Origin: SAR324 cluster bacterium | GTDB taxonomy: Bacteria > SAR324 > NAC60-12 | Reading direction: 5' to 3' | Assembly (NCBI GenBank): GCA_029245725.1 | Contig: JAQWOT010000332.1 | Coordinates: 1-35,173, forward strand | Length of the DNA stretch: 35,173 nt | In this document: positions 1-35,173 of the stretch, piece after piece | Layout: the number at the start of each line of letters is the position of its first letter | Position numbering within the stretch: the stretch's first letter is position 1 | The notes under the pieces: generated by a model | Told to the model about the DNA's origin: nothing | Seen by the model: only the letters and a program-made list of their open reading frames with translations | Databases searched by the model: none | Position numbers and translations under genes: made by a program

Positions 1-314
1 AGTTCCTCCAAGCAGAGCTTGATACTTTCTGGGTTCAAAAAGGAGGAGAAGATCCAGTCGAATGGTGTCGCAAAATGAAGAGGCGCCTGCCTTTACTTCA
101 TCTCAAAGATTATGTGGTCACTTTAGAAAGAGAGATTCTCTTTGGTGAAGTTGGATCAGGGAGTTTGAACTGGGATGCCATCATTCGTGAGGCTGATGAG
201 GCTGGCTGTGAATGGTTTATTGTGGAGCAAGACACCAGCACCAGAGATCCTTTTGAATCAATCAAGATGAGCTTCGATTTCCTGATGCAGAAAACAGAAG
301 CTCTGAATCAATAG
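1..314 (+). CDS. Sugar phosphate isomerase/epimerase (TIM barrel), C-terminal part
   Basis: The gene runs off the left edge; the open frame continues upstream of the first Met (75) to base 3, reading FLQAELDTFWVQ...EDPVEW, so 75 is not the start. This D-x-[FY]-W ... DPVEW ... LLHLKDY pattern is the conserved C-terminal part of xylose-isomerase-like TIM-barrel proteins (AP endonuclease 2 fold). These isomerise or epimerise sugars, keto-sugars or inositol derivatives using a divalent metal. The Asp of ELD, the His and Asp of HLKD, and the Glu of FIVEQD fit the usual metal and substrate positions. It ends just before the convergent ThuA-like gene. With ThuA-like and Gfo/Idh genes beside it, a sugar catabolism role is likely; the substrate cannot be told from this fragment. 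Confidence 0.8.
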   Translation, partial: FLQAELDTFWVQKGGEDPVEWCRKMKRRLPLLHLKDYVVTLEREILFGEVGSGSLNWDAIIREADEAGCEWFIVEQDTSTRDPFESIKMSFDFLMQKTEALNQ

Positions 315-335
315 TGATCTTCAGTCAGTGAACAT

Positions 336-983
336 CTAGCGTGCTGCCCACAGCATTCCCCGTTCAAAAATAGTTGCCATCTCTTGGACTTTAAATTCCT
401 CTGCAACATGGCCCAAGGCACTGTAGAAGACTCGTCCTACTCCATGCACTCTTTTCCATACCACCGGCATTTTCACACCTTTGACCCAGGAACAATGCTC
501 ACCCGTGAAGGTGGTTGTAGCAAGTACTTCATTCGATGGGTCCACATGCATGAAGTACTGCTCGGATTTGTAAGGGAAATCTTGAATACCTTCTGTGATT
601 GGATCTTCGTTAGGGAGGATTTCCACTGAAAAATCAATAATATTGCCTGGATGAGCAACCCACTGGCCGCCAGTCATGAATTGATAATCAACACTGTTGC
701 GGAAGGAGTCACACATGCAACCATGGAAGCCAGCCAATCCAGTACCCTTTTCAATAGTCTTGCAAAGATTTTCAACTTCTGCTTTTTCAATGGTTGACAT
801 TGTAATCACAGGGACAATCAGGTTGTAGCGAGACAAATCTGGATCCCGAAAGGCTTCAGTCCCCTCAACCACATCAACAGCAAAGTGGTTATTTTCAAGA
901 ATCTCTTTTGTGATTTCTGTGCTCTCTTGGGGTGTATGCCCTTCCCATCCTCCCCAAGCAATCAACGCTTTTTTCTGTGCCAT
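336..983 (-). CDS. ThuA-like (trehalose utilisation) domain protein
   Basis: 215 residues, the normal size for single-domain ThuA proteins, which have a class I glutamine amidotransferase-like fold. It starts KKALIAWGGWEGH, the first strand and glycine-rich loop of ThuA. The block GLAGFHGCMCDSFRN (residues about 82-96) contains the GFHG motif, and FMTGGQWVAHPG follows as in the family. No signal peptide is present, so it should be cytoplasmic. An AGAGGAC Shine-Dalgarno lies upstream of ATG 983. It follows the Gfo/Idh gene by 8 bp, so the two are co-transcribed; ThuA plus Gfo/Idh pairs are common in sugar and polyol catabolic clusters. The biochemical role of ThuA is not well settled: ThuA/ThuB of rhizobia handle 3-keto sugars, and a role in keto-sugar processing here is inference. 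Confidence 0.85.
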   Translation of the reverse strand: MAQKKALIAWGGWEGHTPQESTEITKEILENNHFAVDVVEGTEAFRDPDLSRYNLIVPVITMSTIEKAEVENLCKTIEKGTGLAGFHGCMCDSFRNSVDYQFMTGGQWVAHPGNIIDFSVEILPNEDPITEGIQDFPYKSEQYFMHVDPSNEVLATTTFTGEHCSWVKGVKMPVVWKRVHGVGRVFYSALGHVAEEFKVQEMATIFERGMLWAAR

Positions 984-991
984 CTGTCCTC

Positions 992-2089
992 TTAGTCAAG
1001 TTGTCCAAAGGGTAAATTAGTCTTCATTAATGCAGGCCGTTCACAGGTTGTCTGCATGCTTATGCTGGTGCCAGTTTCAGCGGCTTTGAGAAAGCCTGTC
1101 ATGATCTCAAGCACATGTAAACCCAACTGGCCATTAGCTCGATGTGGCCTCTCTGTCCTGATCGCTTGGGCAAGGTCAGCTAAACCAATACTTCGATAGT
1201 TATCATCAGCATAGGGGAACTCAATCGTAGCAGAGTTCCAGTCTGCTTTGACTTCACTCGACTTGACCTCACCATCAAACCGATTGGGATCTGGGATCAA
1301 CATCGAACCTTTTGTTCCATAGAGTTCCATTGGCAGGTGAGTATGCTGCCATACATCAAAACTCATCGTGATTGTCAGCAGGGCCCCATTTACAAATTCA
1401 GCAACACCACTCAGATGAGTAGGCGTCTTGACAGGCACTGTCTGACCGGCTCTGGCTCCAGAGGCAATTGTTCTGGAGGTACGAAACGCTTTCCCAAAGC
1501 CTGTGACCCGGGCAACTGGACCCAAGAGATTGACGAAAGCCGTTAGGTAGTAAGGCCCCATGTCCAGCATAGGGCCTCCTCCAGAGAGATAGTAAAAGTC
1601 AGGATCCGGATGCCACAATTCATGACCAGGAACCATCATAAAAGCGGTGCAGGCCAAGGGATCACCAATCTTCCCAGAATCCAGCAATTGTCGTGTTTTC
1701 TGATGCGAACCGCCAAGAAAAGTATCTGGAGCAGAACCAACTCGTAATCCTCGATCTTTTGCGAGAGCAAGCAATTCAATTCCTTCGTTGACATTCAAAC
1801 CAAGGGGTTTTTCAGTATAAACGTGCTTACCGCTCTCTAGAACTTGTTTGGCAACTGAGATATGAGAATCGGGAGTCGTCAAATTCAGGATAATCTCAAT
1901 AGATTGATCTTGGAGGAGGGAATCAATCGATTGAACTTGCAATCCCCATTGATCCGCCTTTGCATGTGCTCGTTCATTTTTCAGGTCAGCACAATAGGCA
2001 ATGTTCAAGATCGGGAAATTTTTGGAGGCGTTTAGATAAGCATCAAATATATTGCCACATCCAATGATACCAACCTTGACTGGGGTCAT
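992..2089 (-). CDS. Gfo/Idh/MocA family NAD(P)-dependent oxidoreductase
   Basis: 365 residues, usual family length. The Rossmann fingerprint GIIGCGNI lies at residues 7-14, and the signature YTEKPLGLN at 91-99 contains the EKP lysine (K94) that binds cofactor and substrate. The C-terminal half includes GGGPMLDMGPYYL, the typical D-x-G-x-Y/H segment of the substrate-binding sheet. These enzymes oxidise or reduce sugars and inositols, often to 3-keto products, in the cytoplasm. First gene of a two-gene minus-strand operon with the ThuA-like gene, and next to a sugar isomerase on the other strand, together consistent with a keto-sugar pathway. The RBS is weak (GGA upstream of ATG 2089). Substrate unknown. 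Confidence 0.88.
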   Translation of the reverse strand: MTPVKVGIIGCGNIFDAYLNASKNFPILNIAYCADLKNERAHAKADQWGLQVQSIDSLLQDQSIEIILNLTTPDSHISVAKQVLESGKHVYTEKPLGLNVNEGIELLALAKDRGLRVGSAPDTFLGGSHQKTRQLLDSGKIGDPLACTAFMMVPGHELWHPDPDFYYLSGGGPMLDMGPYYLTAFVNLLGPVARVTGFGKAFRTSRTIASGARAGQTVPVKTPTHLSGVAEFVNGALLTITMSFDVWQHTHLPMELYGTKGSMLIPDPNRFDGEVKSSEVKADWNSATIEFPYADDNYRSIGLADLAQAIRTERPHRANGQLGLHVLEIMTGFLKAAETGTSISMQTTCERPALMKTNLPFGQLD

Positions 2090-2155
2090 GATTTTTTCCA
2101 GAAAGTATACTGGTCAAGGGTTAGAAAGTGTTCAAATCATCAGGGAGAAAAATAA

Positions 2156-2563
2156 TCAGCAATCTCGGTTGCTAATCTTTCCATCAGGTAAAGTCGTACT
2201 ACAAAATTTTGCCTCTGAAATGGAAGCGTTGGTTAAGTTGGCCTTGTATAAATCTGCTTTACTGAGATCAGCGAACATCAGGTTGGCACTGCCGAGATTG
2301 GCGCGCCGCAAGTCTGAGCTCACCAGCAAAGCACCCTCAAGGTTCGCTTGACGGATCTTTGCGCTATCTAATTTAGCCCCTGTTAAGTCTGCCACACTGA
2401 GATTGGCTTCTGTTAGGTCCGCATTGCTCAGATTGGCTTTTTTCAAAGCTGCTCCACTCAGATTCGCACGCCGCAAATCCATTCCGGATAGATCAGCCCC
2501 TTCAAAATCTCCTGTGGGACAGCTGTTGGTGTCTTTAAGTTTCTGTAAATCTTCTTGATTCAT
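2156..2563 (-). CDS. Pentapeptide-repeat protein
   Basis: 135 residues. From about residue 20 to 116 the sequence is a nearly unbroken run of A(D/N)Lxx pentapeptides (ADLSG, ANLSG, ANLSN, ADLTE and so on), which fold as a right-handed quadrilateral beta-helix. The N-terminal LQKLKDTNSCPTGDFEGADL and the C-terminal FCSTTLPDGKI are the usual caps of short pentapeptide proteins from marine and cyanobacterial genomes. No signal peptide or membrane segment, so cytoplasmic as written. Some pentapeptide proteins mimic DNA and protect gyrase, but most have no known function and nothing here supports Qnr activity. It lies between the start of the Gfo/Idh gene and a divergent enolase-family gene and has no clear operon partner. 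No strong RBS. Confidence 0.85.
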   Translation of the reverse strand: MNQEDLQKLKDTNSCPTGDFEGADLSGMDLRRANLSGAALKKANLSNADLTEANLSVADLTGAKLDSAKIRQANLEGALLVSSDLRRANLGSANLMFADLSKADLYKANLTNASISEAKFCSTTLPDGKISNRDC

Positions 2564-2733
2564 AACTATCTCAATTAAGAATTTTAGACGATAGATTTAA
2601 TCAGTGAAAAGGGAGGACGATATGCATGTTGCAATTGTGGCTCACAGAAAGAGTTCGGATACCTAGTCTGCTATCAACAGGTAGTCAAGTCATTCACAAC
2701 ACATCATTTTTTCTCATTCAGCAAACCCATCTT

Positions 2734-3912
2734 ATGCAAAGTCCTAGAATTAAAGAAATCGAATTTACACTCTTTGAGGTCAGCATCCCCAATATCGCAG
2801 CAGATCCTTCGGGATTTGGAGTTTGGTACGAACCTGGAGTCGGTACTCCTCAAAAACGGTTTGGTGTCCGAATTTTCACGGATGAGGGTGTAGTTGGAGA
2901 GTATGTCCCTCCAAGGTCGCGCGCCACAGTGTTGATGTCTGCAGGAGTTGCCTTGGCTCACGCTCTCCTCAACAAACCAGTATTGGAGCGGGAGAGACAC
3001 TATCAAACGATGCGGAGACTCACCAAACACGTTGGCGAAGCTGGTATTGGGGCTCTGGACATTGCACTTTGGGATCTGGCTGGCAAATGTTGTGGTCTCT
3101 CGATTGCCCAAATACTGGGAGGTCATCGTTGGCAATTACCTGCGTATGCGAGCACGATTCCTGGAGATGAACAGCAAGGGGGCTTGAGCCACCCCGAAGC
3201 CTATGCTGATTTTGCAGAAAGCTGTTTGGAACTTGGCTATCAGGGCTTCAAGATGCACGGCTGGAAAGAAGGAGATCTGAAAAGAGAGTCGATGATGATT
3301 CGAGCTGTTGCCGAGCGAGTTGGTGGAAAAATGGAAGTGATGTATGATGCTGCTTGCCATCTAAAAACCCTCACCGATGCGATTCGGCTAGGCCGAGTTT
3401 GTGATGAGTACAACCTACTCTGGTACGAAGATCCTTTCGCAGATGGAGGTCTAAGCTTTTCGGGTCACAAGCTTCTCAAGGAAAAAGTTCAAACCCCGAT
3501 CATGATTGGTGAGCATGTCCGCACTGTAGAGACACATACAGATTTGATGATCTCCGGTGCGACGGATTTTGGTCGGGTTGATCCTGACTATGATGGAGGC
3601 ATCACAGGTTGCTACAAAGCTGCGATTGCAGCCGAAGCAATGGGAATTGATGTGGAGGTGCATTCTTGTGGTCCTGCAATGCGCCAACTGATGGCGGCTC
3701 TTTCCCGCAGCAACTACTATGAAGTCAATCTGGTCCATCCTGCTGCCCCAAACCCTTGGCAACTCCCAATTTATCTAGATGGCTATTCCGATCAGTTAGA
3801 CTGTATCAATTCCGATGGAATGGTGGGGGTGTCTCAGTCTCCAGGTTTGGGGGTGGACTATGACTGGGATCTGATTGAAAAAACAAAAATAGACCGGGTT
3901 GTTGTCAAGTGA
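2734..3912 (+). CDS. Enolase superfamily enzyme (mandelate racemase/muconate lactonizing subgroup), probable acid-sugar dehydratase
   Basis: 392 residues from ATG 2734. N-terminal capping domain about 1-130, then a modified TIM barrel. Three metal ligands are visible: D205 (VMYDAAC), E232 (WYEDPF) and E260 (IGEHV). The second-strand catalytic position reads F-K173-M-H175, a KxH rather than the usual KxK; a D-x-D-x-D block (283-287) and H310 (VHSCGP) form the opposite side of the active site. These enzymes abstract a proton alpha to a carboxylate and usually dehydrate aldonates or other acid sugars. Start choice is uncertain: ATG 2626 in the same frame has a good GGGAGG nine bases upstream and would add 36 residues unlike the family N-terminus, while 2734 fits the domain start but has no clear SD. 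The neighbouring sulfatase, LarA-like and Tct genes suggest a sugar-acid substrate. Confidence 0.88.
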   Translation: MQSPRIKEIEFTLFEVSIPNIAADPSGFGVWYEPGVGTPQKRFGVRIFTDEGVVGEYVPPRSRATVLMSAGVALAHALLNKPVLERERHYQTMRRLTKHVGEAGIGALDIALWDLAGKCCGLSIAQILGGHRWQLPAYASTIPGDEQQGGLSHPEAYADFAESCLELGYQGFKMHGWKEGDLKRESMMIRAVAERVGGKMEVMYDAACHLKTLTDAIRLGRVCDEYNLLWYEDPFADGGLSFSGHKLLKEKVQTPIMIGEHVRTVETHTDLMISGATDFGRVDPDYDGGITGCYKAAIAAEAMGIDVEVHSCGPAMRQLMAALSRSNYYEVNLVHPAAPNPWQLPIYLDGYSDQLDCINSDGMVGVSQSPGLGVDYDWDLIEKTKIDRVVVK

Positions 3913-3927
3913 GTGAGAGATTGCAGC

Positions 3928-5028
3928 TTATAGATCATCATAATGAATCTCCAGGCCAAATCCTGGTCCGTCTGGTGGACGAACGAGTCCACCTGCCTCA
4001 GGCTTGAAGGAGTTTGGCGGACATTTGTCGAAAAGCCACTGGTGAAACATGTGGTATTCCACTGAGTCGAGATTAGGCAGACTTGCTGCCAGGTGCAGAC
4101 TTGCTGCGAGAAGAATTCCAGTTGAAGAAGCGTGAAGAGTGCAAGGAAGATGAAAAGCTGCAGCAAGGTCTGCGATCCTGCGTCCCTCGGAGATGCCTCC
4201 ACAGGCTGCGATGTCAAATTGTACAAACTCGACTGCTCGATGAGTGATCAACTCACGAAATCGGTCAATACCCGTCTCAGTCTCGTTCCCACAGACAGGA
4301 ATTGGGCTGAGAGCATTGACCTTTGCTTGGCCACTAACATCATCCGGTGAAACAGGGGCTTCCAGCCAGTAAATTGCATAAGGCTCAAAAGCCTGCGCCA
4401 TCTGCAGTGATTTTGGAACATTCAGGGTGTAGTTGGCATCGACCATCAGACGTGCATTTGGTCCAATAGCATCCCTGGCTGCCTTGACACGCTTGACGTC
4501 TTCTTCCAAAGAAACTCCACCAACCTTCATCTTCACATCACTGAATCCCTGCACCAGGTAGCCTTGCATCTCTTCAGCAAGGGCAGTTTCATCCTTGCCT
4601 TTCCCGTACAAACCAGCACTGGCATAGCAAGGAACCTGATCTGTGAAGGCTCCCAGGAGTTGGTAAACTGGAGCCTGCAAGGCTTTTCCAACTAAATCCC
4701 ACAGAGCGAGATCAACAGCACTGAGAGCGATTGAGAGAATTCCTCTTCGTGCATTCAAGGCGGTCGTCTCCCAAACCTCTGCAAAGATTTTTGTGTGGTA
4801 GCGAGGGTCTTGTCCAATCAATCTTGGGCCAATATCCTCTTCAATGGTTAGCATCAAAGCCTTTGGCGATGCCCCAGGAGTCCAGCCTTCTCCAACTCCA
4901 ACGAGTCCATTATCCGTTTCGATAAAAACCAGGACAATGTCTTTCTTTGCCCAGCGTTGCTGAGAATTCCAAAAGCGGTCATCCAGTTCGAAAGCCAGAT
5001 GTTTCGTCACAACTCGTTGTATTTTCAT
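3928..5028 (-). CDS. Enolase superfamily enzyme (mandelate racemase/muconate lactonizing subgroup), second copy
   Basis: 366 residues, typical length. Catalytic acid/base K166-x-K168 (VKMK) on the second barrel strand; metal ligands D197 (MVDAN), E223 (WLEAP) and E249 (GNETETG); D272 and H299 (TLHASSTG) form the His-Asp pair used by mandelate racemase-type enzymes. All key residues are present, so it should be an active cytoplasmic racemase, epimerase or dehydratase of a hydroxy acid. It differs strongly from the enzyme ending at 3912 (KxH there), so the two are not a recent duplication and probably act on different substrates or steps. The genes converge with 15 bp between them. The divergent sulfatase gene at 5078 shares a 49-bp promoter region. 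Confidence 0.9.
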   Translation of the reverse strand: MKIQRVVTKHLAFELDDRFWNSQQRWAKKDIVLVFIETDNGLVGVGEGWTPGASPKALMLTIEEDIGPRLIGQDPRYHTKIFAEVWETTALNARRGILSIALSAVDLALWDLVGKALQAPVYQLLGAFTDQVPCYASAGLYGKGKDETALAEEMQGYLVQGFSDVKMKVGGVSLEEDVKRVKAARDAIGPNARLMVDANYTLNVPKSLQMAQAFEPYAIYWLEAPVSPDDVSGQAKVNALSPIPVCGNETETGIDRFRELITHRAVEFVQFDIAACGGISEGRRIADLAAAFHLPCTLHASSTGILLAASLHLAASLPNLDSVEYHMFHQWLFDKCPPNSFKPEAGGLVRPPDGPGFGLEIHYDDL

Positions 5029-5038
5029 CTTATCCGTC

Positions 5039-5044
5039 TATAAT
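5039..5044 (+). promoter_or_regulatory. Possible -10 element (TATAAT) for the sulfatase gene
   Basis: A perfect TATAAT lies 34 bp before ATG 5078 in the short divergent gap between the second enolase-type gene and the sulfatase. A poor -35 candidate (TTGTAT, 5018-5023) is only 15 bp upstream. Matches of this size arise by chance in AT-rich DNA. Confidence 0.3.
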
Positions 5045-5077
5045 TCGGTTTTTCCAAAATCCCAGCAAGAGATTGAA

Positions 5078-6541
5078 ATGAAAAAAGATTTACCAAATAT
5101 CCTCTGGTACTGCACAGATCAGCAACGCTACGACACCATTGGTGCCTTGAACAATCCTCATGTAATCACACCAAATATTGATCGCTTGGTTCAACGGGGT
5201 ACAGCTTTCACAAAGAACTATTGCCAGTCCCCTATCTGCACTCCCAGCCGTGCAAGCTTCCTAACGGGTTGTTATCCAAATGCGATACGAGCCCCGCGTA
5301 ATGGCAATTTTACCTACGCAGCTCAATACCCACTTATATCAAAAGTTCTTAGTGATCATGGCTATGACTGTGGGCTAGTGGGTAAACTACACTTGGCTAG
5401 TTCTTTCCAACGTGTGGAGCCGAGAGTTGATGACGGATACCGTTTCTTCAAGTGGAGTCATGCACCTCGTGATGACTGGCAAGGAGGTCATGACTATGCC
5501 GATTGGGTCCACCAAAAAGGGGGAGTACTAAAAGAGTTGGTGAAGGATATTCAGGGAATTTCACCGGAGTTTCACCAAACCACCTGGGGAACCGACCGAG
5601 CCATTGATTTTATTCAGGAGAAGCGTCAAGGGCCTTGGTTTCTGAGCATCAATGTCTATGATCCTCATCCTCCCTTCAACCCACCTCAGCAGTATCGTGA
5701 TCTCTTTGATCCTAAGAAGATGCCCGATCCCCTCTTTCGTGAGTCAGATCTAGTCCAGCAGAAGATTTTGGAGCCCATCGACTTCCAATCGAAGGTTCGA
5801 CGCCCAGAGGATCTGGATATTTGTGATCCAATCTTACCAAGAACGCCAACCACAGACAGCGTTCGGGGAGCAGAACCTTCACCTGGAGCCAAGGACGCTT
5901 GGACCCTCAAGGCTGCTTATTATGCAATGATTAAATTGATCGATGACCAATTCGGTCGTTTAGTAGATTACCTTGAATCAACGAATCAACTGGAAAATAC
6001 ACTGATCATCTACGCCACAGATCATGGAGAATCTCTTGGAGACCATGGGCTGATTGAAAAGGGGTGCCGATTCTTTGATGGGCTGGTACGCGTTCCATTG
6101 ATTTTTTCATGGCCAGGGCAAGTAAAGAGCAATCTGCAAAGTGATGCGCTGGTGGAACTAATTGACATCACACCGACCTTACTGGAGGTGTGTGGGATCG
6201 AACAGCCCAACTACATGCAGGGGAAATCTCTCTGGCCAATCATCTCAGGTTCGGCAAAACCAGATTTTCACAAGCCCCATATTCGCAGCGAGTTCTTTGA
6301 CGCCCTCAATCAACCCTACCATTCGCGGGCAACCATGCTCAGGGATGAACGCTACAAGCTAGTGATGTATCATGGAATCAGTCTTGGAGAACTCTATGAT
6401 TTGGTTCAGGATCCTGGTGAGTTTGATAACCTTTGGGACGACCAAGATCATTCAGAAATTAAACAACAAATGATCATCAAAAGTTTTGACGCCTCAATGC
6501 AAGCCATTGATCTGGGCCCAGAATGCATTGGCCCGATGTAG
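5078..6541 (+). CDS. Type I sulfatase (alkaline phosphatase superfamily), cytoplasmic
   Basis: 487 residues. The formylglycine signature C54-T-P-S-R58 followed by ASFLTG is canonical, so Cys54 should be converted to formylglycine and used to hydrolyse a sulfate ester. Metal-site segments are visible: ILWYCTDQQRYD at the N-terminus (D14, Q15) and YATDHGESLGDHG near residue 310. The N-terminus goes straight into the first catalytic strand with no signal peptide, so a cytoplasmic enzyme acting on an imported small sulfate ester is expected. An AAGAGA element precedes ATG 5078. It faces the GntR gene convergently. Phosphonate monoester or phosphodiester hydrolysis is a possible alternative because the superfamily is promiscuous. 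No sulfatase-maturing enzyme with intact active site is in the window. Confidence 0.9.
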   Translation: MKKDLPNILWYCTDQQRYDTIGALNNPHVITPNIDRLVQRGTAFTKNYCQSPICTPSRASFLTGCYPNAIRAPRNGNFTYAAQYPLISKVLSDHGYDCGLVGKLHLASSFQRVEPRVDDGYRFFKWSHAPRDDWQGGHDYADWVHQKGGVLKELVKDIQGISPEFHQTTWGTDRAIDFIQEKRQGPWFLSINVYDPHPPFNPPQQYRDLFDPKKMPDPLFRESDLVQQKILEPIDFQSKVRRPEDLDICDPILPRTPTTDSVRGAEPSPGAKDAWTLKAAYYAMIKLIDDQFGRLVDYLESTNQLENTLIIYATDHGESLGDHGLIEKGCRFFDGLVRVPLIFSWPGQVKSNLQSDALVELIDITPTLLEVCGIEQPNYMQGKSLWPIISGSAKPDFHKPHIRSEFFDALNQPYHSRATMLRDERYKLVMYHGISLGELYDLVQDPGEFDNLWDDQDHSEIKQQMIIKSFDASMQAIDLGPECIGPM

Positions 6542-6573
6542 CCAATGATTGAGTGACACTGATAATTGGAAAA

Positions 6574-7272
6574 TCAAATGTTTTGATCAAAGAACCTTTC
6601 GCGAATGACATCAATATGCTGCTGCATGGCTGTCATGGCCACATCAGGCATACGCATCGAAATGCCTTTTAGGATCCTTTCATGATCACGAACGGTTCTT
6701 TGGCGGTAACTCTCAGATCGCGTTTTTGAAAACCAACTGAAGAACATTTCTGCTTCTCTCAAGTTCCAAATCCATTTAACCAAATTGGGTCCCAAGACAT
6801 TTCCAGAAGCTTTGGCAATGGCTAGATGGAACTGCTGATCAAATTTCTCAAACCTGGCAGCATCCCTCTTGTGTTGATCCATCAGCTCAAGCAATTCTTG
6901 CAATTTCTGAATGTCCTTTTCCTCTGCATTGAGCGCAGCTTTGTATGCCAAATGCCCCTCGATCAATCGGCGGATTTCGAGTTGATCTGAAGGACCTGGA
7001 TCATGCTGTAACTTCGGACTATTCTCGACCTCACGCGCTGCTTCCGGCAACACATAAATCCCTGAACCAATGCGGATGTCCACATACCGCATCAACTCCA
7101 AAGCAATAAAAGCCTCACGCAGAGTTGTCCGACTGACGTTCAACTTTTCAGCCAGTTCCCTCTCAGGAGGCAGCTTGTCACCGACAGGATACTCCCCAAC
7201 CTGGATGGACTCAATCAGCTGTCGAGTGATCTGGTTGTAGCGTCGGTTGGGTAGAGACTTGGGTATCTGCAT
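6574..7272 (-). CDS. FadR/GntR-family transcriptional regulator (FCD domain)
   Basis: 232 residues. The winged HTH (about 10-75) has the GntR hallmark LPPERELAEKLNVSRTTLREA followed by the wing IRIGSGIYV. The C-terminal half (about 95-220) is an all-helical FCD effector domain with conserved D and H residues, for example in FDQQFHLAIAKASGN and RDHERIL, that bind a metal and carboxylate ligands in this family. It is the last gene of the minus-strand Tct operon, 8 bp after the sulfatase stop. FCD regulators of such operons usually repress in the absence of a hydroxy- or sugar-acid inducer, so autoregulation of this operon is likely but not shown. Three other gene groups here are candidate targets, including both enolase-type enzymes. 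Confidence 0.9.
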   Translation of the reverse strand: MQIPKSLPNRRYNQITRQLIESIQVGEYPVGDKLPPERELAEKLNVSRTTLREAFIALELMRYVDIRIGSGIYVLPEAAREVENSPKLQHDPGPSDQLEIRRLIEGHLAYKAALNAEEKDIQKLQELLELMDQHKRDAARFEKFDQQFHLAIAKASGNVLGPNLVKWIWNLREAEMFFSWFSKTRSESYRQRTVRDHERILKGISMRMPDVAMTAMQQHIDVIRERFFDQNI

Positions 7273-7280
7273 TCAACCCA

Positions 7281-8840
7281 TCAATGCAGTCCGGAAGGTA
7301 CCAATGCTTCACGGATTTGATCATTCGGTCTGGAGCGAATCATATCCTCAAATTCTTTTTTCAACTTGCTCTCTTGTTCAAACAAGTTGGTGGTTTCATA
7401 AGGATCTTCTTGCAGGTCATAGAGTTCCCCAGCACCTGAGTTCATTTCCATGGTCATCTTGTGACGAGTTGTTCGCACAACCCGCAATTTAAGGTCCAAC
7501 CCCCAATTTTGTGGATTGAGATCCCATTCCCCGAAGGCAAAATCTCGAGTTGCTGAAGGTTGATCAATCAATGCTTTCAGGCTTTGGCCGTGAGGAGCTT
7601 GCTCAGGACTGACACCAGCCCAATCCAAGGCAGAAGCAGCGATGTCAGTATTTGAAACAGGTTCTTGTGAAATCTGCCCTTCAGGAATTCCTGGTCCCCT
7701 AAGGATCATAGCTACTCTAAGTAGTCCTTCATAGAACATCGGGCCCTTCAGCATCATCCCATGATCACCCAGCCAATCCCCATGGTCTGAGGTAAACAGT
7801 ACTACGGTGTTCTCTGCTAATCCCTGCTCATCCAGTGCATTGAGAATCCGGCCCACGTTGTGATCAATCAATGAAATCATACCGTAGTAGTTGGCAATCG
7901 TATGTCTGAGTTGAAATTCTGTATCTTTGTAGTTTCTAGCTCGACCATTGCGCTTCGGCAAACGATGGAGGGATTGCTCGTGATCATAGATGGCCACATC
8001 CAATTCTGGATCGACGGAGCGATCTTCCACATAGGCTTGGTGCCACCAGGGACGTTTGTGCAGTTCCCTCTTTCGGAACGGCGGCAAATCCACTTCTTCA
8101 GGATGGTGAAGTCGGGACCAAGGCTCTGGACAGTCAAAGGGCATGTGCGGGTCTGAGAAAGAAGCCCAGAGACAGAAAGGCTTTTGCTCATCATGTCGGC
8201 CCAGATAATCGATAACTCGGTCTCCGATCCAACTTGAATGATGCCAGGCGACAGGCATTGCTGAGTTCCAGGTCTGGATGGCACCAACGTCAGGTGGAAG
8301 CTTGGTTCCATAGAGATCCAGTTTTTTCTGATCCTGGCCATCTCTCCGTAGCCAGCGTTCGTAGTGTAGACCTTTGGGGGCACTGGCCATCTCTTTTAAT
8401 TCATGACCTAACACCAGCAACTGGGCTTCTTCAAATCCCATGTAGGGCCCATTCCAATCATCTGAGAAGTTTGGAGAGCTTTGATGGCACTCTGGAGTAC
8501 CTGTTGGGGAAAAAGTGTTGTAAGAAGAGAAATGAGCTTTCCCAATAAATGCAGTGTGGTAGCCGTTTCGACCAAGCTGACCAGCAAAGCCCTTATCTCC
8601 AGTCTCAGTAGGAAGATCGATCCCATTATCCACCACTCCATGGGTGAGTGGGTAGAGGCCCGTTAGCATACTTGCACGAGCTGGCTGACACATCGCACTT
8701 GGGGTGATGCAGTGTTGAAATCGTGTCCCCTCTGCGGCTAATTGATCGATATGGGGTGTTTTGACTTTACGTCCCTCAAATCCATAACAATCACCGCGAT
8801 GCTGATCGGTGGTGATGATCAAAATGTTTGGTCTGCTCAT
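7281..8840 (-). CDS. Type I sulfatase, cytoplasmic, with C-Q-P-A-R active-site variant
   Basis: 519 residues. The active-site signature is C51-Q-P-A-R55 followed by ASMLTG. The usual motif is C-x-P-S-R, so Ala replaces Ser at the fourth position; Cys, Pro and Arg, the essential residues, are kept. The N-terminal RPNILIITTDQHRGD starts directly on the first strand and carries the metal-binding D12 and Q13; LFTSDHGDWLGDHG supplies the second metal segment. No signal peptide, so a cytoplasmic sulfatase. Operon position between the LarA-like gene (26 bp upstream) and the GntR regulator (8 bp downstream) ties it to the hydroxycarboxylate taken up by TctABC. Only distantly similar to the sulfatase at 5078, so two different sulfate positions or substrates are likely. 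Confidence 0.9.
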   Translation of the reverse strand: MSRPNILIITTDQHRGDCYGFEGRKVKTPHIDQLAAEGTRFQHCITPSAMCQPARASMLTGLYPLTHGVVDNGIDLPTETGDKGFAGQLGRNGYHTAFIGKAHFSSYNTFSPTGTPECHQSSPNFSDDWNGPYMGFEEAQLLVLGHELKEMASAPKGLHYERWLRRDGQDQKKLDLYGTKLPPDVGAIQTWNSAMPVAWHHSSWIGDRVIDYLGRHDEQKPFCLWASFSDPHMPFDCPEPWSRLHHPEEVDLPPFRKRELHKRPWWHQAYVEDRSVDPELDVAIYDHEQSLHRLPKRNGRARNYKDTEFQLRHTIANYYGMISLIDHNVGRILNALDEQGLAENTVVLFTSDHGDWLGDHGMMLKGPMFYEGLLRVAMILRGPGIPEGQISQEPVSNTDIAASALDWAGVSPEQAPHGQSLKALIDQPSATRDFAFGEWDLNPQNWGLDLKLRVVRTTRHKMTMEMNSGAGELYDLQEDPYETTNLFEQESKLKKEFEDMIRSRPNDQIREALVPSGLH

Positions 8841-8866
8841 AACTGCCTAGGAAGAGTGGTGAATTG

Positions 8867-10195
8867 TTAGCACTGAACTTTTGTCAGGAGTTGGCCGGAT
8901 GGGTCAAATTTGAAAGATTCTATCTGTTTGTCAAAGGAAGCAATTGCACCTTTTGATTGGGCTTCCTGAAAGAGAGGTCTGGTCAGCAGCATTTCGTTGA
9001 GGTGGAGTGTTGAGCGAATCTGGGCCAGTCGAATCGAGTTCAGTTTTGGCTGCCAACAAGTGGTGACTAGAGCTCGAATGACTTCCTGATCATTTGCAAG
9101 GACGATGGGCAAGAAGGCTTTTTCCAGCACAGTGGATGAAACTGCATTCATATACATCGAATGTAGATCAAGTTTGTTGGCTGTTGGCTGCGGCAAGAAG
9201 TCTACCATGCCAGTGCCCATCCCATTTCGATTGGTGGCTGCTGTCATTCTCAAAGCAGCAATTTTGTGGATGAAGGGTGTGGAGGGATTTTCCACACCTC
9301 GAATATCTGTTCTACCTGAAATGTGTGGATCGAGCCCAGCTCCAGAAATCTCCTTGCCAAACTCCTCGACAATTAGGGCATCCAGCTGATCAAAAGGTAA
9401 ACTGGGCATAAGGCTTTTGGCCTTGCGCAGAAGTCTTTTCTCTGTTTCAAAGAGGGCCTCAGGCTCCACAGGTTCAATATGACAAATTTCTCGATTGGCA
9501 TTTTCAATGAGAGCTATGCCTGCCTTGATCGGAGCAGACTTAATCGCTTTCATAGCAAGCTTTGGTAAGATCTCCTGTAATCCTTTGGGGCCAATTCTGT
9601 GAACGGAGCGAGCCCCTTCGGCTTTCCCTAGACCCACTGCAATCAGCTTAATCAACCCACTTTCAATTTCTCTGGGAAAGCTCGTGTGGGCTTTAATTCG
9701 GTTGATAAGTACTATCCCCGCAGATCCAGCTGCGTTGGCATCGAAGTGACAATGGATTCCCTTACAGATCGACCCGTAGTCCACTGTTTTCAAAGAAGAG
9801 CGGATTTCGCACCCCATGCTCTCTTCATCAATTCCCAACTTTTTCAGTACTTCCTGTTGCCCTTCGTCAGTACCTCCTCCATGACTCCCCATAGCTGGGA
9901 CAATGAACGGTTTGAGGTTCCATTCCTTTAGCTGACTTACCACAGTTCTGCTGATGGTATCAATCTGGGCGATTCCCCTACTCCCGACAGCAATGGCAAC
10001 TTCAGATCCTCTTGGGATTTGCTGGAGGTGATGACAGCTTTCAAGAGCATCTGCGACCCTTTTCTCAAGATTCTGAAGGGTAGGCACTTTGGGATGTCTG
10101 ATCCTCACTCTATGAAGTGGTGGCAATTTAACCTCAGCCAAGTGAGGAAATCTGATTGCAGGGAAAGATGGAGACTGAAATTGGGTAGCTGTCAT
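8867..10195 (-). CDS. LarA-family (DUF2088) nickel-pincer hydroxyacid racemase/epimerase homologue
   Basis: 442 residues. The order and spacing of four residues match lactate racemase LarA of Lactiplantibacillus plantarum: H105 (AMGSHGGGT), H170 (IKAHTSF), K183 (SGLIKLIAVG) and H199 (ARSVHRIG) correspond to LarA H108, H174, K184 and H200. In LarA these are the two catalytic bases, the lysine that covalently holds the pyridinium dithiocarboxylate pincer, and a nickel ligand. LarA homologues racemise lactate, malate or hydroxyglutarate, or epimerise aldonates such as gluconate. It sits between TctA (31 bp upstream) and a sulfatase in one operon, so its substrate is probably the imported hydroxycarboxylate. 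No LarB, LarC or LarE cofactor-synthesis gene is in the window. Substrate unknown; the family call is firm. Confidence 0.82.
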   Translation of the reverse strand: MTATQFQSPSFPAIRFPHLAEVKLPPLHRVRIRHPKVPTLQNLEKRVADALESCHHLQQIPRGSEVAIAVGSRGIAQIDTISRTVVSQLKEWNLKPFIVPAMGSHGGGTDEGQQEVLKKLGIDEESMGCEIRSSLKTVDYGSICKGIHCHFDANAAGSAGIVLINRIKAHTSFPREIESGLIKLIAVGLGKAEGARSVHRIGPKGLQEILPKLAMKAIKSAPIKAGIALIENANREICHIEPVEPEALFETEKRLLRKAKSLMPSLPFDQLDALIVEEFGKEISGAGLDPHISGRTDIRGVENPSTPFIHKIAALRMTAATNRNGMGTGMVDFLPQPTANKLDLHSMYMNAVSSTVLEKAFLPIVLANDQEVIRALVTTCWQPKLNSIRLAQIRSTLHLNEMLLTRPLFQEAQSKGAIASFDKQIESFKFDPSGQLLTKVQC

Positions 10196-10226
10196 TTTTT
10201 ATGAGATTTCTACTCCCGCTGAAGAA

Positions 10227-11723
10227 TTATTTTTGTGATGCCCTGCGCTTTCGCATCCAATCACCGACAATCGGCCAAAGGAGAAGGATCACTGCTAAAA
10301 TGGTGAAGAAAAGTGGAAGTGGACGAGTAAAAATCGGGCTGAAATCACCTGCAGTCATCATCAAGCCACTACGGAGCTTTTCTTCCGCAAGTGGTGCGAG
10401 GACAAACCCGATTACAAAGGGACCCAAAGGAATCTTGGCACATTCCATCAGAAAGCCCATCACTCCAAAGATCAGCATCACCCAGACATCAAACATGGTG
10501 TTGTTCAGGGCAAAAGAACCGATCACGCAAAATACCATGACGATGGGAAGAACGAAGCTTCTGGGCAAATACATCAATCCAGCAATGTACTTGACAGAAC
10601 TTGTCATCAGTAGCCACATCAATACATTTGCCAGGAGGCAGGCCGCAATCATTCCCCAAACAATATCTGCATTTGTCAGAAACAGAGTTGGTCCAGGTTG
10701 AATCGAATGAATCATCAGGGCGCCAATTAGGATAGCATCAATGACACTTCCTGGAATGCCCATGGCGATCAAGGGGATCAGGGCTCCACCTACTGTTGCA
10801 TTATTCGCTGCCTCCGAAGCCACGATTCCTTCTTCAGACCCTGTCCCAAATTTTTCTGGAGTTTTGGACATGTTCTTGGCTGCAGTGTAGGCAATCACAG
10901 AACCAATGGAAGCCCCAATTCCTGGGAGAATTCCAACCCAAGTGCCAATCAAGGAAGAGCGAATCAGGTTGACCCCCTGTGCCATGAAATCTTTGGCACT
11001 CATCAGCATGCCCTTGCTGCTCATCGCTATCCGCTCAGGCACTTGGCCAATGTCGAGGGCATCCTTGATGATCTGGCTCACGGCAAAGACCCCGATCAAA
11101 ACAGGCAGGAGCTTCAGGCCCCCATTCAACATGTACCAATCGAAGGTTAGACGAGGCATTCCTGTTGCCGGATCCACCCCTGGCATTGAAATCAGCATTC
11201 CAAGCAACCCTGAAATCAAACCCTTAGCCAAAGAGCCCTCACTGACTGAGGCAATCAGGACCATTGCCATCATGATCAGAGTAAAATATTCGAAAGGACC
11301 AAACTTGGTGGCAAAAATTGAGAGAGGCTTGGTGATAGTAGCTAGGGTGATCCACGCGATCAATCCACCAATGAAAGAGGCTGTAATGCCTAATCCTAAT
11401 GCACGTCCTGGTTTGCCACTTCTGGCCATTGGGTAGCCATCAAACGTCGTCATAACGGCAGCTGGGGTTCCTGGCATTCTGAGGAGTGTTGCCGTAATTA
11501 ATCCTCCACTGATTGCTCCCACATACATCGCTACAAGCAGTACTATGGCGTTGAAGGGATCCATGTAGAAAGTCAAAGGTAGGGTCAGCGCAATCAGCAT
11601 CGCACCGGTCATCCCAGGGATAGCTCCAACCAAGATGCCCAGTGAGGTTCCAATGAAGAGTAAGAAAAAAGGCCAAGGATTTAAGATCTGGCCGGCTGCC
11701 GCAAATAATAGTTCAATATCCAT
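10227..11723 (-). CDS. tctA: Tripartite tricarboxylate transporter, large permease TctA
   Basis: 498 residues with about 11-12 hydrophobic helices. Two family signatures are present: GAIPGMTGAMLIALTLPLTF near residue 33 and GILPGIGASIGSVIAY near 260, followed by SEEGIVASEAANNATVGGALIPLIAMGIPGS. This is the large inner-membrane subunit of the TTT family, which imports citrate-like, dicarboxylic or other carboxylates using an ion gradient and a periplasmic binding protein. It follows tctB by 9 bp and precedes the LarA-like gene by 31 bp in the six-gene operon. Length and motifs are complete. Confidence 0.95.
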   Translation of the reverse strand: MDIELLFAAAGQILNPWPFFLLFIGTSLGILVGAIPGMTGAMLIALTLPLTFYMDPFNAIVLLVAMYVGAISGGLITATLLRMPGTPAAVMTTFDGYPMARSGKPGRALGLGITASFIGGLIAWITLATITKPLSIFATKFGPFEYFTLIMMAMVLIASVSEGSLAKGLISGLLGMLISMPGVDPATGMPRLTFDWYMLNGGLKLLPVLIGVFAVSQIIKDALDIGQVPERIAMSSKGMLMSAKDFMAQGVNLIRSSLIGTWVGILPGIGASIGSVIAYTAAKNMSKTPEKFGTGSEEGIVASEAANNATVGGALIPLIAMGIPGSVIDAILIGALMIHSIQPGPTLFLTNADIVWGMIAACLLANVLMWLLMTSSVKYIAGLMYLPRSFVLPIVMVFCVIGSFALNNTMFDVWVMLIFGVMGFLMECAKIPLGPFVIGFVLAPLAEEKLRSGLMMTAGDFSPIFTRPLPLFFTILAVILLLWPIVGDWMRKRRASQK

Positions 11724-11732
11724 TGCGACTTG

Positions 11733-12200
11733 TCAGGTTGGTAGGTCGACGATGAAAACCTCTGTGAAGAGGTATTCGCTAGCAAAGCCAATCACGATGG
11801 CTGTGATTAGTGCAGGAAGGATTTTTTTTTTCTCAAATTTTTCAAGACTCCAAATCGTAATGATTAGAAAGAGGGTTGTCATCCAAGCGAAAGGCATCAG
11901 CCTAAAGTGAAGCATCAGAGTGTAAATAACAGTTGCGAACGAAATAATAAGACCAGCACTGATTGAAGGTCGTTCTTTAGCCTCTTCGTCTTCTGAAAGC
12001 TGAACTGGCTTTCTCAGGGCTTTAAAGATCACCAACCCAGCACAAAAAATCACTATAAATGCAGTCGCTTGAGGTACAGGCCCTGAGCCCAAAGGCTCGA
12101 AAGAGCCTGGCGGTAGATCCCACGATTCCCAAAGGAAAACCAAGCAGATCAGGATTACCAGCAACGAAACCCAAACCTCAAACCGCTGAAGGAGATTCAT
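11733..12200 (-). CDS. tctB: Tripartite tricarboxylate transporter, small permease TctB
   Basis: 155 residues with four predicted membrane helices (about 12-30, 47-63, 83-100, and 105-145 as a split pair), the normal TctB size and layout. The N-terminal FLWESWDLPPGSFEPLGSGPVPQATAF is the conserved TctB loop with the P-G-S-x-P-LGSG motif. It forms the small membrane subunit with TctA. The ATG at 12200 is preceded by the 11-bp hairpin that separates it from tctC. TctB proteins are poorly conserved, and the identification rests on that loop and on its place between tctC and tctA. Confidence 0.88.
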   Translation of the reverse strand: MNLLQRFEVWVSLLVILICLVFLWESWDLPPGSFEPLGSGPVPQATAFIVIFCAGLVIFKALRKPVQLSEDEEAKERPSISAGLIISFATVIYTLMLHFRLMPFAWMTTLFLIITIWSLEKFEKKKILPALITAIVIGFASEYLFTEVFIVDLPT

Positions 12201-12225
12201 ATCGGTATCTCTAAATCTTCATGAA

Positions 12226-12258
12226 ACTCACCACTCCAAAGTCATAAGAGTGGTGAGT
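12226..12258 (-). terminator. Intercistronic 11-bp stem-loop between tctC and tctB
   Basis: ACTCACCACTC (12226-12236) and GAGTGGTGAGT (12248-12258) are perfect inverted repeats with an 11-nt loop, placed 5 bp past the tctC stop and 25 bp before the tctB start. On the transcript it is followed by only three U, so it is not a strong terminator. It probably shields the 3' end of the tctC message or partly attenuates read-through, giving more binding protein than permease. Confidence 0.7.
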
Positions 12259-12263
12259 AGCAC

Positions 12264-13235
12264 TTATTTTTTTGAAGCTAGTTTGGCTACTGGCTCAATT
12301 GCGGTCCACGTATTCTGAAGATCTTGCTGAAGATCGTTGCCGCCCAAAAACAGATTGGCAAACCCTTTACTTTCCAGGAATTTTTGATACCGGTCAGTTG
12401 AGGTAGAAGCCTCAAGAGCATTTGCAAAGCCTTCGATTGCTGCCTTAGGAGTTCCCTTAGGTGCAAACCACCATGACTTGATGCAGAATTCCATGTCATA
12501 ACCCAACTCTTTCATGGTAGGTAGGTCTGACAACTGACCGAAGCGAGCAGCCCCAGTGTAAGCCAATGGCTTGATCTGAGCTTCAGAGTTTTCTGAACCG
12601 TCTGGCATTCTGGTGAATTTAACGACCTCAGCTCCAGAGAGGACTGTCGCGTTGGTCTGAGCCCCAGTTAGAGCGGTGTAGTTTGCTGTTCCTCCACCAA
12701 TTTGTACGAAGCGGAACTTCGCACCTGGCACCAATTCCTGAAGCATGACTCCTGCGAGATGATTGATTGCGCCGAGGTTGGCTCCGAAGATTAATGAATC
12801 TGGATTTGTTTTGGCTTCGCTGAGAAGTTCCTGAACAGAGTTGATTCCTGAGTCTTTGCGGACCATCGGCAGCACACAGAACTCACCAGTTGCAGCAACA
12901 GGTTCAAAGTCTCTCCAGCCGAAGTTCAAAGCACCACTACCTTCTCCCCCCATCAAAGCAATGTGAATCAAGAGAAAGGTATGGCCGTCTGGGCTGGCTT
13001 CCATCACTTGCCGAGAGCCAATCGAGTAATGTCCACCTACGTTGACAATCGTGACAGGCTGGGAAAGAAGGTTGTTCTCCTTGATAGCAGCTTGAAAAAC
13101 TCTTGCGGTCTGGTCAGAGGTTCCACCTGCCTTGAATGGAACAATGACCTTGATTGGTTTCTCTGGCCAAGCCCCCCAAACAGGTGAGGTCAAAAGGCTC
13201 AAGCCAACAAAAAGTGAGATCAGAATGCGGGACAT
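12264..13235 (-). CDS. tctC: Tripartite tricarboxylate transporter substrate-binding protein TctC (Bug family)
   Basis: 323 residues. A clear signal peptide (MSRILISLFVGLSLLTSPVWGA, cleavage near 22) precedes WPEKPIKVIVPFKAGGTSDQTAR, the diagnostic Bug/TctC start, where the P-x-x-x-G-G-x-x-D segment forms the carboxylate-binding loop. GAKFRFVQIGGG and PTMKELGYDMEF are further family blocks. It is a periplasmic receptor for a carboxylate. First gene of the operon tctC-tctB-tctA-larA-like-sulfatase-gntR; GGGAG lies 7 bases before the ATG. Bug ligands range from citrate and malate to aromatic acids; here the sulfatase and LarA-like partners suggest a hydroxy acid. Confidence 0.93.
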   Translation of the reverse strand: MSRILISLFVGLSLLTSPVWGAWPEKPIKVIVPFKAGGTSDQTARVFQAAIKENNLLSQPVTIVNVGGHYSIGSRQVMEASPDGHTFLLIHIALMGGEGSGALNFGWRDFEPVAATGEFCVLPMVRKDSGINSVQELLSEAKTNPDSLIFGANLGAINHLAGVMLQELVPGAKFRFVQIGGGTANYTALTGAQTNATVLSGAEVVKFTRMPDGSENSEAQIKPLAYTGAARFGQLSDLPTMKELGYDMEFCIKSWWFAPKGTPKAAIEGFANALEASTSTDRYQKFLESKGFANLFLGGNDLQQDLQNTWTAIEPVAKLASKK

Positions 13236-13609
13236 GCTTGGTCTCCCATCATAGGATTAGCAATCATCCGGACCTTGAATCCTGATGGAAGAACTCTCCC
13301 ATCTCCAAAAACCGGGCTGAAGTAAATTGGTTGGGCCGTGAAGAAATATTCTTAATTTGGTCCAACCGCAGGTAGTTTTAGTAGAGGCTGATACGAAAAG
13401 CAACCATAAATTACGTTTGACAGTAATCTTGGACTTATTTTCAGAATGAGAACCCAACTAAAGATTTGGATCATGGATTGACTCTAGCTTGTGTCAGCTA
13501 AATTTCTAGAAAAGCTAGCCTTGGAATGGAACTCTGGGTTGATTATTCGACTCAACTGAGTTTTCTTTTGGTGAGTTACTTTCCAGCAGCATTTCCTTAG
13601 AGAAGATTG
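13236..13609. other. Divergent intergenic region, tctC / hemerythrin (374 bp)
   Basis: No convincing gene. A 66-codon minus-strand frame (13257-13457) resembles nothing known and has no RBS. The region must contain the Tct operon promoter (minus) and the hemerythrin promoter (plus). One possible GntR half-palindrome (TTGGTCCAACC, 13357-13367) and a 7-bp inverted repeat CTAGCTT/AAGCTAG (13484-13490 / 13512-13518) are the only structures I found. Confidence 0.6.
13357..13367. promoter_or_regulatory. Possible FadR/GntR-type operator upstream of tctC
   Basis: TTGGTCCAACC contains TGGTC-N-AACC, one base from the TGGTC-N-GACC core bound by many FCD-type GntR proteins, and it lies about 120 bp before the tctC ATG. 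The operon ends in such a regulator. A single imperfect match is weak evidence. Confidence 0.25.
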
Positions 13610-14023
13610 ATGCTTAGTTCAAAACCCAAACAATACTCATCAACTCAGCTTGAAGTGATCGATGATCTTCATCGTGAAGAAATCAACTTGTTGAATGAGT
13701 TCATGAAAGTTCTCCCCAACAGTGATGACGAGCAAATTGATGATTGGATACAGCGCTTGGAGAGGCAGGTCTTAGATCATTTCAATGAAGAAGAAGCCTG
13801 CATAAAGAGAGTAATGTATCCCGCCTTTAAAAAGCATGTAGAGGCCCACTCAGAGACCCTTAAAGCGATCAAAGAAGTCAAAAAAAACTGGGAGGTGGAG
13901 CGTGATTTACTGCAACTTTGGAACTTTCTGGAATATGACTACATGGCTTGGTTCGAACACCATGTGCGAGATTTTGATATTCCAGCCACAGAATTCATCC
14001 GCTGGCATGAAGAAGCGGAGTAA
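13610..14023 (+). CDS. Bacteriohemerythrin (O2-binding di-iron four-helix protein)
   Basis: 137 residues from ATG 13610 (a TTG one codon earlier is also open). All seven di-iron ligands of hemerythrin are present with the right spacing: H21, H57 with E61 (HFNEE), H76 and H80 (KKHVEAH), and H118 with D123 (HVRDFD). YP before the HxxxH pair is also typical. Such proteins bind O2 reversibly in the cytoplasm and are used for O2 sensing, storage or delivery to oxygen-requiring enzymes. No fused domain, so it acts alone. It precedes an acyl-CoA dehydrogenase by 77 bp on the same strand and may be co-transcribed. A degenerate paralogue lies at 25953-26354. Confidence 0.88.
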   Translation: MLSSKPKQYSSTQLEVIDDLHREEINLLNEFMKVLPNSDDEQIDDWIQRLERQVLDHFNEEEACIKRVMYPAFKKHVEAHSETLKAIKEVKKNWEVERDLLQLWNFLEYDYMAWFEHHVRDFDIPATEFIRWHEEAE

Positions 14024-14100
14024 CAAATTTTATTGCTAAGCAACTGTGACTCTTCCGAAAAGCACGGAGAAATTTGGCCAACGACTATAGAGAGAAGAGA

Positions 14101-15282
14101 ATGGATTTTACATTGGATGAAAAAACAGATGCCCAAGTTCTGAAACTTCGTCATTTTGTCAGAACGGAGCTGCATCCTCTGGAAGAAAAGGTAGAGGCGA
14201 AAGGTGAATTGGATGCTAACCTGGCGAGTGAGATTTTTGAAAAATCCAGAACTCAGGGCTTTTATGGCATGAATATTTCCGCAGAATATGGAGGAGGAGG
14301 CTTCAACGCAGTCCAGATGGTTTATCTGGAGCAAGAGATGGGGCAGACCACAGATCCACTGGTTCGCCGTGCCTTTGGGAATGTTTACGAAGTCCTGTTA
14401 GCTTGTAATGAGGCCCAGCGCCAGCAATGGTTGCTACCTTGTGTGAAAGGAGAAAGAACCTGTTCAATCGCGATGACGGAGCCTGATGCTGGATCGGACT
14501 CTGCAGGAATAACTGCGACAGCTAGGTCGGATGGAGATGGTTGGATTCTCAACGCTCACAAGTGCCCCGTAGGGGATGGTATGTTCTCCGACTTCTATGT
14601 TGTCTCAGCTCGTTCAGAGTATGTGGAAGGTTCTCGGGGAATTTCGTTGTTTTTGGTGGATAGATCCATGCCAGGAGTGGAGGTCGTTCGTGACATGCCG
14701 ATGATGGGCCTAAGAGGCTCCACGCATGCTGAGATCAAGTTTGATAACGTCAAACTGGGTCCTGAACATTTGCTCGGAGAGAGGGGAAGAGGCCTAAGCC
14801 TCCTGCTCTCAACAATCGGACGAATCCGCCTTTTTCACATCGGTGCAAGAGCCATTGGGATGGGTCGCCGAGTCTTGAAAATGATGACGGAAAGAGCCAA
14901 TCATCGTGAGCAGTTTGGCAAGCCGATTGGAGAGTTTCAAATGATTCAGCAAATGCTTGCTGATAGCCTGATCGAATTAAATTGTGCTCATCTTTTGGTT
15001 TTAGATGCTGCTTCCGAGATTGATCGTGGTCTGGATCCTCGTGAAAAAATCTCAATGGTGAAAATCAACTCTGCAGAGACACTCGGTAAAATTGCGGATC
15101 GAGCTGTCCAACTTTTTGGCGCCATGGGATACTGCAAAGACTTCCCCTTGGAGAGGATTTATCGCGACTGTCGGGTACTTCGTATCTACGATGGTACCTC
15201 GGAAATTCACCGAATGGTTGTCTCCAGAGGTCTCATGAAGAAAGGTGTGGACGCAATTCTTGGTAATCATCTCGCCAACTAA
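14101..15282 (+). CDS. Acyl-CoA dehydrogenase family protein
   Basis: 393 residues from ATG 14101, preceded by AGAGAGAAGAG; a TTG at 14074 would add nine residues. N-terminal helical, middle beta and C-terminal helical FAD domains are complete: AMTEPDAGSDS (124-134) contacts FAD and the acyl chain, REQFGKPIGEFQ and the C-terminal RIYDGTSEIHRM complete the site. The loop residue equivalent to MCAD Glu376 is Asp here. The helix that carries the isovaleryl-CoA-type Glu reads G240-RIRLFHIGAR and lacks it, so the catalytic base cannot be named, and desaturation is likely but not certain. FAD flavoprotein of the cytoplasm, normally coupled to ETF. Substrate unknown. The GRIR..H.G.R stretch faintly recalls ACAD10/11-type enzymes. 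Confidence 0.9.
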   Translation: MDFTLDEKTDAQVLKLRHFVRTELHPLEEKVEAKGELDANLASEIFEKSRTQGFYGMNISAEYGGGGFNAVQMVYLEQEMGQTTDPLVRRAFGNVYEVLLACNEAQRQQWLLPCVKGERTCSIAMTEPDAGSDSAGITATARSDGDGWILNAHKCPVGDGMFSDFYVVSARSEYVEGSRGISLFLVDRSMPGVEVVRDMPMMGLRGSTHAEIKFDNVKLGPEHLLGERGRGLSLLLSTIGRIRLFHIGARAIGMGRRVLKMMTERANHREQFGKPIGEFQMIQQMLADSLIELNCAHLLVLDAASEIDRGLDPREKISMVKINSAETLGKIADRAVQLFGAMGYCKDFPLERIYRDCRVLRIYDGTSEIHRMVVSRGLMKKGVDAILGNHLAN

Positions 15283-15429
15283 AAAATCCTCATAGCAGTC
15301 CGTCCACGATAAATCCTGTGGGCATTATTTCTTATCTATCCACTTCTTCCCATCTGAGACAGTTGACCAGTTATCTGTATTCAATTTTCATGAATTTAAA
15401 TTAAGTTGTTATAAACATAATTTGATAAC

Positions 15430-15446
15430 TATCATGATATATGATA
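15430..15446. repeat. Inverted repeat upstream of the HTH/coiled-coil gene
   Basis: TATCAT-gatat-ATGATA is a perfect 6-bp inverted repeat with a 5-bp spacer, 43 bp before the start at 15490, in an AT-rich leader. Its place suits an operator of the small HTH protein, but AT-rich repeats of this length are common by chance. Confidence 0.35.
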
Positions 15447-15489
15447 TGAAATTGTAAATTCTGATTTCAACTGTCTTCCAGGAGAATTT

Positions 15490-15936
15490 ATGGAAACGAG
15501 AATACCGGTCATAGAAGCACTAAAAAAGATTGGATGTGCCAGAAATACACTCTATAAATTGATGAATCTTCACGGAATTGAATCAACCCGAGAAGGGAAT
15601 CAGCGATTTCTGAAAAAAGATGATTATGAAAAATTATTTGAACTCTATCAGACAACTATTAGGAAAAGAAAAACACAGGAAAAGTCACGGATCTCAAAAC
15701 TGCCCAAAGAAGCGGATGCTCGCTTGGAGCAATTGATTGAAGTGGCTTGGACTGAGAGACAACTAAATGCCCGTCTGACTGAGGAGATCAAGGAATTGAA
15801 AGAGCAGATCAAGAATTTGCTGGAACTGAATGCTGAACTGGTGAAGAGTAATTTGCACCTCATTGGCTCGGTTCGGCACTCACTGGATGCCCAGACTCGA
15901 CGACAACAAGCTGAGTCTTCTCCCGAGGATATTTGA
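15490..15936 (+). CDS. Small MerR/HTH_17-like DNA-binding protein with coiled coil
   Basis: 148 residues with a good AGGAGA RBS. Residues about 4-52 look like a MerR/excisionase-type winged helix: VIEALKKIGCARNTLYKLMN is the HTH and STREGNQRFLKKDDYEKL the wing and following helix (compare the R-x-G-x-R-x-F pattern). A basic linker (RKRKTQEKSR) follows, and residues about 75-125 have heptad-like leucines (LEQLIEVAW, LTEEIKELKEQIKNLLELNAELVKS) predicting a dimerising coiled coil. The C-terminus is polar. It is probably a cytoplasmic transcription factor, or possibly a partition or replication accessory factor, as similar architectures occur on plasmids. It may control the gamma-glutamyltransferase homologue 64 bp downstream. 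I do not recognise a named family. Confidence 0.7.
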   Translation: METRIPVIEALKKIGCARNTLYKLMNLHGIESTREGNQRFLKKDDYEKLFELYQTTIRKRKTQEKSRISKLPKEADARLEQLIEVAWTERQLNARLTEEIKELKEQIKNLLELNAELVKSNLHLIGSVRHSLDAQTRRQQAESSPEDI

Positions 15937-16000
15937 TCACTACCCAAGTCATCTCAGTTAGATTCCAGTCCAGATAGAGGTTTAATTTTAGAGGAGCCAC

Positions 16001-17587
16001 ATGGAGAACTTTTCTTGGGCGATGCCCTACGCGTCTCGCAGAATGCCAATTTTTGCAGAAAACATGGTGGCGACCTCGCAACCACTAGCAGCTCAGGCCG
16101 GTTTGCGGATGCTTCAGGATGGAGGCAATGCAGTAGATGCAGCGCTGGCGACTGCCATCACCCTGACGGTAGTCGAACCGGTGATGAATGGCATTGGCTC
16201 TGACGCTTTCTGTATTCTCTGGGATGGTCAACAACTACATGGGTTGAATGCTTCAGGACGTTCACCAGCTGCATGGACGCCCGAGCGCTTTTCGGGCCTT
16301 GAGGAAATGCCTCAGCGGGGTTGGGAGGCAATCACAGTGCCTGGATGTGTCTCAGCCTGGGTGGCGCTATCCAAGCGATTTGGCCATCTACCCTTTGAAA
16401 AATTATTCAAACCTGCGATCCGTTATGCTGAATCTGGGTTCCAAGTTGGTCCTGTCTCGTCAGAAATGTGGGAAGAATCCGTCGAGACTCTCAGCAAGTT
16501 TGAGGAATTTCGTAGAGTTTTCCTGCCCCAGGGAAGAGCTCTTCAAACAGGAGAAAGGTTTCAAAACCCGGATCAAGCCAAAACACTGAAATTGATTGCA
16601 GAAACTAAGGGTGAAGCATTCTATCGAGGTGTTTTGGCTGAGCAGATCATTGCTGACTCAACAAGGCATGGAGGTGCAATGACTCTTACAGATTTAGACC
16701 AACATCAATGTGACTGGGTGGGTACGGTCTCTCAGGAATTCATGGGTCATGAACTTCATGAAATCCCCCCTAATGGTCAGGGCCTGGCTGCCTTAATTGC
16801 CCTGGGCATTCTGAGATATCTGCCCATCAAAAATTGGCCTGTTGATTCAGCTGATAGTCTGCACATCCAAATTGAAGCGATGAAACTAGCTTTGGCGGAC
16901 ACTTATCGCTATTTTGCTGATCCCTCATCTATGGAAGTGACTGCTGAGAATTTGTTGAATGAGGATTATCTCAAGAAACGCTCACAACTCATCGATTTGA
17001 GTAAAGCTCAGGAGATGGGCCATGGGGTTCCCAAACCAAGCGGTACGGTGTACCTGACTGCCGCCGATCAAAACGGAATGATGGTCTCCTACATTCAGTC
17101 GAACTACATGGGCTTTGGTTCAGGAATTGTGGTGCCAGGAACAGGGATCAGTCTGCAGAACCGGGCAGTCGGTTTTAATCTGAAGGAGGGCCACCCGAAT
17201 CAGGTGGGTAGTGGTAAGCGACCATTCCATACGATCATTCCAGCGTTTTTGATGAAGGAGGGTCACCCAGTAATGAGCTTTGGGATGATGGCTGGACCCA
17301 TGCAGGCTCAAGGACACGTACAACTTATGTTGCGAATGTTCGCTTATGGTCAGAATCCACAAGCCGCCGCTGACGGTCCTCGATGGCAGGTGCTAGAGGG
17401 ACAAAATGTTGCAATTGAAGAAGACTTTCCAGCAGATGTACTGAGACAACTCGAAGCCCGTGGTCATCAACTACATCGTAAACCTCGACAACCTTTCTTT
17501 GGTGGAGCCCAATTAATCTATCGGATGAAAGATGGCTATTGCGGTGCCTCAGAGCCCCGTAAGGAAGGGCAGGTCGTTGGCTTCTAG
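16001..17587 (+). CDS. Gamma-glutamyltransferase-family Ntn hydrolase, cytoplasmic
   Basis: 528 residues, normal GGT size, with a strong GAGGAG RBS. MVATSQPLAAQAGLRMLQDGGNAVDAALA and VVEPVMNGIGSDAF are the conserved GGT N-terminal blocks. The autoprocessing nucleophile is probably T349 in SGTVYLTAAD; canonical GGTs have TTHxS, whereas GTVYLT is found in GGT-like amidohydrolases such as HpxW (oxamate amidohydrolase) and acylases. GSGIVVPGTGISLQNR matches the GGT C-terminal block. There is no signal peptide, unlike periplasmic GGTs, so it should work in the cytoplasm on an amide or gamma-glutamyl compound rather than salvage periplasmic glutathione. It follows the HTH gene on the same strand and converges with the ABC permease. 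Confidence 0.85.
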   Translation: MENFSWAMPYASRRMPIFAENMVATSQPLAAQAGLRMLQDGGNAVDAALATAITLTVVEPVMNGIGSDAFCILWDGQQLHGLNASGRSPAAWTPERFSGLEEMPQRGWEAITVPGCVSAWVALSKRFGHLPFEKLFKPAIRYAESGFQVGPVSSEMWEESVETLSKFEEFRRVFLPQGRALQTGERFQNPDQAKTLKLIAETKGEAFYRGVLAEQIIADSTRHGGAMTLTDLDQHQCDWVGTVSQEFMGHELHEIPPNGQGLAALIALGILRYLPIKNWPVDSADSLHIQIEAMKLALADTYRYFADPSSMEVTAENLLNEDYLKKRSQLIDLSKAQEMGHGVPKPSGTVYLTAADQNGMMVSYIQSNYMGFGSGIVVPGTGISLQNRAVGFNLKEGHPNQVGSGKRPFHTIIPAFLMKEGHPVMSFGMMAGPMQAQGHVQLMLRMFAYGQNPQAAADGPRWQVLEGQNVAIEEDFPADVLRQLEARGHQLHRKPRQPFFGGAQLIYRMKDGYCGASEPRKEGQVVGF

Positions 17588-17695
17588 AAAATCGAAAAAT
17601 GTATAAATTAACAATATTTTTATATGTTTAAGTTGAACTACAATTAGTGTTCTTAAATGATTTCAAATTAAGCATAAAATTCTTGATTCTATTCT

Positions 17696-18664
17696 TCAAA
17701 CATTAAATGACAGCTTCCTATCTCTGAAATTGTTAATAGTTACTGCAATTAGGACAATTATACCCATAATGAACAATTGCCAGAAGTAGTCAACACCTGC
17801 AATTACAAGAGCGTTGGTCATCATTGAAAGAAGTATAGCTCCCAATAAAGTACCAAAAACTGTTCCTTTGCCACCAAATAGGCTAGTCCCACCTATGATG
17901 ACTGCAGCAATCACATGAATTTCCATGGATGTTCCTATTGTAGCTTGGGTTGAATCAATTCTTGCAATCATAATCAAACCACCCAGTGCAACACACAAGC
18001 CCATGAAGCTGTAGACCAATATCTCAATGATTTTGACATTAATTCCAGCTAATCGAGCTGCCTCACGGTTTCCCCCGATCGATCTTACATGTAATCCAAA
18101 TTTAGTTCTGTTAAAAAGCCAAGCACCGAAGAGAGCAAAAATTAAAGATATCAAAACCGGTATTGGAATTCCTAAGATTTCACCTTGACCAAACCATGTT
18201 AAAGATTCAGGTAATCCATAATGCATTTTACCAGCAGAATGAACAAGCGCTAGTCCCCTAAGACTTACCATTACTCCAAGAGTTGCTATGAAGGGAGGTA
18301 TATTTATATATGAGATGAGATATCCGGTGAAAGCCCCCAAGATACCACCCATCAAGAACATCAAAATTACACCTATAAAAGGGTTCAATCCACCTTTAAT
18401 TAGTTCAAAATTTATAACAGTAATTAAAGCGAGTAAAGAGCCCACTGACAAATCAATCCCAGCAGCTGCAATTACAAATGTCATTCCCACTGCTAGAATA
18501 ATATAATATGAAGCCTGAGTTAAAATGTTTAACAGGTTAGTGGTGGTGGCAAATTTCGGATTTATGAATGAAAAAATGATCGCAAGCAGGATAACAACAA
18601 TTGTTAAACCAATTCCTTGAAAAATCCATTTTTTATCTGCGTGGCCAATTGAAAGTTCTGACAT
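17696..18664 (-). CDS. Sugar ABC transporter permease (RbsC/FrcC type)
   Basis: About 322 residues from ATG 18664; a TTG at 18694 would add ten residues and overlap the ATPase gene by 14 bp. Neither start has a good RBS. Eight to ten hydrophobic helices are visible. The cytoplasmic loop NREAARLAGINVKIIEILVYSFMGLCVALGG, with the EAA-like RLAGI motif, is typical of the RbsC/AraH/XylH permease family, and AAGIDLSVGSLLAL is the conserved N-terminal block. It forms the homodimeric inner-membrane pore for a pentose- or hexose-type substrate. Last gene of the minus-strand SBP-ATPase-permease cassette. Confidence 0.93.
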   Translation of the reverse strand: MSELSIGHADKKWIFQGIGLTIVVILLAIIFSFINPKFATTTNLLNILTQASYYIILAVGMTFVIAAAGIDLSVGSLLALITVINFELIKGGLNPFIGVILMFLMGGILGAFTGYLISYINIPPFIATLGVMVSLRGLALVHSAGKMHYGLPESLTWFGQGEILGIPIPVLISLIFALFGAWLFNRTKFGLHVRSIGGNREAARLAGINVKIIEILVYSFMGLCVALGGLIMIARIDSTQATIGTSMEIHVIAAVIIGGTSLFGGKGTVFGTLLGAILLSMMTNALVIAGVDYFWQLFIMGIIVLIAVTINNFRDRKLSFNV

Positions 18665-18680
18665 AATATCTTGTAAATTT

Positions 18681-19424
18681 TTATGATGTGCCAAACGTAA
18701 TAAGTTTTACAACTTCTTCCCGTGTAGTGTTTTTTGAATCTAATACGTTTAGTAGTTTGCCATTCTTCATTACAGCGATACGATCCGAAAGTCGAAATAC
18801 ATGCTCCAAATTGTGACTGATTATCAAAACTCCAATATTTTCTGATTTCATTTTTTCAATCAAATTCAGCACCTTACTTCCCTCATCTACCCCGAGCGCT
18901 GCCATCGGTTCATCCATAATCACAAGTTTGACTTTCTGAAGTAGTAATCTGCTGATTGCTATTGTCTGCCTCTGCCCACCTGATAAGTGAACAACAGCGT
19001 CATTCAGCTTTGGTAACTTGATACTGAATTGTTCCAGTAGCTGCTTTGTTTCTTCTCTCATTCTTTGATTATCCAATTGAGGGAAAATTCCAAAAACTTT
19101 TTTCTGCAGCTCGCGCCCTAAAAATACATTCTCTGGAACATTTAATGTGTCAATCAAACCCAATCCCTGATGCAAACAGCCAATACCATATTCGCTGGCT
19201 CTATTTGGACTTTCGAGCTTCACTTCATTATTTTCAATTTCAATAATCCCATCATCCGGTAACTGGACCCCAGCAATTGTTCTCACAAAAGTCGACTTGC
19301 CAGCTCCATTATCCCCAACCAAAGACAAGATCTCACCAGATTTTATTTCGATATTTATATTGTCAATAGCTTTTAGTCCTCCGTAACTTTTGGTAAGATT
19401 CTTAGTAATTAAAAAAGGCTTCAT
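18681..19424 (-). CDS. Sugar ABC transporter ATPase, single-domain (FrcA-like)
   Basis: 247 residues, one nucleotide-binding domain only: Walker A GDNGAGKST (38-46), Q-loop near HQGLG (85-89), signature LSGGQ (147-151), Walker B LVIMDEP (167-173) and H-loop in ISHN (202-205). RbsA/XylG have two such domains fused (about 500 residues); single-domain ATPases of this group are known from FrcA of rhizobia, so this is not truncated. It couples ATP hydrolysis to the permease in the cytoplasm. The start at 19424 is 107 bp downstream of the binding-protein gene; this gap holds an imperfect stem-loop. Confidence 0.93.
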   Translation of the reverse strand: MKPFLITKNLTKSYGGLKAIDNINIEIKSGEILSLVGDNGAGKSTFVRTIAGVQLPDDGIIEIENNEVKLESPNRASEYGIGCLHQGLGLIDTLNVPENVFLGRELQKKVFGIFPQLDNQRMREETKQLLEQFSIKLPKLNDAVVHLSGGQRQTIAISRLLLQKVKLVIMDEPMAALGVDEGSKVLNLIEKMKSENIGVLIISHNLEHVFRLSDRIAVMKNGKLLNVLDSKNTTREEVVKLITFGTS

Positions 19425-19460
19425 CTTTAGTATTTTTCTGATTTGATTCTGAATTTAATA

Positions 19461-19516
19461 GGGCTGATCCTGAAACTGAATAAAAGCTGGCCTTGTCATC
19501 ATTTCAATATCAGCCT
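19461..19516 (-). repeat. Imperfect intercistronic stem-loop after the Frc-type binding-protein gene
   Basis: GGCTGAT (19462-19468) pairs with ATCAGCC (19509-19515); inside, after a 2x2 internal loop, TGAAA (19471-19475) pairs with TTTCA (19502-19506), giving 12 paired positions around a 26-nt loop. It lies 16 bp beyond the SBP stop and before the ATPase start, the same place as the hairpins after the other two binding-protein genes here. Likely an mRNA-stabilising or attenuating element. Confidence 0.45.
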
Positions 19517-19531
19517 CATAATTATTTTAAA

Positions 19532-20545
19532 TCATCTTCCCATCTTTGGCTTAGAGTAACGGTTAGAGTAAGTTACGATTTCTTCGGCATCTGACCATCT
19601 GTCAATCATCTTAAATGGGCCAGACCAGCTTTGTGGAGGAGTATCACCCTTACTGTGTGCAACGAATGCGTCAGCCACACCTACACCACTATCGTCAATA
19701 GGCCTCAGAATAGAGGCAGTCAGCCAGCCCTCTTTCATTGCTACTATTTCATCGCCAGTGCCGCCAAAACCCATGGTTGCTATTTGGTCAGATTTTCCAA
19801 TTTGTTTTACAGCTTGGCCGGCCCCTAGACCTATTGTAGTTGAAACACCGTAAATGAGATCAAGATCGTCATGAGCTGCCAGTAGATTCTGGGCAGCATC
19901 GTAGGCTTTACTTCTATCGAAGTCAGTATGGGGGCCGACAATTACTTCTATGTCGGGATATTGTTCAACAACACTTAAGAACCCCGCCATCCTTCTATCA
20001 CTCGCGACTCCAGGGGCACCTTGTAAGATAGCGATTTTACCTTTACCTCCTAGATGCATGCTGGCCCAAGAACCTGAGATTTTCCCACCCAACATGTGTG
20101 AAAAAGCAACATATGTCATTGCTCTTGCCTTTTCATCTTCATGGGGTTCCAAATAGTTATAGACTATAGTTGGCACGTTTGCTTGTTTCAGTTTCCTGAG
20201 TGCTGGGATTGCAGCCTCATATTCTGTGGGCCCCAAAAATACATAATCTACACCTTTTGCAATTACAGATTCTACCTGGGCAAGTTGACCGGCGTGATCA
20301 ACGTGTGACGAGACTGCCAGAGATTGAATCTCGTAATCTACTCCTAATTCATCAAGCCGCCCCTGAATAGCCCAAAACACCCTTTCCCAAGCATCTGAAA
20401 TGTCAAAAGAAGGTGAGAGGTATGCGATCTTCATAGGTTCTGCTTTCCCAACTTTTGGTGAAAAAGTCAGACCCAAAAACAGGGCACTCAGTGCTATCAC
20501 TGTTATTGCAATGGATGATTTGCTGATACCAAATCTATTAGACAT
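19532..20545 (-). CDS. Periplasmic sugar-binding protein of an ABC transporter (Rbs/Frc type)
   Basis: 337 residues from ATG 20545, chosen because GGAGG lies five bases upstream and a signal peptide follows (ITVIALSALFLGLTF, cleavage near GKA). A frame opening at 20629 would add 28 residues without support. The mature protein starts EPMKIAYLSPSF and is a two-lobed periplasmic-binding-protein fold: WERVFWAIQGRLDELG, KGVDYVFLGPTEYEAAIPALRKL, GKIAILQGAPGVASDRRMAGFL and AYDAAQNLLAAHDDLDLIYG are the conserved RbsB-family blocks. It captures a sugar or similar polyol for the FrcBCA-like importer. No sugar kinase or dehydrogenase is linked to the cassette, so the substrate is unknown. Confidence 0.92.
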   Translation of the reverse strand: MSNRFGISKSSIAITVIALSALFLGLTFSPKVGKAEPMKIAYLSPSFDISDAWERVFWAIQGRLDELGVDYEIQSLAVSSHVDHAGQLAQVESVIAKGVDYVFLGPTEYEAAIPALRKLKQANVPTIVYNYLEPHEDEKARAMTYVAFSHMLGGKISGSWASMHLGGKGKIAILQGAPGVASDRRMAGFLSVVEQYPDIEVIVGPHTDFDRSKAYDAAQNLLAAHDDLDLIYGVSTTIGLGAGQAVKQIGKSDQIATMGFGGTGDEIVAMKEGWLTASILRPIDDSGVGVADAFVAHSKGDTPPQSWSGPFKMIDRWSDAEEIVTYSNRYSKPKMGR

Positions 20546-20661
20546 GAAAGCCTCCAATGATGGTCTTACAAATATTCTGGTGGCTTTAGCTACCAGAAGG
20601 ACAATCAATCTGTGTCTTACAAATCTCATTGATAGTCAAGTAATTTATGATTTTTTTGTTT

Positions 20662-20677
20662 TAAATGTTAACATTTA
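20662..20677. promoter_or_regulatory. Perfect 16-bp palindrome in the divergent SBP / SDR region
   Basis: TAAATGTTAACATTTA reads the same on both strands. It lies 117 bp before the SBP start (minus) and 162 bp before the SDR start (plus), a place suited to an operator for either direction. The 293-bp region around it is otherwise AT-rich without a gene. No regulator gene is adjacent. Confidence 0.45.
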
Positions 20678-20838
20678 TTCTAGAAATTTTTGATTAAAAG
20701 CTAGAATTAACTATCTGTTTATAAATGATATCAAATGATGTAAATTTTAAGTTTTCTCTGAAAAAAGTTAGTATGAATAACCCTAGATATATTGTGGAAT
20801 AACTTTAGATCCATGAATTTGTAACTGAATCACCACAT

Positions 20839-21579
20839 ATGGAACTGACCCTAACAGGCAAACGGGTACTGGTCACAGGCGCCTCGAGCGGATTGGGGCT
20901 TCATTTCGCTCAGATTATGGCCAAATCTGGTGCAAAAGTGACTCTGGCTGCGCGTAGGTTCAGCAAAGTTCAAGAAGCTTCAGAAGAAATCTGTATGGAT
21001 GGATATGTTGCGGAAGCCCTGGAGCTTGATGTGACAGATAATATTTCCGTGAAAAAGGCCTTTTCAGCCGATCCCTATGATGTCGTGATCAACAACGCTG
21101 GAATCAGTGGCTCGGGTAGGGCTATGGATATGAAGATTGAAGAATTTGAAAACGTTCTTCAAACCAATCTCACTGGCGTGTTTGCCGTGGCCCAAGCAGC
21201 TGCGCAGCAAATGTCATCTCGTGGTGGTTCGATCATCAACATTGCTTCAATCCTTGGTCTCCGGGTGGCTGTTCAGGTCTCTGCTTATGCTGTTTCAAAG
21301 GCATCGATAGTCCAGCTGACCAAGGCCCTTGCTTTGGAGTGGGCACGCCATCAGATCCGCGTTAATGCACTCTGCCCAGGCTACATTGAGACACCCTTCA
21401 ACAAAGCATTCCTCGAAAGTGAGGCTGGCCAGGCTTTGATCCGCCGAATTCCTCAGCGTCGATTGGGTCAACTTTCTGATCTGGATGCGCCACTTCTTCT
21501 GCTTGCCTCAGATGCCTCCGCCTACATGACTGGATCTGTACTGGTAGTGGATGGGGGTCACCTAGTTTCCAGCTTATAG
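20839..21579 (+). CDS. Short-chain dehydrogenase/reductase (SDR)
   Basis: 246 residues, classical SDR. Cofactor motif TGASSGLG (13-20), NNAG (85-88), catalytic S137 and Y150-x-x-x-K154, plus the C-terminal MTGSVLVVDGG. AARR at 37-40 at the end of the second strand, with Arg in place of Asp, suggests NADPH rather than NADH. First gene of the region E operon, 7 bp before the acyl-CoA dehydrogenase. In the levulinate (Lva) pathway an SDR, LvaD, reduces a 4-oxoacyl-CoA to the 4-hydroxyacyl-CoA; the same neighbours here suggest the same job. A 3-hydroxyacyl-CoA dehydrogenase role acting after the MaoC hydratase is the main alternative. Confidence 0.92.
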   Translation: MELTLTGKRVLVTGASSGLGLHFAQIMAKSGAKVTLAARRFSKVQEASEEICMDGYVAEALELDVTDNISVKKAFSADPYDVVINNAGISGSGRAMDMKIEEFENVLQTNLTGVFAVAQAAAQQMSSRGGSIINIASILGLRVAVQVSAYAVSKASIVQLTKALALEWARHQIRVNALCPGYIETPFNKAFLESEAGQALIRRIPQRRLGQLSDLDAPLLLLASDASAYMTGSVLVVDGGHLVSSL

Positions 21580-21586
21580 GATTGAC

Positions 21587-22792
21587 TTGGATTTCACGAT
21601 CTCACCAGAAATAGCCTCATTGCGTGATCGAATAGCTAGATTTGTCGATCAAGATGTCTTACCTGTTGAAACAGATCGCTCGACTTGGGACCCACATGAG
21701 AATATTGGGTATGAGGCACTTCAAACATTGAGACAAAAGGCTCGCCAAGAAGGACTATGGTGTCTGCAACTTTCCCCGGAAGCTGGAGGACTAGGCCTTG
21801 GTAAGATGGGAATGTCGGTCTGTTACGAAGCAATGAACAGGTCGATTTTTGGGCCAGTAGTTTTTAACTCTGCGGCTCCAGACGATGGCAATATGATGGT
21901 GCTTGAAAAACTGGGCACTGCTGAGCAGAAAGCTTACTGGTTAGCTCCCATTGCAGACGGTGTTGTGCGTTCAGCGTTTGTGATGACAGAGCCTGCCCCA
22001 GGTTCAGGTTCTGATCCAGGCATGATGCAAACATGGGCAAAAAGAGATGGCGATGATTACGTAATTGAAGGAAAGAAATGGTTCATTACAGGTGCTGAGG
22101 GGGCAGCCCATTTCATTTTGATCGCACGCACCTCTGAAGATGCTCGCCGAGGGCACACTGCTTTTTTGTTTCATCGTGATAACCCGGGTTGGGAAATCGT
22201 TCGCCGTATTCCGATTATGGGACCTGAGGAACACGGTGGCCATTGTGAATTGAATTTTAACGCGCTACGAATTCCCAAGGAGAATATTCTTTTAGAGGAA
22301 GGCCGTGGCCTGAAAGTTATCCAGACTAGGTTGGGTCCTGCAAGGCTCACTCACTGTATGCGCTGGCTTGGGCTAGCTAAACGGTGTGTTGAAATTGCCA
22401 GTGAATATGCAGTCCGCCGAGAAGGATTCGGAGTTAAATTGTTTGAGCGTGAGAGCGTCCAAATGATGCTGGGTGATCTTGCGATGCAGATCGAAGTAGG
22501 CCGAATGCTGGTCATGAAAGCTGCTTGGGAAATCGACCGCGGCGGCTTTGCACAGAGAGAGGTCTCCATGGCCAAGATCCAGGTTGCCAATCTGTTATCC
22601 AAGGCAGCAGATGTTGCCATTCAAATCAATGGGGCACGGGGCTACTCAAAAGACACTATTCTTGAGTGGATTTATCGCTATGCCCGTCAGGCCAGATTGG
22701 TGGATGGAGCTGATGAAGTGCATAAAATGGTGTTGAACGGGTATCTGGAGAAAGAAGGTAATGATTTCTGGAATTGGGGGGTCGGAGAGTGA
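21587..22792 (+). CDS. Acyl-CoA dehydrogenase of the ACAD10/ACAD11 (LvaC-like) type
   Basis: 401 residues from TTG 21587 (TAGGA upstream, 7 bp after the SDR stop). FAD-binding block MTEPAPGSGSD (133-143), WFITGAEGA and the C-terminal IYRYARQARLVDGADEVHKM are present. Two features point to the ACAD10/11 group: G250-PARLTHCMRWLG (250-262), where classical enzymes often have the catalytic-helix Glu or other residues, and D-G-A-D-E-V-H (373-379) in place of the Y-E-G-T loop. ACAD10/11 enzymes and LvaC act on 4-phosphoacyl-CoA, losing phosphate to give an enoyl-CoA. The stop overlaps the phosphotransferase start by one base (TGATG), so translation is coupled to the kinase that would make that substrate. 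Flavoprotein of the cytoplasm. Confidence 0.9.
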   Translation: MDFTISPEIASLRDRIARFVDQDVLPVETDRSTWDPHENIGYEALQTLRQKARQEGLWCLQLSPEAGGLGLGKMGMSVCYEAMNRSIFGPVVFNSAAPDDGNMMVLEKLGTAEQKAYWLAPIADGVVRSAFVMTEPAPGSGSDPGMMQTWAKRDGDDYVIEGKKWFITGAEGAAHFILIARTSEDARRGHTAFLFHRDNPGWEIVRRIPIMGPEEHGGHCELNFNALRIPKENILLEEGRGLKVIQTRLGPARLTHCMRWLGLAKRCVEIASEYAVRREGFGVKLFERESVQMMLGDLAMQIEVGRMLVMKAAWEIDRGGFAQREVSMAKIQVANLLSKAADVAIQINGARGYSKDTILEWIYRYARQARLVDGADEVHKMVLNGYLEKEGNDFWNWGVGE

Positions 22793-23835
22793 TGAAGGCC
22801 GATTTGAATGGTGAAGTGGATTTTAATGAGGAATCACTTGGGCGCTTTTTAACAGCAAGGCTTGGGGCTGATTGTGGAATATTTCAGTTGAGCAGAATCA
22901 GTGGAGGTCAATCAAATCCAACGTATTTCTTGAATTGGGGTGAGCAAAATCTAGTACTGAGAAAGCAACCGAATGGTCCAATCTTGAAAGGTGCCCATGC
23001 AGTTGACCGTGAATATAGAGTACTCGAGGTGCTTCACCTAACGTCTGTTCCTGTACCTGAGCCTGTCTTGTATTGTGCTGAGCCAGAGTTGCTGGGAACC
23101 CCCTTTTACCTGATGCAGCGAGTAGAGGGACGTGTGTTCACTGAGACTTCATTATCGGAGTTGCCAGCGGAGGAACGTACTCCGATTTGGATGGCTGTTG
23201 CCGAGACACTGGCCAGTCTTCATTCAATTCGGCCTGAGGAGGTCGGACTGGCTGATTATGGAAAACCAGGCAACTATTTCGAACGGCAAATCTCACGTTG
23301 GGTAAGGCAGTATCAGAACTCACCATCTAGACCCATTCAACCGATTGAGGATCTGTACGATTGGCTGTTGGGAAATCTACCAGCAGATGATGGCGCGGTT
23401 TCGCTGTGTCATGGAGATTTCCGTCTGGGAAACTTACTGTTTCACCCAACCGAAGTGAGAGTATCGGCAATTCTTGATTGGGAACTCTCTACATTGGGAC
23501 ACCCTCTAGCAGATCTTGGCTTTTGTTGTATGCCCTGGCATACCTCACCCGATGAATATGGCGGTCTGCTGGGTTTTGATCTGAATGAGCTTGCCTTACC
23601 AACCGAGGAAGATTTTGTAGGTCGGTACATGGCTTCTCTCAATCAAGTGTCAACACCTCAACCCTTTCATACTGCGTTTGCGCTTTACCGATTTGCAGTA
23701 ATCTTTGTTGGAATTGCAGATCGGGCCCGAGAAGGTAATGCAGCAGATCCCAAAGCAAAAACTCTTGGTCCTCTGGCGGAACACTTTGCAGTGAGGGGAC
23801 TGGAAATTTCAAAAGGAATTCCTCATGCTTTTTGA
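22792..23835 (+). CDS. ACAD11-type phosphotransferase (aminoglycoside phosphotransferase fold), probable 4-hydroxyacyl-CoA kinase
   Basis: 347 residues from ATG 22792, which overlaps the preceding TGA; GGAG lies upstream. The APH-fold kinase motifs are complete: nucleotide-binding loop SGGQSNPTY (38-46), ATP lysine K58 in LRKQP, catalytic loop H207-GDFRLGN214 and metal Asp in LDWE (D229). YFERQISRWVRQY (162-174) is conserved in the ACAD10/11-like kinases and in LvaA, not in antibiotic kinases. These phosphorylate the 4-hydroxyl of a 4-hydroxyacyl-CoA so that the partner dehydrogenase can eliminate phosphate. In mammals kinase and dehydrogenase are fused in one protein; here they are separate but translationally coupled. 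No LvaB-like small partner is seen. Antibiotic resistance is unlikely. Confidence 0.88.
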   Translation: MKADLNGEVDFNEESLGRFLTARLGADCGIFQLSRISGGQSNPTYFLNWGEQNLVLRKQPNGPILKGAHAVDREYRVLEVLHLTSVPVPEPVLYCAEPELLGTPFYLMQRVEGRVFTETSLSELPAEERTPIWMAVAETLASLHSIRPEEVGLADYGKPGNYFERQISRWVRQYQNSPSRPIQPIEDLYDWLLGNLPADDGAVSLCHGDFRLGNLLFHPTEVRVSAILDWELSTLGHPLADLGFCCMPWHTSPDEYGGLLGFDLNELALPTEEDFVGRYMASLNQVSTPQPFHTAFALYRFAVIFVGIADRAREGNAADPKAKTLGPLAEHFAVRGLEISKGIPHAF

Positions 23836-23839
23836 ATTG

Positions 23840-23884
23840 AATTTCTATTTTAGAAATTGATTTCCTGTAAGGACAATTCTTACA
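23840..23884. repeat. Two adjacent inverted repeats between the kinase and MaoC genes
   Basis: AATTTCTA-ttt-TAGAAATT (23840-23858) is a perfect 8-bp repeat with a 3-nt loop; TGTAAG-gacaatt-CTTACA (23866-23884) is a 6-bp repeat with a 7-nt spacer. Both lie in the 88-bp gap, the only wide gap in the region E gene run. They could be a weak intercistronic RNA structure or an operator for separate MaoC transcription. Confidence 0.4.
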
Positions 23885-23923
23885 CATAAAACATCTAAAA
23901 GAAGCCCCAAGTGGAAAGAAGGA

Positions 23924-24367
23924 ATGATTGACAAAAACTTGATTGGCTATTCCTTTGAGCCTGTTCAGCTTGCCGTCGAGGCTGGACGACTAAAGTTTGT
24001 GGCTAAAGCGCTGGGCCTAACAGATCCAGTTTACAGTGATGCTGATGCAGCCTGCGCTGAGGGTTATTCAGATCTGCTCGCTCCACCGACTTTCCCATTT
24101 ATGCTGGAGTCGGATGCTTTGGATTTAGAGGCGCTTTGTGAATTTTTTGGGCAGAACGTAAAGCACTTGCTGCATGCAGAGCAAAAGTTTACCTATCACC
24201 AGCTGATCTGTGCAGGTGATCAGATTACATTCGTCAAAACCATCCGGGAAATTTTCGATAAGAAAAATGAACAACTGGAGTTTGTTGTTTCAGATAACAC
24301 GCTGACCAATCAGAATGATATCCTTTGTGTTGAGAGTCAGACTACCTACGTCTTCAGAAATGCTTAG
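23924..24367 (+). CDS. MaoC-like N-terminal (FAS1-type dehydratase) hot-dog protein, noncatalytic partner
   Basis: 147 residues. MIDKNLIGYSFEPVQLAVEAGRLKFVAKALG and APPTFPFMLE are the conserved blocks of the MaoC_dehydrat_N family, a hot-dog fold that binds the acyl-CoA. The D-x-N-P-x-H catalytic motif of R-specific hydratases is absent, as in structural subunits of HadAB- or ChsH1/ChsH2-like heterodimers. It stands 14 bp before the catalytic MaoC gene, so the two should form a split, two-chain hydratase of the cytoplasm. In this operon it would hydrate the enoyl-CoA made by the kinase/dehydrogenase pair. Start 23924 fits the usual MID N-terminus. Confidence 0.85.
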   Translation: MIDKNLIGYSFEPVQLAVEAGRLKFVAKALGLTDPVYSDADAACAEGYSDLLAPPTFPFMLESDALDLEALCEFFGQNVKHLLHAEQKFTYHQLICAGDQITFVKTIREIFDKKNEQLEFVVSDNTLTNQNDILCVESQTTYVFRNA

Positions 24368-24381
24368 AGAGTTTTGAGAAT

Positions 24382-24792
24382 ATGCCCAAAGCTGCAGATT
24401 GGAACATTGGAGACGAACTTCCTGTGATGACAACTGAGCCACTCACAAGGCATGCTCTCGCCTTGTACTGCGGCGCTTCAGGAGATCACAATCCAATTCA
24501 TGTTGATTTTGATTACGCGAAAGAGGCAGGGCTGGATGATGTGATTGCGCATGGGATGCTCTCGATGGGTTACCTTGGCAAGATGTTAACTAATTGGATT
24601 TCACAAAAGCAGATACGCAGCTATCAGGCCCGCTTTACTGCAATGATGCACATTGGGGAGGGTATTTGCTGTTCAGGTCGAATTACAAATAAATGGGAAG
24701 AAGACGGGAGGTGGTTGGCGAGGATTGAACTGTTTGCAGATACCCCGCAAGCCCAAACAATCATTGGAGAAGCAGAGGTTCTTTTGGATTAA
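24382..24792 (+). CDS. MaoC-family enoyl-CoA hydratase, catalytic subunit
   Basis: 136 residues, single hot-dog domain. The hydratase-2 motif SGD35-HNPIH40-VDFDYA gives the catalytic Asp and His of R-specific enoyl-CoA hydratases, and VIAHGMLSMGYLG is the following conserved helix. It adds water to trans-2-enoyl-CoA to give R-3-hydroxyacyl-CoA. Paired with the noncatalytic MaoC-like protein 14 bp upstream, and last in the run of genes starting at the SDR. It converges with the DUF6279 lipoprotein gene, 29 bp apart. Confidence 0.9.
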   Translation: MPKAADWNIGDELPVMTTEPLTRHALALYCGASGDHNPIHVDFDYAKEAGLDDVIAHGMLSMGYLGKMLTNWISQKQIRSYQARFTAMMHIGEGICCSGRITNKWEEDGRWLARIELFADTPQAQTIIGEAEVLLD

Positions 24793-24821
24793 AACCGAGC
24801 ACTTATTAAACAGCTGCTGGT

Positions 24822-25667
24822 TTAGTTTTCAGCAATAAGTTTTTCTATTTCAACAGTATATTCCTCTAGTTTTGCCAGCGCGTGTTCTCGCTGCAGAGCA
24901 GTGAGTATTTGATCAATCCCTAGTATTCTGGCTTCATACCGGCTACGCCAATCATTTTGCTGATCGTTTTCTTGAAGCTGACGTTGCCAGCCTATCAGCC
25001 ATTGCTGTGCCTGTTCTTGATTTGGTTGTTGATTCAGAAAATTGAAAAACTCTGCTTGTGACTTCTCTCGGCGTTTCAAGCGAGATTTCGTTTCATCAAC
25101 TTCGGGTCGGGATTTTTGCCAGATGCCCTCCAAAGCCAGAAGTTGTTCCGGTGACCAATCACCGAACCATTCCTCGAGACTCTCCTGCCTGCGCTCACGG
25201 CGCTTCTCTCCTCTTTGTGCGTTCGGTTCATCTAAATGTTCTGCTATTTCCTCGTTCTCTTCTTGGAACTCACTCCGCAATTCCTCCACTTGTTCCGGAT
25301 CCAAATCAGCCAGTAATTTAGCGGCATCCGGTCGCAATCGGTCCAAGATTCGCTTCCAACCAAGCTCAACCTTTTCAAGCCCTTCCCTCCATTCTTTTCG
25401 AGTCAATCCATCCCGAGCTTTTATCTGGATGTCTCTAAGAAAGTCAACATAATGGGGCAACTCTTCTTTGCGGTGCCAAGCAATGTGTTCAGCTAATTGC
25501 ACATTCAGCCATCTGTCTTGCTCACTTGTAAGGTCGAGGTAAGAATCTAGCCTCCAGCGTGTTAGCCAGTTTAGGTTGTTGTAACCTAGATAAAGCGTGT
25601 TACAGCTTCCCAGTAAGAGCAGAAGCCCTACCGGCCAAGCTACTCTAACTATTTTTAACAGAATCAT
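24822..25667 (-). CDS. DUF6279-family outer-membrane/periplasmic lipoprotein
   Basis: 281 residues. Signal sequence ends in a lipobox LGSC (19-22), so C22 should be lipidated. CNTLYLGYNNLNWLTRWRLDSYLDLTSEQDRWL is the hallmark start of the DUF6279 family. The rest is highly charged and helical, rich in Glu, Arg and Gln, with probable coiled coil from about 100 to 260. Function is unknown. Residues after Cys are N and T, with no Asp at +2, so sorting to the outer membrane is expected. Monocistronic, convergent with the MaoC gene. No strong RBS upstream of ATG 25667. Confidence 0.85.
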   Translation of the reverse strand: MILLKIVRVAWPVGLLLLLGSCNTLYLGYNNLNWLTRWRLDSYLDLTSEQDRWLNVQLAEHIAWHRKEELPHYVDFLRDIQIKARDGLTRKEWREGLEKVELGWKRILDRLRPDAAKLLADLDPEQVEELRSEFQEENEEIAEHLDEPNAQRGEKRRERRQESLEEWFGDWSPEQLLALEGIWQKSRPEVDETKSRLKRREKSQAEFFNFLNQQPNQEQAQQWLIGWQRQLQENDQQNDWRSRYEARILGIDQILTALQREHALAKLEEYTVEIEKLIAEN

Positions 25668-25911
25668 ACTTTTTCAGTCATTTTGAAATATGCAGGTAAT
25701 TCGAGAATTATTTTCAGTTTACCAGACTGTGCGTTCATTTGAATACCAGAGAAATCATAGGTCAATTTTAGAAAAGATTGCAATGGGTTGACTACATAGT
25801 GAGGTTTTCAAGTTGGAGGGGCTAGGAAAGATTAGAGCATATTCTGTCATAATAATTTTTATTTGAAAATTTTTATAAAAATCATTAAAAAGGTATTTTA
25901 TGTTCTTTCTT

Positions 25912-25943
25912 GAGGAAGTGAGATGATGATCCCTCACTTCCTC
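25912..25943 (+). promoter_or_regulatory. 11-bp hairpin at the start of the second hemerythrin
   Basis: GAGGAAGTGAG (25912-25922) and CTCACTTCCTC (25933-25943) are perfectly complementary with a 10-nt loop ATGATGATCC. The next bases are the SD GGAGG (25944-25948) and ATG 25953. The left arm can act as an SD for an ATG in the loop (25923), so the hairpin spans two alternative starts. On RNA it could control access to the ribosome site; it may also be a remnant if the gene is dead. Confidence 0.6.
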
Positions 25944-25952
25944 GGAGGTCCC

Positions 25953-26354
25953 ATGTCAGTTCAATTAAATCAAACTGCGCTCTGGCAAAATCTATGGGTA
26001 GTCAATCAGCTTCAAAAGGAGGAAATCGAGATCCTTGAGAAATTCATTGAGGTGTTGCCTTCTTCAGAAGATGAAGTCATTGATGAGTGGCTGGATCGTC
26101 TTGAAAGACACACCAAGCATCGATTTACAGTTGAAGAAGAACGTATGATCAGTTCGGGATACCCCTTTCTATCTGAACATCGGAGAGAACATACTTTGGC
26201 AATGGATTGAATACGAAAAGCCAGGGATGATTGGGAGAAGGATCGGAATGTTTTGACGCTTTGGAGCTTTCTAGAGCAAGATTATTTCGACTGGTTCATG
26301 CAATATCTGATGGACTATGATTTTTCTTCTGAAAATCACGAAAAGTGTAACTGA
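25953..26354 (+). pseudogene. Degenerate hemerythrin-like gene with in-frame TGA
   Basis: Reading from ATG 25953 (SD GGAGG), the first 85 residues align without gaps to the hemerythrin at 13610 (EEIEILEKFIEVLPSSEDEVIDEWLDRLER; YPFLSEHRREH). Codon 86 (26208-26210) is TGA, where the paralogue has Ala. The same frame then continues for 47 codons (IRKARDDWEKDRNVLTLWSFLEQDYFDWF...) to TGA 26352-26354, still aligned and without a gap. Other losses: H21 is Gln, H57 is Arg and H118 is Tyr, so only H76, H80, E61 and D123 of the seven iron ligands remain. It cannot bind a di-iron centre normally. TGA is an ordinary stop elsewhere in the window, so code change is excluded; a nonsense mutation such as CGA to TGA, or a sequencing error, explains it best. 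Confidence 0.75.
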
Positions 26355-26385
26355 AAACCACGGCACAAGGTTCAACTATGACCTG

Positions 26386-26412
26386 AGTTGATTGAAGCTT
26401 GATCAATCAACT
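26386..26412. repeat. 10-bp perfect hairpin downstream of the hemerythrin pseudogene
   Basis: AGTTGATTGA (26386-26395) and TCAATCAACT (26403-26412) are exact inverted repeats with a 7-nt loop AGCTTGA, 31 bp past the final stop. No T-tract follows, so it is not a standard terminator. It could be a transcript end structure or a protein-binding palindrome upstream of the FGE-like gene at 26545. Confidence 0.4.
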
Positions 26413-26544
26413 GTCTGATGCAGAGAGATCGTTGATCCCAAGGAATTCAGGGTTGATGATCTTATCCTCACTAGCCTACCTTAGTAACGCTCCCTTTCTT
26501 GTACGACAAACGATAACCCAACTCTGAGCTAACCAAATCTTTTC

Positions 26545-27294
26545 ATGAATTTGATGTGCAGAAAGCCAAGTATCACCCTAATGATTTGTCTTTTTTTTTC
26601 AATTGTTTCAACTGCATCTGGACAAGGTAAGGACATGCAGAAGTTCAATGATTTCCAGATGGATCGGACTGAAGTAACGATTGGAGATTTTCGAAAATTT
26701 GTCGAAGCAACAAAGTTTCGTTCCCGAGCTGAGGTAGAGGGTGGTGGTTTTGAGTATGGTGCTGGATGGGAGCGTAGGCCTGGTTGGACTTGGCAGAGAC
26801 CACATGGAGTTGAAGCGAATGATCAAGAACCTGCAGTGCATCTGAATTATGCAGAAGCCCAAGCATACTGTGAGTGGGTTGGTAAGCGTTTACCAACTGA
26901 TGAAGAATGGGCTAGTATGGCTTATCATGAGCAAAGAAGAAACCCACCTGCTGCTTTTGAATTCGGAAAAATCTATGACTATCCCACTGGAGATGATCCA
27001 ACTGGTGCAAATTGTCTGGCAGAGTGTGGCCCATCGCTCTCAGTGGATCACGGTATAAACTTGCGTCGTGGGACGGGTCATACTTTGGCTGGAAACAGCA
27101 AGGCTGGGGTAAACGGGCTTTATGAAATGGGAGCCAACGTCTGGGAATGGATTCAAGGGGAAGGGGTGCAAGCTCGCACAAGAGGAGGCTCTTGGTGGTA
27201 TGGAGCCCGACCAATGCACCGGGAACACTCCGCATACAAACCAAAAGATTTTTATGCGATTTATATTGGTTTTAGATGTGCCTCAGATCTCTGA
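26545..27294 (+). CDS. Secreted FGE-sulfatase-fold (SUMF1-like) protein without catalytic cysteines
   Basis: 249 residues with a signal peptide (LMICLFFSIVSTASG, cleavage near 26). The rest is a formylglycine-generating-enzyme fold: FQMDRTEVTIGDFRKFVEA, the central HLNYAEAQAYCEWVGKRLPTDEEWASMAY, MGANVWEW, RGGSWWYGARPMHREHSAYKPK, and the end IGFRCASDL. In true FGE a Cys-x4-Cys pair follows the RGGS block; here it reads WWYGARPMHREHSA with no Cys, so the copper-dependent oxidase chemistry should be absent. Such FGE-fold proteins often bind ligands or serve as lipoprotein or peptidase accessory factors. Periplasmic or secreted. It therefore cannot be assumed to mature the two sulfatases here. 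No strong RBS before ATG 26545. Confidence 0.85.
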   Translation: MNLMCRKPSITLMICLFFSIVSTASGQGKDMQKFNDFQMDRTEVTIGDFRKFVEATKFRSRAEVEGGGFEYGAGWERRPGWTWQRPHGVEANDQEPAVHLNYAEAQAYCEWVGKRLPTDEEWASMAYHEQRRNPPAAFEFGKIYDYPTGDDPTGANCLAECGPSLSVDHGINLRRGTGHTLAGNSKAGVNGLYEMGANVWEWIQGEGVQARTRGGSWWYGARPMHREHSAYKPKDFYAIYIGFRCASDL

Positions 27295-27308
27295 ATTTCA
27301 AAAAATCT

Positions 27309-27785
27309 TCATTTTCTGAAATTACGACCAGAAATTCCCACCACAGATTCTCTTTCTCTCAGTTTCCTGGCTTTCTGGATCACTTCGACAGTTTTTGACC
27401 ATAAGCCAAGATCTTCCAGTTTGTTGAAAGAAATCCACTCAGCGTGTTGAGCGTCATCTGAACCTAGCGGAGTTCCTGATGCCCAATTTGCCCAGTAATC
27501 GATCAGGGTATAGTGGAAGCGAACTTGTTGATTGTCATCTCGGATGATTGAGTCCACAACTTCTAGAAATTGGGGCTGCTGAATTTGTACGCCAGTTTCT
27601 TCCAACACTTCCCTGCTGGCTGTCTCCTCAACTGTTTCTCCAATGGACTGAGCACCTCCTGGAAGACTCCACTCTCCCAATCTCGGGGGCCGGCCTCGGC
27701 GGATCAGTAGCACATCTTCATCTTTCAAAACCACGACTCCTACTCCCACAAAAGGGCGTGATGGATACTCTCTGGATTCAGGCAT
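27309..27785 (-). CDS. Nudix hydrolase
   Basis: 158 residues. A complete Nudix box G-x5-E-x7-R-E-U-x-E-E-x-G-U lies at 44-66 (G44, E50, R58-E59, E62-E63, G65), preceded by GRPPRLGEWSLPGG. It hydrolyses a nucleoside diphosphate linked to another group, needing Mg2+ or Mn2+; the substrate cannot be told (ADP-ribose-type or house-cleaning nucleotides are possible). Cytoplasmic, single domain. It follows the TSUP transporter by 20 bp on the minus strand and is probably co-transcribed with it. Confidence 0.92.
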   Translation of the reverse strand: MPESREYPSRPFVGVGVVVLKDEDVLLIRRGRPPRLGEWSLPGGAQSIGETVEETASREVLEETGVQIQQPQFLEVVDSIIRDDNQQVRFHYTLIDYWANWASGTPLGSDDAQHAEWISFNKLEDLGLWSKTVEVIQKARKLRERESVVGISGRNFRK

Positions 27786-27805
27786 TATTTAACTTTCTCA
27801 AGGGA

Positions 27806-28594
27806 TTACTCGCTGACTGATAGGGTGAGAACCCCCAATTCATTCAAAGCATTCGTGATGATGTAAGTCCCGAGAATCATAAGGAAACTTAGAAAATTTT
27901 TTCGGAAAAGCCCTTCTGAGATATGGCGACGAATTTGTTGGCCAATCGCCATTCCGCAAACTGTTCCAAACAATGCGCCAATAGATAAGAGTAACTGTTT
28001 TTCGTAGAGAATTCCCATGCGGTACAGTGCTATTGCCAGAAAAACAGTCACGATATTGAGAACAATTCCTAACGCTTGTACCAATTCGTCCCTAGTCAAT
28101 TTTAAACCGTAGAGGTAGAAGACGCTGGGAACAGAAAAAATACCAGTCATACCCAGCATTAAACCTCCGACAATGCCCACTAAAATTCCCCAGTAATTTT
28201 CTTGACCTTCAGGGACTTGGAGATCGATTCCACTTAAACTCAAAACACCAAAAATAATCAGTAAACTGCCTAGAATTACTGAAAACCAGGGCACTTCAAA
28301 TTTATCAAGAAAATAAGTCCCGATCCAGACTCCTGGAGGCACCATAATAATCAACCCCCATAATTTCCTGCTAAGCTTTATAAAATTTCCACCTTTGCCT
28401 CCTTGCCAGACATTTGTCAAAAAACTTGGAAGGAGTGTAATAACGACTGCGCTTGGAACAGGTTGAAAAAGACTCATCAAGGAGAGTGTGATCATCGGAA
28501 CACCTAAACCAATTAGGCCCTTGATGATACCAGCAAATAAAAAAATCAGTACGATTTCAATCTGAAAAATTGATCCCAAGTCTGTAGTCCCCAT
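27806..28594 (-). CDS. TSUP family (TauE/SafE) anion permease
   Basis: 262 residues with about eight hydrophobic helices in two pseudo-repeats, the usual TSUP size. FLFAGIIKGLIGLGVPMITLSLMSLF near the start, with GLIGLGVP and IKG, and VGIVGGLMLGMTGIFSVPSVFYL in the second half, with the GMTG-x-F-S/G-x-P signature, are typical. Members export or import sulfite, sulfoacetate or other organosulfur anions. Given two sulfatases in the window, handling of a sulfur anion is attractive, but this operon is 15 kb away from them. The divergent IclR gene starts 222 bp away. Confidence 0.9.
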   Translation of the reverse strand: MGTTDLGSIFQIEIVLIFLFAGIIKGLIGLGVPMITLSLMSLFQPVPSAVVITLLPSFLTNVWQGGKGGNFIKLSRKLWGLIIMVPPGVWIGTYFLDKFEVPWFSVILGSLLIIFGVLSLSGIDLQVPEGQENYWGILVGIVGGLMLGMTGIFSVPSVFYLYGLKLTRDELVQALGIVLNIVTVFLAIALYRMGILYEKQLLLSIGALFGTVCGMAIGQQIRRHISEGLFRKNFLSFLMILGTYIITNALNELGVLTLSVSE

Positions 28595-28658
28595 TTATTT
28601 TATCAAAAGATTGTTGGTGAGGATTTTTGGAAAACCCCAATATATCTCAGCAAAATAG

Positions 28659-28673
28659 CTTTCAGTTTGAAAG
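28659..28673. repeat. 6-bp inverted repeat in the TSUP / IclR divergent region
   Basis: CTTTCA-gtt-TGAAAG, perfect 6-bp arms with 3-bp spacer, 65 bp before the TSUP start. A possible operator of the same 6-3-6 form as the palindrome at 28802-28816, though the sequences differ. Confidence 0.3.
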
Positions 28674-28750
28674 TGCTGATCTGCACTATCAAATCGAACT
28701 CTGACCAATTTTCAGACCAAAAGAATTCAATATTTTGTAGGACAAAAAAC

Positions 28751-28778
28751 TTGACATGATTTAAGTTAAAAATATTAT
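28751..28778 (+). promoter_or_regulatory. Sigma70-type promoter of the IclR-DapA operon
   Basis: TTGACA (28751-28756), a 16-bp spacer and TATTAT (28773-28778) give a near-consensus promoter. Transcription would start about 28785, some 30 bases before the TTG start of the IclR gene, and the operator-like palindrome 28802-28816 lies just downstream, a good arrangement for repression by roadblock or occlusion. Confidence 0.6.
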
Positions 28779-28801
28779 TTGCAAAAAAAAAACGAAAATT
28801 T

Positions 28802-28816
28802 TTTCGGTATCCGAAA
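28802..28816. promoter_or_regulatory. Operator-like palindrome abutting the IclR start
   Basis: TTTCGG-tat-CCGAAA is a perfect inverted repeat ending exactly where the TTG start codon (28817) begins. IclR-family proteins bind short palindromes of this size near their own genes. It occupies the position where an SD would be, so no SD is present. Probable autoregulatory site. Confidence 0.55.
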
Positions 28817-29602
28817 TTGGAAAAAAATAAAAATTTTATTTATGTACTTGAAAAAGCTCTGAAAGTATTAGAGCAGTTTTCTAGTATTAGGCCTAATTTA
28901 ACACTAACTGAGATTGAGCAAGAAACAGGTTATGGACCTGGTACAACACACCGCATTTTAAAGACACTAACCGAACTGGGCTATTTACGTTTTTCAGATC
29001 AGACTAGGCGATATAGTTTAACCTTTAAGATTTTAAATCTAGGTTTTTCGGCCATGAGTAGAATGGAAATTCGTGAGATAGTACGCCCTGAATTATTAAG
29101 CTTGGCTAAGACAACAAAACAAGTTGTTAGTTTTGGTATCTTAGACAATGTAGATGTTGTTTACATTGACCGAGTACAATCTAATGCTTTCAGACTAGGT
29201 GTTGATATAAGAATTGGAACCAGAATTCCCACATATTACACAGCGATTGGTAAAAGCATTTTAGCATTCCTCACACAAGAAAGATCACTTGATATTTTAA
29301 AAAAACAAGAACTGGTTGATCCTTACAGCAAGCAAAAAATTGAGTTGGAAAAAATCATCAAAGAGCTTCAAAAAATTAGAAAAAAAAGATGGTGCTACAC
29401 TGAGCCCGCACCTGCAATTCGAGTTTTGGCATCACCAATACTAGACCAAAGTAAAAATCCAGTTGGAGCAATAAGCATCGCAGGTCTTCAGTTAAATTCT
29501 ACGAAAGATTCATTCATTGATAATCATATAAACCATTTGCTAAATACAACGGCTCAGCTAGGGCCAGCACTTTCCATTCTTGGATCTTGTGAAAACAATT
29601 AA
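28817..29602 (+). CDS. IclR-family transcriptional regulator
   Basis: 261 residues from TTG 28817. Winged HTH about 10-70: LEKALKVLEQFSSIRPNLTLTEIEQETGYGPGTTHRILKTLTELGYL, the classic IclR pattern, followed by the wing RRYSLTFKI. Residues about 80-255 form the IclR effector domain (VVYIDRVQS, RIGTRIPTYYTAIGKSILAFL, GAISIAGL). The TTG is the only start that includes the full HTH; no ATG or GTG lies in frame upstream. It reads into the DapA-like gene 11 bp downstream and probably controls the following aldolase and ABC genes in response to a small acid. Codon use and composition are AT-richer than in region E. Confidence 0.9.
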   Translation: MEKNKNFIYVLEKALKVLEQFSSIRPNLTLTEIEQETGYGPGTTHRILKTLTELGYLRFSDQTRRYSLTFKILNLGFSAMSRMEIREIVRPELLSLAKTTKQVVSFGILDNVDVVYIDRVQSNAFRLGVDIRIGTRIPTYYTAIGKSILAFLTQERSLDILKKQELVDPYSKQKIELEKIIKELQKIRKKRWCYTEPAPAIRVLASPILDQSKNPVGAISIAGLQLNSTKDSFIDNHINHLLNTTAQLGPALSILGSCENN

Positions 29603-29613
29603 AGGAGTAATTT

Positions 29614-30534
29614 ATGAGATTTGGCTACAAGGGAATCTTGCCAGCAATGCAGTGCCCAATGAAAGAGAATTTTGAAATTGACTATAAAGAACTTCAGAGA
29701 TTTGCAAATTGGCTCATAAGTTTTGAGGGAGTAAATGGTCTGGTGACAAATGGTCATACAGGAGAAATTTTTTCATTATCACCAAAAGAAAGGGCAGAAG
29801 TAACGAAAGCGGTTGTTGAAGCTGTGGATGGAAAAGTGCCGGTGGTTTCCGGAATTGCTGTGGAAGGTATTCAGGAGGGAATTGAACAAGCTGGAATGCT
29901 AAAAGAGGCTGGGGCAGATGGTTTGTTAGTGATGCCTTTTCATCATTGGCTGAGATTTGGTTTTTCTGATGATCATGCAATTGAGTATTTTTCAGAACTT
30001 GGAGAAACAAGTGGTTTAAATTTAGTTGCCCATATTTATCCAGCTTGGACAAAAGCAAATTATAGTTCTGGTTTATTGGGAGAACTTTCAAAACTCGAGT
30101 GGGTAACTACAATTAAATTAGGCACTCGGGAAATGTCACAATATGCAAGAGATATTAAAGCCATTAGAGAAAATGGGGAAGGAGTTACAATTCTAACCTG
30201 TCATGATGAATATTTACTTGCATCTATGGTTCAGGGTGTTGATGGTGCTTTAGTAGGTTTTGCTTCATTTATACCAGATAAAATAACCAAACTTTATGAA
30301 TGCGTAAAAGTGGGTGATTTAAAGGGCGCACAAGAAATTCAGGAATGGATTCTTCCTCTAAAAGAGGCAGTTTATGCCAGTGGAGAGCCCTCAGGAGAGG
30401 CACATGCAAGAATGAAAACCGCGATGTTCTTGTCTGGTAGATTAAAATGCGATGCAGTCAGAAAGCCAATTAAAAAACCAGAAGGAGCAGCGTATCAGAA
30501 AATTCAATCTGCTGTAAGTAGAGCAGGTTTTTAA
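29614..30534 (+). CDS. Dihydrodipicolinate synthase (DapA/NAL) family aldolase
   Basis: 306 residues, TIM barrel, with a strong AAAGGAG RBS. The Schiff-base lysine is K168 in TTIKLGTRE; the Tyr of the proton relay is Y142 (AHIYPAW); the carboxylate-binding motif is T49-G-E51 (NGHTGEIFSLS). The family condenses or cleaves 2-oxo acids: dihydrodipicolinate synthase, N-acetylneuraminate lyase, 2-keto-3-deoxygluconate aldolase and 5-keto-4-deoxyglucarate dehydratase. As it lies in an operon with an IclR regulator and before a Dpp-type transporter and a pectin-lyase-like gene, a catabolic 2-keto-3-deoxy-acid aldolase is more likely than lysine synthesis. Composition is AT-rich like the IclR gene. 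Confidence 0.88.
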   Translation: MRFGYKGILPAMQCPMKENFEIDYKELQRFANWLISFEGVNGLVTNGHTGEIFSLSPKERAEVTKAVVEAVDGKVPVVSGIAVEGIQEGIEQAGMLKEAGADGLLVMPFHHWLRFGFSDDHAIEYFSELGETSGLNLVAHIYPAWTKANYSSGLLGELSKLEWVTTIKLGTREMSQYARDIKAIRENGEGVTILTCHDEYLLASMVQGVDGALVGFASFIPDKITKLYECVKVGDLKGAQEIQEWILPLKEAVYASGEPSGEAHARMKTAMFLSGRLKCDAVRKPIKKPEGAAYQKIQSAVSRAGF

Positions 30535-30648
30535 TGGAGAAAATAATGAGATCAAAACAAGTTATCAGACCACCATAGAACCACTAGATATTTGGTAGAT
30601 AGTAAGGCCTAACAGGATCTTTAAAAAGTTGATTTAGAATGAGGAAAT

Positions 30649-32265
30649 ATGAAAAGATTTAGCTTATTCATGGTGGCAATTTCATTGGCTGCAGGACAAA
30701 TTTTTGCGGGAGGTCACAAAGCTCTCCCCAGCGATGCAGCTGAAGAACAGGTTTTAAGAATTGCCACATCATCTGCAGGTGAAAATTCTTTCATCTTTAC
30801 AGGACTAAGTGGGGGTGGTGATCATCAAAATTGGCAGTCATTTCTTTGGGTGCCCCCAATGTACTTTGATGAAAACAAAGAACTTCAGCCAGGAGTTTTT
30901 AACAAATGGGAGTCAAATTCTGAATTTACAGAATGGACTTTCAGTATTGATCCAAGAGCAAAGTTTTCTGATGGTTCGAAACTTACTGCCCAAGACGCAA
31001 AAGATACTTGGGAAGCCATGGCAAATCCTGATTCTCGGAATGGAAGGATCGTAGGTTACATTGGTAACGTACAGGGGTTTGAAGATGCGAGAGAGAAAAA
31101 GATTGATACAATTTCTGGTATCATAGCCGAAGGTTCAACTGTTAGAGTCAAACTCAAGAATCCTGATCCAATCTTTCATTGGCGAATTTCCACAGCACAT
31201 ATGAATGTGGTCAAGGGCAGTCAGGCAAAGTCAGGGTTTGATTACTGGAAACCTGAGAATAATCCAGCATTTTCAGGACCGTATGTACTAAGCCAGTATG
31301 ATCCCGATCAAAACACAGCAACCTTCACTCCAAATGATAATTGGTGGATGGATGAAGGGCCATACTTAGAAAAGATTACCTTCCAGTTCGTAAATGATGG
31401 TGACACGCTGGCAGCGATGTTCCAAAACGAACAAGTCGATCTTTCAATGCAGCAACCCTCACCGATCCTCAAAAAGATCATGCCTGATGTTTTTGAACCG
31501 GCCCCAAGAATTGGTTTCAATTCATTCTGGTTCAATGTAAGTGCTGCTCCAACTAATGACCCCATGGTACGTAAAGCGCTTGTTTTGGCAGTTGATCCCA
31601 AGGAGATCTATAAAGCTGCATTCCCGAAATCACAGTTTGAATCAGTGATGCCAAGACAATTCATGGATCCAAATCTACAATGCTATGACGATAGCATAGT
31701 TTATTATGATTATGATCCAGAGGGCGCTAAAGCAGCTTTGGCAGCATCCAGTTATGGTGGACCAGAGAATTTGCCTAAACTTCGTGTGACTCCTCGTGCT
31801 ACATGGCCACCGCTCAAAAGAGGAATGGAGTATGCCATGGAGCAGTGGCGGACAGTATTGGGGATTCAAAATGTTGAGTTCAAGGATAAGCCGCAAAACT
31901 TTGGGAGTGACGAAGAGAAAGTCAACGTTTCCAGGGATGATGTTGCCGCGAGATTCCCAGATCCAGCAGTCTACGTTTTCAAAGGAACTCATTCTCAGGG
32001 ACCAATTGCCAGTGGTTCAATGATGAGATCTTACAAGAACGAAAAGATAGACATGTTGCTGGAAGAGGCGATGATGGTGGAACCATCTCATCCAAAGCGA
32101 TGTGCACTTGCACATGAAGCACAAAGACTATTCCTCAATGACTGGCCAATGATCATTCTCGGAAAGCCTTTGGAAAGTATCAATAGAAGAGGATACGTAA
32201 AAAATGTCTTCAGCGGTCCTGATATCGCAAGACACGCACCCTGGAAAATTTATATTACGAAATAA
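30649..32265 (+). CDS. Family 5 extracellular solute-binding protein (Dpp/Opp-type ABC transporter)
   Basis: 538 residues with a signal peptide (MKRFSLFMVAISLAAGQIFAGG, cleavage near 21). Family 5 blocks are present: FTEWTFSIDPRAKFSDGSKLTAQDAKDTWEAM, FSGPYVLSQYDPDQNTATFTPNDNWW, NDPMVRKALVLAVDPKEIYKAAF and the C-terminal lobe. These large periplasmic proteins carry peptides, nickel, or in many marine and soil bacteria oligosaccharides. SD GAGGAA lies before ATG 30649. It is 114 bp beyond the DapA-like gene, so probably in the same regulon. The ligand cannot be deduced. A strong terminator follows. Confidence 0.92.
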   Translation: MKRFSLFMVAISLAAGQIFAGGHKALPSDAAEEQVLRIATSSAGENSFIFTGLSGGGDHQNWQSFLWVPPMYFDENKELQPGVFNKWESNSEFTEWTFSIDPRAKFSDGSKLTAQDAKDTWEAMANPDSRNGRIVGYIGNVQGFEDAREKKIDTISGIIAEGSTVRVKLKNPDPIFHWRISTAHMNVVKGSQAKSGFDYWKPENNPAFSGPYVLSQYDPDQNTATFTPNDNWWMDEGPYLEKITFQFVNDGDTLAAMFQNEQVDLSMQQPSPILKKIMPDVFEPAPRIGFNSFWFNVSAAPTNDPMVRKALVLAVDPKEIYKAAFPKSQFESVMPRQFMDPNLQCYDDSIVYYDYDPEGAKAALAASSYGGPENLPKLRVTPRATWPPLKRGMEYAMEQWRTVLGIQNVEFKDKPQNFGSDEEKVNVSRDDVAARFPDPAVYVFKGTHSQGPIASGSMMRSYKNEKIDMLLEEAMMVEPSHPKRCALAHEAQRLFLNDWPMIILGKPLESINRRGYVKNVFSGPDIARHAPWKIYITK

Positions 32266-32316
32266 TATTTTCTAGACTCACAGTATCTAAAATTACTACA
32301 TTTTCAACTCTAACTA

Positions 32317-32340
32317 GGCCGTCCTTGACGGCCTTTTTTT
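32317..32340 (+). terminator. Rho-independent terminator touching the permease start codon
   Basis: GGCCGTC (32317-32323), loop CTT, GACGGCC (32327-32333), then seven T (32334-32340). The next base is the A of the permease ATG (32341). Stem is GC-rich and perfect; the U-tract is complete, so it should end most transcripts of the binding-protein gene, with some read-through into the permease genes. No SD lies between stem and ATG. Confidence 0.9.
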
Positions 32341-33285
32341 ATGATATCTTTTCTTTCAATAAGAATTTTTCGATGGATATCAGGCTTACTACTAGTTTTG
32401 TTAGTAAGCTATGCAATGATGTTTTATGGAGGAGGTGACCCTATCAAACAAATGTTTCTCGATGAGTTAGGAAATACACAGTATCTTGATCAAAAAATGA
32501 TTGACAGTGAGAGAGAAAAATATGGGTTAAACGACCCATTTATAGTGCAGTTTAAAAATTATCTTTTCAATATCACTCAAGGTGATTGGGGCACCTCTTA
32601 CCGGGCCCAGCGGCCTGTTTTGGACATGATAAAACCTAGATTATGGATTTCAATTCAGCTAGGTTTTGCTGCCACCATTTTTATGGCATTAGTTGGTATC
32701 CCCTTGGGGATAATCGCAGCATTATATCATAACAAATGGATTGATTTAACTATTGTGGGTACAATTGTAACAATAAATGCTATCCCAGTCTTTGTAACGG
32801 GACCACTATTGTTGCTGTTTTTTGTGTTGGTTGTACCAATAATGAATGTTCCGTATGGGTGGAATGGTCTATTCGATACTCAGGTGATTTTACCAATTGT
32901 TGTTATCGCAATTTCTACACTGCCAATTGTTCTACGACAAATGAGAACCTCAGTTTTGGAAATCAAGAATGAAGACTACATAAGAACAGCAAGAGCAAAA
33001 GGCCTAACCGAAAGAAAAATCATACTTAAACATATATTAAGGCCTGCACTAACACCAGTCATTACCTCATTAGGTCTTGTAATGATTACTTTAGTGAATG
33101 GAGCATTGTTTGTAGAATTAATCTTCAATATTCCTGGTTTTGGAAAAATGACAATAGATGCTATACGGGACGTTGATCACCCTTTAATAATGTCAACTGT
33201 TCTTGTTGGCACACTAGTAGTGATGGGAAGTAACCTCATCGTAGATCTGATCTACTTTATCTTAGATCCAAGAATCAATAATTAA
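32341..33285 (+). CDS. Dpp/Opp-type ABC transporter permease DppB-like
   Basis: 314 residues with six hydrophobic helices. The N-terminal ISFLSIRIFRWISGLLLVLLVSYAMMF and DPIKQMF, and the EAA-like loop DYIRTARAKGLTERKIILKHILRPALTPV, are typical of DppB-type subunits, which form the inner-membrane channel with DppC. The start at 32341 is demanded because the first membrane helix begins within ten residues; no later Met keeps it. There is no SD because the terminator T-tract stands there, so initiation may be weak. It is followed 4 bp later by the DppC-like gene. Confidence 0.92.
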   Translation: MISFLSIRIFRWISGLLLVLLVSYAMMFYGGGDPIKQMFLDELGNTQYLDQKMIDSEREKYGLNDPFIVQFKNYLFNITQGDWGTSYRAQRPVLDMIKPRLWISIQLGFAATIFMALVGIPLGIIAALYHNKWIDLTIVGTIVTINAIPVFVTGPLLLLFFVLVVPIMNVPYGWNGLFDTQVILPIVVIAISTLPIVLRQMRTSVLEIKNEDYIRTARAKGLTERKIILKHILRPALTPVITSLGLVMITLVNGALFVELIFNIPGFGKMTIDAIRDVDHPLIMSTVLVGTLVVMGSNLIVDLIYFILDPRINN

Positions 33286-33289
33286 TTTT

Positions 33290-34216
33290 ATGCAAACTAC
33301 AAAAAGTCTAACTCAATTAGCGTTAGCAAGGCTTGCAAAAAATTATCTTGCGCAGATTGGATTCCTGATTGTTGTTTTGTTCTTAGTAATTGCTATTCTT
33401 GGACCTTTGATAGCACCATATGATTTCTTATCTCAAAACATAGATAGAGCTCTTGAAAAGCCAAGTTTAGATCACCTGATGGGGACAGACCCAATGGGCA
33501 GAGACATATTTAGTCGAATGATCTTTGGAGCGCGTACTGCAGCAATTGTTGCCTTCACCACAACAATTATTAGTCTCATTCTAGGAATCATAATTGGAAC
33601 AATTGCAGGATTCTCAGGAGGAAAGATAGATGCTATTCTTATGTGGTTTACAGATGTGACAATGTCAGTTCCAGGATTATTGTTGGCGATTTTGATCAAT
33701 GCCTCCATAAAACCTCCAATATCAAACTTTTTTGATTCCTTATATCAGACAACAAAAAATCCATTTTTTCTAAATACTTATTTAATAGATTTTGTCATTG
33801 TCTTTGGTGCGATCGCCTTAATTAGTTGGCCAGGTTATGCTCGCATCATTAGAGGACAAATTTTGAGCCTAAGACAGCAAGTCTTTGTCGAAGCTGCCGT
33901 GTCAATGGGGTCTGGCTTTTGGCACATGATGCGTAAACACTTGGTACCTAACGCCATCGGACCAATTGTGGTAACAGTTACTCAAGGTATTGGAGCAGCA
34001 ATTTTACTTGAATCTTCACTGAGTTTTCTTGGTGTTGGAGTTCAACCACCAAATGCGAGTTGGGGGAGTATGTTATCAGACAGCCTATCATTGTGGAGGA
34101 GCTTCCCTCACTTGATGCTCGTGCCTGCAATCACCATTGGAATAATCCAAATCGCTTTTATTTTCCTAGGTGACGGAATTAATGATGCGCTGAATCCAAA
34201 ACAGAGTAGGAGGTAA
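33290..34216 (+). CDS. Dpp/Opp-type ABC transporter permease DppC-like
   Basis: 308 residues with six hydrophobic helices. The conserved N-terminal LGPLIAPYDFLSQN ... HLMGTDPMGRDIFSRMIFGART and the EAA loop VFVEAAVSMGSGFWHMMRKHLVPNAIGPI identify a DppC-type subunit; GVGVQPPNASWGSML is the typical periplasmic segment. Partner of the DppB-like protein. The two ATPases (DppD and DppF) are not in the window and may lie beyond the next gene. Stop at 34214-34216 precedes the lyase-like start by one base. Confidence 0.93.
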   Translation: MQTTKSLTQLALARLAKNYLAQIGFLIVVLFLVIAILGPLIAPYDFLSQNIDRALEKPSLDHLMGTDPMGRDIFSRMIFGARTAAIVAFTTTIISLILGIIIGTIAGFSGGKIDAILMWFTDVTMSVPGLLLAILINASIKPPISNFFDSLYQTTKNPFFLNTYLIDFVIVFGAIALISWPGYARIIRGQILSLRQQVFVEAAVSMGSGFWHMMRKHLVPNAIGPIVVTVTQGIGAAILLESSLSFLGVGVQPPNASWGSMLSDSLSLWRSFPHLMLVPAITIGIIQIAFIFLGDGINDALNPKQSRR

Positions 34217-34217
34217 A

Positions 34218-35173
34218 GTGAAGCCAAAGAAGTTTCCTAAAGAATCATTGTCTTTTAAGGATGAAAAAACAGGCAATGATATCATTCAGTTGACAAGTCA
34301 CAAATCAGTCCATCATCATCCATTTTTCCATGTGAACGCGTATAATTTGAATCAGGACAAACTTTTCTTCATCTCTCATCGCAGTGGTTCTCCTCAAATC
34401 ATGTTTGCGGATATGCAAACTGAAAATTTATTCCAAATAACTCAATTCATTGATCTTAATGAATGGTCAATAAATCCTTCTTTGAATGGGAAGTACGTAT
34501 ATTTGACAGCTGGTTTCAGTGGATGGAGGGTAGAAGTTGAAACAGGAAAAGAAGAAAAGATTATTGAATTTCAAGCGGACGGAATGAAAGAGAAAGGGAT
34601 GGTTGCGGCAGCAATGGGAACAACGTGTCTCTCAAATTCTGGGAAATGGTGGGGTGTTACCTACAAGGTGGCCGAAAAATCAAGATTTATGATCATTGAC
34701 ACTGAAAATGGAGAAGGCAAAAACATACTGGAAGCAAATAGTATTTCACACATGCAATTCTGCCCAGATGATGAAGAACAAATTTTTTATGCTGGACCTC
34801 TAACAGATAGAGTTTGGACTATCCGTCTAGATGGATCTGGAAATCAGAGAGTTTATGAGAAAAAGCCTCAAGAGTGGATTACACACGAGTCATGGTTGCC
34901 CAAAACAAATGAGATTGCTTTTGTAGATTGGCCTAATGGAATGAGAGCGATCAACATCCACACGAAAAAAGAAAGGCAACTGACTCACTTCAACGCTTGG
35001 CATGCCATTTCTAACCACGCAGGTTCCAGAATAATTGCTGACACAAATTTTCCTGATATTGGCTTACAAATTTATGATCCAGATGATCAGAACTTCCAAC
35101 ATGAGACAATATGCTTACCAAAATCTTCATCTGTTGGTGAGCATTGGAATGGGCCATTCCCCTATGGAAACGG
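34218..35173 (+). CDS. Oligogalacturonate-lyase-like (PL22-like) beta-propeller protein, truncated by window end
   Basis: From GTG 34218 (SD AGGAGG, 1 bp after the preceding stop) the frame is open to the window edge, 318 codons, with no stop. The protein has the repetitive beta-propeller pattern of PL22/TolB-like proteins: NQDKLFFISHRSGSPQIMFADM, NGKYVYLTAGFSGWRVEVETG and KTNEIAFVDWPNGMRAINIHT are blade-like. Conserved His segments THESWLP, NAWHAISNHAGS and GEHWNGPFP fit the metal/substrate sites of oligogalacturonate lyases. No signal peptide is seen, so it is cytoplasmic like Ogl, which cleaves unsaturated digalacturonate to keto sugars. Such genes are often beside IclR/KdgR regulators and 2-keto-3-deoxygluconate aldolases, as here. 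The catalytic assignment is uncertain. Confidence 0.65.
   Translation, partial: MKPKKFPKESLSFKDEKTGNDIIQLTSHKSVHHHPFFHVNAYNLNQDKLFFISHRSGSPQIMFADMQTENLFQITQFIDLNEWSINPSLNGKYVYLTAGFSGWRVEVETGKEEKIIEFQADGMKEKGMVAAAMGTTCLSNSGKWWGVTYKVAEKSRFMIIDTENGEGKNILEANSISHMQFCPDDEEQIFYAGPLTDRVWTIRLDGSGNQRVYEKKPQEWITHESWLPKTNEIAFVDWPNGMRAINIHTKKERQLTHFNAWHAISNHAGSRIIADTNFPDIGLQIYDPDDQNFQHETICLPKSSSVGEHWNGPFPYGN

Follow-up and report, generated by a model that had tools for sequence, protein, structure and literature searches.

Results

Genes at the locus

The window analyzed here, a stretch of 35,173 nt on a contig of a SAR324 cluster bacterium, carries five consecutive genes at positions 20839-24792, all on the + strand, that encode an SDR, an acyl-CoA dehydrogenase (ACAD), an APH-fold kinase and two MaoC-type proteins. 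The genes and their diagnostic residues are listed here with the basis of each assignment in parentheses:

20839..21579, + strand: LvaD-family SDR, probably a 4-oxoacyl-CoA reductase (52% identical to the LvaD reference, and clade)
21587..22792, + strand: ACAD of the ACAD10/11/LvaC superfamily, probable 4-phosphoacyl-CoA phosphate-eliminating enzyme (domains, structures, tree, residues)
22328..22363, + strand: R248 and the HCMR motif (H256-R259) of the ACAD, equivalent to mouse ACAD11 R626, H634 and R637 (alignment to ACAD11)
22703..22705, + strand: D373 of the ACAD, equivalent to the catalytic D753 of ACAD11 (alignment; PMC12440821)
22792..23835, + strand: ACAD10/11-type kinase with the APH fold, probably acting on 4-hydroxyacyl-CoA (domains, structures, tree)
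23410..23433, + strand: catalytic loop HGDFRLGN of the kinase, with D209 and N214, equivalent to ACAD11 D220 and N225 (alignment)
23924..24367, + strand: MaoC1, FAS1_DH/HadA-type non-catalytic half of a two-gene hot-dog hydratase (domain, HadA match)
24382..24792, + strand: MaoC2, HadB-type catalytic half with GDHNPIH (D35, H40), probably an enoyl-CoA hydratase with (R) specificity (domain, HadB alignment)

The open reading frame list of the window places all five genes at these positions, and Pfam and NCBIfam assign each of them unambiguously to the family named, confirming the gene set described in the initial annotation. Also confirmed is the TGATG in which the kinase ATG (22792) overlaps the ACAD stop; kinase and ACAD are thus separate, unfused genes. 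The strings GPARLTHCMR, DGADEVH, HGDFRLGN and LDWE are all found in the translations. The ACAD begins with a TTG codon. The ORF tool also starts the kinase at a TTG, further upstream at 22774, which probably overextends the gene. Kinase and MaoC1 are separated by 88 bases that hold no strong terminator, and promoter and terminator matches were no more frequent than in shuffled sequences. The GC content of the operon (45-51%) is similar to that of other genes in the window, so that base composition is uninformative as a sign of transfer. Contamination of the assembly is unlikely, since the operon also occurs in two other genomes of the genus, where the ACAD is about 94% identical and the flanking genes are identical in kind.

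A third branch of HCMR-type dehydrogenases

As the lva reference we used a Pseudomonas peradeniyensis locus (L071) that was picked by gene composition and stands in for KT2440; it comprises a sigma-54-type regulator, kinase, DUF6285, ACAD, SDR and ligase, in an order that matches the published PP_2790 to PP_2795 (PMC6692424). Background on the lva operon was drawn from PMC6692424 and PMC9628823.

Among solved structures, the operon ACAD is best matched by ACAD11 (8v3u, 1e-72), with ordinary ACADs far behind (best about 2e-45). The HCMR motif and upstream arginine (mouse ACAD11 R626, H634 and R637), together with the catalytic D753, are described as particular to ACAD10/11 and LvaC (PMC12440821), and all four aligned residues, R248, H256, R259 and D373, are kept in the operon enzyme. 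The corresponding columns read T, H, R and D in the window's second ACAD, which lacks HCMR, and two ordinary ACADs in the same alignment have neither the upstream arginine nor HCMR. In a quick tree of 103 rows, supported by SH-aLRT only, the operon ACAD falls within a single 98-row group of HCMR-type sequences (SH-aLRT 100) that stands apart from ordinary ACADs. This superfamily has three main parts, the order of which is unsettled in the tree: one includes LvaC, another mouse ACAD11 along with many further sequences, and the third is a 20-row branch (SH-aLRT 100) that holds the operon ACAD, itself 42% identical to the LvaC reference and 38% to ACAD11. Tree and residues agree that the enzyme does not cluster with ordinary ACADs. 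Its earlier description as ACAD10/11- or LvaC-like holds at the level of the superfamily, but not as membership of either group proper; we know of no characterized member of the third branch.

Kinase type and the LvaB question

The best solved structures for the kinase are 3dxp (7e-80) and the ACAD11 kinase domain (6e-64). In the kinase tree it lies in a 30-row clade with both the mouse ACAD11 kinase and 3dxp (support 96), apart from the LvaA-type kinases, which form a nine-row clade of their own (support 100), and it is 38% identical to the mouse ACAD11 kinase and 28% to LvaA. In addition to the catalytic-loop residues, R165 aligns with ACAD11 R176, and R73 adjoins the alpha-C glutamate, the position described for ACAD11 R86 (the numbering of R86 is approximate). 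These CoA-contact arginines, R73 and R165, are missing from LvaA. Set against LvaA and ACAD11, the two comparisons that the initial annotation had called for, the kinase groups with the kinase domain of ACAD10/11.

LvaB is absent from the operon (20839-24792), which had been read as a composition distinct from the known lva set. With an iterated LvaB profile, LvaB was present at nine of nine loci with an LvaA-type kinase versus none of 55 loci with other kinases; given that the loci share ancestry, this is a strong association and not 64 independent cases. An exception, an LvaA homologue without LvaB, is reported from Pseudomonas citronellolis LA18T (PMC6692424), and ACAD10/11 function without LvaB (PMC11342911, PMC12440821). 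Because LvaB tracks LvaA-type kinases and ACAD10/11 need none, its absence is not evidence of a new composition, and that claim was not upheld; rather, the distribution suggests that LvaB is the partner of one kinase type only.

The SDR and the MaoC pair

The SDR falls in the LvaD clade (24 rows, support 97) and adjoins the ACAD in most members of the ACAD branch. LvaD reduces levulinyl-CoA using NADH or NADPH (PMC6692424). The operon enzyme may use NADP(H), judging by an AARR motif that follows its second strand. Since it groups with LvaD, a 4-oxoacyl-CoA reductase, the role proposed for it as the reducing partner for 4-oxoacyl-CoA is supported.

MaoC2 aligns with HadB, including the catalytic D35 and H40 (D-x4-H), and MaoC1, which has no catalytic motif, matches both HadA and the N-half of the MFE-2 hydratase. 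These similarities are weak (E about 1e-7 for MaoC1 to HadA and 1e-19 for MaoC2 to HadB). The pair lies 3' of the kinase only in the host's genus, where three species share the cluster with kinase-MaoC1-MaoC2 synteny. In a fourth species (G003), stops interrupt the kinase, MaoC1 and MaoC2 alike, and the contig, with 586 N, yielded neither SDR nor ACAD; G004 and G005 have no match to the operon ACAD and none to MaoC1. Shared retention and loss of pair and core, seen across six related, partly incomplete genomes, favors a common function. In a sister genus of the same family, MaoC1 relatives (52-58%) are followed by MaoC2 and then by a CaiB/BaiF-type CoA-transferase, with no SDR-ACAD-kinase module.

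Relatives of the core

Closest to the core are SDR-ACAD-(ligase)-kinase clusters that Rhodobacterales, Hyphomicrobiales and other bacteria, for example Pseudooceanicola, Sulfitobacter and Mesorhizobium, carry on chromosomes or plasmids, with ACADs 61-75% identical to that of the operon; genes of the GC-rich relatives were located by tblastn. We know of no functional study of these alphaproteobacterial clusters. ACAD and kinase occur together in most genomes of the ACAD branch. The relatives add an acyl-CoA ligase, a thiolase and a TRAP transporter: in Sulfitobacter the cluster is followed in the same direction by genes for a TRAP transporter and has a gene annotated bktB facing it, and the La 6 plasmid has genes for TRAP, thiolase and enoyl-CoA hydratase close to its cluster. 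Such neighbors fit the uptake and breakdown of a small imported acid. No MaoC neighbor was found at the alphaproteobacterial relative clusters examined. In three separate trees, the ACAD, kinase and SDR of the operon each nest among Rhodobacterales sequences, from which we infer horizontal acquisition of the core; this points to Rhodobacterales relatives, marine alphaproteobacteria, as its source. The MaoC pair was absent from the donor operon; it belongs natively to the host's family, and only in this genus did it become part of the cluster.

Redox and hydratase genes of the host

The host genome (4.4 Mb, 99% complete, fragmented into 407 contigs) encodes two ACADs, both within the window, the second at 14101-15282. 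A search for electron-transferring flavoprotein (ETF), the electron carrier that ordinary ACADs require, gave no match in the genus, with six genomes covered including that of the host; most genomes of the family, searched identically, do have it. The six are fragmented assemblies and 68-99% complete, so ETF was probably, though not definitely, lost in the genus. For a 3-hydroxyacyl-CoA dehydrogenase of the 3HCDH family, the host genome gave no credible match, only marginal partial matches to 3HCDH_N. It encodes two crotonase-type hydratases (ECH_1), and the one MaoC_dehydratas-type gene detected is that of the MaoC pair. An intact acetyl-CoA acetyltransferase adjoins an acetate-CoA ligase, and a BktB-like thiolase is broken or cut. 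There is no ligase gene at 20839-24792, and all AMP-binding proteins of the host are under 30% identical to LvaE.

Discussion

In this study, the gene families, trees and residues make it likely that the operon works as a split version of ACAD11 in the catabolism of short 4-oxo or 4-hydroxy acids. In the proposed route, the LvaD-type SDR would reduce a 4-oxoacyl-CoA to the 4-hydroxyacyl-CoA, and the kinase would use ATP to phosphorylate the 4-hydroxyl. The HCMR-type ACAD would then eliminate phosphate to give the 2-enoyl-CoA, its FAD being reduced only transiently and no electrons passing to ETF. MaoC1-MaoC2 would hydrate the product to a 3-hydroxyacyl-CoA, probably of the R configuration, and an SDR-type dehydrogenase and a thiolase encoded elsewhere in the genome could complete the route. 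Phosphorylation followed by elimination, the mechanism that the initial annotation put forward, is well supported by the SDR, ACAD and kinase families, but not by the argument from a missing LvaB. We infer the substrate, its chain length, the stereochemistry and the MaoC step from sequence.

ACAD10/11 form 2-enoyl-CoA from 4-phosphoacyl-CoA with no electron acceptor added, and their flavin seems to cycle in the course of the reaction (PMC12440821). The apparent absence of ETF fits an ACAD of this redox-neutral, phosphate-eliminating kind, as such an enzyme passes no electrons to ETF. It is not proof by itself, since the second ACAD, too, has to do without ETF or rely on a different acceptor. 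A broader reading, which we advance tentatively and at somewhat below even confidence, is that a genus that has lost ETF, 3HCDH and nearly all ACADs oxidizes short 4-oxo or 4-hydroxy acids through a horizontally acquired, acceptor-free ACAD of the third branch and a recruited native MaoC pair, that is, by a complete route with no net flavin dehydrogenation.

How far the module extends depends on the MaoC pair, which may instead be an independent native unit that happens to sit downstream, leaving SDR-ACAD-kinase as the module and a crotonase elsewhere to hydrate the enoyl-CoA. We regard this as a real possibility, though one that we would not favor: the CoA-transferase context of the pair in the sister genus, the 88-base gap after the kinase, the alphaproteobacterial clusters with no MaoC neighbor and the two ECH_1 proteins of the host are all consistent with it, but the synteny across three species, the parallel decay of kinase, MaoC1 and MaoC2 in G003, the lack of matches to both operon ACAD and MaoC1 in G004 and G005, and the fact that the pair includes the sole MaoC_dehydratas-type gene detected in the genome argue for a shared role. 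The dedicated hydratase proposed initially is therefore only plausible, because the pair is a native unit beside a CaiB-type CoA-transferase in the sister genus; its retention and loss with the core speak for it.

If the pair does take part, the order of steps could also differ. MaoC-type hydratases yield (R)-3-hydroxyacyl-CoA, and with no credible 3HCDH-family dehydrogenase in the host genome an SDR would be needed at the 3-hydroxyacyl-CoA step. The operon might then start at 4-hydroxyacyl-CoA and its SDR act last, oxidizing the (R)-3-hydroxyacyl-CoA made by MaoC, so that MFE-2-like SDR and MaoC halves would stand beside a split ACAD11; the match of MaoC1 to the N-half of the MFE-2 hydratase is in keeping with this. 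We consider it unlikely, since the SDR groups with LvaD (support 97) and adjoins ACAD and kinase in many genomes with no nearby MaoC gene, a persistence that marks the kinase/ACAD step as its conserved partner. Least probable by far is that the ACAD is an ordinary short acyl-CoA dehydrogenase beside a kinase that acts on something unrelated. Pfam, which shows only general ACAD and APH domains, would allow this, but the tree, HCMR and R248 place the enzyme elsewhere and largely refute it; moreover, no ETF was found in the host to take its electrons, and ACAD and kinase lie together in most genomes of the branch.

The ACAD10/11 mechanism, in which FAD would be reduced and re-oxidized in one cycle with no need for ETF, is still unsettled, and this genus, which keeps such an ACAD while ETF goes undetected, offers a natural test. 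Our survey also splits the ACAD family into three branches and the kinases into at least two types, and the unfused bacterial versions should be useful for structural and mechanistic work. In practical terms, the operon may provide a short module that routes levulinate-type or 4-hydroxy acids to 3-hydroxyacyl-CoA.

Comparison with known systems

With the lva operon of Pseudomonas putida (LvaA-LvaE), the locus shares an LvaD-clade SDR, an HCMR-type ACAD, an APH-fold kinase and the chemistry proposed above. It differs in that the kinase is of the ACAD10/11 type, the ACAD lies in a separate branch, LvaB and an LvaE-type ligase are absent from the operon, and a MaoC pair is added. Mammalian ACAD10 and ACAD11 have in common with it the kinase clade, the R, HCMR and catalytic D of the ACAD, and the two predicted steps, but there the activities are fused whereas here they are encoded by two genes, with the ACAD in another branch and SDR and MaoC genes alongside. 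The clusters of Rhodobacterales, Hyphomicrobiales and others, the likely donors, contain direct relatives of SDR, ACAD and kinase in identical order; unlike the operon, they often carry a ligase between ACAD and kinase, a divergent TetR gene, and TRAP or thiolase genes nearby, and have no MaoC pair. The HadA/HadB and peroxisomal hydratase 2 (MFE-2) heteromers resemble the MaoC pair in combining a HadA-like half with a HadB-like half that bears the catalytic D and H, but here the similarity is weak and the genes are free-standing and linked to a 4-hydroxyacyl-CoA module. What appears to be new, in a host apparently without ETF, is the predicted combination of a third-branch ACAD, an ACAD10/11-type kinase, an LvaD-type SDR and a native MaoC pair.

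Electron transfer and the second dehydrogenase

No match to an electron-transferring flavoprotein (ETF) was detected in any of the six genomes of the window's genus, whereas most genomes of the same family carry one, which suggests that conventional beta-oxidation has been lost across the whole genus. A second acyl-CoA dehydrogenase is nonetheless retained in 4 of these 6 genomes, themselves without detectable ETF:

Window 14101-15282, + strand: second acyl-CoA dehydrogenase, the genome's only one besides that of the operon

Its catalytic-base position is an aspartate and the HCMR motif is absent.

Degenerate and native gene copies

Three further loci lie outside the window:

L137 9028-10640 (genome G003 of the genus): degenerate operon locus with a kinase fragment, MaoC1 and MaoC2
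L161 355-1113 (G000:C272): BktB-like thiolase at a contig end
L138 9718-11800 (sister genus; equivalents in L139-L141): native MaoC1-MaoC2, then a CaiB/BaiF-type CoA-transferase

All three genes at the G003 locus contain stop codons, and neither the SDR nor the dehydrogenase was found there. In its reading frame the thiolase is missing the N-terminal third, where the contig ends, and a stop codon interrupts it close to the C-terminus; it is either a broken gene or an assembly error. The sister-genus unit lies in conserved surroundings, near rpoN-like and ABC ATPase genes.

Kinase partners and comparison with known systems

The following dehydrogenase carries the HCMR motif:

L109 8001-9230 (Pseudomonas putida GM4FR; also other Pseudomonas loci): ACAD11-type dehydrogenase

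These Pseudomonas enzymes match mouse ACAD11 at 58%. No kinase was detected close by within the fetched flanks; their partner kinase must sit elsewhere. Within the window's own dehydrogenase branch the kinase has been exchanged, since two loci (L038 and L055) pair a dehydrogenase of this branch with an LvaA-type kinase and LvaB rather than with an ACAD10/11-type kinase. LvaC has been reported to share 62% identity with ACAD10 and 56% with ACAD11 (PMC11342911), yet our LvaC reference, from the Pseudomonas peradeniyensis lva locus (L071 8001-9173), shows only 35% identity and 50% similarity to mouse ACAD11.
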